Assembly: GCA_020849765.1 (NCBI GenBank)
Contig: JADLAY010000034.1
Span: 1 to 64,000 of the forward strand
Direction: 5' to 3'
From: Anaerolineae bacterium
GTDB lineage: Bacteria > Chloroflexota > Anaerolineae > Aggregatilineales > Phototrophicaceae
DNA: 64,000 bases
Made by a program: the position numbers and the translations under genes. The notes beneath the pieces are model-generated. The model had not been told where the DNA came from and did no database searches. It worked only from the letters and a program-made list of their open reading frames with translations. Of the stretch, positions 1 through 64,000 are shown one piece after another (the first letter of the stretch is position 1; every line of letters begins with the position of its first letter).

Positions 1-34
1 ATGCGCCGACCGGTAAACACCTGACAATTGTCTC

Positions 35-63
35 TTGAACTCTGCCCGGCGTGCGACTACAAT
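35..63 (+). promoter_or_regulatory. Sigma-70-type promoter of the tRNA gene
   Basis: A TTGAAC box (35-40) and a TACAAT box (58-63) are separated by exactly 17 bases. The -10 box ends 10 bases before the first base of the tRNA, so the transcript would start almost at the mature 5' end. Seen directly in the sequence; activity is inferred. Confidence 0.65.
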
Positions 64-73
64 GCATGTCGTC

Positions 74-146
<73 letters not shown>

Positions 147-176
147 TCACTTCGTTTCCAAGGGATGTGAAAGAAA

Positions 177-201
177 ACGGCTCTATATAGGGCCGTTTTT
201 T
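177..201. terminator. Rho-independent terminator, probably bidirectional
   Basis: ACGGCTC (177-183) pairs with GGGCCGT (190-196), including one G-T pair, around a TATATA loop, followed by a run of T to 201. It ends the tRNA transcript. On the minus strand the hairpin is followed by TTTTCTTTC, so it can also terminate the LysR gene that ends at 219. Confidence 0.8.
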
Positions 202-218
202 GTTTGGAAGCCCCCAGA

Positions 219-1121
219 TCAGCCAAGTCCGTGACCATAGTTTTCGCCGTCACGCGCGAAGGCGACGAACGCAGTCGCCACCGCCGAGTGATAGACGTTT
301 GTGCGCCAGGCGACAGTGATTGTGCGGGTCAGCATCGGTTGAACGAGATCGACGATCGAGACCGGGGTCGCGGCCGTCTGGAAGATGGAACGCGGCAAGA
401 TCGAGATGCCCAGCCCGGCGGAGACGAGGGCACAGATCGTGGTCGATGAGCCTGTCTCGCAGACGATACGCGGCGAGAAACCCGCCGCCGCCATGGCCGT
501 GTGCAGGCTCTGGCGGATGATCGACCCCATTTTGATCATGATCCACGATTCATCCCGCAGTTCATTCAGACTGACTTTCGAACGGAGCGCGAGTGGATGA
601 TCCGGGCTGACGCCGAGCACCAGTTCTTCGCTGAATAGGGGGTAAGTGGTAATTCGTTCGGGCATGCCCTCGGATGAGTCGTGCAAGAGCGCCAGGTCGA
701 GCTGCCCGCCATTGAGCGCATTCAGCAAATCCATCGTCGTGTCTTCAGCCAGGATGATCTCGATGCCGGGATAGCGCTTGTGAAAGGCTGACAGCAGCTG
801 CGCGAGCCAGACTGTCCCCAGATTAGGCACAACGCCGATCGTCACCTTTCCCTGCGCGAGGCCTGAGAATTCCCGCATTTCCAGCCGGGCACGATGCGCG
901 TCCGCCATCAGTTGTTCGGCGCGGCGCAAGAACACACCACCCGCATCCGTCAGCGCAACGCGGCGGCTCGTGCGATCCAGCAGCGTCACGCCAAGCTCAC
1001 GCTCCAGCCCGCGAATCTGCTGAGACAGCGCCGGTTGAGCAACGCCCAACTCCTCGGCAGCGTTGGTGAAACTCAAACGTCGTGCCACTTCCACGAAATA
1101 CTGCACTTGCCTTAGTTCCAT
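219..1121 (-). CDS. LysR-family transcriptional regulator
   Basis: This 300-residue protein has the normal LysR length. An N-terminal winged helix-turn-helix (about residues 1-60, with AAEELGVAQPALSQQIRGLE) is followed by a linker helix and a two-lobed effector-binding domain (about 90-295). The start at 1121 has a G-rich stretch (GGGGG) about 8 bases upstream. It is divergent from the FetAB-like ABC genes across 163 bases, the usual arrangement when a LysR protein controls its neighbour, so fetAB is the likely target. The effector cannot be read from the sequence. Family assignment is firm; the target is inferred. Confidence 0.93.
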   Translation of the reverse strand: MELRQVQYFVEVARRLSFTNAAEELGVAQPALSQQIRGLERELGVTLLDRTSRRVALTDAGGVFLRRAEQLMADAHRARLEMREFSGLAQGKVTIGVVPNLGTVWLAQLLSAFHKRYPGIEIILAEDTTMDLLNALNGGQLDLALLHDSSEGMPERITTYPLFSEELVLGVSPDHPLALRSKVSLNELRDESWIMIKMGSIIRQSLHTAMAAAGFSPRIVCETGSSTTICALVSAGLGISILPRSIFQTAATPVSIVDLVQPMLTRTITVAWRTNVYHSAVATAFVAFARDGENYGHGLG

Positions 1122-1144
1122 CGGTTGTCCCCCGCCGACAATCT

Positions 1145-1159
1145 ATAAGCGATATTTAT
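1145..1159. promoter_or_regulatory. Candidate LysR-type T-N11-A operator
   Basis: ATAAGCGATATTTAT is a dyad with ATAA/TTAT arms containing T-N11-A (T1146 and A1158), the general form of LysR recognition sites. It sits in the divergent region just upstream of the LysR gene. AT-rich chance occurrence is possible. Confidence 0.35.
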
Positions 1160-1284
1160 TGATGTGATAGCATTTGCGTCTTTGACTTATCAATACGCTG
1201 GCTCAATAATGGGTGCAAGCTTTGATGACAACATAAATCGCATCCTGAACCCTCAGAAGCGGCTCGGTTGAAACAGGTGATCCA

Positions 1285-1950
1285 ATGAGACTCCAAATGA
1301 TACCGGAAAAACGATCCGATCTGCCGACTTCGTCACCGAACAATCCTCCGGCAGCGGCTGGAACGTCGCCCGTTCTGCAGGTGGATCGCCTGAGCTTTGT
1401 GGTCGAGCAACACCGCATCGTCGACTCGATCAGCTTCGACGTGCAGCGCGGCGAGACCATCGCCATCACCGGCAAGAGCGGTTCGGGAAAAACGTCACTC
1501 CTGCGACTGCTCAACCGGCTGGCGGAGCCGACCAGCGGCACTGTCTACCTGAACGGGCAGGATTACCGCCTGCTGGCACCGCGCACCCTGCGCCAACGCG
1601 TGGGCATGGTCACTCAAACGGCCTATCTCTTCCCCGGCACCGTCGCCGACAACCTCCGCTTTGGCCCGCTCCAGCGTGGTGAGCGCCTGGCCGACACCGT
1701 CATTGATGAACTGCTCGAACAGGTCGATCTCGCGGGCTACGCCCAACGCGACGTCACCCCGCTCTCTGGCGGGGAGGCACAGCGCGTCTCGGTTGCCCGC
1801 ACATTGGCGAATCGCCCGGAGGTGCTGCTGCTCGACGAGCCGACCTCCGCGCTGGACGAAGACGTCAAACTGGAGGTCGAAGCCCTGCTCAAGCGCCTTA
1901 TCGCCGAGCAGAGTTTGACCTGCCTGATGATCACGCACGACGACCAGTAG
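1285..1950 (+). CDS. fetA: FetA-like ABC transporter ATP-binding protein, cut short by an in-frame TAG
   Basis: ATPase of a FetAB-type exporter; the family is linked to iron export and peroxide resistance in E. coli. All catalytic motifs are present: Walker A GKSGSGKT (63-70), Q-loop Q111, signature LSGGE (160-164), Walker B LLLLDEP ending near 186 and H-loop H218. The frame stops at TAG (1948-1950) straight after THDDQ, but the same frame stays open for 28 more codons (AARMATHIMVIESG and so on) to a TAA at 2035-2037 that overlaps the fetB start. This is how an intact ABC ATPase would end, so the TAG looks like a CAG-to-TAG nonsense change or a sequencing error. The first ~35 residues before the ABC fold are an unusual low-complexity extension; ATG 1297 is an alternative start. 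Confidence 0.85.
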   Translation: MRLQMIPEKRSDLPTSSPNNPPAAAGTSPVLQVDRLSFVVEQHRIVDSISFDVQRGETIAITGKSGSGKTSLLRLLNRLAEPTSGTVYLNGQDYRLLAPRTLRQRVGMVTQTAYLFPGTVADNLRFGPLQRGERLADTVIDELLEQVDLAGYAQRDVTPLSGGEAQRVSVARTLANRPEVLLLDEPTSALDEDVKLEVEALLKRLIAEQSLTCLMITHDDQ

Positions 1951-2029
1951 GCGGCCCGCATGGCGACGCACATCATGGTCATCGAAAGCGGGCGTATGGT
2001 GCGGCTGGCTGCACGGAACGAGGTGCCCC

Positions 2030-2842
2030 ATGCTTAATCACTTTTTCACCGATCCGATAGCGCTCGGCATCGCGCAGGCGTTGTGCGCGGGCGTGTTTGC
2101 ACTCGGCGTGGCCTTCGCAGCGAGGCGCAGCGGCATCCATCTGGCGCGCGAGACGGTTATTTCGCTGATACGCGGGCTGATCCAGATCATCGTCGTCGGC
2201 TCCGTGCTCGTCTTCGTCTTCGGCGGCAATCAGTGGCTCAACGTCGTCATCCTGCTGATCATGATGCTCGCCGGAGCTTACATCGCTTCAGAACGCACAA
2301 AGGCGATTGACCGCCCATTCAGGATCACTCTGACGGCGATCTTCGTCGGTGCCGGTCTCATCATCGGCGTGATGGTCTTCCTCGGTGTGATCGACACGGC
2401 TTCGATCTCCCTCATCCCGGTCGGAAGCATCATCATCAACAACGCAATGAATACCAGCGCGCTGGCCCTCGACCGCTTCCGTGTGCAGATCGAAGCGCAC
2501 ACGGGGCTGATCGAGACCGGGCTGGCGTTGGGCGCGAGTCCCAATACGGTCGTTGCGCCGTACGTTCGGGACACGGTGCGCGCCAGCATGCTGCCCAGCA
2601 TCAACAACATGCGCTCACTGGGGATCGTTTGGATACCGGGCGTGATGGCAGGCTTGCTGCTGGCAGGCAGCGACCCGCTGAGCGCAGCGCTCTATCAATT
2701 CGTGGTTGTCTCCATGATGTTCTCAATCGCTGCGACAACTTCGCTACTGACGACCCTACTCGTGCGCTCGCATGTCTTCACCAAGGCAGAGCAGCTCATC
2801 CTGCGACCGCAGGCCGAGTCGGAACGCCCTATGGGTGGCTGA
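2030..2842 (+). CDS. fetB: FetB-like ABC transporter permease (UPF0014)
   Basis: This 270-residue integral membrane protein has about seven hydrophobic segments. It carries the conserved UPF0014/FetB core: the region around SLIPVGSIIINNAMNTSA, and the later segment with LALGAS, RDTVRASMLPSINN and TLGIVWIPG-like residues (here SLGIVWIPGVMAGLLLAG). It pairs with the upstream ATPase; its ATG overlaps the TAA that would end the full-length fetA frame, so the two were translationally coupled. The expected role is metal export at the cytoplasmic membrane. Family is well supported; the transported ion is from family knowledge only. Confidence 0.9.
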   Translation: MLNHFFTDPIALGIAQALCAGVFALGVAFAARRSGIHLARETVISLIRGLIQIIVVGSVLVFVFGGNQWLNVVILLIMMLAGAYIASERTKAIDRPFRITLTAIFVGAGLIIGVMVFLGVIDTASISLIPVGSIIINNAMNTSALALDRFRVQIEAHTGLIETGLALGASPNTVVAPYVRDTVRASMLPSINNMRSLGIVWIPGVMAGLLLAGSDPLSAALYQFVVVSMMFSIAATTSLLTTLLVRSHVFTKAEQLILRPQAESERPMGG

Positions 2843-2950
2843 CGCTCTCATCTGCGACGGGAGATCGATCCGGATGAGGACGAGCAGGAAACGGACTCAC
2901 TTTCAAAGCACAGATCTTGTCCTCTTGAGCATACGAAAGGTGAAACGATC

Positions 2951-4117
2951 ATGATGCAGCAGGCACTCCAGTCCGAAGACATGCCACAGCCGATCCGCGA
3001 CAACCAGGGTGCGACCATCATGGGCCCGCACAATGTCCCGCTCGAACGTGAGAATCCCGATTTGCTGGCCTCGCCTGATACGGATGCCGGTACCATCCCG
3101 AACCTGAAGTTCTCGTTTGCCGCCGCTCGCAACCGTATCACCCCCGGCGGCTGGGGACGCGAAGTCACCACACGCGAACTGCCCGTCGCCAAGACGCTGG
3201 CCGGGGTCAACATGCGGCTGAAACCGGGCGGCATCCGCGAGCTGCACTGGCACAAGGAAGCCGAGTGGGCGTACATGATCGCCGGGCGCGCTCGGATCAC
3301 TGCCATCGACCCGCAGGGGCGCAATTTCATCGCTGACGTGGGCGTGGGCGACCTGTGGAACTTCCCGAAAGGCATCCCGCACTCGATCCAGGGTCTGGAA
3401 GAAGGCTGCGAATTCCTGTTGGTGTTCGACGACGGCAACTTCTCCGAGAACGAGACGTTCCTGATCACCGACTGGTTCGCGCACACGCCGCGCGAGATCC
3501 TGGCCAAGAACTTCGGCGTGCCCGCGGATACGTTCGCCGACTTCCCCCACTATGTCGACGATACCGGTTGGATCTTCATGGCGCCGGTGCCGCCCGCGCT
3601 GGAAGTGGATGCCGTTCAGTCACCGGCGGGTACCACGGCCACGAACTATGTCTATCGCCTGCTGGAGCAAGAGCCGATCAAGACTGCCGGCGGCCAGGTG
3701 CGGATCGCCGACTCCTCAAACTTCCCGGCGGCGAGCACTGTTGCGGCGGCACTGGTCGAGATCAATCCCGGGGCCATGCGCGAGATGCACTGGCACCCGA
3801 ACAATGACGAGTGGCAGTACTACATCAGCGGCAAGGGGCGCATGACGGTGTTCGCCTCCAGCGGCAAAGCGCGCACCTTCGACTATCAGGCTGGCGACGT
3901 CGGTTACGTCCCGTTTGCGATGGGACACTACATCGAGAATACGGGCGACGAGCCGCTGCGCTTCCTGGAACTGTTCAACAGCGACCGCTTTGCCGACATC
4001 TCCCTGATGCAGTGGATGGCGCTGGTCCCGCCGGAATTGGTGCAGGCGCATCTGAACCTGAACCCACAGACGCTGGCGGCGCTGCGCAAAGACAAACCGA
4101 TCATCGTCGCGCCTTAA
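2951..4117 (+). CDS. oxdC: Bicupin oxalate decarboxylase
   Basis: Predicted to convert oxalate to formate and CO2 using manganese. The 388-residue length matches Bacillus OxdC (about 385). Two cupin domains each carry the metal set: ELHWHKEAEW (97-106; H99, H101, E106) with H144 in the first, and EMHWHPNNDEW with a later GHY histidine in the second. The active-site lid reads SENET at 165-169; a SEN-x-T lid containing the catalytic glutamate is the feature that distinguishes decarboxylases from oxalate oxidases. AAAGGTG precedes the ATG. No signal peptide is seen, so it should be cytosolic. Reading continues in frame for 28 codons after the stop, but the family normally ends here. Confidence 0.92.
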   Translation: MMQQALQSEDMPQPIRDNQGATIMGPHNVPLERENPDLLASPDTDAGTIPNLKFSFAAARNRITPGGWGREVTTRELPVAKTLAGVNMRLKPGGIRELHWHKEAEWAYMIAGRARITAIDPQGRNFIADVGVGDLWNFPKGIPHSIQGLEEGCEFLLVFDDGNFSENETFLITDWFAHTPREILAKNFGVPADTFADFPHYVDDTGWIFMAPVPPALEVDAVQSPAGTTATNYVYRLLEQEPIKTAGGQVRIADSSNFPAASTVAAALVEINPGAMREMHWHPNNDEWQYYISGKGRMTVFASSGKARTFDYQAGDVGYVPFAMGHYIENTGDEPLRFLELFNSDRFADISLMQWMALVPPELVQAHLNLNPQTLAALRKDKPIIVAP

Positions 4118-4364
4118 AGGCGAGGGCAACTGCACGAGGACGAGTTGAGTGCGCATCTCCAGCGCCAAATGAGCGCCATGCCTGAGGCTGAAGATGTGTA
4201 CTGACCTCGTCCTTGCCTTCGCAGCCGATCCGCCGCGGCAACCATAGGGATCGCGCTGCATCCACCCCACTCTGAAAATCTATCATCTCGGGTCAGGTCG
4301 TCCAGGCATTCCTGAGTCACGCCATTTCATCGGGTGACGGGAATACAGCGAGAGGAGCACAACC

Positions 4365-5072
4365 ATGATCGGCAGCGTGCAGCCAGGACAGCAGGCATAC
4401 CCGTTACAACGTGCCTCACGCAATGAGGAGAGGTTTGCCGCCGTTTTCGCCCTGATCGCCGGGTACGCCGATGCCTATGCCTACGTGCAATTTCGGACGT
4501 ACGTGTCTTTCATGAGCGGCAACACGACCACGGTCGGCTCGATGACCGGCCAGGGTAATTACGGAGCAGCGATCCTCTCGCTGGTAGCCATTGTCTCCTA
4601 CGTCATCGGTGTTTTCAGTGGCACCTTGCTGTCGAACTCCGGCCTACGCCGTCCTCACCGGCTTCTGTTTGGGATCATCGCCGTCCTGCTGGCGGTCGTC
4701 GTCGCGATCACCCAGCTCGATAGTGTCGCCAGTGCAATCTGCATCGCACTGCTGAGTCTGGCCATGGGGCTCATGAATACCACCCTCTCCCACGTCGGTG
4801 CACAATCGGTCAACCTGGTCTTTGTGACCGGGACATTGAGCAGGATGGCGAGCCACCTGGCACTCGCGTTTGCCCATGCGCCGCTCCCGGATGCGCAAGG
4901 CCCGTGGGATACGCATCGCAGGCGGGCATACCTGCTCATGGGCGTCTGGGGCTCGTTTCTCGTCGGCGCGCTGGCGGGAGGATTCGCCACCGCTCACTTC
5001 GGCGTAGGCGTTTTGCTCATCCCCGCGTTGATCCTCATCGCACTGGCGGTGTTCGATTACATGCCAAAGTGA
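4365..5072 (+). CDS. YoaK/DUF1275 family membrane protein
   Basis: A 235-residue membrane protein with about six hydrophobic helices. The DUF1275 signature is visible near the N-terminus: a G-Y-A-D-A-Y pattern, then FMSGNTT about 20 residues later, and later GLMNTTLS followed by VTGTLSRM. Family members are small inner-membrane proteins of unknown function. GAGAGGAG lies before the ATG. It stands alone between the oxalate decarboxylase and the redox module with no evident operon partner. Confidence 0.88.
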   Translation: MIGSVQPGQQAYPLQRASRNEERFAAVFALIAGYADAYAYVQFRTYVSFMSGNTTTVGSMTGQGNYGAAILSLVAIVSYVIGVFSGTLLSNSGLRRPHRLLFGIIAVLLAVVVAITQLDSVASAICIALLSLAMGLMNTTLSHVGAQSVNLVFVTGTLSRMASHLALAFAHAPLPDAQGPWDTHRRRAYLLMGVWGSFLVGALAGGFATAHFGVGVLLIPALILIALAVFDYMPK

Positions 5073-5253
5073 GATCGCTCTGGATTTCCCACAACACGTT
5101 GCTGCGGGGCGCAAGAAATTTGTGCCCCTTATTACTTCTATCCCTGCCACTTCAAACGTTTGTCATGACTTAAGCCCATGGTCGTTGAAAACCTTCAAAC
5201 ACAGATTTAGAGTCAAAGGGTCACCATCGGCAGGGATGCGAATCGGAACCGGA

Positions 5254-5520
5254 ATGCAGAAGATCAACTTACTCGTGTGCATGGGATCAGCCTGCCACCA
5301 GAAGGGTGTTTACCACCTGCGGACAGCACTGCAAAAGCTGCTGACAGACCATCGTTTGGAAGCACAAGTGGAACTCAAAGGCGCCTTCTGCCTGGGCCCA
5401 TGTATGAATGCAATCGTCCTGAAAGTCGGCGACCAGTTAATCCTGAACGTGACGCCGGAGAATGTTGAGCAGAAGTTTGCCGACGACATTCTGCCGCTGC
5501 TCGCTGAAGTGAATGGCTAA
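5254..5520 (+). CDS. [2Fe-2S] thioredoxin-like ferredoxin (NuoE C-terminal type)
   Basis: An 88-residue thioredoxin-fold ferredoxin. Four cysteines, C9 and C14 (CMGSACH) and C46 and C50 (CLGPC), have the spacing of the [2Fe-2S] site in the C-terminal domain of NuoE/HoxE-type subunits. The frame is open upstream to 5122, but homologous domains begin just before the first cysteine, so ATG 5254 is chosen; ATG 5236 is an alternative. It is followed after five bases by the PAS gene. Such stand-alone proteins commonly accompany [FeFe]-hydrogenases and their sensory homologues, where they pass electrons; here no hydrogenase is adjacent. Confidence 0.82.
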   Translation: MQKINLLVCMGSACHQKGVYHLRTALQKLLTDHRLEAQVELKGAFCLGPCMNAIVLKVGDQLILNVTPENVEQKFADDILPLLAEVNG

Positions 5521-5525
5521 GCCTG

Positions 5526-6026
5526 ATGCAAAGCAAGAGTCTGTGGGAACAGTTGTGGGATTATGACCCGAACGGATTGATCGTCCTCGACAAGAACCTG
5601 CGGGTACAGATCGTCAACCCGGCGCTCTGCCGCATGTTCGGGATTGAGGCCGAGGCCATCATCGGCGAACTGGCGGCTTCGTTTCTGGACGACGTGGCCG
5701 AGTTCCGCGAAGCGTGGGATCGCCACATGATGATCCCGTCCCGCGAGCATTATTACGCGCAGTACGGGCTCTACGTGCGCAAGGTCATCTTCACGATCCC
5801 CGATCAGGAGATCATCGCCTGCATCATGGTCGACCTCACCCACGAACAACAGCAGCGCGAAGAATTGCAGCGCCTGAAGCGCGAAACGATCGCCAAAGTG
5901 AACGAGGTCGTCGATAACCAGATGAAGGTCGCTCAAGAGATCGCGGGCTTGCTGGGCGAGACCACTGCCGAAACCAAGGTCAGCCTGCTGCGGCTCCGTC
6001 AAATCGTAGAACAGGACATCGTGTGA
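5526..6026 (+). CDS. PAS-domain protein resembling the C-terminus of sensory [FeFe]-hydrogenases
   Basis: A 166-residue cytosolic protein. One PAS domain (about 10-110, starting DPNGLIVLDKNLRVQIVNPA) is followed by a helical tail ending AQEIAGLLGETTAETKVSLL. From family memory this tail closely resembles the end of group C (HydS-type) [FeFe]-hydrogenases, which carry ferredoxin, H-cluster and PAS domains. Here only the PAS and tail remain; no cysteine-rich H-cluster region exists upstream. Its stop overlaps the phosphatase start (GTGA), so the two are translationally coupled and probably interact. The ligand is unknown. Confidence 0.78.
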   Translation: MQSKSLWEQLWDYDPNGLIVLDKNLRVQIVNPALCRMFGIEAEAIIGELAASFLDDVAEFREAWDRHMMIPSREHYYAQYGLYVRKVIFTIPDQEIIACIMVDLTHEQQQREELQRLKRETIAKVNEVVDNQMKVAQEIAGLLGETTAETKVSLLRLRQIVEQDIV

Positions 6027-7186
6027 CGATGGACTGCTTCCTCGACATCTGGTACGACAGCCTCAATAAGTCCGGCGAGGAGCTGTGCGGCGACAAGGTC
6101 AAGGTGCTCAAGACCGAGCACAAAACCATCGTCGTCTTGTCTGATGGGCTGGGCAGCGGTGTCAAAGCCAACATCCTGGCCACGCTGACCGCTGAGATCA
6201 TCGTGACCATGCTGCGCGCCGACGTGCCGCTCAAAGAAGTCGTCAGCACGGTGATCGGTACGCTGCCGGTGTGCAAGGTGCGCGAGATCGCTTACGCCAC
6301 CTTCACCGCCATCGAAATAGACCACGAGACCAACAGTTTCAAGATCTTCAACTTCGACAATCCGCCCACCTTCCATTTTCGCAATGGCCGGCACGTCGAG
6401 CTCAACCGGACGTCGGAAATCATCCTCGGCAAGCAAATCTCAACGGCAGAGGGACAGCTGGAACGCGGCGATCTGCTGGGCGTTGTCTCCGATGGGATTC
6501 TGCATGCGGGGATGGGCAACCTGTGGAATTTCGGCTGGGAGTGGGAGAACGTCGCCGCACACATGGAGCAACTGCTGCGCTCAAGTTCGCGCGCCAAGCC
6601 GATCGTACAGGGGCTTGTCAGCAAGACGCAGTCGCTTTATGGGCAGCAGGTCGGCGACGACGCCACCTTTGTCGGCATCTATGCCAGGGAACGACACAGC
6701 CTGATGGTCTTCACCGGCCCGCCGCTGGACAGGATGACCGATGAGTATCAGGCGCAGCGACTGCTGGACTTTGAAGGCCGCAAGGTCGTATGTGGCGGCA
6801 CCACGGGCACCATTCTGGAAAGCTATCTGGGCGAAGTGATCGACGTCGACCTGTCGACACTGCGAGACGATGTGCCCCCGATTGGGCGGTTGAGCGAGAT
6901 TGACCTGCTGACCGAAGGCATCATCACGATGTCCCATGCGCTGGACTACATGCGCGAGTGCGCAGGTGAGGAATTTCGTCTGCCCCGCGATCGCAACGGG
7001 GCGACGCTTTTGGCACAAGAATTGCTCCGGGCTGATTCGGTCTTTTTCCTCGTCGGCCAGCAGATCAACGAGTTCTACCAGAACCCACTGCTGCCGCGAA
7101 ATCTCTCGATTCGCAAGAATCTCGTGCTGGAAATCAGCCAGTTCCTTCGTGAACACAACAAGGAAGTCCGGATCGAGTTCTGCTGA
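6023..7186 (+). CDS. SpoIIE-family (PP2C-type) protein serine phosphatase
   Basis: A 387-residue soluble phosphatase. Metal-binding aspartates appear in CGDKV (D24), LSDGLGSG (D41), VVSDGILHAG and GDDATFVGIY, covering the first ~230 residues. The C-terminal part (about 240-387, with VCGGTTGTI and VPPIGRLSEIDLLTEGI) is the extra domain typical of SpoIIE proteins encoded with sensory hydrogenases. The start is GTG 6023, overlapping the PAS stop by four bases; ATG 6029 is an alternative. It would dephosphorylate a partner protein, perhaps an anti-sigma antagonist, in response to the redox or PAS signal. No such partner lies in the window. Confidence 0.87.
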   Translation: MTMDCFLDIWYDSLNKSGEELCGDKVKVLKTEHKTIVVLSDGLGSGVKANILATLTAEIIVTMLRADVPLKEVVSTVIGTLPVCKVREIAYATFTAIEIDHETNSFKIFNFDNPPTFHFRNGRHVELNRTSEIILGKQISTAEGQLERGDLLGVVSDGILHAGMGNLWNFGWEWENVAAHMEQLLRSSSRAKPIVQGLVSKTQSLYGQQVGDDATFVGIYARERHSLMVFTGPPLDRMTDEYQAQRLLDFEGRKVVCGGTTGTILESYLGEVIDVDLSTLRDDVPPIGRLSEIDLLTEGIITMSHALDYMRECAGEEFRLPRDRNGATLLAQELLRADSVFFLVGQQINEFYQNPLLPRNLSIRKNLVLEISQFLREHNKEVRIEFC

Positions 7187-7236
7187 TCGGGCGCATGGCC
7201 CTAATCTGCCATTCCCACAAGATTGAGACGAACTTA

Positions 7237-7265
7237 TTGACAAAGCAACCGCTTGGGGATATGGT
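7237..7265 (+). promoter_or_regulatory. Promoter of the lacI-family gene
   Basis: TTGACA (7237-7242) and TATGGT (7260-7265) are spaced by 17 bases. Transcription would start at about 7272, inside the GAAACCGGTTTC operator, so the repressor can block its own promoter. Confidence 0.6.
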
Positions 7266-7269
7266 TATT

Positions 7270-7281
7270 GAAACCGGTTTC
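7270..7281. promoter_or_regulatory. LacI-family operator O1 (autoregulatory)
   Basis: GAAACCGGTTTC is a perfect 12-base palindrome with the central CG typical of LacI-family sites. The same sequence recurs before the sugar transporter at 8375 and, with one change, at 8442. It directly follows the -10 box. Confidence 0.8.
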
Positions 7282-7305
7282 AAGTCGTCGCAATATGCTC
7301 GAATT

Positions 7306-8337
7306 ATGAAGAAAATGACTATTGCGAATATCGCGGAATTAGTGGGCGTTTCCAAAGCAACGGTATCGCGCGTCCTCAATGGCTACCCACACGTGCGCCC
7401 CGAAGTGCGCGAACGAGTGCAGCGGATGATTGAGGAAACGGGCTTTCAGCCGAACAATGTGGCTCGCCTGCTTGCATCAGACCGCTCCAACATGATCGGC
7501 CTGATCATTCCGACCGGCCCGCACGAAGTCTTCACCGATCCGTACTTCCCTGTCCTGACGCAGGGGATCTCCCAGGTCGCCAACCAGAACGACCAGACGC
7601 TGGCGCTCTTTCTGGTCGGGTCCGAGCAGGAAGTGCTGGACACGATTCACAAGGTCATCGCCACCGGCCTGCTCGACGGTCTGATTGTCACCGCCGATAT
7701 CAGAGACCATCTCTTCATTCCGCAGTTATCGGAATGTGGCTTGCCCTTCGTGATGATTGGACGGCCGACCGATCCCGACGGCATTAACTTCATCGATGTC
7801 GATAACCTGGGTGGCGCCTTCATGGCCACCGAGCATCTGATTAAGCTCGGCTATCATCGCATCGGCACGGTCACTGCCGAGGAAAACGCACCCAGCCTTG
7901 ACCGGTTTGAGGGTTATCAACAGGCGCTGAAACAATACGACCTGCCTTTCTATCCTGAGCTTGCGGCGATCGGTGACTATTCGCTGCAAAGTGGTTATGA
8001 CGCCGCCATGAAGCTGATCCCCCATCGGCCGGAGGCGATTTTCGTCGCTTCGGATACGATGGCCCTCGGTACACTCCGCGCCCTCAAGGAAGCGGGTCTG
8101 CGTGTGCCGGAAGACGTCGGTGTCGTCGGTTTTGACGATCTACCGCCGGCTGTGCAAGCCGATCCGCAGTTGACGACCATACGCCAGCCGATCAAACGGA
8201 TAGGGCAGATGGCCGTGGAAACGCTGATCGAGAACATTGCCGATCCAGACCGCCCGCTGCGGCAGGTCTATCTCCCCAACGAGTTAATTGTCCGTGCCAG
8301 TTGTGGGGCGCGGCGGTTAAGCCAAGCTGAGCTTTAG
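7306..8337 (+). CDS. LacI-family transcriptional repressor
   Basis: A 343-residue regulator. The N-terminal DNA-binding domain reads TIANIAELVGVSKATVSRVLNG (residues 5-26, canonical LacI helix-turn-helix and hinge entry), followed by a periplasmic-binding-protein-like sugar domain ending with PLRQVYLPNELIVR. The frame is open from 7195, but that extension would run through the promoter and operator, so ATG 7306 is the start; no strong Shine-Dalgarno is visible. It lies directly upstream of the CUT1 transporter and GH3 gene and shares operators with them. The inducer is probably a gluco- or manno-oligosaccharide (inference from the glycosidases). Confidence 0.95.
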   Translation: MKKMTIANIAELVGVSKATVSRVLNGYPHVRPEVRERVQRMIEETGFQPNNVARLLASDRSNMIGLIIPTGPHEVFTDPYFPVLTQGISQVANQNDQTLALFLVGSEQEVLDTIHKVIATGLLDGLIVTADIRDHLFIPQLSECGLPFVMIGRPTDPDGINFIDVDNLGGAFMATEHLIKLGYHRIGTVTAEENAPSLDRFEGYQQALKQYDLPFYPELAAIGDYSLQSGYDAAMKLIPHRPEAIFVASDTMALGTLRALKEAGLRVPEDVGVVGFDDLPPAVQADPQLTTIRQPIKRIGQMAVETLIENIADPDRPLRQVYLPNELIVRASCGARRLSQAEL

Positions 8338-8374
8338 AGAAAGGATCGTTATTGAGATAATGTAATGTTATTTT

Positions 8375-8386
8375 GAAACCGGTTTC
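8375..8386. promoter_or_regulatory. LacI-family operator O2
   Basis: A perfect copy of GAAACCGGTTTC, 127 bases before the sugar-binding-protein start. It forms a pair with the site at 8442; centre-to-centre spacing is 67 bases, compatible with cooperative binding or looping. Confidence 0.8.
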
Positions 8387-8441
8387 TGAGCATGCAACTC
8401 AAAATCGTCACGCGCTGATCGGATGAGTGTGGGCGTATTTT

Positions 8442-8453
8442 GAAACCGGTTCC
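8442..8453. promoter_or_regulatory. LacI-family operator O3 (one mismatch)
   Basis: GAAACCGGTTCC differs from the perfect operator at one position. It lies 60 bases before the transporter start codon. A TATAAG box near 8491 suggests a promoter just downstream. Confidence 0.7.
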
Positions 8454-8512
8454 AAAGCAGTCAATGACGAGTGAAAGTGATAGAACTGAAGCTATAAGAT
8501 TGGGAGAGTACC

Positions 8513-9913
8513 ATGAATCGCTTCAAAGCATTTAGTATGCTTGCTGTTTCCGTTTTATTCCTGCTGGTCTCGGTTGGAACGCTCAGCGCCCAGGATCGTA
8601 TCCAGATTCGCTGGTACGTCGGCCTCGGCGGCGGCACGGATGCCCCGCTGATCGAGCGTGAAGAACAGGTTGCCGCCGACTTCAATGCGTCCCAGGACGA
8701 AATTGAACTGACGATCGAAGTTGTCGACGTTGACCAGGCCTATGACGTGCTGAGCACCCAGCTGGCAGCCGGCAACGGCCCGGACGTGGTCGGCCCGATG
8801 GGCATTCGCGGTCGCGCCTCCTACCCCGGTGCGTGGCTGGATCTGACCTCGCTGATCGAGAGCACCAACTACGACCTGTCTGACTTCGACCCGGCACTGG
8901 TTGATTTCTATCACGTCGAAGGCGATGGTCAGCTCGGCATTCCGTTCGCCGTGTATCCTTCCTTCATGATGTACAACCGCGCTCTGTTTGACGAAGCCGG
9001 TGTCCCCTATCCGCCCACCGCTTACGGCGAACCCTACGTCGATTGGGACGGCAATGAGCGCGAGTGGAACATGGATACGCTGCGCGAACTGGCGATGATC
9101 CTGACCGTCGACGCGAACGGCAACGACGCGACCATGGACGAATTCGATCCTGAGAGCATCGTTCAGTTCGGCTACGGCACCCAGTTCACCGACCTGCGCG
9201 GTCGCGACACCCTGTTCGGTGCTGCGAACTTCGTCGATGATGCGGGCAATGCCATCATCCCCGATAACTGGCGCGCCGCTGAACACTGGTACCACGACGC
9301 GATGTGGAAAGACTTCTTCTACCCGAACGGCGTCTATGGCAACAGCGAACTGCTGGGCGGCCAGGGCGGCAACTGGTTTGGCACGGGCAACATTGCCATG
9401 GTCACCATCCATAGCTGGTTCATCGGTTGGGGCACAGCCGATCTGGAAGCCGAGTGGGATTTCGCCCCGGTGCCATCATATGAAGGCGTGGCGACGGCCA
9501 AACTCCATGCCGATACCTTTGGCATCATGAAGACGACCGCCAATCCGGAAGCCGCCTTCACGGTCCTGACCTACCTGCTCGGCGAACGTGCCGATGACCT
9601 GACCACCCTCTACGGTGCGATGCCCGCCCGTTTGAGCCTTCAGGATGGCTTCTTTGGCCGCTATACAGAGAGTCTGGGCGAAACCTATCCTAACGTGGAT
9701 TGGCCGTCGCTGAACTGGGACGTCGTGGTTGCCGGTCTGGCCCACCCCGATAATCCAAACCATGAAGAAGGCATGCCGGCCTTCCTGGAAACCAGCGCTC
9801 GTTATGGCGAATACATCACCCTGGTCGACAATAACGCCGATGAAGACGTCGACGCCGCCCTGGACACGCTGCAAAGCGACATGCAGGCGATTTTCGACGC
9901 CGCGGCCCAGTAG
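8513..9913 (+). CDS. Sugar ABC transporter extracellular substrate-binding protein (CUT1)
   Basis: A 466-residue solute-binding protein and the first gene of an operon with two permeases. A signal peptide (about 1-26) ends LSAQD, with no lipobox cysteine. The mature region has the cluster-B fold features of CUT1 oligosaccharide binders: an early DFNASQDEIELTIEV strand, GPDVVGP, and the hinge SFMMYNRALFDEAG. GGGAG precedes the ATG. Two LacI operators lie upstream. The neighbouring GH3 and GH38 enzymes suggest a beta-glucoside or mannoside ligand; this is inference. Confidence 0.92.
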   Translation: MNRFKAFSMLAVSVLFLLVSVGTLSAQDRIQIRWYVGLGGGTDAPLIEREEQVAADFNASQDEIELTIEVVDVDQAYDVLSTQLAAGNGPDVVGPMGIRGRASYPGAWLDLTSLIESTNYDLSDFDPALVDFYHVEGDGQLGIPFAVYPSFMMYNRALFDEAGVPYPPTAYGEPYVDWDGNEREWNMDTLRELAMILTVDANGNDATMDEFDPESIVQFGYGTQFTDLRGRDTLFGAANFVDDAGNAIIPDNWRAAEHWYHDAMWKDFFYPNGVYGNSELLGGQGGNWFGTGNIAMVTIHSWFIGWGTADLEAEWDFAPVPSYEGVATAKLHADTFGIMKTTANPEAAFTVLTYLLGERADDLTTLYGAMPARLSLQDGFFGRYTESLGETYPNVDWPSLNWDVVVAGLAHPDNPNHEEGMPAFLETSARYGEYITLVDNNADEDVDAALDTLQSDMQAIFDAAAQ

Positions 9914-9993
9914 CACATATCATATTCTGGTGGACCTGTGGACAACCGCAGGTCTACCAGCCTGATTTGTGAATAGTCTTTAGAGGCATTGAG

Positions 9994-10986
9994 ATGGACT
10001 TTGGATCTGAGATCGAACTTGCACGCCGTTCTTCATCCGGCGGCCTCCGATCAATCTTAAAAATGTCCCCGGCAAAACGGCGCGAGGCGCGCTGGGGTTT
10101 ATTCTTCATCAGTCCCTGGCTGATCGGCTTCCTGCTCTTCTATCTGGCGCCGATGGTCGTGTCGCTGATCTTCTCAACCTACAACTTTACCCTGTCCGCG
10201 CCGGACGACGCGCAGTTCATCGGGTTGAGCAACTGGCAGCGCATGTTGTTTGACGATCCTAAGACCTGGGAATCCCTCTTCGTGACCCTGAAGTTCGCCT
10301 TGATCTCGCTGCCAATCAGCATGATCACGGCCTTCATGCTGGCGGTGCTGCTCAATTCCAAGCATTTGCTTGGGCGTAACCTGTTCCGCACGCTGTTTTA
10401 CGCGCCGACCATGGTGCCGCTCATCGCCGCGATCCTGATCTGGTCGGCGGTGTTGAACCCGCAGACGGGCTGGCTGAACCGGGTGATCGAATTCTTCGGC
10501 ATTCCGGCGGTCGGCATGAACGGGCTGCGCTGGATGGATGATCCAAACCTCATCTATATTGCTTATACCTTCATCGGTCTCTACGGCATCGGAAATGCCA
10601 TTCTGATCAACCTCGCCAGTCTGCAAAACGTCCCGACCGAACTTTATGAAGCCGCCGAGATTGACGGTGCGGGTTGGGTACGGCGTCTGTGGACGATCAC
10701 CATACCAATGGTGACACCCGTCATTTTCTACAATCTTGTGTTGAGTATCGTCGGGCTGCTGCAGTTCTTCATTGTTCCCTGGGTGTTGAACCGGGGCAAC
10801 GGATACCCCGAAGGCACGACGAACTACTACATGGTCTATTTCTATAAACAGGCATTTACCTTCCAGAACATGGGGTATGGTGCGGCCCTGGCATGGTTGA
10901 TGTTCATCGTGGCGCTGATCATTACCATGTTTCTGTTCTCCACGGGTCGTTATTGGGTTTATTATTCGGGGAAGCAGCGCTCATGA
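9994..10986 (+). CDS. Sugar ABC transporter permease (MalF/UgpA type)
   Basis: A 330-residue permease with six predicted helices (first at about 44-66). The EAA loop reads ELYEAAEIDGAGWVRRLWTITIPMV, the contact point for the ATPase. It follows the binding protein by 80 bases and overlaps the next permease by four bases (ATGA). No ATPase gene is in this operon. Confidence 0.93.
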   Translation: MDFGSEIELARRSSSGGLRSILKMSPAKRREARWGLFFISPWLIGFLLFYLAPMVVSLIFSTYNFTLSAPDDAQFIGLSNWQRMLFDDPKTWESLFVTLKFALISLPISMITAFMLAVLLNSKHLLGRNLFRTLFYAPTMVPLIAAILIWSAVLNPQTGWLNRVIEFFGIPAVGMNGLRWMDDPNLIYIAYTFIGLYGIGNAILINLASLQNVPTELYEAAEIDGAGWVRRLWTITIPMVTPVIFYNLVLSIVGLLQFFIVPWVLNRGNGYPEGTTNYYMVYFYKQAFTFQNMGYGAALAWLMFIVALIITMFLFSTGRYWVYYSGKQRS

Positions 10987-12056
10987 CCGCAACAACACTG
11001 CGCAGTTTATCACCATATCAGATCGCCAAACGCCGCCGCAACTTGCTCCTCAGCATGGGGGTGACGTTAGCCGCCTTGATCCTGCTGATGATTTACCTGA
11101 TGCCGTTGGGTTATGGCGTTATTTCATCCCTGAAAACCAAATCCCAGGTCGATGACCCACAGGGGCCGCTGCTGCCTTCGGAAACCGTGAAATATGAGTA
11201 CGAGGGCCAACAATACGACGTCTACTACATGCCGACCGAAACAGGGATCCAGGAATGGGCGCTGGTGCGGCGTGGGCGCAGCAACAGTGATTTCGTCGAC
11301 ATCAATAACCCGGAAGTCGGGCTGATCTATTGGGAGGGCAACTGGCGACAGCTAGATCCGGTGCATGAATTGTCCTTCCAGTGGAACAACTACCCAGAAG
11401 CCTGGGATACGATCGAGTTCCCCCAACTGCTCGCCAACACCTTGGTTTACGCCTTCGTCACGATGATCGGCACGCTGGTGGCCTCGGCGCTGGTGGCCTA
11501 TGGCTTCGCACGTTTCGAGTTTCCGTTCAAGAACCTCTTGTTCATCATCCTGATTTCGACCATCATTCTGCCGCCTGCGGTCACGTTGGTGCCGACCTAT
11601 GCTTTCTTCATCCACGTCTTGAACTGGGGAGGCACCTGGCTGCCACTGATCGTGCCGCAGATGTTCGGTAACGCTTACAATGTGTTCTTGCTGCGGCAAT
11701 ATTTCCTGACGATCCCAACCGAGATGGAAGAGGCCGCCCGCATCGATGGCGCCGGGCCGTTCCGTACGTTCATCTCCGTCATTCTGCCGCAGGCAGTCCC
11801 GGCGCTGACCGCAGTCGCGCTGTTCCATTTCTTTTTCGCCTGGAACGATTTCTTTGGCCCGCTGATTTACCTGGCCGGAAACCGTAAAGGCAATCCGATT
11901 ACGGTCGGTTTGACCGAGTTCAATGGCCTGTACAGCTCCGAAACTCAGTTGATCCTGGCCGCGGCCATCATTTCGATGATCCTGCCGCTGACCATCTTTT
12001 TCCTGGCACAGCGGGTTTTCATTCAAGGTATCGTGATCACGGGTGTGGATAAATAA
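10983..12056 (+). CDS. Sugar ABC transporter permease (MalG/UgpE type) with an extracellular insertion
   Basis: A 357-residue permease starting at ATG 10983, inside the stop of the previous gene. The EAA loop EMEEAARIDGAGPFRTFISVILP and the LP-x-x-x-P-x-Y region are typical of MalG. Between the first helix (about 23-46) and the second (from ~145) is an extra stretch of about 60 residues, 65-125, rich in Y, W and V (YEGQQYDVYYMPTETG, LIYWEGNW) and apparently beta-stranded. Ordinary MalG proteins have only a short loop there. The insertion would face outside and may contact the binding protein. Confidence 0.92.
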   Translation: MTATTLRSLSPYQIAKRRRNLLLSMGVTLAALILLMIYLMPLGYGVISSLKTKSQVDDPQGPLLPSETVKYEYEGQQYDVYYMPTETGIQEWALVRRGRSNSDFVDINNPEVGLIYWEGNWRQLDPVHELSFQWNNYPEAWDTIEFPQLLANTLVYAFVTMIGTLVASALVAYGFARFEFPFKNLLFIILISTIILPPAVTLVPTYAFFIHVLNWGGTWLPLIVPQMFGNAYNVFLLRQYFLTIPTEMEEAARIDGAGPFRTFISVILPQAVPALTAVALFHFFFAWNDFFGPLIYLAGNRKGNPITVGLTEFNGLYSSETQLILAAAIISMILPLTIFFLAQRVFIQGIVITGVDK

Positions 12057-12089
12057 TCACATCGTCACCAACATCGACAGGAACTAGGC

Positions 12090-13898
12090 ATGCCACTCCA
12101 ACTTAGCGACAGCTTTCGGGAGCCATCTGCGGACGTCGTGGATCAGGTAGAGAATCTGCTGGGGCAGATGACCCTGGCGGAGAAGATCGGCCAGATGACG
12201 CAGGTGGAGAAAAACAGCATCGAACCGGCGCAGGTCGCCGAGTATGCCATCGGCTCAGTCTTGAGCGGCGGCGGGGGCAACCCCGTACCGAACACGCCTC
12301 AGAATTGGGCCGCGATGGTACGCAAATTCGCCGAAGCTGCGCTGAAATCACGCCTGGCGATCCCGCTGATTTACGGCGTGGATGGCGTGCACGGGCACAA
12401 CAACGTGCACGGCGCCGTCATCTACCCGCACAACATTGGCCTCGGCGCCACGCGGGACGCCGATCTATTGGAGCGCATCGGGCGCGCGACGGCGCGCGAG
12501 CTGCTGGCCACCGGCGTCCAATGGAACTTCGCACCGGCCGTCTCGGTGCCGCAGGACATCCGCTGGGGCCGCATCTACGAAGGCTACAGCGAACAGACCG
12601 CCCTGGTGACCCAGCTGGCACTCGCCTATCTGCAAGGGCTGCACGCGCCCGGCCTGGGTGATTCCTGGGTCTTGCCGTCGGTCAAGCACTTCGTCGGCGA
12701 TGGCGGCGCGCTCTGGGGCAGCACCCAGTTGAGGCCGTGGCAAGCCGAGTCCAGCGCGAACTGGCAAGGGGCTACCGATCTCTACAAAATCGATCAGGGC
12801 GATACCCGTCTCGACGAGGCCACGCTGCGAGCACTGCACCTGGCACCCTATGTCGAGGCGATCAAGGCAGGCGCGCTTAACATCATGATCTCCCACTCCA
12901 GTTGGAACGGGATCAAGATGCACATGCATCGCTATCTGCTGACCGACGTGCTCAAGGGTGAACTGGGCTTCGCCGGTTTCCTGATTTCGGACTGGATGGC
13001 GATCAACCAGCTTGACGAGGACTATTACACCTGCGTCGTCAGCAGCATCAATGCCGGGCTCGACATGATCATGGTGCCGTTCGATTTCAAGCTGTTCATC
13101 ACGACCCTGACCGAGGCCGTCCACAACGGCGACGTCGCGCAAGAACGCATCGACGACGCCGTACGCCGCATCTTGCGGGTCAAGGCCAGCCTGGGCCTGT
13201 TCGAACAGCCGCTGATCGAGCCGATCCACCTGGATCTCGTTGGTTCCGAGGAGCATCGCGCCCTTGCACGGGAAGCGGTGCAAAAATCACTGGTGCTGCT
13301 CAAGAACGAGCGGGACACGCTACCCATCACCCAGAATACCGCCTCGATCTTCGTCGCCGGTGAAGCTGCCGACGACATCGGCCTGGCCTGCGGTGGTTGG
13401 TCGATTGAATGGTTGGGCAACTCAGGTGCAATCACGGACGGCGGCACGCTGGTCAAAGGTCTCCAGGCGGCGTTCGAGGGCAAGGTGACCTACGAGGCGG
13501 ATGCAACCTTCAACGGCCATGCCGAACTCGGCATCGTCGTGCTGGGTGAGCGTCCCTACGCAGAAGGCCTGGGTGACCGCGCGGATCTGACGCTGTTCGC
13601 TGAGCAGGTCGCGCTCATCAAGCGCACGCGCGAGCACTGTGATCGCCTGATCCTGATCCTCTACTCCGGGCGACCGCTCATCATCGGCGAAGTCCTCGAC
13701 CAATGCGACGCAGTCGTCGCCGCCTGGCTGCCAGGGACGGAGGCCCATGCCATCGCCGCGGTGCTGGCTGGCGAGGTACCGTTCACGGGCAAGCTGGCTC
13801 ATAACTGGCCGCGCAGCATGGCTCAAGTACCGCTGGCCGCGCTCAAGGCCAGCAATGAGCCGCCGCTCTATCCCTTCGGCCACGGCCTGGAAGCCTGA
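12090..13898 (+). CDS. Glycoside hydrolase family 3 (beta-glucosidase-like)
   Basis: A 602-residue intracellular glycosidase with no signal peptide. The (beta/alpha)8 domain (about 20-370) contains IYGVDGVHGHNN, KHFVGDGG and the catalytic nucleophile Asp301 in LISDWMA. The C-terminal alpha/beta sandwich (about 390-600) includes SLVLLKNE and GRPLIIGEV. There is no fibronectin-III tail, so this is the short GH3 form. It lies 33 bases after the permease and so is probably in the LacI-controlled operon, hydrolysing imported beta-glucosides in the cytosol. Confidence 0.93.
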   Translation: MPLQLSDSFREPSADVVDQVENLLGQMTLAEKIGQMTQVEKNSIEPAQVAEYAIGSVLSGGGGNPVPNTPQNWAAMVRKFAEAALKSRLAIPLIYGVDGVHGHNNVHGAVIYPHNIGLGATRDADLLERIGRATARELLATGVQWNFAPAVSVPQDIRWGRIYEGYSEQTALVTQLALAYLQGLHAPGLGDSWVLPSVKHFVGDGGALWGSTQLRPWQAESSANWQGATDLYKIDQGDTRLDEATLRALHLAPYVEAIKAGALNIMISHSSWNGIKMHMHRYLLTDVLKGELGFAGFLISDWMAINQLDEDYYTCVVSSINAGLDMIMVPFDFKLFITTLTEAVHNGDVAQERIDDAVRRILRVKASLGLFEQPLIEPIHLDLVGSEEHRALAREAVQKSLVLLKNERDTLPITQNTASIFVAGEAADDIGLACGGWSIEWLGNSGAITDGGTLVKGLQAAFEGKVTYEADATFNGHAELGIVVLGERPYAEGLGDRADLTLFAEQVALIKRTREHCDRLILILYSGRPLIIGEVLDQCDAVVAAWLPGTEAHAIAAVLAGEVPFTGKLAHNWPRSMAQVPLAALKASNEPPLYPFGHGLEA

Positions 13899-13977
13899 GG
13901 CAAGCTCGACCACAATCCGGTTCAATTCCGGCAGCGCCCTTTACAACCTGGGCAAGCTAGAGCACTATCAACGGAAC

Positions 13978-14015
13978 GACCGGCGGATCTGCACACAGCA
14001 GCGGAACCGCCGGTC
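13978..14015. terminator. Inverted repeat, weak terminator candidate
   Basis: GACCGGCGG (13978-13986) is perfectly complementary to CCGCCGGTC (14007-14015) across a 20-base loop, between the GH3 and GH38-like genes. Only TTGATC follows, so it is a poor intrinsic terminator and may merely stall transcription. Confidence 0.35.
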
Positions 14016-14120
14016 TTGATCACGTCTCGTACCTGGTGATCCCGGACATGCGCGATCGACGCATCCGGTCGCCGAGCGATGTTGTGACACCTTGAAGCGC
14101 GACGCTATCGGAGGAGAACA

Positions 14121-16538
14121 ATGCAGCCGTTCACGCTTTACGTCATGCAGTCCGCCCATACGGACATCGGCTATACCCACCCGCAAGAACAGATCCGGCG
14201 CATGTACGTCGACGCCTACGACCGGGTGCTCGAACTGTGCCGCCAAACGGCGGACGCGCCCGCTGAGCGCCGCTTCAAGTGGACGTGCGAAACCTTCTGG
14301 CAGGTGCAGCATTACCTGACGCAGCGCCCCGAACGGCGCGGTGAATTGCTCGATTACGTGCGCAATGGGCAGATCGAGATCACCGCCGCTTACCTCCACT
14401 TCGCCGATGTGATCGATGCCGATGCCTACCGGCGCAGTGTCCGACTCGCGGTCGACTTCTGCGAGCAGCATGACGTGCCCCTGCGCTGCGCACTGCACAG
14501 CGACATCAACGGCTGGCCGTGGGCGGCGGCCGACATCTTCGCCGAGTTCGACATCCCCTATTTTTGCAGTCAGGTGCACATCGACAGCGCGACCGATCCG
14601 TTAGGGTGGCGCGGCAGCGTCCACTATCATTGGCTGCTGCAATATCCGCCGGTGCGCCCCGACGCCCCGACGCGCATCCCGCAGGCGTTCTGGTGGGTGG
14701 GGCCGCAGGGCGGACGTGTGCTGCATTGGCTCAACGAGCACTACCTGCTCGGCAACATGCTCGGCCTGTCCGGCTACCAGGACTTCCACGCCGATAAGAG
14801 CCGTTATTACTATCGCACCGACCGCATGAGCGCGGATGAGTTGTATGCGCGCGCCGCCGTCGAAATCCCGCGCTATCTTGAACGGCTGCAAGCCGATGGC
14901 TACCCGTATCCGGCGCTCTTGCTCAGCACCGCCGGGTTCAACGTCGATAATTCGCCGCCGGATTCGCGCTGGCTGGACGTGATTGCGCGCTGGAATGCCG
15001 AGCACGATGCGGTGCGCATCCAGACCGTCACGCTTGGCGAGTGGTTTGACGTGCTGGCACAGACCGGTACAAGCGCACTGCCGGAATATCAGGTCGCGTG
15101 GCCGGATCACTGGGCACACGGCCTGGGCACGGCGACCGCACGGGTTGCCCAGGCGCGCCGGACGCAGCGCCGCCGTCATGCCGTCGAGGCGCTCGTCCAG
15201 CAAGGCGGATCGTCAGAAGCGGCGAACATGCTGGCAGATGGTCTGGAGCAGGAACGTCTCTCGCTGGAACACACCTTCGATGCCTGGTCGACCACCGCAC
15301 GCCCGGACGCATCGCTGAATCACCTTCAGCAGATCGTCAAAGAGCTGACCTTCCACCGGGCGGAGCTGTGCTTCGACGAGGCGGTCGCGCTTTCGCTGCG
15401 GGAACTGAGCGACGCCGAAGATCCTCGGTTAGCGCTCTACGTGCCCGCGGACGATACAGGCGCGGCACAGCGCGTCATCCACTTCGACTCGGTGGATCAG
15501 CAGCTCGACCCGGCAGCCCATACGTTGGTCGGCGAAGATGGGCAGACGTATCGCTTCCAGCTCGACGATACCCTTCAGCGCCAGTTCGTCACCGTGCTGC
15601 CGACAGCCGCTGATCGCATGCAAAAGTTCCACGTCGCGACGCGCATTAGCCAACCGGCAGCAGATGAATCCACCATGGCCACCCTGAGCAATGATGCGTG
15701 GACACTGGAAGTCGATCCGCAAACAGGCGGGCTGCATTCGCTGCGCGAACGCTCCAGCGGACGTGAGTGGGCATCCGCCGATCATGCCTATCGTTTCGGC
15801 CAACTGGTGCATGAAGCCGTCACGCATCCTGCCGGGCGGGATGCGGTCGGCAACGTCGCGCGCTTGATCGCGTTGGGATCGGCGAAACAAGAGGTCGTCG
15901 ACACCTTCGTCCATGCGGATATCGTCACGCACAGCACACCGATAATCGCCGCTGAGATGCAGCGCCAATCCGGCGACGTTTTCGACGCCATCACGCTTAA
16001 AGGAAGCGGGGATCGTATCGGCGCAGTCACGATTGACTGGCGGGTTTATCACAAGCTGCCGCTGGTCGAACTGTCGCTCGAATGGCACAAACTGTGGAGC
16101 GATCTGCCGGAAGCCGCCTATGTCGCCTTTCCATTCGCGGTCGATGATGGCGCGCTGTCGCTGGAGACGAGCGGCGGTTTCTTCCGGCCCGGCTTCCACG
16201 GCGCGGGCGGGCAGCTAACGGGCACCTGCTCCAGCTACTACACGGTTCAGCGGGCGGCGCACATCCGCGACGGTGAGGCCAGTCTGCTCTGGCTGCCGCT
16301 CGACGCGCCGCTGGTCATGCCGAATGCCATCGACTACAACCGCTGGGAGACGGACGAGTGGCGCTGGAATGGCTTCCTGGCCTCGATGCCGGTCAATCAC
16401 TACTGGCACACGAATTACCCGACCAGCCAACGCGGCGCGCTGCGCCTGCGCTACTGGTTCGTCCTGCCAGATCCTGACCTGCCGATCGAGTCCGCCGTCA
16501 GCGCCGTCATGCCATACCAGGCGTACGGCTGGTGGTGA
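14121..16538 (+). CDS. GH38-like glycoside hydrolase (alpha-mannosidase superfamily)
   Basis: An 805-residue protein with the GH38 N-terminal signature SAHTDIGYTHPQEQ: H13 and D15 are the zinc ligands. Asp128 in ALHSDINGW is the likely nucleophile. A central helical bundle (about 380-430) and a C-terminal beta-sandwich domain (about 530-805, with TLEVDPQTGGLHSL) complete the usual plan. It diverges from classical lysosomal or ManA enzymes and may belong to an uncharacterised GH38-related group (possibly DUF5054-like), so the sugar specificity is open. GGAGGAG precedes the ATG. No signal peptide; probably cytosolic, working with the upstream transporter. Confidence 0.82.
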   Translation: MQPFTLYVMQSAHTDIGYTHPQEQIRRMYVDAYDRVLELCRQTADAPAERRFKWTCETFWQVQHYLTQRPERRGELLDYVRNGQIEITAAYLHFADVIDADAYRRSVRLAVDFCEQHDVPLRCALHSDINGWPWAAADIFAEFDIPYFCSQVHIDSATDPLGWRGSVHYHWLLQYPPVRPDAPTRIPQAFWWVGPQGGRVLHWLNEHYLLGNMLGLSGYQDFHADKSRYYYRTDRMSADELYARAAVEIPRYLERLQADGYPYPALLLSTAGFNVDNSPPDSRWLDVIARWNAEHDAVRIQTVTLGEWFDVLAQTGTSALPEYQVAWPDHWAHGLGTATARVAQARRTQRRRHAVEALVQQGGSSEAANMLADGLEQERLSLEHTFDAWSTTARPDASLNHLQQIVKELTFHRAELCFDEAVALSLRELSDAEDPRLALYVPADDTGAAQRVIHFDSVDQQLDPAAHTLVGEDGQTYRFQLDDTLQRQFVTVLPTAADRMQKFHVATRISQPAADESTMATLSNDAWTLEVDPQTGGLHSLRERSSGREWASADHAYRFGQLVHEAVTHPAGRDAVGNVARLIALGSAKQEVVDTFVHADIVTHSTPIIAAEMQRQSGDVFDAITLKGSGDRIGAVTIDWRVYHKLPLVELSLEWHKLWSDLPEAAYVAFPFAVDDGALSLETSGGFFRPGFHGAGGQLTGTCSSYYTVQRAAHIRDGEASLLWLPLDAPLVMPNAIDYNRWETDEWRWNGFLASMPVNHYWHTNYPTSQRGALRLRYWFVLPDPDLPIESAVSAVMPYQAYGWW

Positions 16539-16584
16539 GGCCGCTCGTCGAATAGACAGCACAAACTGCAGGTGAATTCACAGC

Positions 16585-16612
16585 GAGCCGGAGGACATCC
16601 TCCGGCTCATTT
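16585..16612 (+). terminator. Strong hairpin after the glycosidase operon
   Basis: GAGCCGGAGGA (16585-16595) is perfectly complementary to TCCTCCGGCTC (16598-16608) with a two-base gap, so the stem closes on a small loop. It is followed by ATTTG, a weak T tract. Its position 47 bases after the GH38 stop supports termination. Confidence 0.6.
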
Positions 16613-16772
16613 GCATGATACTGACGAGTGTCGATTGAACGTATCTCCGCAGTCAAACTCCGCGAAGCCGACTCATTAATTCTTTACACAAAATTGACGT
16701 CCGCTCAGATTGTCTTGTCTCGATCCTGACAGTGCCAGATGTACAGTCACTATCAATAGAGGACTCTACAGA

Positions 16773-17270
16773 ATGAGCGACATTATGAAGACCATTCTCG
16801 TGCAGATGGCGAACCGGCGATGGACAACCCAGGCATTGCATCTGGCCTGCGCCCTGGCGCGCAACGATCAGGCTAGTGTGGTGCTGCTGCGCCTGATGCA
16901 GGTCGATCGCATCCGCGATCTGGGCTCTGAGTTCGGCGACATCGCCATCAGCCGCGCCGAATATCGCGACCTGCTTGACTACTCCGCGACGGCGGAAGAC
17001 TACGGCGTCGACATCTCGCTCGAACAGATGCAATGTATCTCCCCACTCCAGGCCGTGGCGGACGCCGCTGGCTATCTGAGTGCCGACGTCGTCTTCGCCA
17101 GAGTGCCGGAAAGCCACATCCCGCTGCTGCGCAGTTTCCAGATCTGGCAGTTGGAGCGGCGGCTCGCCCCGGCCCATCGACAGCTTTACACCCTCGACGG
17201 CCATGACAAAGATGGCAGCCAGATGCCTGCGATCACGGTCAAACCCGCTCACAGTGCAACTGGTCGCTGA
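16773..17270 (+). CDS. Universal stress protein-like protein
   Basis: A 165-residue soluble protein. Residues 1-~115 resemble a UspA alpha/beta fold: start MKTILVQMANRRWTTQALHLACALARN, then VVLLRLMQV and ADVVFARVPESH. The usual ATP-binding G-2x-G-9x-G(S/T) motif is not evident, so it may not bind ATP. ATG 16773 is preferred to the longer frame from 16710 because GAGGAC lies upstream. It precedes a potassium/amino-acid-type permease by 127 bases; Usp proteins often partner such transporters. Confidence 0.65.
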   Translation: MSDIMKTILVQMANRRWTTQALHLACALARNDQASVVLLRLMQVDRIRDLGSEFGDIAISRAEYRDLLDYSATAEDYGVDISLEQMQCISPLQAVADAAGYLSADVVFARVPESHIPLLRSFQIWQLERRLAPAHRQLYTLDGHDKDGSQMPAITVKPAHSATGR

Positions 17271-17397
17271 CTCCCCAAGGTCACAATCGCAATCTTGACG
17301 GTTTCTTTATGCGCTCGTGCAAAACCCTTACACGTTCCTGATTTGGGGTATGGAAAGCCGTCGTAGACTTGAATCTTGTGAATATAGGGGAGACAAA

Positions 17398-19464
17398 ATG
17401 ACCATCCGTACTGCTCAAGAACGCTTCGCTGATGTCGTTTTTGGGCATCGTCTCAAGACAGCAGAGATCACGCACCAGACTGCGCCGAACCCGATCGCGC
17501 TTGCCGTGTTGGCGAGCGATGCGCTGTCATCTGTCGCGTATGCAACTGAGGAAATCCTCATTATCCTGAATACGGCAGCCATCAGCGGCTTCGCGCTGCT
17601 GGGCTTCCAGGGCAACGGCGTGTCAATCCCGATTGCCATCCTGATTGCGATCCTGATCGGCATCGTCACGGTGTCGTACCGGCAGACCATCTTCTCGAAT
17701 CCGGCGGGCGGCGGCGGCTATCGCGTGGCCAAGGAAAACCTGGGCGAACGATTGGCCCAGGTCACCGGTGCCGCGCTGCTGACCGATTACATCCTGACGG
17801 TCGCCGTCAGCATCAGCGCGGGCGTCGCCAACCTGATCAGCGTCGAGCCGGAACTGGCGACCTACCGTGTTCATCTGACGGTCGGCATCATCGTCTTCAT
17901 GACCATCATCAACCTGCGTGGGGTCAAGGAAAGCGCGCGTCTGTTCTCGATCCCGACCTACTTCTTCCTGTTCATGATGCTGCTCACACTCGGCATCGGC
18001 TTTGTCAAGCTGGTGACCGGCACCCTAGGAACGGTGACAGACGTCCAGGCGATCCAGCACACAGCACTTGAGTCAATCTCGCTGCTGCTGCTGCTGCGCG
18101 CATTCTCGTCCGGCTGTACGGCACTGACCGGCATTGAAGCCATCTCGAACGATACTCAGCTCTTCCGGCAGCCGCGCGCGAAGAACGCTGCCAACACCCT
18201 GCTGGCGATGAGCGCCATCCTGATCACCCTGTTCTTGAGCATCACCGTGCTGGCGAATGCGGTGCAGGCCGTGCCCTCGCACGAAGAGACGATCATCAGC
18301 CAGTTGGCGCGCACCATCTATGGCGCCGACGGCCTGGGTTATCTCGCCTACGTGCTGACGATGGTCGGTGCCTTCGCGGTCTTGTTCATGGCGGCCAACA
18401 CGCCGTTCGCGGACTTCCCGCAACTTGCCGCGCTCTCCAGCGGCGACGGCTTCCTGCCGCGCCAACTGACCTACCGTGGCCGCCGCCTGGTCTTCACCTG
18501 GGGTGTGCTGACGTTGGCGACCAGCGCCATCGCGCTCGTCATCATCACCGGTGCCGTGATCACCAACCTGATCCCGCTCTATGCCATCGGCGTCTTCCTC
18601 GGCTTCACCATCAGCCAGGCAGGGATGGCGCGGCGTTTCTGGCGCGCCGGGCACCTCAAGCCGGGTGAATTCACTTACGGCCTGGAGACGAAGATCGTCT
18701 ACGACAAGCGTTGGCTGTTCAAGCTGGCGATCTCCAGCTTCGGCGCGGTGGTGACGTTCATCGTCATGCTCGTCTTCATCGTCACCAAGTTCACCAGCGG
18801 CGCGTGGTTCATCGTGCTGCTGATTCCGACCCTGGTGTGGGTGTTCTTCCGCATTCATCGCCACTACAAAGAGACGGCAGCCCGCCTGCGCCTCGATGAG
18901 ACGCCGATCTTTGACCAGAAGCCGATCGCGTTCGACCCTGAAAAGCATCACGAACTGGCGATTTACTTCTGCGATACGTGGTCGAAACTCGGTGTGACGG
19001 TGGTCGATGCCATCCTCAAGCGCGGGCTGCCCGTACAAATCGTGCACATCGACGTTGACGAGAGACGCGCCGAAGCCTTTGCCAAGCGCAGCCAGGAAAT
19101 CTCGACCATGAATGGTTGGGATCCGGGCATCATCCACGTCATCCACGACCAGTACCGCGATCTGTATCACAGTGTCGCATCGGTTCTGCAGGAGATGCGC
19201 GAGCAGTATCCCAATGCATACTTCGAAGTCTACATTGGCGCACTGCGGACGAGCTTCCCCTACACCCTGCTCCACATGTCGACCGATCGCTTCCTGCGTG
19301 ACGCGCTTGAAGAAGTGGAAAATGTCGCGCTCAACATCAAACAGATCAACCTGGACGCGATCCCGCTGCCGCCTGACTTCAAGGTCACGTTTGAGCATGT
19401 GACCGATCATCAGGCTCACGAAGGCATGGACGCGGCCCTGAGCGCAGGGCAGATCGGCGCCTGA
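17398..19464 (+). CDS. APC-superfamily permease, KimA/KUP-like (potassium or amino acid uptake)
   Basis: A 688-residue membrane protein with about twelve helices (40-500) and a cytosolic C-terminal domain (about 510-688). The first helix region reads APNPIALAVLASDALSSVAYATEEIL, close to Bacillus KimA (YdaO), a high-affinity potassium importer; NPAGGGGYRVAKENLGE is the second conserved block. AGGGGAGA precedes ATG 17398, which is preferred to an upstream in-frame start. The flanking Usp-like gene and KdpDE-like pair favour potassium over amino acids, but this is inference. I see no c-di-AMP riboswitch upstream. Confidence 0.85.
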   Translation: MTIRTAQERFADVVFGHRLKTAEITHQTAPNPIALAVLASDALSSVAYATEEILIILNTAAISGFALLGFQGNGVSIPIAILIAILIGIVTVSYRQTIFSNPAGGGGYRVAKENLGERLAQVTGAALLTDYILTVAVSISAGVANLISVEPELATYRVHLTVGIIVFMTIINLRGVKESARLFSIPTYFFLFMMLLTLGIGFVKLVTGTLGTVTDVQAIQHTALESISLLLLLRAFSSGCTALTGIEAISNDTQLFRQPRAKNAANTLLAMSAILITLFLSITVLANAVQAVPSHEETIISQLARTIYGADGLGYLAYVLTMVGAFAVLFMAANTPFADFPQLAALSSGDGFLPRQLTYRGRRLVFTWGVLTLATSAIALVIITGAVITNLIPLYAIGVFLGFTISQAGMARRFWRAGHLKPGEFTYGLETKIVYDKRWLFKLAISSFGAVVTFIVMLVFIVTKFTSGAWFIVLLIPTLVWVFFRIHRHYKETAARLRLDETPIFDQKPIAFDPEKHHELAIYFCDTWSKLGVTVVDAILKRGLPVQIVHIDVDERRAEAFAKRSQEISTMNGWDPGIIHVIHDQYRDLYHSVASVLQEMREQYPNAYFEVYIGALRTSFPYTLLHMSTDRFLRDALEEVENVALNIKQINLDAIPLPPDFKVTFEHVTDHQAHEGMDAALSAGQIGA

Positions 19465-19490
19465 GACAGGCAACGTTCAGTCGGACAAGA

Positions 19491-19521
19491 AAACAGCGGC
19501 GGACTTGTGATCCGCCGCTGT
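19491..19521 (-). terminator. Rho-independent terminator of the KdpE-like gene
   Basis: ACAGCGGCGGA (19493-19503) and TCCGCCGCTGT (19511-19521) form a perfect 11-base stem around a 7-base loop. On the minus strand it is followed by TTTTCTT, so it best terminates the response-regulator transcript. It lies between convergent genes and may also slow plus-strand transcription. Confidence 0.8.
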
Positions 19522-19534
19522 GATTCCGACACCT

Positions 19535-20233
19535 TCACTCGATTGCGACAAAGCGGTAGCCGACGCCCGGCTCGTTGAGGATGTAGCGCACGTTGCGCGC
19601 TGGATTCTCGCGCAGTTTCTTGCGCAGCTGGTTGACGAATACGCGCACATAATGATCCATGTCGCCGTATTCCGGCCCCCAGACAGCACCGAGAATCGCG
19701 CGGTGCGTCATCACCTTGCCCGGATGTGTCGCCAGTAGGCGCAGCAGCTCGTATTCTTTCGGCGTCAGATGCACCTGTTCGCCCTCGACATGGACGATGC
19801 GTTTCGCCAGGTCGATATGCAAATCACCCACGCGGAGCTCCGACTTCTGCGCCGCCGAAGGTTCGCCGGACGTGCGGCGTAAGATGGCGAGGATGCGGGC
19901 GTTGAGTTCTTCCATGCCGAACGGCTTGGTCAGGTAGTCATCCGCGCCGACGGCCAGTGCCGTGACCTTGGTCTTCTCCTCGTCGTGAACGGACAGCATG
20001 ATGATCGGCGTATTCGACCACTCACGCAGGCGCTTGCAGACTTCGATGCCATCCGGCTCCGAGCCGAGCGAGATGTCGAGAATGATGATGCCGGGCGCCT
20101 GCTGCGCGGCAAGCGTGATGGCATCGAGGCCATTCGAGGCGGTGATCACCTCGTAGCCATGTCCGTTGAGACCGATCTTGAGTTGTTTGCGGATCTGGGG
20201 TTCGTCATCAACCACCAGAATCTTGAGTTTCAA
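19535..20233 (-). CDS. OmpR/KdpE-type response regulator
   Basis: A 232-residue regulator. The receiver domain starts KILVVDDEPQIRKQL, has the phospho-acceptor in IIILDIS and the conserved lysine in LTKPFG, and is followed by a winged-helix output domain (HLTPKEYELLRLLATHPGKVMTH, then EPGVGYRF). Start is TTG 20233 with GGAGAAG seven bases upstream. It overlaps the kinase gene by 26 bases, so it is translated downstream of it in one operon. The ending and length match KdpE. It probably regulates potassium transport genes; the target is not shown by the sequence. Confidence 0.92.
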   Translation of the reverse strand: MKLKILVVDDEPQIRKQLKIGLNGHGYEVITASNGLDAITLAAQQAPGIIILDISLGSEPDGIEVCKRLREWSNTPIIMLSVHDEEKTKVTALAVGADDYLTKPFGMEELNARILAILRRTSGEPSAAQKSELRVGDLHIDLAKRIVHVEGEQVHLTPKEYELLRLLATHPGKVMTHRAILGAVWGPEYGDMDHYVRVFVNQLRKKLRENPARNVRYILNEPGVGYRFVAIE

Positions 20234-21602
20234 GATATTTCTTCTCCTGTGCAGGCAGCACAATGACGAACGTGGCACCGCCGCCGGGCGTGTCTTCGAT
20301 GCGCAGCTTGCCGTGGTGCGCCTCGATGATGCCCTGCGCGATCGGCAGCCCCAGGCCGATGCGACCTTCCCGACCGCGGTAAAACGGCTCCATAATCTGG
20401 ACTTTCATCTCTGGCGAAATCGTCTCGCCATGGTTGACGACCTTCAGGAGAATCTCCTTGCCTGCGACCTCGCCGCGGATCTCGACCGCGCTTTCGGGCG
20501 GCTCATAGCGGATGGAATTGTCGACCAGATTCGTCAGCGCCTGGAGGAGCAGGCCGTAATCGAAGTTGACCAGTGGCATGTCGTCCGGGAAGACGATCTT
20601 GACGCGCTCCTGTTTGTGAAGCTGCCAGGCGCGCGCGGCCACATCGCCGGCCACCTCCTCCAGCGAGTTCAAGCCGGTGCTCAGGCGCAGCGCTCCAGCC
20701 TTCAGGCGCGACATGTCGAGCAGATTGCCCACCAGCCGATCGAGTTGGTCGGCCTCGGATTCGATGGTTTCGGCGATCTCGACGCGCTCGGTCGCCGGCA
20801 GCGTGTCGCCAAACTGGCGCAAATTGCTCGCTGACGTCTTGATGATCGTGATCGGCGTGCGCAGATCGTGCGAGACCGCGTGCAGGAGCGCCGTCTTCAG
20901 CCGGTCCGCCTCCTCGAACTGCTGGCTCTTGCGCGCCCGCTCCGCCAGTTCGATGCGCTGCAAAGCCATGGCCGCCTGCACAGCGCACGTATTCAGCAGG
21001 TCGAGCCGCGGTTCCTCCAGCGACGAGCGGAAGGCCACGCGCAGCGTCCCGTAGACGTGTTCCGATGTCTGGAGCAGCAGATAGTGCGTCGTCAAATCGT
21101 CGGCGGCAGCTTCGGTCGTGAAGGGTAGTAGATCCGCCTTGACGGCGCCCAGGTCGTCACACATGAGCCGCGTCAGCGTTGCGTAGATCTCCGTCTCGGA
21201 AGTCAACTGATTCAGGGCACGTGTCAGAGCGTAGAGGATCGATTGTTCGTGTGCGCGCTGCTGTGCCGTCCGTGCCTGCTGCCGAGCGCGCGCGCCCAGA
21301 CGCCCGGCGATGGCCGCGACGACCAGGAAGACGATCAGGTCGAGCACTTCGCGCGGATCGGCGACCAGCAAGGTATGCAGGGGCTGGACGAAGAAATAAT
21401 TGATGCTGACAAAACTGGCAAACGCCGTCACGAAGGCGGGCCCGGTGCCGCGTGTGACCGCCATGATCACGACCAGAAGCAGAAAGACCATCGTCACGTT
21501 GGCGATCGTGAACAGATCGCGCAAAGGCAACTGGATGAGCGTCAGCCCGATTACGCTGACGACCGCCAGGACATAAGCGACGATGGCGCGCCTTGAATAC
21601 AT
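20208..21602 (-). CDS. KdpD-like sensor histidine kinase lacking the N-terminal KdpD domain
   Basis: A 464-residue kinase. Four closely packed helices in the first ~120 residues (AYVLAVVSVIGLTLIQL, VFLLLVVIMAV and so on) match the DUF4118 membrane domain of KdpD. A GAF-like region (about 140-230), HisKA with HAVSHDLRTPI, and an HATPase domain (with LTNLVDNSIRYEP and GLGLPIAQGIIEAHHG) follow. The ~400-residue cytosolic KdpD and Usp segments of E. coli KdpD are missing. ATG 21602 is chosen because the helices begin there. The separate Usp-like gene at 16773 could supply the missing partner (speculation). Confidence 0.88.
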   Translation of the reverse strand: MYSRRAIVAYVLAVVSVIGLTLIQLPLRDLFTIANVTMVFLLLVVIMAVTRGTGPAFVTAFASFVSINYFFVQPLHTLLVADPREVLDLIVFLVVAAIAGRLGARARQQARTAQQRAHEQSILYALTRALNQLTSETEIYATLTRLMCDDLGAVKADLLPFTTEAAADDLTTHYLLLQTSEHVYGTLRVAFRSSLEEPRLDLLNTCAVQAAMALQRIELAERARKSQQFEEADRLKTALLHAVSHDLRTPITIIKTSASNLRQFGDTLPATERVEIAETIESEADQLDRLVGNLLDMSRLKAGALRLSTGLNSLEEVAGDVAARAWQLHKQERVKIVFPDDMPLVNFDYGLLLQALTNLVDNSIRYEPPESAVEIRGEVAGKEILLKVVNHGETISPEMKVQIMEPFYRGREGRIGLGLPIAQGIIEAHHGKLRIEDTPGGGATFVIVLPAQEKKYLETQDSGG

Positions 21603-21724
21603 CCTCAGATCTTCTCCGGCCAGAGTATTGACGCTAATTGTACAGCGTTGGTTGACCGGAAAGATCGATCTTGATGTTTTCCTGATAGGGCAAACCGCGA
21701 TGCTGAACACTGCTCAGGGGCGAA

Positions 21725-21757
21725 TGAGCCAGCATTCGCTTAGGCATGGCTGGCTCA
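21725..21757. terminator. Inverted repeat between the ABC operon and the kinase
   Basis: TGAGCCAGC (21725-21733) pairs with GCTGGCTCA (21749-21757) over a 15-base loop, just past the end of the minus-strand ABC ATPase gene. No clear T tract follows on the minus strand. It may end the ABC operon transcript. Confidence 0.4.
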
Positions 21758-21778
21758 ACAGAACTTCCGTGCAGTCGA

Positions 21779-22876
21779 TCACGCCGGCAGGAGATGAATC
21801 GCTTCCGCGGCAAAATCGATGCCGATGCGCTGCCCTTCCGCGATGGGGCTCTTCCCGCGCGGGTCTTGCTCGACGACGACGATGTTGTGCCCGCCGATAT
21901 TGACGATGTACTCGACTTCCGAGCCAAGGAACATGGCCTGCTCGACCACGACCTGCGGCAGTGATTCGTCAGCGCACAAGGTGAGCGATTCCGAACGCAG
22001 CATGGCCACAATCGGCATTCCGGGGCTGTAGTCAAACCTGACCGGCACGGTGTAGCGCCGCGATAAAACCTCGACCACAAGCCGACTGCCTGCTTGTTCG
22101 ATCACGGTTGCATCGACGAAATTTGCGCGCCCGATAAAGTCTGCGACAAAGCGCGTCGCTGGCGTGTGGTAGATCTCGCTCGGCGTCCCCATTTGCTCGA
22201 TCTGCCCCTTGTTCATGACGACGATGCGGTCAGACAACGCCATCGCCTCAATCTGATCATGAGTGACATAGACGCTCGTGATGCGCAGGCGACGCTGAAG
22301 CCGGTGAATTTCGCTGCGCATCTGGATACGCAGCTTCGCATCGAGATTCGACAACGGCTCGTCAAACAGGAGGACACGCGGCTCCATCACCAACGAACGC
22401 GCCAGGGCGACGCGCTGCTGCTGCCCGCCGGAAAGCTCATTGGGACGGCGATCGCCCAGGCCTTTCAGCCCCATTTGCCCCAGTGTTTCATCGACCTTGG
22501 ATTTGATCTCAGAGCGTGAGAGACGGCGCAGATGCAATCCGTAAGCGATATTCTCGAAAACGCTCATGTGCGGAAATAACGCGTAGCTCTGAAACACCAT
22601 CGCCATATCACGCTTGTTGGGTGGCTGGTCGGTGATGTCTTTGCCGTCCAGCAGGATGCGTCCGGCAGTCGGCATCTCAAAGCCGGCGATCAAGCGCAGC
22701 GTCGTCGTCTTGCCACAACCGGACGGCCCCAGCAAGGTCAGGAATTCTCCCGGTTGGATGGTGAGATTCACGGCATCGACAGCCTTGACTTCCCCTTCGC
22801 CGCTATGCGACGGAAAAACCTTCGTGATCTTCTCCAGGCGCAAGCTGTCCGCTGCGTTGTTCTGGGTAGCGGCCAT
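21779..22876 (-). CDS. ABC transporter ATP-binding protein (FbpC/PotA type)
   Basis: A 365-residue ATPase. Walker A GPSGCGKTT, Q-loop VFQSYALFPHMSVFENI, signature LSGGQQQRVALARSL, Walker B VLLFDEPLSNLDA and H-loop VTHDQIEAMA are all intact. A C-terminal TOBE-type regulatory domain covers about 240-365. It starts one base after the permease stop, with AAGGAGG inside the permease end. It energises the adjacent permease and binding protein. Confidence 0.94.
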   Translation of the reverse strand: MAATQNNAADSLRLEKITKVFPSHSGEGEVKAVDAVNLTIQPGEFLTLLGPSGCGKTTTLRLIAGFEMPTAGRILLDGKDITDQPPNKRDMAMVFQSYALFPHMSVFENIAYGLHLRRLSRSEIKSKVDETLGQMGLKGLGDRRPNELSGGQQQRVALARSLVMEPRVLLFDEPLSNLDAKLRIQMRSEIHRLQRRLRITSVYVTHDQIEAMALSDRIVVMNKGQIEQMGTPSEIYHTPATRFVADFIGRANFVDATVIEQAGSRLVVEVLSRRYTVPVRFDYSPGMPIVAMLRSESLTLCADESLPQVVVEQAMFLGSEVEYIVNIGGHNIVVVEQDPRGKSPIAEGQRIGIDFAAEAIHLLPA

Positions 22877-22877
22877 G

Positions 22878-24620
22878 TCATGCGCCTCCTTCTAAGGAAC
22901 GTTCCGCGCCGGTCGTCGAACCGACGGTGAGATACAATATGCCGATGGCGACCAGGACGATTGCAATCAAAATGACACAGTAGGCAAAGGCATTGCCATA
23001 GCGCCCTTGTTCGGTTTCATTCAAGATCTGCTGGGTCATGATCCGCGTCTGCGGTGTCGTCAGAAAGACGATCGCGGAAATCGTCGTCATCGACCGGGCA
23101 AAAGCGTAGATCAGGCCCGCCAGGAAAGCCGGTCGAATCAACGGCAGCGTGATCTTGCGGAAAGTCACGGCGTTATTCGCACCCAGGCTGATCGACGCTT
23201 CCTCGATGGCCGGGTCAATCTGAGACAGCAGCGCCGCTCCCGATCGTAACGCCGCCGGAACACTGCGTATGACATAGACGATGACGATCGCCAGCGCGCC
23301 GCCGAGCACCGCTCGCCCGCCTGTGAGCTTGGGGATGAGCGTGATCGCAGGCACATTGTCGCCCACGAATGGCAACGTCAGCGTGATCGGGTTGTTGAAC
23401 ACGAGCAGGTAGCCAATACCGATGATCGTGCCCGGCACCGCAATGCCCAACATGGTGCCAAAATCGATGATATTCCGTCCGGCGAAGGCTTTGCGGACGA
23501 TCAGAAACGCGATCAACATGCCGAGGACACCGGCAAGTGGTGTGGCAATAATCGCGAACGTCGTTGTATCGACCATCGCGTCCGAACCGTAACCGTTGAT
23601 GACAAAATCGAAGTGTTCCAGCGTGAAGGTGTTGTTGACACCAAACACCCGTGTGACCGAACCGACGAACATCACCGCATAGATGCTGATGATCAAGGCG
23701 CAAATACCGAGCACAAGACCCGTCAGTCCCCAACGAACGACCGGATGCGTGATCTGTTGAGGCGTCCCCGCAGGCTTGCCGGTCACGGACACGACCGACG
23801 TACGACCGACCCAATAGCGCTGAATAATGAAAACGGTCAGCGACGGCACCAGCAAAATCACAGAAAAGACGGCTGCAGCGACATTGTCATGGAGGCCGAT
23901 GATCGAGATGTAGACACGGGTCGCCAGCACTTCGTAATTGCCGCCCAGAACGAGCGGATTGCCGAGGTCGGCAATCGCCTCGACGAACAGCAGCAGAAAC
24001 GAGGCCGCAAACCCCGGCAGCAGCATCGGCACGGTGACCGTGCGAAAGATGTGCCACTTGCTGGCACCCAGGTTGGTCGCAGCTTCTTCCAGCGATGGAT
24101 CGAGCGCTTGCAGCATGCCTTTGAAGTTGAGGTAAGCGATCGTGAACAGCGATAACGACAGCGCCAGAGTCAGCCCTGTCAAACCATAGATGTCATAGCG
24201 GACACCAAAGATGCCCTTGCTGATCATGCCGTTGCGCCCGAATAGCAGAATGATCGCTGTGGCGACGGCAAACGGGGGCGAAATGATCGGCACCAGCGCA
24301 ATCAGGTGCATGAAACGCTTGAAAGGCGCTTTCACCTTTACCTGTACATACGCGAAAAGAAACCCGATCACGGTACCCACCGTGGCGACGGACAGCCCCA
24401 TCGTCAGCGTGTTGACGATGATGTCTTGATAGGCGCGCTCGCCCAGATAATGACCGAATAATGCGCGCCCTTCCTCAGACAGGCTCACGCCTATCATCGC
24501 CAAGATTGGAAGGACGATCGCGATAAAAATGAATAAAACGACCAGCAACAAACTTATCGCCAGCACGGGGTCCTGCAAGATGCGCCGGAATCCAGCGCCA
24601 AAGCGTCTCTGTGTCAGCAA
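22878..24620 (-). CDS. Fused ABC transporter permease (FbpB/AfuB type, two permease halves)
   Basis: A 580-residue protein with about twelve helices in two homologous halves, each carrying an EAA-type loop: DPSLEEAATNLGASKWHIFRTVTVPML in the first and DPAIEEASISLGANNAVTFRKITLPLI in the second. This duplication is typical of Fbp/Afu/thiamine-type importers. The apparent start is TTG 24620, with AGAGG nine bases upstream. It is the middle gene of the operon, 98 bases after the binding-protein gene. Confidence 0.93.
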   Translation of the reverse strand: MLTQRRFGAGFRRILQDPVLAISLLLVVLFIFIAIVLPILAMIGVSLSEEGRALFGHYLGERAYQDIIVNTLTMGLSVATVGTVIGFLFAYVQVKVKAPFKRFMHLIALVPIISPPFAVATAIILLFGRNGMISKGIFGVRYDIYGLTGLTLALSLSLFTIAYLNFKGMLQALDPSLEEAATNLGASKWHIFRTVTVPMLLPGFAASFLLLFVEAIADLGNPLVLGGNYEVLATRVYISIIGLHDNVAAAVFSVILLVPSLTVFIIQRYWVGRTSVVSVTGKPAGTPQQITHPVVRWGLTGLVLGICALIISIYAVMFVGSVTRVFGVNNTFTLEHFDFVINGYGSDAMVDTTTFAIIATPLAGVLGMLIAFLIVRKAFAGRNIIDFGTMLGIAVPGTIIGIGYLLVFNNPITLTLPFVGDNVPAITLIPKLTGGRAVLGGALAIVIVYVIRSVPAALRSGAALLSQIDPAIEEASISLGANNAVTFRKITLPLIRPAFLAGLIYAFARSMTTISAIVFLTTPQTRIMTQQILNETEQGRYGNAFAYCVILIAIVLVAIGILYLTVGSTTGAERSLEGGA

Positions 24621-24662
24621 TGGAACGACCTCTTGAAGTCAGCAATAACAACATAAATGAAG

Positions 24663-24694
24663 AAACTGCCCTCCTCGATTGGGGAGGGCAGTTT
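24663..24694 (-). terminator. Intra-operon hairpin after the binding-protein gene
   Basis: AAACTGCCCTCC (24663-24674) and GGAGGGCAGTTT (24683-24694) form a perfect 12-base stem with an 8-base loop, followed on the minus strand by CTTCATTT. Partial terminators here commonly keep binding-protein transcripts more abundant than those for the membrane subunits. Confidence 0.7.
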
Positions 24695-24718
24695 GCGATC
24701 ATGAGACTTGGTTATCCG

Positions 24719-25801
24719 TCAATCTGTCGGTGCCGGTGCGATTTCGGTATCGAACCGCTCAACCAGCTCCGTGCGCAGTGCGCCTGCCGCCGGGAAGTTG
24801 TAGTCGATCAGCGTCAGGGATGACAGATCAACCGCCAGATCAGAAATTGGCGCTTCGGGATTGGTCGGAATCTGGAAGGCGTTCACCTGCAGCGCGGTCG
24901 CCTGACCTTCGGCACTCAGCGTGAAATCGAGGAACATGCGCGCCGCTTCCGGTTCCGGACCACCCGTAATGATGGCGACACCACCGTTTTCGTAACCGGT
25001 GCCTTCTTCGGGGAAGGACGTCACCAGCACACCTTCAAAACCCTCGACCTGAAGTTTCACACAGTCGTGTGAGAAGATGACCGAGACGGCGATCTCGCCG
25101 CGCCCGGCCATCGGCCCAGAGGCCAGACCGGAACGGGTATACTGCAGGATGTTGTTGTTGAGTTCGGCGAAGTAAGCGAAGGCATTGTCGATGGCGGCCT
25201 GGGTCGGGGTACCGTCTTCGTTGTAACCGGTGCCCGCTTCCTCAGCTTCCAGTTTGTCCGCTTCCAGCGTGATCACCGTCCAGAAGGCCGTGAAGGCCGT
25301 GCCGGAGGTGGCCGGATGCGCCATCGCGACATTGCCCTTCAACGCCGGGTTGAGCAGATCTTGCCAGGAGGTCGGCACGTCGACGCCAAGCTCCTCGAGC
25401 ACCTGTACGTTGGAGCAGAAACCGGTCGCACCGACGTAAACGCCGTACCACATGTTGTCCGCGCCGACGTAACGTGGATCGAGCAGTTCGGCATTCGGCG
25501 ATTCATACGATTCGAACAGGCCGTCATTGGCCGCCGCGATGTAGGCATCCGCCGGGCCGCCCCACCAGACCGAGAACTCCGGGTTATCCGCAGTCGCGCG
25601 AATTCTCGCCAGCGCCTCGCCCGACGAAAGCCGGACGTAGGACGTTTCAATGCCGGTCTTTTCCTGGAAAGCCTGCGTCATCGCGACGCACCAGTCTTCT
25701 TGGGGTGTACACAAAACCGTAAGGGAATCTTCTTGTGCGCTCGCGGGAATCAAGGTCAGCAAGAGCAATGCAACCACGAAAAACAAGCCAAACCTTTTCA
25801 C
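24719..25801 (-). CDS. AfuA/FbpA-family ABC substrate-binding protein
   Basis: A 360-residue binding protein. A signal peptide (about 1-22) ends PASAQED without a lipobox cysteine. The mature part shows the COG1840-type pattern: SSGEALARIRATADNPEFSVWWGG, then GVYVGATGFCSNVQVLEELGV, SWQDLLNPALKGN and HPATSGTAFTA. Start is GTG 25801 with AGGAGAG upstream; an 18-codon longer frame lacks support. Iron-binding FbpA proteins need an adjacent Tyr-Tyr pair, and the equivalent segment here reads QYTRSG, so ferric iron is doubtful. Relatives bind hexose phosphates (AfuA) or phosphonates. Confidence 0.88.
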   Translation of the reverse strand: MKRFGLFFVVALLLLTLIPASAQEDSLTVLCTPQEDWCVAMTQAFQEKTGIETSYVRLSSGEALARIRATADNPEFSVWWGGPADAYIAAANDGLFESYESPNAELLDPRYVGADNMWYGVYVGATGFCSNVQVLEELGVDVPTSWQDLLNPALKGNVAMAHPATSGTAFTAFWTVITLEADKLEAEEAGTGYNEDGTPTQAAIDNAFAYFAELNNNILQYTRSGLASGPMAGRGEIAVSVIFSHDCVKLQVEGFEGVLVTSFPEEGTGYENGGVAIITGGPEPEAARMFLDFTLSAEGQATALQVNAFQIPTNPEAPISDLAVDLSSLTLIDYNFPAAGALRTELVERFDTEIAPAPTD

Positions 25802-26118
25802 GTCTCTCTCTCCTCTGAAATAACCGCATGACAAAAACGTAAGTACCGCCGGCAAATAACACCCGCGGTAGAGTCCCTTCGGAGACAGAATTCCTCCTCA
25901 TGTGGCAGGAGAAGGTATGCCGCCGCGGAATATTAAAGGGAGTTTAAGTAATTGTTAAGTACCTGTCAAGCTGTTCGCCGCGTTCGTGTCGATCTCTCAT
26001 TTGTTGTTCCGGCGCGAGACAGCGTGCAGCATGCGCAAATGCCACTTGGCGCGCCAAGCGCTTGAATGTAAAGTCAAAGTTCGATTCGCTGTATCAAATA
26101 GAAACTGCGCTGAACACC
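25802..26118. promoter_or_regulatory. Divergent control region with 11-bp-phased direct repeats
   Basis: This 317-base gap separates the minus-strand ABC operon from the plus-strand metallohydrolase. Within it TTTAAGTA (25943-25950), GTTAAGTA (25954-25961) and a weaker GTCAAGCT (25965-25972) recur every 11 bases with three-base spacers. That phasing is how OmpR/PhoB-family regulators bind one face of DNA, and the units resemble Pho boxes. I see no other feature in the gap. Confidence 0.5.
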
Positions 26119-27456
26119 ATGGAACACGTCATCCAGGGCACGTTGACCACCGCCGACGCCAAACAGCATCGCGCGCACAGCTTCGACGTCCCCGCCGGAG
26201 CCACCCGTCTCGACATCGCTTTCGACTACAACCCGAAGCAGGTGGAGGCGCCGCCTTATACCCACCTGCTCTGCTTCACACTCTTCGATCCGCAGGCGTC
26301 GCGCGGCACACGGCACAACAACCGCGACCAGTCGATGACGATCACGGACACGTTCGCGACGCCCGGCTACACGCCCGGCCCGATCCTGCCGGGCCAGTGG
26401 CAGGTCGTCGTCGATACGCACCGCATCCTGCCGGGCGATCCGATCAGCTACCAGTTCACGATCCAGATCGGCTTCGAGCCGCAGGTGCAGCACGAACGTC
26501 CGCAGCCCGCGCACATCAACCGGCGCGGGCAGGGCTGGTATCGCGGCGATCTACACGGGCACACGCTGCATTCGGATGGCAGTTGGGATGTGCCCGACCT
26601 GGTCGTGGCGGCCAGAGCCAAAGGTCTCGACTTCGCGACGCTGACCGATCACAACACCGTCTCCGGGCTGGCGCAGATGGACAGCCTTGGGAGTGACGAG
26701 CTGCTGACGATGGGCGGCATGGAACTGACGACGTATTACGGTCACGCACTGGCGCTGGGCGTCCGCGAATGGATCGACTGGCGCGTCCGCCCCGGCGAGC
26801 GCGACATGCGCGCGATTGCGGCGGAAGTCGAAGCCAAAGGCGGCCTCTTCATCATCGCGCATCCCAAGTCCAAAGGCGACCCGGTCTGCACCGGCTGCGA
26901 CTGGCGCTACGACGAGATGATGCCGGGCAGCGCGCGCTGTGTCGAAATCTGGAACAAGGGCGTCTGGAGCGAACAGAATGAGCAGGGGCTGGCCCTGTGG
27001 TATGCCTGGCTCAATCAGGGCTACCGCATGGTTGCGACCGCGGGTACGGACGTTCACGGCCAGGTGCCCGCGAACATCCGCATCGGCTTCAACACCATCT
27101 ATGCGGAAGCGCTGGAACAACGGGCATTGCTCGATGCGATCCGCCAGGGGCATCTCTACGTAAGCAGCGGCCCGACGCTCAGATTCACAGCCCGCAGCGA
27201 GTCCGGCGCACAGGCCATGATGGGCGATAGCATCGCCGACGCGGGGGTCGAGATGGTGTGCACCTGGGGCGACGTGACCGAAGCGCTCCACCTGCGGCTG
27301 ATCGGCGATGGCGATGTCATCGAGACGCTGCCCATCGACGCGCCCGGCGAGTACGACTGGCAGATCCCGCCATCGCGCTACCACTGGTTCACCGTCGAGA
27401 TTCGGGATGATCAGGGCGAGCTGCGCGCGGTCAGCAACCCGATCTTCCTGACGTAA
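26119..27456 (+). CDS. CehA/McbA-family PHP-domain metallohydrolase
   Basis: A 445-residue protein. An N-terminal beta-rich domain (about 1-135) precedes a PHP domain with metal ligands in GDLHGHTLHSDGS (H146, H148, D153), TLTDHN (D177, H178), IIAHP and AGTDVHG. The C-terminal ~100 residues form another beta-domain ending NPIFLT. Family members hydrolyse esters or phosphoesters and are often near ABC transporters. No signal peptide is evident. ATG 26119 is chosen because the folded domain begins there; the open frame from 26062 has no ribosome site. It is divergent from the Afu-type transporter and possibly co-regulated. Confidence 0.85.
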   Translation: MEHVIQGTLTTADAKQHRAHSFDVPAGATRLDIAFDYNPKQVEAPPYTHLLCFTLFDPQASRGTRHNNRDQSMTITDTFATPGYTPGPILPGQWQVVVDTHRILPGDPISYQFTIQIGFEPQVQHERPQPAHINRRGQGWYRGDLHGHTLHSDGSWDVPDLVVAARAKGLDFATLTDHNTVSGLAQMDSLGSDELLTMGGMELTTYYGHALALGVREWIDWRVRPGERDMRAIAAEVEAKGGLFIIAHPKSKGDPVCTGCDWRYDEMMPGSARCVEIWNKGVWSEQNEQGLALWYAWLNQGYRMVATAGTDVHGQVPANIRIGFNTIYAEALEQRALLDAIRQGHLYVSSGPTLRFTARSESGAQAMMGDSIADAGVEMVCTWGDVTEALHLRLIGDGDVIETLPIDAPGEYDWQIPPSRYHWFTVEIRDDQGELRAVSNPIFLT

Positions 27457-27530
27457 ACACCGAAGCGCGCCTCAAAGCGACACGTCATTCCAAAGGAGGA
27501 TGTAAAATCCCCAGTGAATATGGATGATAT

Positions 27531-30500
27531 GTGGAATCGGCAGGTGAAATCGCTTTGGGGCGCCGGATGCTCAAACCCAAGATCGAGCCGGAAATCGAGA
27601 TTCTCGTCCAACTCGCCAGCGATCTGACGCAGGCGGCCACACCGCAGGATTGGCTCGATGCGGTCAGCGACTATGCACGGGCGCGCGGTGCCGTGGCGGG
27701 CTTCCTGCTCTGGATGCTCTCCGGGCCGGATGCGCCGACCATCGAAGCGGAAATCGCGGCCAGTTGGACGCGGGACGATAAACCGCATCTGACCTCCGGG
27801 GATCGCCTGGTGCTGCCCACCTTCTGGAATCAGACCACCGGCTGGCTGGGCGAACCCGATGAACCGATGTTGATCGAAAACACGCGCACAAGCCCGCTGC
27901 TCGACGACTTCATGCGCGATTACTACAGCCGCATCGATGTGGGCGCGGTCGCGCTGCTGCCGCAGCTCGTCCAGGGGCGTTGGGTCAGCCTGCTCGGCTT
28001 TCACTGGCGTGAGCCCCAGCAATTCGACGAACCGTTCCGCCGCATCTGCGAGATCGTCATCCGCCGCGCCGGGCCAGCCATCAACTCGATCCGCCTGCTC
28101 GAACAGAATCGTGAGCGCGCCAGCCGCGCCGAAACGCTCAGTGAAGTCAACACGGCGCTATCCCAGGCACACAGCGAGGATGACATCCTGGCTGCTATGC
28201 TGACCTGCGCCCGCGCATTCGCCGATCCGTTCAAAATTTCGCTCATCTACGTCAACCTGGATGCGAACGGCCAGCCAATTGAGGCCTTCAATGTCGCCTC
28301 ATGCGGCCCGCTCGTCTACATGGCTGAGCAGAACAAGGTCTACGAGCTTGACGATACCCCCTTCCAAATGATTGCCAGCCTCAACAGCGAAGTGCCCGTC
28401 TTTGCCGAAGACATGGTGAACGACGCCCGTTTCAACGAACAGGATCGGGAGATTGCGCGCACGATCGGCAATCGCTCGGCGGTCATGCTGCCGCTGCGCA
28501 GCGCGGACACCTGGCAGGGCGTGATGTTGATCGTCTGGGATCAGCCGCGGACGTTCAGCGAACAGGAGCGCTTCGTCTACACGCGCTTGCTGCCGACGCT
28601 GGCCTCGGTCGTCGCCAGCCGCCGCGCCTACCTGGAGACTCAAGCCAGTCAAAACGAAGCCTCGACGCTCTACCATCTGGCCGAACGCATCAACGCCGCC
28701 ATGACCTACCAGGACGTGGCGGATGCCGTCGTCACCATGCTGAAAACTGCGGCAGGCGTCTATCTCGACCTGTGGGAGAACCACAATTACGAGGGCGCGA
28801 CCTACATGGAGATCGCTGCCGCGGCCAACGTGCCCGATCCATATCGCGCGCTGATCGGGCAGCATCTGCCGAAAGCGAACTTTCCCATCATCGAGGCGTG
28901 GCGCAATCGCCGACTGACGGTGGTCGAGGACGTGGAGACGGACGAGCGGATCGACCCGCAGTCGCGCGAGAATCTGATCAAACTGGGGATGCGGACGTTC
29001 CTGAGCGTCGCTTTCAACCGCGAGGATAAGCTCGCCGGGGCGATCTTCTTCAGCTACCCCGAACCGAGGAAGTTCGGCCAGCGCGAACGACGTCTCGCGC
29101 TCGGCATCGGCGATCTGGTGCATGGCGCCGTGCAGCGAATTCACTCGCAGCTAGAGACCGGTGCACTGGCCGAAGCGCAGCGCGTCGCCTACCTCGCCGA
29201 GCAGGAGGCACGCGAAGAAGCCGAGTCGCTCTACCGTGTGAGCGAAGAGATCAACGCCGCGACGACCTATCACGACATCGTGCGCGCCGTCGCCAAACTC
29301 GACTTCGGCCCCGGCGACATCTACCTGAATATCTTCGAGAACTTTAATTTCGAGGGTGCGCGCTATTTCGACATCGTCGCCACCGCGACCGATATGTTCG
29401 ACCACGAAGGTGAGCGCTGGTGGATAGACAATTATCCGCTCGTGCAGCGCTTCCCCAAGCAGGGCGTCTTCGTCAACGAGGATATCGCTAACAACCCGAA
29501 CATCGACCCGACGTCAAAGCAGATGTTTCTCCGGCTCGGCGTGCACTCGAACATGCGCGTCAGTTTGAGCCTGCACAACCGCTGGATCGGCGGGCTGGGC
29601 ATCGACTCGCCGATCGCGCGCTCATACGGCGAGCGCGAAAAACGGCTGATGGCCGGTGTCGGCGATCTGGTGGTCGCCGCCATTGAGCGCATCCGCCTGC
29701 AGGAGGAGACCGCCGCCGCCGCCGAGGCCCAGCGCCAGGCCTTCCTGGCCGAGCAAGAGGCTCGCGAAGAACGCGAAATTCTGTTCCGCGCCAGCCAGGC
29801 CATTAACGCGGCCAACAGCTTCCCGGAAATCTTGAGCGCCGTCAGCCACATCGACTTCGATGGCGACTTCTACCTGAGCATCTACGAGAACTTCAACTCT
29901 CAAAACGCCACCTACATCGAGTCGGTCTCGACCACAAAAGGCGCTTTCATCAAGGAACGGCGCCGCTTTGATATGGACGAGGTGCCTTACTATATTCAAC
30001 ATGCCGAGCCGGGCTTGGCCGTCATCGAAGATATGACACGCGATCCGGACATAGACTCTATCACGCGTGAGACCCTCATCAGTCACGGCATCATGTCCGG
30101 CATGCGCTTTGGCCTGATCTGGAATGGGCGGCACCTGGGCGCATTCGGCCTGGATAATGCACAGCCTAGACTCTACTCCGAGCGCGAACGACGCCAAATG
30201 ACGGCATTGGGTGAGCTGGTCTCGGCCGCGGTTGAGCGCATCCGTCTCCAGCAGGAGACCATCGCCGCCGCCGAGGCCCAGCGCCAGGCCTTCCTGGCCG
30301 AGCAAGAAACGCGCGAAGAGACGACCGCTCTCTATCAGGTCAGTAAGGCGATCAATCAGGCGACCGAAATGTCGGAAGTGCTGCATGCCGCGAAACAGCT
30401 CTTCCCCGACCCGGTCGACGTCGCCATCTTCGCCTGGGAGAATTACGACCGCAGCCAGGCGACCTACCTGGAAACGATCGCGGCGTCGGATGCTCATCTC

Positions 30501-32033
30501 CAGCCAGGGCTGCGCCTGCCACGCGAAATCGTGTCGTGGCCCGCCCTGCTCGACCCGACGCAACTGCTGGTCGCCAACGACGTCAATGGCCCGGAATGGG
30601 CCAACCACCGGGCCGCGGACTCGGCGCGGCTGTTCGGGCTGCATTCCATCGCCTACACCAACCTGATGCACAGCCAGCGCGTCCAGGGCTTGTTCGCCCT
30701 CGGCTGCTATGAACCGTACAGCTTCACGCCCAAAGAGATCCGCTTGATGGCCGCCATCGCGGACCTGACGGCGGCAGCCATGGAACGCTTCCGCTCGCGG
30801 CAGGCCGAGCAAGAAGCGCGCGAAGAACGCGAAATCTTGTTCCGCGCCAGCCAGGCCATTAACGCGGCCAACAGCTTCCCAGAGATCCTGAGCGCCGTCA
30901 ACTTGATCGATTTCGACGGCGGCGACTGCTACATGTACATCTTCGAGAACTACGACTTCAAGACGGCCACCTACATCGAAACCGTCGCCACAGGCAGCGA
31001 CATGTTCATGCACAAGGGTATGCGCGTCCCGATGGCGGATGTCCCCTTCCTGAAGACGCACCCTCGCCCCGGCCTCTGGGCTTATGAAGACATCGCCAAT
31101 CACCCGGAACTCGATCCCACCACCAAGGCAACCATGCTGAGCCATGGCGTCGCCTCGAATCTGCGCTACGGCCTGGTCAGGAAGAATCGCATCCTGGGCG
31201 CATTCGGCGTCGATCACGGCACGCCGAAGATCTACACCGCGCGCGAAAAGCGCGTGATGGCCGCCCTGGGCGATCTGGTCTCCGCCGCAGCAGAGCGCAT
31301 CCGCTTGCAGCAGGAAACCCACGCCGCGCGCGAACGAGCAGAGCGGCTGGCCGAACAGGCGCAGCAGTTGGCCGCTCTGGAAGAACGCACCCGGCTGGCG
31401 CGCGAACTGCACGACTCGGTCTCCCAGGCGTTGTACGGCATCGGCCTGGGCGCGCAAACCGCACGAGCGATGTGGGAGAAGGATCAGACGCTGGTCAAGG
31501 AGTCGGTCGATTACGTGCTGGCGCTGGCCGAGGCCGCGCTGGTCGAGATGCGCGCCTTGATCTTCGAACTGCGACCTGAATCGCTCGAAAATGAAGGGCT
31601 GATCACGGCGCTGGCGAAGCAAGGCGCCTCACTTCAGGCTCGCCACGGGCTGGATATGCGCCTCGAACTGTGCGACGAACCACCGCTCGGCCTCGATACG
31701 AAAGAGGGCCTCTACCGCATCGCGCGCGAGGCGCTGCACAACGTCGTCAAGCACGCGGGTGCGACCCAGGTCATCCTGCGCTTGCGTCGTCTGGGGGACA
31801 CGCTCGTGCTGGAGGTTATCGATAACGGCGCCGGTTTCGAGACCGACCGCGACTTCCCCGGCCACCTGGGCTTGCAGTCGATGCGCGAGCGCGTCGAGCA
31901 GCTTGGCGGCGAGATCAACATCGAGAGCGCCGTCGGCAAAGGGACACATATCACCGTCAGCATGTGCCTTTTGGAGGATGAATCGTCTCCTTCTAAAGGG
32001 TCAAATACAACCATAGGAATGGAAGATGAGTGA
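27531..32033 (+). CDS. Soluble seven-GAF NarL-type sensor histidine kinase
   Basis: A 1500-residue cytosolic kinase without membrane segments. Seven GAF-like units begin near residues 15, 200, 377, 564, 747, 930 and 1099; units 3-7 each start with a helix like LFRASQAINAANSFPEIL. They are separated by short coiled coils (AAAEAQRQAFLAEQEAREE). The end holds a HisKA_3 dimerisation domain with His ~1294 in ARELHDSVSQALYG, then HATPase (REALHNVVKHAGA, VIDNGAGF, GHLGLQSMRERV). The start codon is uncertain: GTG 27531 or ATG 27567; a GGAGG at 27495 is too far away. The response regulator at 32533 is the obvious partner. Confidence 0.9.
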   Translation: MESAGEIALGRRMLKPKIEPEIEILVQLASDLTQAATPQDWLDAVSDYARARGAVAGFLLWMLSGPDAPTIEAEIAASWTRDDKPHLTSGDRLVLPTFWNQTTGWLGEPDEPMLIENTRTSPLLDDFMRDYYSRIDVGAVALLPQLVQGRWVSLLGFHWREPQQFDEPFRRICEIVIRRAGPAINSIRLLEQNRERASRAETLSEVNTALSQAHSEDDILAAMLTCARAFADPFKISLIYVNLDANGQPIEAFNVASCGPLVYMAEQNKVYELDDTPFQMIASLNSEVPVFAEDMVNDARFNEQDREIARTIGNRSAVMLPLRSADTWQGVMLIVWDQPRTFSEQERFVYTRLLPTLASVVASRRAYLETQASQNEASTLYHLAERINAAMTYQDVADAVVTMLKTAAGVYLDLWENHNYEGATYMEIAAAANVPDPYRALIGQHLPKANFPIIEAWRNRRLTVVEDVETDERIDPQSRENLIKLGMRTFLSVAFNREDKLAGAIFFSYPEPRKFGQRERRLALGIGDLVHGAVQRIHSQLETGALAEAQRVAYLAEQEAREEAESLYRVSEEINAATTYHDIVRAVAKLDFGPGDIYLNIFENFNFEGARYFDIVATATDMFDHEGERWWIDNYPLVQRFPKQGVFVNEDIANNPNIDPTSKQMFLRLGVHSNMRVSLSLHNRWIGGLGIDSPIARSYGEREKRLMAGVGDLVVAAIERIRLQEETAAAAEAQRQAFLAEQEAREEREILFRASQAINAANSFPEILSAVSHIDFDGDFYLSIYENFNSQNATYIESVSTTKGAFIKERRRFDMDEVPYYIQHAEPGLAVIEDMTRDPDIDSITRETLISHGIMSGMRFGLIWNGRHLGAFGLDNAQPRLYSERERRQMTALGELVSAAVERIRLQQETIAAAEAQRQAFLAEQETREETTALYQVSKAINQATEMSEVLHAAKQLFPDPVDVAIFAWENYDRSQATYLETIAASDAHLQPGLRLPREIVSWPALLDPTQLLVANDVNGPEWANHRAADSARLFGLHSIAYTNLMHSQRVQGLFALGCYEPYSFTPKEIRLMAAIADLTAAAMERFRSRQAEQEAREEREILFRASQAINAANSFPEILSAVNLIDFDGGDCYMYIFENYDFKTATYIETVATGSDMFMHKGMRVPMADVPFLKTHPRPGLWAYEDIANHPELDPTTKATMLSHGVASNLRYGLVRKNRILGAFGVDHGTPKIYTAREKRVMAALGDLVSAAAERIRLQQETHAARERAERLAEQAQQLAALEERTRLARELHDSVSQALYGIGLGAQTARAMWEKDQTLVKESVDYVLALAEAALVEMRALIFELRPESLENEGLITALAKQGASLQARHGLDMRLELCDEPPLGLDTKEGLYRIAREALHNVVKHAGATQVILRLRRLGDTLVLEVIDNGAGFETDRDFPGHLGLQSMRERVEQLGGEINIESAVGKGTHITVSMCLLEDESSPSKGSNTTIGMEDE
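29714..29758 (+). repeat. Direct repeat A, copy 1 (inside the GAF kinase)
   Basis: This 45-base stretch is identical to 30263-30307, 549 bases (183 codons) downstream. Both copies encode the same coiled-coil linker (AAAEAQRQAFLAEQE) between GAF units, pointing to recent duplication or gene conversion. Confidence 0.9.
29763..29825 (+). repeat. Direct repeat B, copy 1 (inside the GAF kinase)
   Basis: Matches 30819-30881 with only two differences over 63 bases, at an offset of 1056 bases (352 codons). It encodes REEREILFRASQAINAANSF at the start of GAF units 5 and 7. Confidence 0.9.
30263..30307 (+). repeat. Direct repeat A, copy 2
   Basis: Identical partner of 29714-29758, located before GAF unit 6. 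Confidence 0.9.
30819..30881 (+). repeat. Direct repeat B, copy 2
   Basis: Partner of 29763-29825 with two base differences, located at the start of GAF unit 7. Confidence 0.9.
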
Positions 32034-32103
32034 AAAGGACGAACGAACGACAATAGAGAGTACAAACTTCAGTCAGGAATTCGAGTAAGGTCTCTGGAAT
32101 ATC

Positions 32104-32520
32104 ATGGTACCCTTCGCGACAAGCGTCACCGCTCACCCCGTGGGCGAACAAAACTATGCCATCGTCACCTACAAAGACAGTCAATTGGTCGTCGGCGCGC
32201 CCTACCTGCGCGATACCGGCACCAAACGCAGCCAGCCGACGGATCTGCTGCTGGCTGCCCTGGCGACGGATTGCACCTTCGCCTGCCAGCGCGCCGCTCA
32301 GCAGTTGAACATCCCACTGAATAACATGAATACCACAGTTGAATGGCTGAACGCTGTGGAAGAAGCCAGTTCAAACGAGCGGAACATTCGTGTGCGCATG
32401 GCGCTGTGGGGGCCGAATGCGCAGCAGGCAGCCGAATTGGTCGAGGCGATCAAACGCTCGTCCAAGACCTATGAGATGCTGGCGGCCGGTGTCGCCATCA
32501 TCTTTGAAACCACCCTCTAG
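32104..32520 (+). CDS. OsmC-family protein
   Basis: A 138-residue small alpha/beta protein of the OsmC/Ohr superfamily. The conserved central helix reads PTDLLLAALATDCTFACQRAA, containing two cysteines spaced CTFAC, and GTKRSQPTDLL precedes it. Classical peroxidases place their two redox cysteines further apart, so the activity could differ; this resembles the YhfA-like OsmC subgroup. It lies 70 bases after the kinase and is convergent with the response regulator, with only 12 bases between stops. Confidence 0.82.
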   Translation: MVPFATSVTAHPVGEQNYAIVTYKDSQLVVGAPYLRDTGTKRSQPTDLLLAALATDCTFACQRAAQQLNIPLNNMNTTVEWLNAVEEASSNERNIRVRMALWGPNAQQAAELVEAIKRSSKTYEMLAAGVAIIFETTL

Positions 32521-32532
32521 CCGCCCGAACGA

Positions 32533-33177
32533 TCAGGCCATATCCTTTGGCATGTCGACCAGGCCGATGCTGACCGCGTAGAGTGCCGCCTGCGTGCGGC
32601 TGGCCACCCCGAGTTTCCCCAGAATAGCGCCCACGTGTGATTTGACGGTCGTCTCACTGATGTGCAGTTCGCGGCTGATCTCCTTGTTCGCCTTGCCCTG
32701 TGCCAGCAAGCGCAGCACTTCAATCTCGCGGTCGGTCAGTTTTTCCGGCGATTGAGGCACGCGGACTTCGCGCATCAGGCGCGCGGCGGCCTTGGGCGAA
32801 AGCTGCACCTGCCCGGCGGCAGCAGCCCGAATCGCATTGATGAGTTCTGGCGCGTCGGTATCCTTGAGCATGTAGCCGATGGCGCCGGCGCGGACGGCAC
32901 CGATGACGGACTGATCCTCGAGCACGCTCGTCAGGGCGACGATTTCCGTTTCCGGCACCAGCTGTTTGATCGCCGCCGTCGCCTCGACGCCTGTCATGCC
33001 CGGCATGAGCAGATCCATCAGGATCACATCCGGCTTGAGTTCCTGAGCCATCTGCACGGCTTGAATTCCGTTGACCGCCTCGCCGACGATCTCCAGTTCC
33101 GGGTCGACCTTCAAGAACAAACGCAATCCCTGACGAACGACCGCATGATCGTCGACAATGAGCAACCGTATTGACAT
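32533..33177 (-). CDS. NarL/LuxR-family response regulator
   Basis: A 214-residue regulator. The receiver begins IRLLIVDDHAVVRQGL, with the acceptor aspartate in LKPDVILMDLLMPG. The LuxR helix-turn-helix (about 145-205) reads LTDREIEVLRLLAQGKANKEISRELHISETTVKSHV. ATG 33177 is chosen because GGAGG lies eight bases upstream; the next upstream ATG is too close to it. It is the probable partner of the seven-GAF kinase, though encoded on the opposite strand with OsmC between them. Confidence 0.93.
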   Translation of the reverse strand: MSIRLLIVDDHAVVRQGLRLFLKVDPELEIVGEAVNGIQAVQMAQELKPDVILMDLLMPGMTGVEATAAIKQLVPETEIVALTSVLEDQSVIGAVRAGAIGYMLKDTDAPELINAIRAAAAGQVQLSPKAAARLMREVRVPQSPEKLTDREIEVLRLLAQGKANKEISRELHISETTVKSHVGAILGKLGVASRTQAALYAVSIGLVDMPKDMA

Positions 33178-33343
33178 GCGCATAACCTCCAGAGCACCAC
33201 ATGCCTGATATGATCTCAGTTTAGCGACATTTCCGTATCCTACTAAAGTCGGAGGTTTGCTGCACTTTCTGATCGAAACGTGCCCGGATGTGTGATTCCG
33301 GCTTGTCTCGAAAAGAAAACAGGGGGCTGCTGCCCCCCGTTGA

Positions 33344-34771
33344 TTACAGATCGATGTCGTCTTCTTGCATCGGCGGAATGTCGAAGCTGTGGCTGAACAG
33401 GTTGTCCGGGTCGTACTTCGCCTTGAGCATCCGCAAGCGGGCGAAGTGCCCCGCCGAGTAGGCATTGCGCGTCTGTTCGCGCGCATCCTCACCGTCCAGG
33501 AAGTTGATGTAGACCCCATTGGTCAGATGCGCGGCGAGTGCGGCTTTGAAGGCTCCGACGAACCGGTGACTGGCCTCGACGGCCTCTGCGGTCGGCGTGA
33601 TCGACACGCACTGCATGATCAATGTCTCGTCGCGATGGCTGTAGGCGCTGGCCTGCGCATCGACGCGGCTGATGGCGCCGCCTGCGTGGCGGATCTCCGT
33701 CTTCACAATCGGCGACGATCCATTGACCGAGACGGCATGATTGACGATGATGTCGATCGCCTCGTCGCTCAAATCCGCCAGCCACATGCCGGTGCTGATG
33801 CCGGGCGACGGATCGACCGGGTCATTGCTGATGGTGCCGACTTCCAGGAACGGCATCGGATGGAAACCGTTGACGATCGGCTGCATCCAGTCAAGCCAGG
33901 GCTGAATGTAGGCCGGGCCCTGCTCAACCGGGCCACTGTAGCAGGCGTTGACCATGACGACGGTGCGTCCACGCATGAATTCCGGCAGTTCGGGCAGCGG
34001 CGGGAAGTTCATGATCTCAATCGACGAGGTCAGCTCTTCCGGCGCAGTCTTGATCCATTCGCGGAAGTGCTGCAATGCCGCTTTCGCTGTTTCGCCGGGG
34101 TAGATCAGCGTGCCGCCGTAGACTTCCGTCACCGGGTAGAGCTGGATCTCCATGCCGGTGACGACGCCGAAGTTGCCGCCGCCGCCGCGCAGCCCCCAGA
34201 ACAGATCGCTGTTCTCGGTGGCGCTCGCGCGCACGAGCTTGCCCTCTGCCGTCACGACTTCGAAGTAGCGTACGCTGTCGGTCGCCAGGCCATACTTGCG
34301 CGCCAGCCAGCCCATGCCGCCGCCAAGCGTATAGCCGACGACGCCGACTTCGGGCGACGACCCCAGCAGCGGCGCCAGACCGACCGCCTGTGTCTCTTTG
34401 AGCACTTCGCCCCACTTAAGACCAGCTTCGATCCAGGCCGTGCGCGAGTCTGCATCGACGCAGATCTCTTTCAGATTCGACGTGATGATGAGCACGGCGT
34501 CATTGGCCGGGCGCGCCACACCGTGCCCGGTCGACTGGATGGCGACATCCAGATGCGACGCCCGCGCAAAGCGAACTGCCGCCGCCACGTCCGCGGCGCT
34601 CTGGGCGACGACGATCACTTCGGGATACTGATCGACGGTTAAGTTCCAGGCCATCCGCGCGCGGTCATACTCCGCATCGCCTGGCACAATGATATTTCCG
34701 TGAGTCTGTTCGCGCAGTTCCGCCAACAAATGCAAATCAATCTGCGCTGCTGCTGCAAAGGCCATATCCAT
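33344..34771 (-). CDS. BBE-type FAD-binding oxidoreductase
   Basis: A 475-residue flavoprotein. The FAD-binding PP-loop domain (about 50-220) contains STGHGVARPANDAVLI and YTLGGGMGWLARKYGLATD, and RGGGGNFGVVT follows. The C-terminal berberine-bridge segment ends YDPDNLFSHSFDIPPM. The histidine that can bind FAD covalently is present (STGHG), but the second attachment cysteine is replaced by serine (GSSPEVG), so at most one covalent bond is expected. ATG 34771 has AGGAGG upstream. Substrates of relatives are sugars or alcohols. It is divergent from the ribose-type ABC operon. Confidence 0.88.
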   Translation of the reverse strand: MDMAFAAAAQIDLHLLAELREQTHGNIIVPGDAEYDRARMAWNLTVDQYPEVIVVAQSAADVAAAVRFARASHLDVAIQSTGHGVARPANDAVLIITSNLKEICVDADSRTAWIEAGLKWGEVLKETQAVGLAPLLGSSPEVGVVGYTLGGGMGWLARKYGLATDSVRYFEVVTAEGKLVRASATENSDLFWGLRGGGGNFGVVTGMEIQLYPVTEVYGGTLIYPGETAKAALQHFREWIKTAPEELTSSIEIMNFPPLPELPEFMRGRTVVMVNACYSGPVEQGPAYIQPWLDWMQPIVNGFHPMPFLEVGTISNDPVDPSPGISTGMWLADLSDEAIDIIVNHAVSVNGSSPIVKTEIRHAGGAISRVDAQASAYSHRDETLIMQCVSITPTAEAVEASHRFVGAFKAALAAHLTNGVYINFLDGEDAREQTRNAYSAGHFARLRMLKAKYDPDNLFSHSFDIPPMQEDDIDL

Positions 34772-35043
34772 CTGACTTGTTCCTCCTGTGTCACGCCTGG
34801 ACACATCCAACTACAAGCCAAACGATATTCGATTGCGCCTGGGCAATCATCCGAACATGAGCGGAGATCGATCTGCAACCATCGAACTACGACTTTGGGA
34901 GGATGACGCGGCTCAGTGGAACGCTCGGTCGAGACGATGCGCTGTAGGCGGCATGCTTGCGCCTCGGATCGTTTTGCGCTAACTTCTCACGTGGTCAAAA
35001 CAGCTATCCATTGCGCATTTTTGCTTGGAAAAAGGAGTATTAC

Positions 35044-35985
35044 ATGCGACGCTCAGCGGTGATCGCAATCTCTTTGTGCATCGTCATGGCCTTGTTCGGC
35101 GCTGCCGTGATGGCGCAGGATGCGCCGACCGTCGCCGTCATCACGCCGTATCTGGCGCAGCCGGGCACCCAGTTCATCGTCGAGGGCTTCCAGGCCGCTG
35201 CAGACGAAAAGGGCTGGAACGTCAACGTGATCGACACCGCGGGTGACGTCGCCGCGGTCATCAGCCGCATCGAAGACATGGTCAACCAGGGCGTCGATGC
35301 CATCGTCATCAATGTCGACCCGGCGCAGGTCGCGGCCGGGCTGCAGGTGGCCGCCGATGCGGGTATTCCCGTCTTCGGCATGGATGCGGGCAGCGATCCG
35401 CTGCTGGTGACCAACGTGACGAGCAATGGTTACGCCATGGCCGCCGAGACGGCAACCTACGTCGCCGACCGCATCAACTGCACCGGTCGCGTCGTCATGT
35501 TCGTCTTCGATCCGTACCCGCCTGTGCAGAAGCGCGGCATCATCGCCGACGCCATCTTCGCCAACTGCCCGGACGTCGAGGTGATCGACCGCATCACGCC
35601 GGACGTCAACGACGGCGGCATTGCCGATTCGCGCGCGCAGATGGAAGCCGTCCTGGCCGCCAACCCGGATGCGGGCAGCATCAGCGCTGTCTGGGCCGCC
35701 TGGGATCAACCGGCGCTCGGTGCGCTGCAGGCGATTGAAGCCGCGGGCCGCGAAGACGAGGGCATCGTCATCGTCGGCATCGACGCGAACCCGCAGGCGC
35801 TCGACGCAGTCGCGGCAGGCGGCAACTTCGAGGCGACCGTCGCCCAGGATTTCTCCGGCATCGGTGCGGCCACGGCGGACGCAATGGAGCGCATGTTCAG
35901 CGGCGAGACGATCAGCCAGAGCGTCATCTACGTGCCGACGGTGCTGGTGACACAGGCGAACGTCGCCGACATGCTCGACAACTAG
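35044..35985 (+). CDS. Ribose-type (CUT2) sugar ABC substrate-binding protein
   Basis: A 313-residue periplasmic-binding-protein type I fold. The signal peptide (1-~25) ends AVMAQD with no lipobox. The mature chain shows VAVITPYLAQPGTQFIVEGFQAAADEKGW, a VDAIVINVDPAQV strand and GIPVFGMDAGSD, all typical of RbsB-like proteins. AAGGAG precedes the ATG. First gene of an operon with an RbsA-like ATPase, an RbsC-like permease and an FGGY kinase. The ligand is probably a polyol or pentose/hexose (inferred from the kinase and the facing dehydrogenase operon). Confidence 0.92.
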   Translation: MRRSAVIAISLCIVMALFGAAVMAQDAPTVAVITPYLAQPGTQFIVEGFQAAADEKGWNVNVIDTAGDVAAVISRIEDMVNQGVDAIVINVDPAQVAAGLQVAADAGIPVFGMDAGSDPLLVTNVTSNGYAMAAETATYVADRINCTGRVVMFVFDPYPPVQKRGIIADAIFANCPDVEVIDRITPDVNDGGIADSRAQMEAVLAANPDAGSISAVWAAWDQPALGALQAIEAAGREDEGIVIVGIDANPQALDAVAAGGNFEATVAQDFSGIGAATADAMERMFSGETISQSVIYVPTVLVTQANVADMLDN

Positions 35986-36052
35986 CGCCTGACCGCTCTA
36001 CTTTACGCTGAATCAGGGGCGGTGTGACCCGCCGCCCCGATCGTGATCACCC

Positions 36053-37573
36053 ATGCAGCAGACGCCCCTCCTGACGATACGGCACGCAGACAAGCACTAT
36101 GGTGCGACGGCGGTGCTGGTCGACGCCTCGCTCGACCTGCTGCCGGGCGAAATTCACGCGCTGATGGGCGAAAACGGCGCAGGCAAAAGCACCCTGATCA
36201 AGATCCTGGCGGGCGTCGTCGCGCCGGATCGGGCGGAAATCCACCTCAACGGCCAGCCCGCCCACATCCACAGTCCGCAGGCGGCCTTCGACCTCGGCCT
36301 GCGCTTCATCCATCAGGAATTGCACGTCGTCCCTCAGCTTTCGGTCGCCGAAAACCTGTTCCTCAGCCATCGCTACCCGCGCCGAGCCGGTTTCCTGGTC
36401 GATTGGCAGCGCCTGAACCGTGACGCGCGGGCCGAACTGGCACAGTTGGGCATCACCCACATCGATCCACGGGCGCACATCGCACGCCTGAGCACGGGCG
36501 ACCAGATGCTGATCAAGATCGCGAGCGCGTTCGTGGCCGGGGATCGCACACCGCCGGCGATCTACATCATGGATGAGCCGACGGCGGCGCTCACCGGCGA
36601 GGAAGTCTCGCGCTTGTTCGGCGTCATTCACAAGCTCAAGGCGCGCGGCTGTGCCGTGCTCTACGTCTCGCATCGTATGGACGAGATCTTCCAGATCGCT
36701 GACCGCGTGACGGTCATGCGTGACGGGCGCGTCGTCGGCACACAGGCAATCGCCGACACGACGACTGAGGCACTGATCCGTCTGATGACCGGGCGTGAGT
36801 TGGCCCAGGCCTATCCCCCGCGCGAAGTGCCGCCCGGCGATCAGGTCGTGCTGGCGGCGCGCGACGTCCACAGCGACCACGTGGAGGCGATCAATTTCGA
36901 GCTGCGCGCCGGGGAGATCCTCGGTCTGGCCGGGCTGGCAGGCTCCGGGCGTACGGAACTGCTGCGCGCACTCGTCGGTGCCGATCCGCTGCGCAGCGGT
37001 GAGATCCAGCTTAACGGCGAATTGCTAAATGATCTGACGCCGGTCAGTGCCTGGGGCCACGGTCTGGCCTACGTGCCGGAAGAGCGGCGCTCGCAGGGCT
37101 TGATCCTGTCGCGCAGCATCCGCGATAACATCACGCTGCCGCATTTGCAGCGGATGAGTCGCGGCGGCGTCATGCTCGACCGGCGCGGCGAAGAACAGCT
37201 TTCGTCGCGCGTCGGTGCATCCGTGCGCCTGAAAGCTGCCGGGCCGCGCCAGATCACGCGCCAATTAAGCGGCGGCAACCAGCAGAAAGTCATGTTCGCG
37301 CGCGCCATGGGCCAAACACCGCGCTTGCTGCTGCTGGATGAACCGACGCGCGGCGTCGACGTCGGCGCGAAGTACGACATTTACACGCTGATCCGCCAGG
37401 CGAGCAGCGCGGGCGTCGGCGTCATCCTGGCCTCGTCCGATCTGGGCGAGCTGCTCGGCCTGTGTGACCGCATCCTGATCCTGCATGAGCGGCGTCAGGC
37501 CGCCATCGTCGCTGCTGAAGGACTGAACCAACATGAATTACTCGCCTTGTGTTATGGAGAGGTCACGTCGTGA
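36053..37573 (+). CDS. CUT2 sugar ABC transporter ATPase (RbsA-like, two nucleotide-binding domains)
   Basis: A 506-residue protein with two ABC domains. The first has Walker [10 protein letters not shown] (39-47), LSTGDQMLIKIAS as a degenerate signature and [13 protein letters not shown]. The second has a diverged Walker A region (GLAGSGRTELL) but a good signature LSGGNQQK and LLLLDEPTRGVDVG. This asymmetry is normal for RbsA. Its stop overlaps the permease start (GTGA). Confidence 0.94.
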   Translation: MQQTPLLTIRHADKHYGATAVLVDASLDLLPGEIHALMGENGAGKSTLIKILAGVVAPDRAEIHLNGQPAHIHSPQAAFDLGLRFIHQELHVVPQLSVAENLFLSHRYPRRAGFLVDWQRLNRDARAELAQLGITHIDPRAHIARLSTGDQMLIKIASAFVAGDRTPPAIYIMDEPTAALTGEEVSRLFGVIHKLKARGCAVLYVSHRMDEIFQIADRVTVMRDGRVVGTQAIADTTTEALIRLMTGRELAQAYPPREVPPGDQVVLAARDVHSDHVEAINFELRAGEILGLAGLAGSGRTELLRALVGADPLRSGEIQLNGELLNDLTPVSAWGHGLAYVPEERRSQGLILSRSIRDNITLPHLQRMSRGGVMLDRRGEEQLSSRVGASVRLKAAGPRQITRQLSGGNQQKVMFARAMGQTPRLLLLDEPTRGVDVGAKYDIYTLIRQASSAGVGVILASSDLGELLGLCDRILILHERRQAAIVAAEGLNQHELLALCYGEVTS

Positions 37574-38577
37574 CGACTGAGGCCGCCGCCGAGCAAGCGC
37601 GCTCACGCCCGCAGTGGGGCCGGGCGCTGCGCACCTCCGGGACACTGATCGGCTTCCTGGCGATCATCATCTTCTTCACCATCAATATCCCCGGCACCTT
37701 CCTGAGCCTGCCCAACTGGCTCAACATCAGCCAGCAGGTCAGTATGTTGGGTGTGGTCGCCTTCACCATGACGATCGTGATGGTCATGGGCGATTTCGAC
37801 CTGAGTGTCGGCTCGATGGCGAGCCTGGCGGGCATCATCGCCGCGCTGTTATTCCGGGATTCGCAGCCGGTGCTCGCCGGGGTCATTGTGGCGCTGGCGG
37901 TCGGGCTGCTCGGCGGCCTGTTCAACGGCATCCTCGTCAGCTACATCGGCATCATGCCGTTCGTCGCCACCCTCGGCACGCTGACGATGTTCAACGGCCT
38001 GGCCTTCCTGCTCAGCGGCGGCGAGACGATCTTTGGGCGTGACATCCCGGCGGATTTCAGCAGCTTTGCCCGCGGCGGCATCCCCATCGGCAGCGTTGGC
38101 GAACGCACGCTGCTGTTCCCCAACCTGACCATCGTCGCGCTGATCGTCCTGGCGTTGGTCTGGCTGCTGCTCGAACAGACGACCTTGGGGCGGCGATTGT
38201 ATGCCATCGGCGGCAATGCGGAAGCCGCGCGGCTCGGCGGCGTGCGCGTCCGCCTGCTGCGGTTGATCGCCTTCATGCTGACGGGTGTCGGCGCGGCGCT
38301 CGGCGGCCTGATGTATGCCAGCCGCGTCGCCTCGGCCAATCCGACGCAAGGTGCCGGTCTCATGCTTGACGCAATTGCGGCGGTTTTCCTGGGCATGACG
38401 ATGAGCGAGGAAGGCGAACCGCACGTGCTGGGGACGCTCGTCGGCGTGCTCATCCTTGGCGTGCTCGACAACGGCCTGACGCAGATGCGCGTCGATAGCT
38501 ACGTGCGCGAGATTTTGATCGGCGCGATCATCGTCGCCGCCGTGACCAGCAGCAGCCTGGCCAAGCGTGGACGCTGA
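37570..38577 (+). CDS. CUT2 sugar ABC transporter permease (RbsC-like)
   Basis: A 335-residue membrane protein with about ten helices. Family landmarks are GDFDLSVGSMASLAG in the third helix region, LLEQTTLGRRLYAIGGNAEAARLGGVRV, and the C-terminal GVLDNGLTQMRVDSYVREILIGAIIV. GTG 37570 has GGAGAGG eight bases upstream and overlaps the ATPase stop by four bases, so it is preferred to the longer frame from 37549. Confidence 0.93.
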   Translation: MTTEAAAEQARSRPQWGRALRTSGTLIGFLAIIIFFTINIPGTFLSLPNWLNISQQVSMLGVVAFTMTIVMVMGDFDLSVGSMASLAGIIAALLFRDSQPVLAGVIVALAVGLLGGLFNGILVSYIGIMPFVATLGTLTMFNGLAFLLSGGETIFGRDIPADFSSFARGGIPIGSVGERTLLFPNLTIVALIVLALVWLLLEQTTLGRRLYAIGGNAEAARLGGVRVRLLRLIAFMLTGVGAALGGLMYASRVASANPTQGAGLMLDAIAAVFLGMTMSEEGEPHVLGTLVGVLILGVLDNGLTQMRVDSYVREILIGAIIVAAVTSSSLAKRGR

Positions 38578-38601
38578 CATGACGCAGAGGGAGACGCATT
38601 C

Positions 38602-40059
38602 ATGACGACATGGCTCGCCTTCGACATCGGCACCACGGGCGCGAAAGCGGCGCTCATCGACGCGCAGGGACGCGTCATCCGCAGCGCCTTCCGCGGTTAC
38701 CCCACGCACAGCGCCGCCGGAGGTGTCGTCGAGCAGAGCGCGCGCGATTGGTGGGGCGCCGCCTGCGCCAGCGCCCGCGAGATCGACGCGAGCAGTGCCG
38801 AGGCCGTCGTCCTGACCGGGCAGATGCAAGACGTGATCCTGGTCGATCAAGATGCGCAGCCGGTCTACCCGGTCATCCTCTACAGCGACACGCGCGCGCA
38901 CACCGAGACGGAAGCGATCCACCGGGAGCTTGGCGCGGAACGTCTCCAGGAGGTCACCGGCAATGAACAGGGCGCGGGCAGTCTGCTGGCAAAGCTGCGC
39001 TGGCTGTCGCGCTTCGAGCCGGGCACGCTGACGCGCGCGGTTCACCTGCTGACCGGCGCGGCGGATTACATCGCGCTCCAACTGACGAACAAGGCCGCCT
39101 GTGACACAACGACTGTCTCGACCACCGGCCTGATGGTGCTCGACACGCGCCATTGGCTGACAGAAGCGGGCATGGAGGCGATCACGCGCCTGTACCCTGA
39201 TCTCGTACCCGGTGGCACGCTGATCGGCCAGGTGCACCAGATCGGCGCGCTGACGATGGGGATCACGGCGGGCATTCCGGTCTATCTCGGCCCCGGCGAC
39301 GCAGGCGCGACGACCCTCGGCGTCGGAGCGGGCATGCCCGGCGTGCCCTATGGCTATATCGGCACCAGCGGCTGGGTAGCGTTCACGTCGTCACAGCGCG
39401 GCGACCCGGCCAAAGGCGTCTTCACGCTGGCACACCCGACGAATGACCGCACCATCTGCGTCGCGCCGCTGCTGACGGCGGGCGGCAACCTTGACTGGAT
39501 CAAGAGCGTGCTGGCCGAGGACACGCACGCCGATCTGATCCAGGCAGCGCTGGCCCAACCAGCGAGCGACCTGATCTATCTGCCCTATCTCAACGGGGAA
39601 CGCTCGCCGATCAGCGATCCATTCGCGCGCGGGGCCTTCATCGGCCTGAGCGCCGCTCACACACGTGCGGATCTGGCGCGCGCTGTGCTCGAAGGCGTCG
39701 CCTTCGCCTATCGCCACGCGCTAGATACACTGATCGACACGCCGATCACGCGGCTGGTGATGACGGGCGGTGGCACGCGCTCGCTCGGCTGGTGCCAGAT
39801 GATCGCCGATGTCTGCGGCGTCGAAGTCGCGCTCGACGAGGATGCGTCCAACGTCGGCGTGCGCGGCGCGCTGCTGGCCGCGCAGGTCGCGCGCGGAGAT
39901 CTTCCAGACTATGCGCTGCCGGAGCGCGACTCCCAGGCGACGGCGCTCACGCCGAACGACGCCCTGCACGCCTCGTATGGGCGCAAATACGCCTGGTTCC
40001 GCGAGGGCTATCCCGCGCTCAAGGGTCTGTTCGCGCGCATGGCAAACGAAAACGAGTGA
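38602..40059 (+). CDS. FGGY-family carbohydrate kinase (xylulokinase-like)
   Basis: A 485-residue kinase. The N-terminal phosphate-1 motif LAFDIGTTGAKAALID, a VLTGQMQDVI segment with the substrate-region aspartate in YSDTRA, and the C-terminal LVMTGGGTRSLGWCQMIADV (FGGY signature 2) show an intact two-lobe fold. It is 24 bases after the permease, so it should phosphorylate the imported substrate in the cytosol. It could act on a ketose (xylulose-like) or a polyol; sequence alone does not decide. Confidence 0.92.
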   Translation: MTTWLAFDIGTTGAKAALIDAQGRVIRSAFRGYPTHSAAGGVVEQSARDWWGAACASAREIDASSAEAVVLTGQMQDVILVDQDAQPVYPVILYSDTRAHTETEAIHRELGAERLQEVTGNEQGAGSLLAKLRWLSRFEPGTLTRAVHLLTGAADYIALQLTNKAACDTTTVSTTGLMVLDTRHWLTEAGMEAITRLYPDLVPGGTLIGQVHQIGALTMGITAGIPVYLGPGDAGATTLGVGAGMPGVPYGYIGTSGWVAFTSSQRGDPAKGVFTLAHPTNDRTICVAPLLTAGGNLDWIKSVLAEDTHADLIQAALAQPASDLIYLPYLNGERSPISDPFARGAFIGLSAAHTRADLARAVLEGVAFAYRHALDTLIDTPITRLVMTGGGTRSLGWCQMIADVCGVEVALDEDASNVGVRGALLAAQVARGDLPDYALPERDSQATALTPNDALHASYGRKYAWFREGYPALKGLFARMANENE

Positions 40060-40113
40060 CGGAGAAGCCCTCACGTCACTCGTCTGATGTCATGCGATGC
40101 AGGCGATGATGCG

Positions 40114-40902
40114 CTAACGCATCTCCTGCCCGCCGGTCACGTTGATCGCCTGCCCGGTCATGTAGCTGGATTGATCCGAGGCCAGGAAGACGACCACATT
40201 GGTCACGTCGTCATAAGTGCAGCCCCGTTTCATCGGCACCTGGTCGATGTAGCGCTGGCGCACTTCTTCTTCGGTGATGCCCCACTTCTTGGCATACTGC
40301 TTGTACAGCGAGTCGACCCACAGGGGCGAATCGAGCAGGTTGCCGGGGCAAATCGCGTTGGCGCGCACGCCGTACTCGGCCAGTTCGAGCGCGATGCTCT
40401 GCGTCAGGCCGATGCCGCCGAACTTCGACGCGGCGTAGGCCGAACTCTTGTAGCTGCCCTTCTTGCCGGACTTCGAGTTGATCTGAATGATGGCGCCGCT
40501 GCGCTGGCTCATCATCACGCGCGACGCGTGTTTGGCGCACAGGAAGTAGCCATTCAGGTTGACGTTGATGACGGCTGCCCAGCGTTCGTAGGGGAAGTCT
40601 TCAATCCCGTCGGCGAGCAGAATACCCGCGTTGGAGACGAGGATATCGAGCCGTCCGAATTCCTGGACGGCCAGATCGACCATCCCGCGCACCTGATCCT
40701 CGTTCGTCACGTCGACCTTGAGCGCGATGGCGCGGCGACCCAACTGCCGGACGCCCTCCGCCGTCGATTGCGCCGCCGCTTCGTTCAGATCCGCCACCAG
40801 GACGTGGCAGCCCTCCTTCGCCAGACGCAGGCAGATGGCTTCTCCCAAGCCCTGAGCGCCGCCGGTGACGATTGCTATGCGTTCTTCAAGCATCCCAGAC
40901 AT
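40114..40902 (-). CDS. SDR-family dehydrogenase, sorbitol-6-phosphate dehydrogenase-like
   Basis: A 262-residue NAD(P)-dependent oxidoreductase. The cofactor motif TGGAQGLG lies at about 13-20, NAG at about 90, and the catalytic set is S in INSKSG plus Y-x-x-x-K in SAYAASK. The C-terminal pattern LLDSPLWVDSLYKQYAKKWGI with PMKRGCTYDDVTNVV and SYMTGQAINVTGGQEM closely resembles SrlD. It probably oxidises a hexitol phosphate or related polyol. GGAG precedes the ATG. It is the last gene of the minus-strand operon, converging on the FGGY kinase. Confidence 0.88.
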   Translation of the reverse strand: MSGMLEERIAIVTGGAQGLGEAICLRLAKEGCHVLVADLNEAAAQSTAEGVRQLGRRAIALKVDVTNEDQVRGMVDLAVQEFGRLDILVSNAGILLADGIEDFPYERWAAVINVNLNGYFLCAKHASRVMMSQRSGAIIQINSKSGKKGSYKSSAYAASKFGGIGLTQSIALELAEYGVRANAICPGNLLDSPLWVDSLYKQYAKKWGITEEEVRQRYIDQVPMKRGCTYDDVTNVVVFLASDQSSYMTGQAINVTGGQEMR

Positions 40903-40913
40903 GCGTTCATCTC

Positions 40914-42626
40914 CTAGGGGAGCATCAGGCGAAGAAATTCTTCTTCAGCTTCGACCGTCCATTCGCGCCCATCGCGCAGCTTGGCATAAACGGTCGGCAG
41001 CTTGTCTTTGAGTTCCGGTAGCGGCGTCAGCGGCATCTCCTTGATGTGCGGGAAGATAACGACCTTGCCGGGGAACACGGCGTCGCGCACGGCCTGCAAA
41101 CCATCACGGAAGGCGCTTAGCGAGCCGACGGCCGCGACGGCACGATTGGGCGACAGCGTGCCCGCTTCCGTCTGCGACAGCGTCGTGCGCATGTCGGCGA
41201 TGCGTGAGCCGGATTGGCCGATCCAGCGGGCGCCCTTAAGGTAAACGTCGCTGACATCAAGTTCGGCCATCGTGCCGCGGGCGACACCGGCGAAGACGTT
41301 GAGCACGCCATCGGCACGCAGATACTGCGAGACGTCGCTGATCAGCTTCGCCACCGGCGCCAGCACGACGATGTCGTCGAACTTGTCGGCCTGATAACGG
41401 GCGAGCTTTTCGGCGGCGTCAGCATTGGCCGGGTTCAAGCAGACGAACTCAATGCCCTTAGCCACGGCATCCGCTTCGAACGTCTGGCGCAGATCTTCGA
41501 GGCGATGATCGCTCACGTCCGTGCAGATGACGACGGCTGGCGGTTCTGGCAGTTCAATCGCGCGCTGGACGTGCATGCGCCCCATCGGGCCTGCCGCACC
41601 GACGAACCAGGATGAGCCACCTGCCTTGAGCGGCGAACGCACGGGCTTATCCGCGAAGACCTTGGCGACATCCGCCTGCGAGCCGCCGATGTAGATCCAG
41701 CGGTTGTAGTGGACGCGCCCGACGTCGATCTGAACCGGGCGGCTCATGGGGCTGTCGGCGATGATGGCAAACACGCCGCCGTCCGCCAGATGCGGACTGG
41801 CCTGCTCGACCAGATCGGCATCCGCGCCGAGCAGCACGATGTCGTCGACCTTGTCGACCGGCAGATTGGCCGGATCGTCGACCGGCGTCACTTCGATGCC
41901 CAGCGACTGAGCGCGCTCACGCAGCCAGGTGGCGAAGTTCGCGGGCACGTTCGTCAGCAGCAGATGATCGGGATGCGAGTTGGCGTCGAACCCGGCACTG
42001 ATCGTATACGGGTGCTTGTCGTTCGCGTCCGTGCCGATGATCCAGGTCGTGCCGCCGGACTTGAGTGCCGTCGGGTATTCCAGGCAATAAGCCGCGACCA
42101 CGCAGGCCCACGGCTCGACCAGGGCGCCTTCGACAATGCCGAGATCGTTGCGGACGGGCAGCAGATAGTTGCCCTCGTCGCCGTTCAATGCACGCTGATC
42201 CACGCGCCCGTACTTGGAGAAGCCGCCTTCGATCTCGTAGCCATAGGCGTAGCCGACGCCATCCTTGATGATGTCCGCCTGGATGACGAAGCGGTCGCCG
42301 ACGTGATACTTGTCCTTGAGATCGTCGCCGACCTTGACCACCGTCATCGCGACCTCGTGGCCGAGCACGACGGGACGCGTCTTCATATCGCGGTAGATGC
42401 GCGGATGCTCCTGCCCCAGGCGCAGCACTTTGACGTCGGAGAAGCAGATGCCCGTGGCATCATGCCTCACGATCAATTCGTCCGGGCCGCATTCGGGCAT
42501 CGGCGTCGAAATCGGCTTGGCGTCCCGTCCCAGGTTTTCCAGACCAGCACCGTAGAGCGGCCAGATGACGTTCTCGTCCGGCAGCGGCTGCTCCGCATGA
42601 CGATAATCGCTCAATTTATCAGACAT
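40914..42626 (-). CDS. MDR zinc dehydrogenase with two Rossmann-like domains
   Basis: A 570-residue medium-chain dehydrogenase, against ~350 for the family norm. The GroES-like domain (about 20-185) has catalytic zinc ligands C61 (TGICFSDV), H90-E91 (LGHE) and E171 (VEPWACV); the four structural-zinc cysteines are absent. It is followed by two similar blocks, 190-315 (GGTTWIIGTD, VDDIVLLGADADLV, GGVFAII, NRWIYIGG) and 335-475 (GGSSWFVGAAGPMGR, FDDIVVLAPVAKLI, DGVLNVF, GARWIGQSG). Only the second keeps a G-x-x-G-x-x-G-like loop; the first may be a degenerate copy. It lies 12 bases before the SDR gene, so the two oxidations are probably sequential. Confidence 0.85.
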   Translation of the reverse strand: MSDKLSDYRHAEQPLPDENVIWPLYGAGLENLGRDAKPISTPMPECGPDELIVRHDATGICFSDVKVLRLGQEHPRIYRDMKTRPVVLGHEVAMTVVKVGDDLKDKYHVGDRFVIQADIIKDGVGYAYGYEIEGGFSKYGRVDQRALNGDEGNYLLPVRNDLGIVEGALVEPWACVVAAYCLEYPTALKSGGTTWIIGTDANDKHPYTISAGFDANSHPDHLLLTNVPANFATWLRERAQSLGIEVTPVDDPANLPVDKVDDIVLLGADADLVEQASPHLADGGVFAIIADSPMSRPVQIDVGRVHYNRWIYIGGSQADVAKVFADKPVRSPLKAGGSSWFVGAAGPMGRMHVQRAIELPEPPAVVICTDVSDHRLEDLRQTFEADAVAKGIEFVCLNPANADAAEKLARYQADKFDDIVVLAPVAKLISDVSQYLRADGVLNVFAGVARGTMAELDVSDVYLKGARWIGQSGSRIADMRTTLSQTEAGTLSPNRAVAAVGSLSAFRDGLQAVRDAVFPGKVVIFPHIKEMPLTPLPELKDKLPTVYAKLRDGREWTVEAEEEFLRLMLP

Positions 42627-42641
42627 CGTATTTCCCTCATC

Positions 42642-43979
42642 TCAGAGTGACCAAAGTTTATCCAGAACATCCGTCGGCGTCATCGAGTCGTCGACGTCCA
42701 GCTTGGCCTTGCCTGGCGGGACGGTGCGCCCGACCTGCGTGTAGAACGTATTGCGTTCGCGACGCGTCGGCAGATGCGCTGCCGCCCAGGCACTTTGGTA
42801 GCCGAGCCCGGCGCGCCGCTGCATCAGTGTGTGCCCGTAGATGAAGTGCGCGCCATCCAGGAAGGCCTCGCGCACGGGTGCCAGTTCCGGCGCGTCGAAA
42901 TCATCGACCAGCTTCTGCCCGAACGCATTCATTTCGGTACCCACGTTCAAAGGCAGATCGTATTCGGCGGCCAGCCTGACGATCTCGTACAGTTTTTCGA
43001 CTTTGAGCTTCTTGACGTCCGGATCGGCGAAGTTCCAGTTACGATCCGGCACGATGTTGAGCGCGACACCTCCCTTGCCGACCAGCAGATCGAGCAGTTC
43101 GCCGATGGCCTGCTCGCCGGGCGTCGTACCGTCAAGCCAGGTAATCGTCGGCAGCGCGCCGCAGGCGGTGATCAGCGTGTGGAAATCTTCAATCGCCGGG
43201 AAGGTATCCGGGCCGGGCTGCACGTAACCGGGGCCGCCGCGCTTGATCAGCTTGGTGCGAATCGTGTTCTGGAAGCTGCCGAAATCGCCCATCAGCGCCG
43301 TGATCTTCTCCGACGGCAGCTTGAGCTTCTCGGTCCAGAATGCCGCCGGATCGGATGTCATGCGCTCGGCGGCGCGAATGTAGGCGACGACGATGTGGCG
43401 TTCGGTCGCGTTGCCGCCCGGTGTCAGCGGCAGCACGTCCGCCTCGTAATCGACCGTGACGGGCGTGAGATAGGCATTCAGCCGCTCGACCACGCCCAGG
43501 TTGCGCTGTGACGCGCGCTGGCGCAAGTCGGCCATGATCGGCGCGGCGGATGCGGGTACGTCACTGTTGGTGAAGCCGATGCCCATGTGGTAGTAAATGC
43601 CCGGCTCGCCCGGCGAGTTGGTCTCGCGCGTGGCGAACTCCGGGAGAAAGACGCGTGTTTCGATGCCCGCGCTGCCGCGTACCCCGGCGACCTCACAGGC
43701 ATCCAGAAATTCGTCCACCGCGTCGAGCACGTCGAAATCGACGATGCCCAGCAGGCGAATGCCGCGGCGCTTGGCCAGCCAGGCCAGCCCGGTCGGCGAA
43801 TAGCCATAAGCATTGAAGGAGAAGAACGTGTGGCAGTGCAGGTTCGCGATCGGTTTCTCTGGCTCCAGCGGAACTTTGCCCTCATCGCTGAGAGCGACCA
43901 GTTCTGCCAGCGCCGCCGACCGCACCTGCTGATCGAAGTCATTGAGCTGCGCTTCAAGCGCCTCGATATGCGAATTCAT
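42642..43979 (-). CDS. PHP-domain protein of unknown role in the polyol operon
   Basis: A 445-residue protein. An N-terminal helical region (about 1-40) leads into a PHP metal site ANLHCHTFFSFNAYG (H48, H50), then GIVDFDVLD and GIETRVF. Late histidines appear in FIYGHTLMQRR. The middle (about 170-300) has no recognisable domain to me. PHP proteins are metal-dependent phosphoesterases or hydrolases, but the LTDHN-like motif is here IVDFD. ATG 43979 has AAGG upstream. Located between the isomerase and the MDR gene with short gaps, it is probably a pathway enzyme such as a phosphatase or lyase. Confidence 0.75.
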   Translation of the reverse strand: MNSHIEALEAQLNDFDQQVRSAALAELVALSDEGKVPLEPEKPIANLHCHTFFSFNAYGYSPTGLAWLAKRRGIRLLGIVDFDVLDAVDEFLDACEVAGVRGSAGIETRVFLPEFATRETNSPGEPGIYYHMGIGFTNSDVPASAAPIMADLRQRASQRNLGVVERLNAYLTPVTVDYEADVLPLTPGGNATERHIVVAYIRAAERMTSDPAAFWTEKLKLPSEKITALMGDFGSFQNTIRTKLIKRGGPGYVQPGPDTFPAIEDFHTLITACGALPTITWLDGTTPGEQAIGELLDLLVGKGGVALNIVPDRNWNFADPDVKKLKVEKLYEIVRLAAEYDLPLNVGTEMNAFGQKLVDDFDAPELAPVREAFLDGAHFIYGHTLMQRRAGLGYQSAWAAAHLPTRRERNTFYTQVGRTVPPGKAKLDVDDSMTPTDVLDKLWSL

Positions 43980-43992
43980 AAACAACCTTGCA

Positions 43993-45141
43993 TTATGAGA
44001 TAAGACGATCCAACGGCAGGCCATCTTCCGGGATGTACTGCCGCCAATAGGCAACCGACTCACGAATGTTGGCCAGGATGGCCGCCGGTTTTTGCGCGGT
44101 GCCGCTGAAGATTTCGAGCGTCAGGTAGATGTCCTGGCAGCGCGGCGGCAGGCCGGGGTCATCGTCGCGCGCGTAGGCTTCGGCCAGCGCACGCAGCAGC
44201 TTTTCAGGCTGGATGATGCCCGTCGCGTTGAACTGCGCCGTGAACGGCCGGTGCGCCGACGACATGCCGTCCGTCTGCTGCAAGTGGATGATCGGCGAAT
44301 AGGCACCGAACCGCCGCAGCCAGTGATACGGATCGCCGTCGTCGGGCTCGGCAAACAGATAGCCCTGGCGTTCGATTTGGGCGAGCAGACAGTCCACCGC
44401 GTCGGGCGCATTCGGGTCGAACGACTCGTCGGGCAGGCCGATCCAGACATCCGCTGGCGCATCTCCAGCGCGTGCAGCGGCTACATAGGCTGCCACCTGA
44501 GCGCGCGTCGGCTTCAGATAGCCGCGCTGCCCGATGGCGTGACCCGCGTCGAGCGTCAGGTACATCGGCGCGCCACCGAGACGGTAGATCTCGCGCAGCA
44601 GGTGATCGGCGCCGGGTAGCGTCCATGGGATCTGGTGCGGCGAGTACATCTGCTCGACCGAGATGCCGTTCAAACCGACTCCCTCCGCCACCTGCGCCAA
44701 CTGCCCCAGGCGAGCGATCAGATCGGTCTCTGCCGCGGCATAGCGCTGAGCATCGCCCAGCACCGACTGCGAAAACGCATGGCAGAAGAAGCCGAGCCCG
44801 GCGTCAAGCTCTGCCGCAGTGCCGATCATCACGTCAAGCCAGTTGTGCTGGATGTGATCGCGCACCCTGGCATCAGGATGCGCCAACCCCAATGTCGCGT
44901 ACGAACCGTGACCGGAGTACAGGTTCGCTACCCGTACACCGGTACGACGGGTCGCCATCTGGACGGCAGCGACCCAATCGTGCAGCGCATCCGGCGGGCT
45001 GTAGAGCGGATCACACTCGTTATCGGCGCTGGCTTCAACGGCGTAGATGCCCATATCTTTGGCGATGTCCATCCATTCGCCGGGTTCTGTCCAGCGTTTG
45101 GAGGCGAAGCAGTTATCGAGCGCGAGTGTGATCCGCGGCAT
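43993..45141 (-). CDS. Sugar isomerase/epimerase, TIM-barrel (xylose isomerase-like)
   Basis: A 382-residue AP-endonuclease-2-type TIM barrel. Seen are ITLALDNCFASKRW at the start, MGIYAVEASAD, ANLYSGHGSYATLG, GISVEQMYSPHQIPW with the metal-binding glutamate, YLTLDAGHAIGQRG with D and H ligands, and the late IHLQQTDG and LTLEIFSG. The E-D-H-E pattern fits metal-dependent ketose epimerases or isomerases. ATG 45144 and 45141 are adjacent choices. It starts about 20 bases after the E1 stop. The substrate is unknown; the operon suggests a polyol-derived ketose. Confidence 0.82.
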   Translation of the reverse strand: MPRITLALDNCFASKRWTEPGEWMDIAKDMGIYAVEASADNECDPLYSPPDALHDWVAAVQMATRRTGVRVANLYSGHGSYATLGLAHPDARVRDHIQHNWLDVMIGTAAELDAGLGFFCHAFSQSVLGDAQRYAAAETDLIARLGQLAQVAEGVGLNGISVEQMYSPHQIPWTLPGADHLLREIYRLGGAPMYLTLDAGHAIGQRGYLKPTRAQVAAYVAAARAGDAPADVWIGLPDESFDPNAPDAVDCLLAQIERQGYLFAEPDDGDPYHWLRRFGAYSPIIHLQQTDGMSSAHRPFTAQFNATGIIQPEKLLRALAEAYARDDDPGLPPRCQDIYLTLEIFSGTAQKPAAILANIRESVAYWRQYIPEDGLPLDRLIS

Positions 45142-45161
45142 CATGTCCCTGTGACTTTCGT

Positions 45162-47630
45162 CTAGACGCCGCAGCGGTAGCGGCGCAGCAGTTCGTCGTC
45201 CGTCTGGACGGTCGTCGGCTGGTGCCCCGGCAGCGGCAGAATATGCTCGTGGATCGTGTCGATGATCCACTCCTTCTGTGGGAAGAAGTCTTCTTCCATC
45301 TCCGCAGGCGGCGTGATCCAGTTGCGCGCACCGACGACCACGGCTGGCCCATCCAGATAGCTGAAGGCGACCTGACTCAGCGTCGAGGCCATCGTGTGCA
45401 TGAACGAGCCGCGCTCGCAGGCGTCGGACGCGAGCACGAGACGCCCCGTCTTGCGCACCGACTGCACGATCTTGTCGAAGTTGAGCGGGTTGATGAACCG
45501 TGCGTCGATGACTTCGGTCGAGAGACCGTATTTGCTTTCGAGTTCAGCCGCCGCTTCCAGCGCGCGGTAGAGCGTCGCCCCGACCGTGACGATAGTCAGA
45601 TCCGACCCTTCGCGGCGGACGACCGGCTCGCCCATCTCGACTTCGTAGTAGCCGGTGGGCACACCGCTGGTGACCAGCGTCTCCGGCTCGGTGTAGAGCC
45701 GCTGGCTCTCGAAGAAGACGACAGGGTCCGTGCCGCTCAGCGCCAAGTTGAGCATGCCCTTGGCATCGTACGGCGTCGCCGGGAACATGACCTTCAGGCC
45801 GGGGATGTGCGCGCAAATCGACGTCCAGTCCTGCGAATGCTGTGCGCCATACTTCGAACCGACCGACACGCGCAGCACCAGCGGCATCTTGAGCACACCG
45901 GCGGACATCGACTGCCACTTCGCCATCTGGTTGAAGATCTCGTCGCCCGCACGGCCCATGAAGTCGCCGTACATCAGTTCCGCGACCACGCGACCGCCGC
46001 TCATGGCGTAACCGACGGCGGTGCCGACGATAGCCGCCTCAGAGATGGGCGAGTTGAACAGGCGGTGATAGGGCAGCATCTCCGTCAGGCCGCGGTAAAC
46101 GCCGAAGGCTCCACCCCAATCACGGTTTTCTTCGCCGTAGGCGACCATGGTCGGGTCTTCGTAGAAACGATGCACCATCGCCTCGTACAGCGCCTCGGCA
46201 TAAGTCAGGCTCTTCATCTTCGACTGCGGCTTGCCGTTCTCATCCAGACCAAAGCGGAATTTTTCCTGCGTGGTCTTGTAGCGGCTCTCCTCTTTCGAGA
46301 TCAAGACTTCCGGCTCGCGCTCTTCCATGCGCTCGACGTGCTGGTTGGAGAACATCATCGCGCCGATCGGATCACCGCCGCCGACGTGAATGCGCGGCGA
46401 AATCTCGAGCGACGCCGCAGCCGGCAGCACCTTGACCAGGCGGCTGACGATGTCATCGCGGAAGTCGTCCATCTCGGCATCCGAGGCGTGGCCGTTGTCC
46501 TTGAGATAGTTGTGATAACTGATGAGCGAGTCGACTTCGCGCCACAGGTCGACTTCGTGCTTGTCGCGATAGGTCGACGCATCCGACGGCGAGTGCCCGG
46601 CGAAGCGATACGTGATTGTGTCGAGCAGAACCGGTCCGCGGCCTTCGAGCAGGATCGCCTTCTTGCGCTCGATGGCATCGGCGACGGCGAGCGGGTTATA
46701 GCCGTCAACGCGCTCGGCGTGCATGGCCTCTTCGTTGACGCCCAGGCCAACACGTGCCAGGATGCCAAAGCCCATTGTCTCGCCCTTGGGCTGGCCGCCC
46801 ATGCCGTAGAAGTTGTTCATGAAGTTGAACAGCACTGGCGGCGCGCCACCAATTTCCGGGTCCCAGAGCGTGCGGTACTGATCCATGGCCGAGAACATCA
46901 TCGCTTCCCAGACCGGGCCGCAGCCCATCGACGCGTCGCCGATATTGGCGATGACGATGCCAGGTTTGCGATTGACGCGCTTGAAGAGTGCCGAACCGAC
47001 CGCGATATCCGCCGAGCCGCCGACGATGGCGTTGTTAGGCATGACGCCGAAGGGCGGGAAGAAGGCGTGCATCGAGCCGCCCATGCCCTTGTTGAAACCG
47101 GCCTCGCGCCCGAAGATCTCCGCCAGCGTCCCGTAGAGCAGGTAATTGATCGCCAGGTCGCGAACGGTCTCGCCCTTGCCGATGTGCTGCTCGACGATGC
47201 GCAGCGGACGCCCGCCCATGTAGGATTCCATGATCTGCATCAGGTCGGCGTCACTGAGCTGTTCGATGGCGGACAACCCCTTGGCCAGGATTTCGCCGTG
47301 GCTGCGATGCGAACCGAAGATGAAATCATCTGGCGTCAGGTTCAGGCTCTGGCCGACTGCGGAGGCTTCCTGCCCGATCGAAAGGTGCGCCGGGCCTTTG
47401 TGATTGTATTCAATGCCCTCGTAGGCGCCCTCTTTCTTGATGCGATCGAGCATGGTTTCGAATTCGCGAATGAAGACCATATCCCGAAAAATGTGTACCA
47501 GCGTCTCCGTCCCGTACTTGGCGGCTTCGGCCTTCGGGTTTGAGACATAGGCATTGACCGGGATTTCAGGTCCCTGCAGCGTGGATCGCGTCCGCACATC
47601 AGCCGGATCGATCGTGATCGTCTTCGTCAT
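45162..47630 (-). CDS. Fused alpha/beta E1 of a 2-oxoacid or acetoin-type dehydrogenase complex
   Basis: An 822-residue TPP enzyme in which the E1 alpha-like half (about 30-430, with [29 protein letters not shown] and the TPP site [18 protein letters not shown]) is joined to the E1 beta-like half (about 485-822, with [24 protein letters not shown] and [20 protein letters not shown]). The usual GDG of the TPP motif reads GDA. It would decarboxylate or cleave a keto substrate and pass the acyl group to the adjacent E2. GAGGAG lies ~10 bases before ATG 47630; ATG 47639 is an alternative. The acceptor specificity cannot be read. Confidence 0.9.
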
Positions 47631-47678
47631 GCTTGTCATTCTCCTCGGTGTCTGTTGACGCCTTTTAAGCTGAACGCT

Positions 47679-49058
47679 CTATAGCGCCAGCATCAATTCC
47701 AATTGTGCGATATTGAGTGTCAATGCCTGTAAGAAGCGTGCGGCGGGCGCCCCATCGACGACCTGATGATTGATCGTCAGCGACAGCCCGATGTGGCGGA
47801 TGAACTGCACGTCGCCGTCGACCTCGACCGGTTTGAGATGGATATTGCCCACGCCGAGGATGGCGACCTGCGGCGGATTCAGGATCGGCGTGAAGGTTTC
47901 GATGCCCAGATTGCCCAGGTTGGTGACGGTGAAGGTGCCACCTGCGAGATCGTCCGGGGCGATGGTGCCGTTCTGGCAGGCGGCGGCCAGGCGGCGCGCT
48001 TCCTGCGCCTGCTGCTTGAGTGTCAGTTCGCTGGCGTTGCGGATGACGGGCACTATCAGCCCGCGCGGGGTATCGACGGCAAAGCCGAGATGCACGCGCC
48101 GGTAGAGCGTGATCTGCTCGTTCGCATACTGGGCATTCAGATCGGGGAAGCTGAGCAGCGTGCGCGCTGCCGCATACATAACCAGATCGTTGAGGGTGAT
48201 ATCGCGCAGGCCGAGCGCTTCCGGGCTGTTCTTGAGCCGTTGGCGATAGGCCATCAACGAGCGCGCGTCGGCGAATGCGTTGAGAGTCAACTGGGCCGTC
48301 GTCTGCATCGAGGCGAGCATCCGCTGGCTGATGATTTTACGTGTGCCTTTGACCGGCACCACTTCGAGCACATCGCTGCCGTCGAGCACGGGTTGAGGCG
48401 CAGAAGATGACGCTGACGCAGCAGCCACAGGCTGCAAGTCCTTCGACGTGATGCGACCGCCGCTGCCCGATCCTTGATCCGGCGCGACAAAGCCGCCAGA
48501 AGCGAGCATCTCACGCGCGACCGGCGTCACCTTCTGGCGCCCGGTCAGTGCCGCGCGCACATCGCGTTCGATGATGCGTCCCTGCGGCCCGGTGCCCGGA
48601 AAGCCTGTCATATCGACCTGCTTCTGCGATGCGAGGTTCCTGGCGCGCGGCGAGATGCCGCCGTGCGTGACCGCCCCATTGGCCGGGGCAATCGCCGGTG
48701 CGCTGCTCGGCTGCTCAACCGCCGCGGGCGCGGCAGATTGTGCCACCTGCGGCGCAGACTCGGCGGCGGGCTGCGGCGCGACTGCGCTGCCTTCGGGGCG
48801 CAGGCTCTCGAAGTCTTCACCCGGCGCGCCGATAGCGACGATATTGACCAGGACTGGCACGTCGTCGCCCTCGTTGAAGAAGCGAGCCAGCAGCGTCCCG
48901 GACGCCGTGCTCTCCACCTCCATCGTGGCCTTATCGGTTTCTATCTCGCATAGAACGTCGCCTTCCGCGATTGCGTCGCCGACGTTCTTACTCCAGCGCA
49001 TGATGATTGCGCTTTCCATCGTATTGCCCAACTTGGGCATCACTACTGGTGCTGCCAT
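47679..49058 (-). CDS. Dihydrolipoamide acyltransferase (E2)
   Basis: A 459-residue E2. One lipoyl domain (1-78) has the lipoyl lysine K43 in EIETDKATMEV. An Ala/Pro-rich linker, a peripheral-subunit binding domain (about 135-170, with SPRARNLASQKQVDMTGFPG) and possibly a second related motif near VTPVAREML precede the catalytic domain (about 225-459). The active-site histidine is in LTINHQVVDGAPAARFL. It transfers the acyl group from E1 to CoA. ATG 49058 is chosen because the lipoyl domain begins there. No E3 gene lies in the window, so a housekeeping dihydrolipoamide dehydrogenase must serve. Confidence 0.92.
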   Translation of the reverse strand: MAAPVVMPKLGNTMESAIIMRWSKNVGDAIAEGDVLCEIETDKATMEVESTASGTLLARFFNEGDDVPVLVNIVAIGAPGEDFESLRPEGSAVAPQPAAESAPQVAQSAAPAAVEQPSSAPAIAPANGAVTHGGISPRARNLASQKQVDMTGFPGTGPQGRIIERDVRAALTGRQKVTPVAREMLASGGFVAPDQGSGSGGRITSKDLQPVAAASASSSAPQPVLDGSDVLEVVPVKGTRKIISQRMLASMQTTAQLTLNAFADARSLMAYRQRLKNSPEALGLRDITLNDLVMYAAARTLLSFPDLNAQYANEQITLYRRVHLGFAVDTPRGLIVPVIRNASELTLKQQAQEARRLAAACQNGTIAPDDLAGGTFTVTNLGNLGIETFTPILNPPQVAILGVGNIHLKPVEVDGDVQFIRHIGLSLTINHQVVDGAPAARFLQALTLNIAQLELMLAL

Positions 49059-49074
49059 CCGTTTATCACCCTTA

Positions 49075-49854
49075 TCAAACAAGTGCAATCTCTTTGCCAA
49101 GCGTGCGAATCTGATCGACCAGTTCGGCAGGCGCGTAGCTATCGGTAATCACAGTGTCCACCCGCTCGATCGGCACAAACGAGACCAGCCCGACGCGTCC
49201 CCATTTGGTCGCATCGAGCACGGCGACGACCTTGCGGCATAAACTGGCGAATTGCTGTTTCACGACGGCTTCTTCCGCGTTCACGTCGGTCAGGCCGTCC
49301 TCGACGGTGATGCCGTGCGCACCAAAAAAGCCAAGCTGCAAGTTGAATTTGCGCAGCGCGTCGAACGACTCGACGCCAACGAGTGAGGCGATCTCCCGCC
49401 GCAGACGCCCGCCGGACATGACGACAGTCACGCCGGGCGCATCGAGCATTTCATGCCCAATCGCCAGGCTGTTGGTTACAATCGTCAGATGGCGGTGATT
49501 CTTAAGATGCATGGCGACGGCCAGCGCGGTGCTGCTGCTGTCGAGCGCGATCGCGTCGCCATCGGAGACCAGGGCGGCCCCCGCCTGACCGATACGCGCT
49601 TTTTCCTGCACCTGCAGCTGCTGCCGGAATGCCAGCGCCCCTTCGAGCGCCCCTGCATCCGACAACACAGCGCCGCCGTGCGTCCGCAGGATCAAGTTGC
49701 GTTCGGCCAGCGCCTGGAGATCGAGACGAATCGTGACCTCGGAAACCCCGAATTCCTGGCTCAACTCCGCCACAGACACGCGGCCAGCGTTTTTTACGCG
49801 CTCCAAAACTTGCCGGCGGCGCTCTTCCAGGAAAAGATCACGCGAAACACTCAT
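49075..49854 (-). CDS. DeoR/GlpR-family repressor
   Basis: A 259-residue regulator. The N-terminal helix-turn-helix reads AGRVSVAELSQEFGVSEVTIRLDLQAL (about 24-50), followed by ILRTHGGA and a DeoR sensor domain with DSSSTALAVAMHL and VVMSGGRLRREIAS, GADGI-like FGAHGI and DATKWG. These proteins usually respond to a phosphorylated sugar. First gene of the seven-gene minus-strand operon and divergent from the mannitol-dehydrogenase-like gene, so it probably represses both. Confidence 0.94.
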   Translation of the reverse strand: MSVSRDLFLEERRRQVLERVKNAGRVSVAELSQEFGVSEVTIRLDLQALAERNLILRTHGGAVLSDAGALEGALAFRQQLQVQEKARIGQAGAALVSDGDAIALDSSSTALAVAMHLKNHRHLTIVTNSLAIGHEMLDAPGVTVVMSGGRLRREIASLVGVESFDALRKFNLQLGFFGAHGITVEDGLTDVNAEEAVVKQQFASLCRKVVAVLDATKWGRVGLVSFVPIERVDTVITDSYAPAELVDQIRTLGKEIALV

Positions 49855-49874
49855 TTAATCACATTGTTTTGTCT

Positions 49875-49911
49875 GGTTTCGAATACTTTCATTATAATCA
49901 TATTCAAAACC
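49875..49911. promoter_or_regulatory. Candidate DeoR operator in the divergent promoter region
   Basis: GGTTTCGAATA (49875-49885) and TATTCAAAACC (49901-49911) form an inverted repeat matching at 10 of 11 positions around a 15-base AT-rich spacer. It is centred between the repressor gene and the divergent dehydrogenase, where it could control both directions. Confidence 0.6.
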
Positions 49912-49954
49912 GAGATCAATCAATTGACAACTACGGATAGGAAAGTTTGTGCAA

Positions 49955-51259
49955 ATGTCACGATCAGGAACTCGCACTTATGTTGGTTTTGGCTTCGGCG
50001 CAATCCAGGCAGGTCTCTTCCTGTATGAGGCCTCACAAACGAACGCCTTCGGGCACCTGGTCGTGGCCGAGGTCATGCCGGATATCGTGGACGCGGTGCG
50101 CGGCGCGGGCGGCTATTTCACCGTCAATATCGCCTATGCAGATCGCATCGTAGGGCAGCGCGTCGGGCCGGTAGCAGTCGAAAACCCCGCCGAAGCCGAA
50201 GACCGCGCTCGCCTCATCGATGCCATCGCCGAGGCGGAGGAAATCGGCACGGCGATTCCGAGCGTCAGCTACTACGCGTCGGATGCGCCCGGCAGCCTGC
50301 ATCGCGTGCTGGCTCAGGGGCTGCGCCACAAGGTCAAAATTGGCGGCCCACGTGCGGTCATCTATGCCGCCGAAAATCACAACCATGCGGCGGAGATCCT
50401 CAAACAGCAGGTCATGAGCGAGATCCCCGACGACGAACGCGCGGCAGTCCAGGAACGTGTGCGCTTCTTGAACACTGTCATCGGCAAAATGAGCGGCGTG
50501 GTCGCTGACCCGGAGGAACTTCAGACTCAGAAGCTGGAGCTTGCCTTCCCCGGTTCGACGCGCGCCTTTCTCGTCGAAGCTTTCAACCGCATTTTGATCT
50601 CACAGATCGATTTTGAAGAACCGTTCGAACGCGGCATCGACGTCTTCGAGGAAAAGGCCGACCTGCTGCCGTTCGAGGAAGCCAAGCTCTACGGCCACAA
50701 TGCGACTCACGCGCTGGCGGCTTACCTGGGCAACCTGTCCGGCGCTCGTTTCATCTCCGAGCTGCGCGATATCCCCGGCGCGATGGCCTTCCTGCGCCAG
50801 GCATTCCTGGATGAATCCGGCGCGGCACTGATCAAAAAGTACGCTCATATCGACCCGCTGTTCACGGCAGCCGGTTACACCGCCTACGCCGACGATCTGC
50901 TGACGCGGATGACGAATCCCTTCCTGCGCGACAGTGTCGAACGCGTCGGGCGCGACCCCGCACGCAAGCTCGGCTGGAACGACCGGCTGATCGGCACGAT
51001 GCGCCTCGCCCACGAGCAGCACGTCGCTCCACGTCGCTTTGCGCTCGGCGCGGCAGCGGCGCTCGCCATGCTGGATCAAAAGCACCTGAACCCGCAGCTC
51101 CCGCTCGGCCCGGCTCTGAATGCCATCTGGCACGATGCCGAGCCGGAACCAGCACAAGCCGCCGTCATGATCAAGATGATCGAACAGGCACGCGATCATC
51201 TTCACGATGCGACCAATGGCGCAAACTCGCAGTTATTCGTCCGATTAATGCATCTATAA
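49955..51259 (+). CDS. Mannitol-1-phosphate 5-dehydrogenase-like oxidoreductase
   Basis: A 434-residue NAD-dependent long-chain dehydrogenase. The Rossmann loop VGFGFGAIQAGLFL lies at the N-terminus, IYAAENHNHAAEIL in the middle, and the polyol-dehydrogenase block ERVGRDPARKLGWNDRLIGTMRLA with the catalytic lysine in the C-terminal helical domain. It would oxidise a hexitol phosphate to fructose 6-phosphate or a related substrate. AGGAAAG is nine bases before ATG 49955; GTG 49949 is also open. Divergent from the DeoR operon. Confidence 0.86.
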   Translation: MSRSGTRTYVGFGFGAIQAGLFLYEASQTNAFGHLVVAEVMPDIVDAVRGAGGYFTVNIAYADRIVGQRVGPVAVENPAEAEDRARLIDAIAEAEEIGTAIPSVSYYASDAPGSLHRVLAQGLRHKVKIGGPRAVIYAAENHNHAAEILKQQVMSEIPDDERAAVQERVRFLNTVIGKMSGVVADPEELQTQKLELAFPGSTRAFLVEAFNRILISQIDFEEPFERGIDVFEEKADLLPFEEAKLYGHNATHALAAYLGNLSGARFISELRDIPGAMAFLRQAFLDESGAALIKKYAHIDPLFTAAGYTAYADDLLTRMTNPFLRDSVERVGRDPARKLGWNDRLIGTMRLAHEQHVAPRRFALGAAAALAMLDQKHLNPQLPLGPALNAIWHDAEPEPAQAAVMIKMIEQARDHLHDATNGANSQLFVRLMHL

Positions 51260-51272
51260 GCTCAGAAGTGAC

Positions 51273-51309
51273 GGTGGGAATTTGCTCGGCGTATTGGCAA
51301 ATTCCCACC
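51273..51309. promoter_or_regulatory. 13-base perfect inverted repeat overlapping a promoter
   Basis: GGTGGGAATTTGC (51273-51285) and GCAAATTCCCACC (51297-51309) are perfect complements across 11 bases. The right arm overlaps the -35 region of a promoter for the downstream ABC operon. No T tract follows (TTGCG), so an operator is at least as likely as a terminator for the dehydrogenase gene. Confidence 0.6.
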
Positions 51310-51321
51310 TTGCGTTACAAT
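51294..51321 (+). promoter_or_regulatory. Promoter candidate for the polyol-type ABC operon
   Basis: TTGGCA (51294-51299) and TACAAT (51316-51321) are spaced by 16 bases. This gives a leader of about 150 bases before the binding-protein ATG at 51480. Confidence 0.5.
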
Positions 51322-51479
51322 TTATCGGCACCTTTGTTATCTCTACGCAAGATGGGCGGGAGCAGCAAGGAAGCGGATCAAATTAGGTTTTGTGAAAGGG
51401 GGTGGCTCGCTAAGAAAACGAGACAGGGCTTCCACTCTGACCTATCGAAGATTTAGATATTCTGTCAAGGAAGTGCACA

Positions 51480-52964
51480 ATGAAGAGATACTTTGTCATG
51501 GGATTGGTGCTGGCGTTGTTGTTGACGATCATCGTCGCGCCAGCGACCGCGCAGGGAGAATTCGCAGGTCAGAAGATCGTTATCGTCAGCCAGACCGGTT
51601 CGGCTATCGGCCAGCCCGCTCTTGACTACGGCCAGCAGTGGGCAGCGGAAACAGGCGCCACGGTTGAACTCCAGGCATTCGCCTTCGCTGACCTCTTCCC
51701 GAAAATTATCACCGCTCTTCAGACCGGCACGGGCGAATTTGACGTGCTGATTTATGCCTCCGACTGGATGGGCGACATCGCTGGCGGCGGCTACGTCCTC
51801 CCGGTTCCGGACACGCTCAAGGAAAGCATTGACTGGGAAGATATGATCCCGCTGTACCGCGAGCGTATCGCCGACTGGGGCGGCACGACCTACGCAGTCC
51901 CGTGGGACGGCGACAGCCACATGATGTACTACCGCAAAGATCTGGTGAGCCCGGATTCGCAGTATGCTGCTGAGTTCGAGAGCAGCTACGGCTACCCACT
52001 GGCCGAGCCGGTCACCTGGGCGCAGTATCGTGATATGGCCGAGTTCTTCCATAATCGCGAAGTCGACACCGCCGGTCTGGTCGCCCCGATCTACGGTGTG
52101 GCAGAAGCACAACGCCGCCAGGCGCAAAGCTTCTGGTTCCTGATGACACGCGCTTCGGGCTATGCCAAAGTGCCCGGCGATCCTTTCTTCTTCTTTGACG
52201 AGGAAATGAATCCGCTCGTCAACACCCCCGGCTGGGTCCATGGTCTGCAGGACTGGATCGACGTCAGCCCCTACGGCGCGCCGGATATGATCAACTTCGA
52301 CGTGACGAACGTACGTGCCGTCTTCCCGGCGGGCCAGACTGTCTTCGGCCTGGACTGGGGCGACGTCGGCCCGATCACCATCGATCCGAATGCATCGGTC
52401 ATCCAGGGTCTCGCTGGCTTCGGCCCGCATCCTGGTGGCGATCAGTACTGGGATCGTTCGACGGGCGAGTGGGTCACGCCTGAAAGCGGCGTCAACCGCG
52501 CACCGTTCATCGCCTTCGGCGGTTGGGTGATCTCGGTTGCTGCCGACAGCGATGTCGCAGACGCAGCCTGGGATCTGGTCAGCTACCTGTCCCAGCCAGA
52601 GCTGGCGGGCATCCTGGCGACCACCGGTGGCACAGGCGTCAACCCGCTGCGCACCAGCCAGTTTGAGAACCTCGACCTGTGGATCGGCGCTGGGTTCGAC
52701 GAAGCCTCTGCGGTTGATTACCTGGATGCCATTGAATCGTCGATCAGCGATCCGAATGCGGTTGTCGACCTGCGTATCCCTGGCGCGTTCGAGTACTTCG
52801 ATGCGCTTGATACGGGTATCTCCCGCGCACTCGCGGGCGAGCTCACTGCGCAGGAAGCCCTGGACGGCGTGGCCGAACAGTGGAATGCGATCACCGATCG
52901 TCTGGGTCGTGACACCCAGCTTCGTCTCTATCGTGAGTCAATCGGCTTACCCGGCGAAGGCTAG
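51480..52964 (+). CDS. CUT1 ABC substrate-binding protein (polyol-type)
   Basis: A 494-residue cluster-B-type binding protein. The signal peptide (1-~24) ends APATAQGE, without a lipobox. The mature protein has QPALDYGQQWAAETGATVELQAFAF, FDVLIYASDWMGDIA and YAVPWDGDSHMMYYRKDLV, a layout similar to sorbitol/mannitol binders such as SmoE. It is followed by two permeases. The ligand is inferred from the adjacent mannitol-dehydrogenase-like gene. Confidence 0.9.
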   Translation: MKRYFVMGLVLALLLTIIVAPATAQGEFAGQKIVIVSQTGSAIGQPALDYGQQWAAETGATVELQAFAFADLFPKIITALQTGTGEFDVLIYASDWMGDIAGGGYVLPVPDTLKESIDWEDMIPLYRERIADWGGTTYAVPWDGDSHMMYYRKDLVSPDSQYAAEFESSYGYPLAEPVTWAQYRDMAEFFHNREVDTAGLVAPIYGVAEAQRRQAQSFWFLMTRASGYAKVPGDPFFFFDEEMNPLVNTPGWVHGLQDWIDVSPYGAPDMINFDVTNVRAVFPAGQTVFGLDWGDVGPITIDPNASVIQGLAGFGPHPGGDQYWDRSTGEWVTPESGVNRAPFIAFGGWVISVAADSDVADAAWDLVSYLSQPELAGILATTGGTGVNPLRTSQFENLDLWIGAGFDEASAVDYLDAIESSISDPNAVVDLRIPGAFEYFDALDTGISRALAGELTAQEALDGVAEQWNAITDRLGRDTQLRLYRESIGLPGEG

Positions 52965-53073
52965 GTCACTGGACAGTGTTTGGGGCGAGAGTATTCTCGC
53001 CCCATTTTCTCGGCATGGATACGTTGGCTCGCTATAAATTTGTGATCACTAACACTATTTGAGGATAACAAAT

Positions 53074-54087
53074 TTGGCTACCGCAACTGACATCAAACCG
53101 CTTCCCCCAGAAGACAACAGCCTGTCACGCGAACTGCGCGAAGATACCATCTTCAAGCGCTTTTTTCTGTCGCCCACCGTGATAGTCTTGCTGCTGTTGT
53201 CGATCTTCCCGCTGTTGTGGTCACTAGGTGTGAGCTTCACCAACTTTCAGCGCAACGCCGCCCAGCAGGCAGCGCAGGCCGCTGGTACGGCGGAGCCCAG
53301 TGGTTTTCTGGGCCTCGGCTTTGATCTCACGCTTGAAAACTATCAGCGCGTGTTGACGGACGAGCACTTGCACGTCACCGCGCGCAACACACTTATTTAT
53401 GTCTTTTTAGGCGTTACCGTTCAATACGCATTCGGCCTGGGGCTGGCCGCATTGATCAATCAAAACTTCTTTGGTCAAACATTTTTCAGGCTCGTTTTTA
53501 TCTTACCTATGATGATTACGCCCGTAGCCGCAGGCTACTTAGGGCGCATGATGTTTGAAAAAGCGCCGCCATCCGCCCTTTCGCAATTGCTGTCGACCAT
53601 CGGGCGCGCCATCGGCAATCCCACCCTCAACATCCCGTTCTTCACTGATGCGGGCTGGGCGCCGATCACGATGGTGCTGATCGATAGCTGGCAGTGGATT
53701 CCGTTCATGTTCCTGCTGCTCCTGGCGGGCATGCAGGCCATCCCGGAAGAGATCTACGAGGCGGCGCGCGTGGATGGCGCCAACAATTGGCAGCAGTTCT
53801 GGGGCATCACCTTCCCGATTTTGCTGCCGATCTCGCTGACGGCGATTCTTATCCGCGGTCTCGAACTGTTCAAGCTGGTCGATATCGTCCGCGTGACGAC
53901 GGGCGGCGGCCCAGGCATCGCGACCGAACCGCTCGTCATGTACGTTTTCCGAACGGCGCTCGACTTCGGCAACTTCGGTTACGCAGCAGCCATTTCCTAC
54001 ATCTTGCTGGTCCTTGTCATCGTCTTCAGCACACTTTTCCTCGCCATCTCGCGCCGCATTCAGCGCTCGCAACTGGGAGTCGAGTGA
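53074..54087 (+). CDS. CUT1 ABC transporter permease (SmoF/MalF type)
   Basis: A 337-residue permease with six helices (first at about 35-57) and the EAA loop [26 protein letters not shown]. The start is a TTG codon at 53074 with GAGGAT upstream; a TTG at 53059 in the same frame lacks a ribosome site. It shares one base with the next gene (TGATG). Confidence 0.92.
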
Positions 54088-54986
54088 TGAAGAAATACTC
54101 CCTGACTGGCCGCATCGCGACTTACGCTATCGCCATCTTCTGGGCCTTCATCTGCATCTTCCCGCTCTACTGGCTGTTCACCACGTCGTTCAAGCCGCCA
54201 CTGGCCGTCAGCCGCGTGCCGACGTATTTCCCGTACATCGGCGCCACAGAAGATATGCCGGTGATCATCAACGGCTCGTTCTTCAGGCCAACGCTCGATC
54301 ACTGGAATTTCCTGTTTGGCGAGCAGCAAGAGCAGACCCTGCGCCACCTGCGCAACAGCGTCATCGCCGCCGTTTTCTCCACGATTACGTCGACGATCAT
54401 CGGGGCGATGGCGGGCTACGGCCTGTCGCGTTTCCGGTATTACTGGGCGCGCCTCGGCTGGAAGAATGACAACATCGCCTTCTGGATCATCTCTCAGCGC
54501 TTCTTGCCTCCCGCGACGATCGTGGTGCCGTTCATCATCTTCTACGGCGCACTGGGCCTGATCGATACCCACTTCGGGCTGATCCTGGCCTACACATCGT
54601 TCAACCTGCCGTTCGCCGTCTGGATCATGCGCGACTTCTTCAACACGCTGCCGATCGATCTGGAAGAGAGCGCGCGCGTGGATGGCGCGACGCGCTGGCA
54701 GGCCTTCGCCCGCATCGTCATCCCGTTGAGTACGCCGGGCCTGGTCACGGTGGCGCTGTTCTCGTTCGTGTTCTCTTGGAACGAGTATCTCTTCTCGCTC
54801 ATGCTGACCAACTACAACGCACTGACGATGCCGGTCTACATCGCCGGGCAGAACAATACCCGCGGCGTCGAGTGGTGGTATATCGCGGCTTTGACGATGG
54901 TCATGGTGGCACCGGTGATGTTCATCGGCCTGTTCCTGCAGCGCTACATCACGCGCGGTCTGGTGGCAGGCGCGCTCAAGTCTTGA
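54087..54986 (+). CDS. CUT1 ABC transporter permease (SmoG/MalG type)
   Basis: A 299-residue permease. The first helix (about 12-32) starts [27 protein letters not shown], and the EAA-type loop is [24 protein letters not shown]. It overlaps the previous stop by one base. No ATPase gene follows; a terminator lies about 75 bases downstream. Confidence 0.93.
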
Positions 54987-55061
54987 GCGACGGCTGAGTC
55001 AGACAGGCATCTCAATTGTGCTGACGGGTCTAGCCTGAGGCATCCGGAACGCAGGCAACAT

Positions 55062-55099
55062 AAAAGGCACTTCCACAGTTGCGGAAGTGCCTTTTGTTT
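55062..55099. terminator. Bidirectional Rho-independent terminator
   Basis: AAAAGGCACTTCC (55062-55074) pairs perfectly with GGAAGTGCCTTTT (55083-55095) around an 8-base loop, with T-rich sequence on either strand. It separates the convergent CUT1 operon and the fucose-type ABC operon. Confidence 0.9.
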
Positions 55100-55134
55100 C
55101 ACAGCCCCATCGCTTGATGGGATGATGCTATGCG

Positions 55135-56136
55135 TTAGTCGTAGAGAACGGCCGCGACTTCTTCGTCATCGAGATTGGTCGCATCAGCCCAGATGAAGCC
55201 GGTATCGATAGTTGTCGGGACTTCTTCGCCGCGCAGCGCCATGACTGCGGCTTCCACCGAGCGATAGCCGATGCCGATGGGGTTTTGCTGCACTGCGCCT
55301 TCTTCCAGGCCGCTCAGGATTGCTTCGATCTGCTGCGCGCCGGAGTCGTAGCCGATGATCACGAGCTGATCTGCCAGATCAAGTTCGGTGGCTGCATTCA
55401 GCACGCCGATGATCGAGCCTTCATTCGCGCCGAAGAAACCCTTGAGGTTCGGGTGAGCGAGCATGATGGTGCGGGCAAGGTCGGTCGAACGCAGATGGTC
55501 GCCACCACCGTACTGAATGTCGACGACGGTGATGTCCGGGTATTCCTCTTCCATACGGGCGACGAAACCATCGACGCGGTCGATACCGGTGCGGCTGGTC
55601 TGATCGTGGGCGATGACGGCAACTTCACCTTCGCCGCCGATCAGTTCGGCCATCTTGTCCGCAGCAAGCGCAGCGGCAGCAACGTTATCAGTCGCGGCGG
55701 TGGTAATCGGAATATCGCTGTCGACACCAGAGTCGAAGGCAACGACGGGGATGCCCGCTTCCTGAGCGCGTTCCAGCAACGGGATGGCAGCCTGGCTGTC
55801 CACCGCGGCGAAGACGATTGCGGCCGGATTACGATCCAGCGCGGTTTGCAGCATATCCATCTGGCGGTCAACCATCGCTTCGCTTTCGGGACCTTCAAAC
55901 GTGATCTGCACGCCGCAGTCGTCGGCCGCTTGACGGGCACCTTCACGGACTGCGAGCCAGAATTGATGCTGGAACCCCTTCGAAATGATCGGGATCAAGG
56001 TACCGGAAGCGCGCATTTCGGCGGCGATTTCCGGCGTGCAGTAGTTGTCCGATTCGGTCGCAGCATCTTGCGCCGAGACCCCGACGACGAAAGAGGACAA
56101 CAAAACGAGTATCGTAAGGAACTTGATGAGCTTCAT
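55135..56136 (-). CDS. CUT2 sugar ABC substrate-binding protein (RbsB-like)
   Basis: A 333-residue type I binding protein. The signal peptide (1-~22) ends VGVSAQD, without a lipobox. The mature chain has LIPIISKGFQHQFWLAVREGARQAA, AAIVFAAVDSQAAIPLLERA and GIPVVAFDSGVDSDI, typical of RbsB. It is last in its operon (ATPase, permease, then binding protein). GGAG precedes the ATG. The adjacent isomerase, mutarotase, kinase and aldolase suggest L-fucose or L-rhamnose. Confidence 0.92.
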   Translation of the reverse strand: MKLIKFLTILVLLSSFVVGVSAQDAATESDNYCTPEIAAEMRASGTLIPIISKGFQHQFWLAVREGARQAADDCGVQITFEGPESEAMVDRQMDMLQTALDRNPAAIVFAAVDSQAAIPLLERAQEAGIPVVAFDSGVDSDIPITTAATDNVAAAALAADKMAELIGGEGEVAVIAHDQTSRTGIDRVDGFVARMEEEYPDITVVDIQYGGGDHLRSTDLARTIMLAHPNLKGFFGANEGSIIGVLNAATELDLADQLVIIGYDSGAQQIEAILSGLEEGAVQQNPIGIGYRSVEAAVMALRGEEVPTTIDTGFIWADATNLDDEEVAAVLYD

Positions 56137-56213
56137 GTGTTTACTCCATATAAAACGAGACTTAGTGCGTTAAGCTCTGACCAGAGCGCCTAACCAATGA
56201 AGAGATGAACGAC

Positions 56214-57218
56214 TTAGCGGCGGCGGCGGAACATGTCGAGGAAGACTGCCACGATGATGATCGCCCCGGTAAGCACCATTTGCCATTCCTGTGGCACTGA
56301 GAGGATACGAAGCCCGTTGGTGAGTACGCTGATCACGAACGCGCCGATCACTGTACCGAAGATGGAGCCTTCACCGCCGCTGAGCGACGTACCGCCGATG
56401 ACGACGGCGGCAATTGCGTCAAGTTCGTAGCCTTGACCGAGCGACGGCTGCGCCGAGTTCAAACGTGCGGCAATTACCACGCCCGCCAAACCGGAAAACA
56501 GACCCGTCAGCGTGTAGACGATGATTTTCCAAAACGCCGTGTTCACGCCGGAAATTCGCGCCGCTTCCTCGTTGCTGCCGAGCGCAAAGGTGTATCGACC
56601 GAGCAGCGTTCGGGATAGGATGAAACTGCCGATCAGCGCCGCGCCGAACATGATCAACACCGCATTTGGGATGTCGATCACGCCGGGGATGCTTACGATC
56701 ACGCCCGTTGCCAGATCGGTGAAACCCGACCCGCGCTCGAAGTAGATGGGCGCGAGCTCTGACAGAATCAGCGACAGCCCTTTGGCGATATACAACATGC
56801 CGAGGGTCGCCACAAATGGCGGCACGCGCATCCGTGAGATCACCGTGCCATTGACATAACCCGCCAGCGCCCCGGTGAGAATGCCGCCAAGAATGCCAAC
56901 CGGAATCGACACCCCGCCTTCGGTGACAAGTTTGGCGGTAATCACTGCGCAAAAGGTCATCACGGTGCCGATGGATAGGTCAATACCACCAGTGACGATC
57001 ACAAATGTCACGCCGATTGCCAGGATGCCGTTGACTGCCGTCGAGAGGAAAATTCCTTCGATATTGCGTGCTTGCAAGAAGTTGGGCGACGCCAACGAGA
57101 ATAGGACTATCAGGATGACGAGCGCCGCGAAGGCCAAAATGCGTTGGAGCGCTTCTGATCGCACTAGGCTGCGAGCGGCGGTGCCGGAGGTTTCGTGCGA
57201 CAGGGTGCCTGTTTGCAT
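56214..57218 (-). CDS. CUT2 sugar ABC transporter permease (RbsC-like)
   Basis: A 334-residue membrane protein with about ten helices. It carries GGIDLSIGTVMTFCAVITA, a VNGTVISRMRVPPFVATLGMLYIAKG segment and TLLGRYTFALGSNEEAARISGVN, all RbsC landmarks. ATG 57218 is chosen over an open frame from 57296 because AAGGA lies upstream and the family start is near here. It lies 105 bases after the ATPase gene. Confidence 0.92.
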   Translation of the reverse strand: MQTGTLSHETSGTAARSLVRSEALQRILAFAALVILIVLFSLASPNFLQARNIEGIFLSTAVNGILAIGVTFVIVTGGIDLSIGTVMTFCAVITAKLVTEGGVSIPVGILGGILTGALAGYVNGTVISRMRVPPFVATLGMLYIAKGLSLILSELAPIYFERGSGFTDLATGVIVSIPGVIDIPNAVLIMFGAALIGSFILSRTLLGRYTFALGSNEEAARISGVNTAFWKIIVYTLTGLFSGLAGVVIAARLNSAQPSLGQGYELDAIAAVVIGGTSLSGGEGSIFGTVIGAFVISVLTNGLRILSVPQEWQMVLTGAIIIVAVFLDMFRRRR

Positions 57219-57323
57219 AATCAAGAAATCCTTCGTTCGAAAACTTGGACGGACATACCTCGTCCCTACAAAAAACGACAAAGTTAGGGCGCTCAACCGG
57301 GAGCGTCCGAATAGGCGATACGT

Positions 57324-58865
57324 CTAGTGCGTCGAAAGGTTCGCTTCTCTGCTCTTTTCGACTAATTCCGAACGCTGCGTGGCAAACTGCATGATTTTCT
57401 CTTGCGTTGCCTCCGCGCTCGTCAATTCCCCTGTGATCCGTCCTTCGCACATGACGATGATGCGATGGCTCATCCGCAGAATCTCCGGCAGTTCCGACGA
57501 AATCATGATGATCGACTTGCCATGACGGGCTAATTCGTTGAGCAACCTATAGATTTCGCTCTTCGCGCCTACGTCGATGCCACGGGTAGGTTCATCAAAG
57601 ATCAGAATGTCGGTGTCGGCACATAGCCACTTGGCTATAACGACTTTTTGCTGATTTCCGCCTGACAGATTTCGTACCCGCTGATGCACGCTCGGCGTCT
57701 TGATCGCCAATGCGTCGACATGGTCATTCGCCGTCTCGGCAATCTTTTTGTCGTTGATGATACCCAGTGTGCTGAGGAATTTGGTCATGGACGCCATACC
57801 GACGTTGTTCGCCAAATCCATGCCAACGACCAAGCCAAACCGTTTGCGATCTTCCGACAGATAGCCGATCCCATGCTGAACCGCGTCTTTAGGGCTGCGA
57901 ATGGTGACGGGCTTACCCATGATCTTCAACTCGATCGTGTCGCACGGATCAGCACCGACAATGGCGCGCGCGACTTCGGTGCGCCCCGCGCCCATCAATC
58001 CGGCAAAGCCGAGGATCTCGCCGCGTTCCAGATGAAAATTCACGTCGCGCAGCTCACGTCCGCGATTCAGGTTTTTCACCTCAAGGACGACTTCGGCCGA
58101 CTTGGTATCCGGGAGTTCCGGCTTTGATTCGTAAATTGTGCGCCCGACCATTAGCGAGATAACGCGGTCGATGGTGGTTTCTGGCGTGAGCAGTGTTTCG
58201 ATGTAGCGTCCGTCACGCATGACGGTCACACGGTCGCTGATGCGTTTGATCTCTTCCATGCGGTGACTGATGTAGACAATGCCCATCCCCTGGTCGCGCA
58301 ACCGATGGATCATATGGAACAACTCTTCGATCTCCGCTTCGGTGAGCGCGGCGGTCGGTTCGTCCATAATCATGACCTGCGAGTTGTAGGACAGGGCTTT
58401 TGTGATCTCCACCATCTGCTGAAGTGCGACGCTCAGCCCGCCGACGCGCTGTTTCGGATTGAGATTGAGATGTAACTGCGACAGGATTTCTTTCGCCCGC
58501 TGGTTGGTTGCGAGTTCATCCAGCAAGAAGGGGATTGAGTGGCGGGGTTCACGTCCGATGAAGATGTTTTGCGCGACGGTCAGATGCGGCATCAAGTTGA
58601 GTTCCTGATGGATCATTGTGATGCCGAGCATTTGCGCCGAGTGTGGGTTGTGAATGTCCACTTCCTGACCGCGCAGGAAGATCTGTCCGGCATCTTTTCG
58701 GTAGACCCCGGCGAGAATCTTCATCAGGGTCGATTTGCCCGCGCCATTTTCACCGACCAGCGCGTGGACTTCCCCAGCAAGGAGTTCAAACTGACAATTG
58801 ACACAAGCAGCGACATTATCGAAAGACTTGTCGATGCCCTGCATCTGCACCAAATAATCTGCCAT
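57324..58865 (-). CDS. CUT2 sugar ABC transporter ATPase (RbsA-like)
   Basis: A 513-residue double ABC protein. Domain 1: [33 protein letters not shown], and [15 protein letters not shown] as signature with [13 protein letters not shown]. Domain 2: a diverged nucleotide loop ([11 protein letters not shown]), [15 protein letters not shown] and [16 protein letters not shown] 58865 has AGAGG upstream. First gene of the operon, divergent from the fucose-isomerase-like gene. Confidence 0.94.
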
Positions 58866-59537
58866 CAAACCTCTACAACATTGTCACTATTAGCGGTCGC
58901 TTGAATTGGCAACGGGTTAGAATCAGTTCAAGACAAGGCAAAAACGGAGACCGACGTTAGCCTCGTCTCTAATGCGTATTCCAACTCCTATTTATGTGAC
59001 TTCCAGACCCTAAAGCGGTGGCAATGTTTCACTGCCCGCCACTTTTTGCATACAAAACCTACGAATAACCCTAAGTCATTATTGGAATTTGCACAGCAAT
59101 ATAACTGGCACCCCAGGACATTCTTCCGGAAAAGGTAGCATGGAACATTTCGGTTGTCAATAAACCTCGGGAGGGGGAAAAACGGCTCATTTCAGCGACT
59201 GAGACGTTTCAAATTAATGCTTTCACGAATATCTGCCAACGTTCGAACATGCCCTTTTTTCGCAAGATATAGAGAGAAGTGCACGAAAGCCGCCCGTTTT
59301 TAGCCCGCTAGATCAAGCCGATGCTGGAGGCACGTGGTCACCACAACCGTCGCAAAACGAGACAACAATCATGACATCTGTCGTAGAAAAGCCATACAAA
59401 TGTCGCCTTTAGGTCCATCGCCTTCATTGAATGGGCAACCGTGCGCAAACGACGTTACAATGAATACGCATATGGATATCCCTGCCTTAAGTATGTGCAG
59501 GCAAGGGATCTTTAAGCCTGCTCTAAAGGACTTCAGT
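58866..59537. other. 672-base divergent intergenic region
   Basis: This is the longest gene-free stretch. The sequence is more AT-rich than its surroundings. A weak hairpin is seen at 59020-59036 (GGCAATG with CACTGCC, one mismatch) followed by GCCACTTTTT. An open frame continues upstream of the isomerase to GTG 59334, with GGAGG three bases before it, but its translation does not look like a protein domain. I find no convincing operator repeat or RNA gene; promoters for both divergent operons must lie here. Confidence 0.5.
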
Positions 59538-61187
59538 ATGAGCTACGAATTACCCACATTGCACGAACCTCAACCCGTCAAACCCAATGAAGCCATCCTC
59601 GTCGCCAGCGGCGATCTGCGCCTTTCGGCCAACCAGGTTTGTTGGCCCGCGCAGCACGCCATGGAGCAAAAAGTGATTAAAGCCTTCAAGAAAGAAGGCG
59701 TCACGGTCCGCCGTGGACATCCCTATGACGAAGAACTCCAGCACGGCTTCATCTGGAACCAGCGCATGGGCATGGACGTGTTCAAGTCCATTGACCCGAA
59801 CGCCCCGCTGATCGTTGCCGAGGCCGTCTGGCAGTACAGCCACCACGTACTCGCCGGGCTGCGCAGCCACAAAGGCCCGATCCTCACGCTCGCGAACTGG
59901 AGCGGCGAATGGCCCGGCCTGGTCGGCATGCTGAATCTCAACGGTTCGCTGACCAAAGCAGGCGTCAAATACAGCACCATCTGGAGCGAGAACTTCACCG
60001 ACGAGTATTTCCTCAATGGCATCCGCCAGTGGATTCGCGAGGGCAAGATCGACCACGACGTCAGCCACGTGCGCGACTTGCGTACGCGCGATCTGCCGAA
60101 GGACGAGGCCAGGCTGGGCAAAGCGCTCGCCGAGCAGATCATGCAAGAGAAGGCCATCATGGGCATATTCGATGAGGGCTGCATGGGCATGTATAACGCC
60201 ATCATCGACGACGAACTGCTCAACCCGCTCGGCATCTTCAAAGAGCGCCTGAGCCAGTCCGCGCTGGTCGCGGCCATGAAGCTGGTCAAGAAGAGCGAGG
60301 CGCAAAAAGCCCGCCGCTGGCTGGACGAGCGCGGCTTCAAGTTCGTCACCGGCTCCGACCCGGATACGGAACTGACCGACGAGCAGATCCTAGAACAGCT
60401 CAAGATGTACATCGCCGCCGTGCGCATTGCCCATGATTTCGGCTGCGACACCATCGGCATCCAGTACCAACAGGGTCTGAAAGACACCGCCCCCGCCAGT
60501 GACCTCGCCGAAGGTCTGCTCAACAACGTCGAGCGCCCCCCGGTCTATCACGCAGAAACCGGCGAAGAATTGTTCCCCGGACAGGCAGTGCCGCACTTCA
60601 ACGAAGTTGACGAATGTGCCGGGCTGGATGCGCTCGTCACCAACCGTGTCTGGAACGCCATGGGCCTCGACCCGGCCAACACCCTGCACGACCTGCGCTA
60701 CGGTGAGCACTACAGCGGCAGCGGCGTCGACGATTACGTCTGGGTCTTCCTCATCTCCGGCGCGGCGCCCGCCTCGCACTTCATCGACGGCTATGCCGGG
60801 GCCAGCAGCGAACGCCAACCCCCGATGTATTTCCGGCTCGGCGGCGGCACGCTCAAGGGCCTCAGCAAGCCGGGTGAGATCGTCTGGAGTCGTGTCTACG
60901 TCATGGACGACGCCCTGCACGCCGATGTCGGGCGTGCCTCGGTGGTCAAGCTGCCCAAGCGCGAGACCGAGCGGCGCTGGAAGATGACCTCACCGCAGTG
61001 GCCGATCATGCACGCCGTGCTGCACGGCGTCACGCGCGACCAGATGATGGCCCGTCACAAGGCCAATCACATTCACGTGGCCTATGGCGACGACGCCGAA
61101 AGCGCCGACAAAGCCCTGGCCGCCAAGGCCGCCATGTTCGCGGCGATGGGCATCAAAGTCCATCTGTGCGGCGACGTCAAGCTCTAG
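59538..61187 (+). CDS. L-fucose isomerase-like protein
   Basis: A 549-residue aldose-ketose isomerase (FucI of E. coli is about 590). Recognisable are ASGDLRLSANQVCWPAQHAME, LTLANWSGEWPGLVGMLNLNGSLTKAG, GIFDEGCMGMYNAIID with the metal-site glutamate and aspartate, FGCDTIGIQYQQGLKD and the C-terminal HIHVAYGDD. AAGGA lies seven bases before ATG 59538. It would convert L-fucose (or a related aldose) to the ketose in the cytosol. Followed by the mutarotase gene after 12 bases. Confidence 0.87.
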   Translation: MSYELPTLHEPQPVKPNEAILVASGDLRLSANQVCWPAQHAMEQKVIKAFKKEGVTVRRGHPYDEELQHGFIWNQRMGMDVFKSIDPNAPLIVAEAVWQYSHHVLAGLRSHKGPILTLANWSGEWPGLVGMLNLNGSLTKAGVKYSTIWSENFTDEYFLNGIRQWIREGKIDHDVSHVRDLRTRDLPKDEARLGKALAEQIMQEKAIMGIFDEGCMGMYNAIIDDELLNPLGIFKERLSQSALVAAMKLVKKSEAQKARRWLDERGFKFVTGSDPDTELTDEQILEQLKMYIAAVRIAHDFGCDTIGIQYQQGLKDTAPASDLAEGLLNNVERPPVYHAETGEELFPGQAVPHFNEVDECAGLDALVTNRVWNAMGLDPANTLHDLRYGEHYSGSGVDDYVWVFLISGAAPASHFIDGYAGASSERQPPMYFRLGGGTLKGLSKPGEIVWSRVYVMDDALHADVGRASVVKLPKRETERRWKMTSPQWPIMHAVLHGVTRDQMMARHKANHIHVAYGDDAESADKALAAKAAMFAAMGIKVHLCGDVKL

Positions 61188-61199
61188 GAGACATGCATC

Positions 61200-61619
61200 A
61201 TGCTCAAGTCACAGTTGCTGCACCCTGAAATCCTGGAAGCACTCGGCAGTTCCGGCCACGGCGGCAAGATCCTGATCGCCGACGGCAACTATCCGTTCAG
61301 CACGCGCGCCAATCCGGCTGCCAGGCGAGTCTATCTCAACTTCGTGCCCGGCAAGCTGACCGCGACCGAAGTGTTGGAAGGCATCGTCTCGGCCGTGCCG
61401 ATTGAGTCGGCGGACGTGATGACGCCGGACAGCGGCGCGGAACCGGGCATCTTTGCCGAATTCCGCCAACTGCTGCCGGATCTGGAATTGCAGAAGCACG
61501 GGCGCTTCCCGTTTTACGATCTCGCCAAAGACAGCGAGGTCGCGCTGGTTATCGCCACGGGTGAGCAGCGGGTCTACGCCAACATCCTGCTCACGATCGG
61601 CGTCGTCTTTCCGAAGTAG
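61200..61619 (+). CDS. fucU: RbsD/FucU-family sugar mutarotase
   Basis: A 139-residue protein; family length is 130-145. The N-terminal signature HPEILEALGSSGHGGKILIADGNYPF has the conserved catalytic histidine and aspartate (GHG and ADGNYP), and the end ATGEQRVYANILLTIGVV matches the family. It interconverts anomers of the sugar used by the isomerase. AGGAG is nine bases upstream. FucU fits better than RbsD because of the isomerase neighbour. Confidence 0.9.
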   Translation: MLKSQLLHPEILEALGSSGHGGKILIADGNYPFSTRANPAARRVYLNFVPGKLTATEVLEGIVSAVPIESADVMTPDSGAEPGIFAEFRQLLPDLELQKHGRFPFYDLAKDSEVALVIATGEQRVYANILLTIGVVFPK

Positions 61620-61630
61620 CTCCCGTTAAA

Positions 61631-61660
61631 GATTGCGGCGTCCACTTGGACGCCGCAATC
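61631..61660. terminator. Bidirectional terminator hairpin
   Basis: GATTGCGGCGTCC (61631-61643) and GGACGCCGCAATC (61648-61660) form a perfect 13-base stem with a four-base loop between convergent genes. There is no strong T tract on either side, but position and stability support termination. Confidence 0.75.
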
Positions 61661-61664
61661 ATGC

Positions 61665-62438
61665 TTAGTTGGAGCGCTCGACGAACTGCTGGCGCCGGTA
61701 GATCTCATCCGGACGCCGGTAGATGTGCGGGATGTCCTCATCGGCCATGAAGACCGGCTCCCCGACACTGCACGCGCCGATCAGAATGCGCGCCGATTTC
61801 ACCGTCATGCCCGTGACATTCAGAATCTCCGTCGCCGTCTGCCCGACCACGATCAGGCCGTGATTGGCGAGCAGGATCACTTTCGGCGGCTCGTTGTAGG
61901 TGTCGATGTAAGCGCGCACGCGGTCACGAATCGCGATAGCCAGCGGCAGACCCGGATCGACGTAAGGCACGAGCACCGATTCCGGCCCACACAACACAAC
62001 CTGATCCGGAAACATGCGTTTGCGCGCGAACTCTTCCGCGCGCGTGCTGCACAGGATCTGGTTGATGGCGACCGGGTGCGTGTGCCCGATGTACTGCGCG
62101 TTGCACTCTTCGAGCAGCATCGCATGGAAGCTGACCTCGACCGACGGCATCAGCTTCACGGCAGGATCGACGCGCGCCGCCTCCATGACATTCTTCTGCG
62201 CGGCCAGGTCGCCCGGCGATTTCTCCAGCATTTCGAGGATCGGTGCGGCATGCACCTGCACGAAGCCATTCGCTTCGATGCCGTTCATCTGCTGCCCGCT
62301 GGCCTTGATCCAGAACGTGCCCCCGTCTGCGCGGCACGAGGTGTTGCCCTCGCCCACGATCACGTAATCGTTCTGTGGCTGGCCCAGGGTGCGGGTCATC
62401 TCGACAAGTTTCGTCAGTTGTTCGTTCATTTTGCTCAC
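61665..62438 (-). CDS. Class II aldolase/adducin family protein (fuculose/rhamnulose-1-phosphate aldolase-like)
   Basis: A 257-residue zinc-dependent aldolase. Zinc-ligand histidines appear in YIGHTHPVAINQIL and LLANHGLIVVG, and NDYVIVGEGNTSCR with FWIKASG is the substrate/phosphate-binding start. It would split a 6-deoxyketose 1-phosphate to dihydroxyacetone phosphate and lactaldehyde. The start is GTG 62438, overlapping the kinase stop by four bases (GTGA); ATG 62429 is an alternative. Last gene of a two-gene minus-strand operon. Confidence 0.87.
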   Translation of the reverse strand: MSKMNEQLTKLVEMTRTLGQPQNDYVIVGEGNTSCRADGGTFWIKASGQQMNGIEANGFVQVHAAPILEMLEKSPGDLAAQKNVMEAARVDPAVKLMPSVEVSFHAMLLEECNAQYIGHTHPVAINQILCSTRAEEFARKRMFPDQVVLCGPESVLVPYVDPGLPLAIAIRDRVRAYIDTYNEPPKVILLANHGLIVVGQTATEILNVTGMTVKSARILIGACSVGEPVFMADEDIPHIYRRPDEIYRRQQFVERSN

Positions 62439-63877
62439 TGCTTCTTCTGCAAAATCGCTGCAAATCGATCGTAATGCTCATCCCAGCGGGTCGTCGCCTG
62501 TGGTTCATAGCTGCTTAATTCGTCGCTCCGGCTCAACATCTCGCGCGCCTGCGCCAGATCGGCCAGTTCGCCCAGGCTGATCAACTGGACAATCGCGTTG
62601 CCCAGCGCCGTCGCTTCGCCCGGCCCGGCGACGACCACACGCCCGATGGCATTAGCCGTCATCTGGCACAGCAGCGTATTGCGTGAACCGCCGCCGATGA
62701 TGTGCAGACGATCCACCTGTTTGCCGGAGACGCGCAGCAGCCGTTCCAGGTTGTAGCGATACTTGAAGGCCAGGCTCTCGTAAATCGTGCGGATGATCTG
62801 CGCATCCGTTTCCGGCACCGGCTGTTGAGTCTCGCGGCAGAACTCGCGGATGGCAGCCGGCATATCCCCCGGCTGGAAGAACGAGATGTCGTCCGGGTCG
62901 ATGAACGAGCCGAACGGCTCGGCCGTTTCAGCCAGCGCCATCATTTCCGAGTATTCATACTTGTGGCCCTGCTCTGCCCAGACGGCGCGGCTCTGCTGCA
63001 AGAGCCACATCCCGGCGATGTTCTGCAAGAAGCGGAAGGTGCCGTAGACACCGCCCTCGTTGGTCAGGTTGGCTTCGAAGGCGACGTCGCCCATGATTGG
63101 CGTATCGACTTCCAGGCCGAGCAGACTCCACGTCCCGCTGCTCAGGTAGGCGAAGCGATCGGTGGTCGTCGGCACGGCCACCACCGCGCTGCCCGTATCA
63201 TGGGTGGCGGGCGCAATGACAGGGATGCCTTCGTAGGCGCCAATGCGCGTCCCTGGCTGCACGACCGGCGGGAAGATCTCGGTCGGGACGCCGAGGCGGC
63301 TGAGCACGTCGAAGTCCCAATTGCGCGTGTGCGCGTTGAAGAAGCCGCCGGTCGTCGCATGCGTGAATTCACAGGTGCGTGAGCCGGTCAGCCAATAGTT
63401 GAACAGATCGGGCAGCGTCAGGAAGGTGGTGGCGGTTTCCAGCACCGGGCTGTGATGACGCGCCAGACTCGCCAGACGCCAGAGGCCATTGACCGGGATG
63501 AACTGAATCCCCGTCCGGTCATAGAGTTCGCGCTTGGGCACGCGCTCGAAGACCCACTCCATCATGCCTTCGCTGCTGCGGTCCCGGTAGTGGATCGGGT
63601 TCGCCAGCATGTTGCCATCACGATCCAGGAAGGCGAAATCGACGCCCCACGAATCGACCCCGATGGATGATGCGCCCTGCGCAACCAGCTTGATCCCGGT
63701 CGTGATCTCGTGCCACAGGCGCAGCGCATCCCAATAGAGCGTTTTGCCGACCTGCACGGGAATATTGAGAAAGCGATGGGCCTCCTCGATCTGCAAATGT
63801 TCGCCGTCGAACGTCGCCCGCATGACGCGCCCGGATTCACCACCCAGGTCGACGGCAACGACGTGCTTACCAGTCAT
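62435..63877 (-). CDS. rhaB: Rhamnulokinase-like FGGY kinase
   Basis: A 480-residue kinase. It shows VAVDLGGESGRVMRATFDG, SIGVDSWGVDFAFLDRDG (characteristic of RhaB), HDTGSAVVAVP, YLSSGTWSLLGLE and IIGGGSRNTLLCQMTANAIGR. AAGGT lies about nine bases before ATG 63877. It phosphorylates a 6-deoxyketose. It is paired with an aldolase and faces a fucose-type isomerase and mutarotase, so the substrate could be rhamnulose, fuculose or both. Confidence 0.92.
   Translation of the reverse strand: MTGKHVVAVDLGGESGRVMRATFDGEHLQIEEAHRFLNIPVQVGKTLYWDALRLWHEITTGIKLVAQGASSIGVDSWGVDFAFLDRDGNMLANPIHYRDRSSEGMMEWVFERVPKRELYDRTGIQFIPVNGLWRLASLARHHSPVLETATTFLTLPDLFNYWLTGSRTCEFTHATTGGFFNAHTRNWDFDVLSRLGVPTEIFPPVVQPGTRIGAYEGIPVIAPATHDTGSAVVAVPTTTDRFAYLSSGTWSLLGLEVDTPIMGDVAFEANLTNEGGVYGTFRFLQNIAGMWLLQQSRAVWAEQGHKYEYSEMMALAETAEPFGSFIDPDDISFFQPGDMPAAIREFCRETQQPVPETDAQIIRTIYESLAFKYRYNLERLLRVSGKQVDRLHIIGGGSRNTLLCQMTANAIGRVVVAGPGEATALGNAIVQLISLGELADLAQAREMLSRSDELSSYEPQATTRWDEHYDRFAAILQKKQ

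Positions 63878-64000: not shown

Follow-up and report, generated by a model that had tools for sequence, protein, structure and literature searches.

A stretch of 64,000 nucleotides from the genome of an Anaerolineae bacterium (positions 1 to 64,000 of contig JADLAY010000034.1, referred to below as the window) encodes, one after another, a thioredoxin-like protein, a short PAS protein and a SpoIIE-type phosphatase. We consider it probable that these genes constitute a derived, H-cluster-free version of the HydS/SpoIIE module and act as a redox or ligand switch, in which the thioredoxin-like (Trx) and PAS proteins drive the phosphatase via a C-terminal helix. HydS itself, a group C [FeFe]-hydrogenase, was termed putatively sensory owing to its PAS domain, and its signalling route is stated as open (PMC8163306, PMC8924675, PMC10055695). 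In the related group D enzyme, the redox state of the C-terminal [4Fe-4S] cluster was found not to be the switch (PMC13104023).

The three-gene module at positions 5254-7186, described in the original prediction, is confirmed by both the open reading frames and the Pfam domains. All three frames are intact and lie on the forward (+) strand: the Trx-like protein P0001 (88 aa) at 5254..5520, the PAS protein P0002 (166 aa) at 5526..6026 and the phosphatase P0003 (387 aa) at 6023..7186. The predicted spacing, a 5-base gap between the Trx and PAS genes (5521-5525) followed by a GTGA overlap between the PAS and phosphatase genes (6023-6026), holds given the GTG start of the phosphatase gene at 6023; an alternative ATG start at 6029, which is equivalent to the start codon of the closest relative (L039, see below), leaves a 2-base gap after the PAS gene instead. 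Upstream of the module are DUF1275 and cupin genes, and it is followed by genes for a LacI regulator and a sugar ABC system; redox enzymes are not adjacent to the module within the window, where the operon stands alone. A terminator-like hairpin of 10 pairs (5106..5128, + strand) and a promoter-like site, TTGAAA-17-TAGAGT (5185..5213, + strand; 9/12), were found by consensus scan. Each is weak evidence, and shuffles yield 2.0 sites like the hairpin in this region. Because the hairpin and the promoter-like site separate the DUF1275 gene from the Trx gene, the module is probably its own transcription unit.

P0001 matches the 2Fe-2S_thioredx family (PF01257) in a Pfam search (E-value 2.3e-8, 34.5 bits, cut-off 24.8) and, in sequence comparison, resembles the Trx portions found in Fe-hydrogenase subunits and in NuoE/HydC. 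Its predicted cluster ligands are C9, C14, C46 and C50, and the four ligand cysteines are identical in 13 of 13 aligned copies from short modules. Judging by these ligands and the fold, P0001 is predicted to be a thioredoxin-like [2Fe-2S] ferredoxin. It shares the C-x4-C ... C-x3-C ligand pattern and the PF01257 fold family with NuoE/HydC-type [2Fe-2S] proteins; unlike them, it is a stand-alone protein without the NuoE N-terminal helical part, and the genes that accompany its own code for a PAS protein and a phosphatase. Its gene lies directly 5' of the PAS gene, which is a feature of the HydS-linked SpoIIE signalling module.

P0002 corresponds to the C-terminal part of HydS. It matches PAS_4 (PF08448, E-value 7e-8) and PAS_9 (PF13426, E-value 5e-7), and its AF2 model (pLDDT 84) contains a complete PAS core (residues 14-103, positions 5565..5834, delimited by AF2 secondary structure and Foldseek) followed by one long helix (residues 105-165, positions 5838..6020), in the distal part of which the pLDDT drops to 62-69. 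The C-terminal PAS domain expected of HydS is thus seen in the Pfam matches, in the AF2 fold and in the similarity to HydS. The rest of HydS is absent: PF02906 (Fe_hyd_lg_C, the H-cluster domain) has no match in P0002 in the Pfam search, and P0002 lacks the N-terminal 2x[4Fe-4S] ferredoxin domain and the C-terminal Cx2Cx4Cx16C [4Fe-4S] site that are features of HydS (PMC8163306). The only two cysteines of this 166-aa protein are C35 and C99, and the original prediction was right that the H-cluster and ferredoxin domains are missing.

The original prediction had also noted that the end of the PAS protein resembles the end of group C HydS, and this resemblance turned out to be close. The conserved tail motif comprises residues 132-154 (QMKVAQEIAGLLGETTAETKVSL; positions 5919..5987, + strand), which are near-identical to their HydS counterparts: Q132, M133, I139, A140, L143, G144 and E145 are present in 100% of 41 HydS sequences, and T147, A148, K151 and L154 in 93-98% of them. 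All these positions are also conserved in the two clades of short PAS proteins described below (clades I and II), and when all three groups (short I, short II, HydS) are compared the tail is the most conserved part, the PAS core being far more variable. When the 39-aa tail alone was searched against 72,556 plasmid records (7.3 Gb), it matched only three, and all three also carry a HydS gene together with a matching SpoIIE phosphatase. In one of them, from Acetoanaerobium, ~0.9 Mb separate HydS from the SpoIIE phosphatase; that both are kept though unlinked fits a functional pair. Chance similarity was rejected by this search, by the residue conservation and by the scores of P0002 against HydS loci (62-117 bits), which relate both the PAS domain and the tail to HydS; at the level of sequence, the resemblance to group C HydS is real and specific. 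What the original prediction missed is that a complete PAS domain precedes the tail, which forms a long signalling helix, and that relatives of the module stand beside other redox enzymes. The tail motif is a candidate for the contact with the phosphatase.

Two further properties of the PAS protein were considered and set aside. The fold search did not lead to a ligand assignment, the Foldseek matches being generic PAS domains (LOV, FixL, DosP and NtrB). C35 is present in 94% of clade I and absent from HydS, and a cysteine at this position is common among generic PAS domains; we therefore make no claim of a clade-specific redox cysteine.

P0003 matches SpoIIE (PF07228) with an E-value of 7e-21 (75 bits), and the top Foldseek match of its AF2 model (pLDDT 90) is B. 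subtilis SpoIIE (E-value 2.3e-15). The acidic residues D24, D41, D157, D212 and D213 are invariant in the family, and P0003 is predicted to be a phosphatase from its PP2C catalytic domain and metal-binding Asp residues of the SpoIIE/RsbU kind. B. subtilis SpoIIE, RsbU and RsbX share this fold and these acidic residues with P0003, but P0003 additionally has a C-terminal domain (residues 225-387, positions 6695..7183, + strand) with CGGTT and TEG motifs, in which G258, G259, T297, E298 and G299 are invariant in 26 sequences. This domain has no Pfam match and lies outside the best PDB structural matches, which cover ~228 columns in Foldseek, i.e., PP2C alone; it may contribute to substrate choice. 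The arrangement of a tail-motif PAS gene immediately 5' of its cognate two-domain SpoIIE phosphatase gene, on the same strand and coupled to it, is that of the HydS-linked module.

Since the original prediction described a signalling module without its hydrogenase, the whole genome to which the window belongs (6.35 Mb, 95.6% complete) was searched for a HydS encoded elsewhere. PF02906 has 0 matches in the genome, with Thermotoga maritima as a positive control that was detected, and the H-cluster maturase HydG has no match there either; a hidden HydS was therefore rejected. Neither of the two findings that would have told against the original prediction, a HydS elsewhere in the genome or a PAS protein unrelated to HydS tails, was made. 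The genome does contain, away from the module, three group-3-like [NiFe] hydrogenase clusters, which on gene content we would name HoxFUYH with a probable maturation protease (L128, contig C69), Hdr-Mvh-like (L127, contig C28) and 3b-like (L129, contig C32).

Relatives of the module were collected by scanning GTDB genomes with the phosphatase alignment, and the best 80 of 121 loci were kept and classed by the gene 5' of the phosphatase gene; they were picked by similarity, so that the class proportions are not frequencies. Among these best 80 of 121, 17 further loci encode a short PAS protein (164-199 aa) and no hydrogenase part and form clade I together with the window. These 17 come from four phyla, with members in Chloroflexota (Aggregatilineales, Anaerolineae, Bellilinea, Ornatilinea), Cyanobacteria (Oscillatoria, Microseira), Verrucomicrobiota (four members) and a Geobacter MAG (two members). 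Three more short PAS loci, all in CO dehydrogenase (CODH) operons, form clade II (L089, L112 and L115), and in the remaining 60 of 60 the phosphatase gene follows a full-length HydS gene. The phosphatase was found in 18 of 249 sampled genomes of the window's class, three of them of the short type (the window, J111 and Bellilinea), and in 2 of 400 genomes of a phylum-wide sample at E<=1e-40, and the module is absent from the sampled genomes of the window's genus and family. The closest relative among the best 80 of 121 loci, L039, is 84% identical in SpoIIE and 79% in PAS.

Group C (M2f) putative sensory HydS systems, represented by TmHydS and R. albus HydS, have the same gene order, Trx-(HydS)PAS-SpoIIE, in R. 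albus pRUMAL01 and in Monoglobus, and they share with the window module a homologous PAS domain, a near-identical tail motif and a homologous phosphatase (37-45% identity). The difference is one of length and content: full HydS proteins have 552-645 aa against 166 aa in the window, where H2 binding at an H-cluster is impossible.

The original prediction left two directions of evolution open: the module may have discarded hydrogen sensing, or it may be an ancestral unit that later acquired a hydrogenase. In the SpoIIE tree, clade I (100/100) is nested among clostridial phosphatases that are linked to HydS (95/93), and clade II is placed next to HydS of Atribacterota (84/87); the concatenated PAS and phosphatase tree has the same nesting (98/94 and 97/93), and in the PP2C-only tree clade I is again deep among clostridial HydS. 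As clade I falls within HydS-linked lineages in both the phosphatase and the concatenated trees, the history we favour is that an ancestral HydS lost its hydrogenase part, once or twice. The converse scenario, in which Trx-PAS-SpoIIE came first and HydS arose by insertion of the ferredoxin, H-cluster and [4Fe-4S] domains before PAS, draws on the PAS-only tree, where one branch (98/92) parts all short PAS proteins from all HydS, so that nesting within HydS is not seen when PAS is analysed by itself. It is also compatible with a single origin of all short forms, which the AU tests did not reject (p=0.112 and 0.323). The nesting in the other three trees speaks against it, and so do the AU tests, which rejected a basal position both of the short forms outside a monophyletic HydS (p=0.029) and of clade I alone (p=0.0058); all AU results depend on the outgroup, L034/L035, which is imperfect and may itself be derived. 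With the very distant B. subtilis SpoIIE (PDB) as outgroup, the root falls close to clade II; this placement is poorly supported (35/74), and no conclusion was drawn from it, the outgroup branch of 8.3 being too long. On balance, we regard the ancestral-unit scenario as distinctly unlikely, and loss, the first of the two predicted directions, is supported, with the reservation that what was discarded is strictly the H-cluster. The phrase "without the hydrogenase" gives an incomplete picture: responsiveness to H2 or redox state may persist indirectly, because close relatives of the module adjoin catalytic [FeFe] or [NiFe] hydrogenases or CODH.

These neighbourhoods are varied. The L039 module is directly 3' of hydB-hydA, and its HydA belongs to group A6 (863 bits, cut-off 765). 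In Oscillatoria and Microseira (L041-L043, about 4140-6170), the module is behind HoxU/HoxY/HoxH-like [NiFe] genes, with hypA downstream in L041 and L042, and is a candidate for an unrecognised regulator of the cyanobacterial bidirectional [NiFe] hydrogenase. In L048 and L052, whose genomes have no HydA, it is behind a CBS gene, nuoE and nuoF. The clade II operons (L089:4167-6762, L112:2551-10908 and L115:3643-11146; Spirochaetota and Planctomycetota) combine the Trx-PAS-SpoIIE module with cooS (664 bits in L089) and genes resembling cooF, and nuoE is found 3' of the phosphatase gene in all three, along with nuoF and a HoxU-like gene in L112 and L115; a role as a CO or redox switch is possible there. 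With relatives beside two kinds of hydrogenase and CODH, the module looks more like a redox switch that can be reused than like a sensor for hydrogen alone. With a confidence that falls somewhat short of even, we extend this to HydS as a whole, which may be one version of a wider switch whose constant parts are PAS, the signalling helix and the SpoIIE-type phosphatase, usually with the [2Fe-2S] Trx protein, whose H-cluster is an optional input, whose H-cluster-free forms stand beside Hox in cyanobacteria, HydABC/NuoEF in Chloroflexota and CODH in Planctomycetota/Spirochaetota, and whose substrate is outside the RsbV/SpoIIAA switch.

The frequent location of the module inside hydrogenase or CODH operons, and the NuoE/HydC C-terminal type of its Trx protein, could also mean that Trx and PAS are not sensors and instead serve a hydrogenase or NADH-linked complex as accessory components for electron transfer or assembly. 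We find this very improbable, since the constant partner is a phosphatase while the operon enzyme varies ([FeFe], [NiFe], NuoEF, CODH or none), and, among the 18 loci of clade I, six (L049, L050, L051, L053, L054 and L055) have no adjoining Trx gene, unlike the window. Because of these six loci, Trx is not an obligatory part of the module.

In some clade I copies, including L040, L046, L047 and the window, no redox gene is adjacent. Such copies, together with the LacI regulator and sugar ABC system downstream of the window module and the generic PAS folds matched by its PAS model, are what would be expected if P0003 were an ordinary PAS-regulated, RsbU-like stress phosphatase outside redox control in this organism, sensing, for example, a metabolite for sugar-use genes. 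This is unlikely in our judgement: a Trx protein with all four cluster cysteines is retained directly in front, L039 with its 84% identical SpoIIE is behind hydB-hydA, the terminator-like hairpin sets the upstream gene apart, and the window genome yielded no substrate of the RsbV type. That a hydrogenase adjacent in L039 is not adjacent here, and that sampled genomes of the genus and family have no module, might alternatively mark the three genes as a decaying remnant of a lost hydrogenase operon with no current function, but the three intact frames, the retained acidic residues and cluster cysteines, and the 79-84% identity of the proteins to those of L039 make this reading hardly credible.

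The output of the proposed redox or ligand switch is unlikely to be a canonical partner switch acting on a STAS anti-anti-sigma substrate, because the only STAS domain in the window genome, the single PF01740 match, is within a SulP transporter. STAS_2 (PF13466) has no match in this 95.6% complete genome, which, unlike B. subtilis SpoIIE/RsbU/RsbX systems, yielded no RsbV/SpoIIAA-type STAS substrate. Among 44 HATPase_c_2-like matches, the shortest frame has 246 aa and nearly all have at least 350 aa, so no small RsbW-like protein stands out. The substrate would then be non-canonical, unless it is too divergent for the STAS models or is encoded in the missing 4% of the genome.

We infer the course of signalling, from the Trx electron flow, the PAS ligand and the tail-SpoIIE contact to the substrate and the regulated genes, as follows. 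An ancestral HydS would have lost its ferredoxin, H-cluster and C-terminal [4Fe-4S] domains, leaving PAS and the signalling helix as a separate protein. The [2Fe-2S] Trx protein would accept electrons from the redox pool or a partner enzyme, and its redox state, plus any ligand bound by PAS, would alter the PAS dimer. The long helix with its invariant QM...EIA.LLGETTAE.K motif would then act as an on/off control of the neighbouring SpoIIE-type PP2C phosphatase, and the dephosphorylated target would tune the expression or activity of hydrogen- or NADH-linked redox enzymes. Enzymes of this kind are encoded next door in relatives (HydABC, Hox, NuoEF, CODH) and would be regulated in trans in the window genome, HoxFUYH being an example.

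A PAS protein is likewise tied to the control of a [NiFe] hydrogenase in the regulatory hydrogenase with the PAS subunit HoxJ (PMC8163306), but there the partner is a histidine kinase and not a phosphatase, and no regulatory hydrogenase subunits are encoded alongside the window module. In the open-licence literature, we found no paper that describes an H-cluster-free form or names SpoIIE together with HydS. For an actinobacterium, one figure legend (PMC7325909) names nuoE, phoR and spoIIE in the surroundings of hox and hydABC, and, as far as this legend goes, the set is possibly a module of the same kind annotated gene by gene. Natural H-cluster-free versions in which both PAS tail and phosphatase persist direct attention to the helix-phosphatase pair as the output of HydS, and, having no oxygen-sensitive H-cluster, they offer a compact system of two proteins for testing HydS signalling. 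They also suggest that there is an unrecognised regulator beside the [NiFe] Hox hydrogenase of some cyanobacteria and beside CO dehydrogenase.

Several other features were observed among the relatives. An APH-like kinase gene is 5' of HydS in 12 of the 60 HydS loci (e.g., L078:538-1293) and could encode a counter-kinase of the phosphatase; with 12 of 60 loci, it is not a general partner across HydS operons. In L027 (8628-10064), the Trx gene is followed directly by the SpoIIE phosphatase gene with no PAS or HydS gene between, and the sole PF02906 match of that genome is on another contig. L034 and L035 (Chloroflexota) encode divergent phosphatases of ~30% identity with no PAS gene in front, near NuoE/NuoF-like genes. 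The L039 MAG has HydA (PF02906, 330 bits) and no HydG match, so either this MAG is incomplete or maturation differs. In the genomes of L053 and L054, HydA shares a contig with another PF02906 protein of lower score, which would match the HydS-operon pattern. The Geobacter MAG, GAC1, has two short PAS and SpoIIE pairs on different contigs (L054 and L055), both without Trx, and also encodes two PF02906 proteins.
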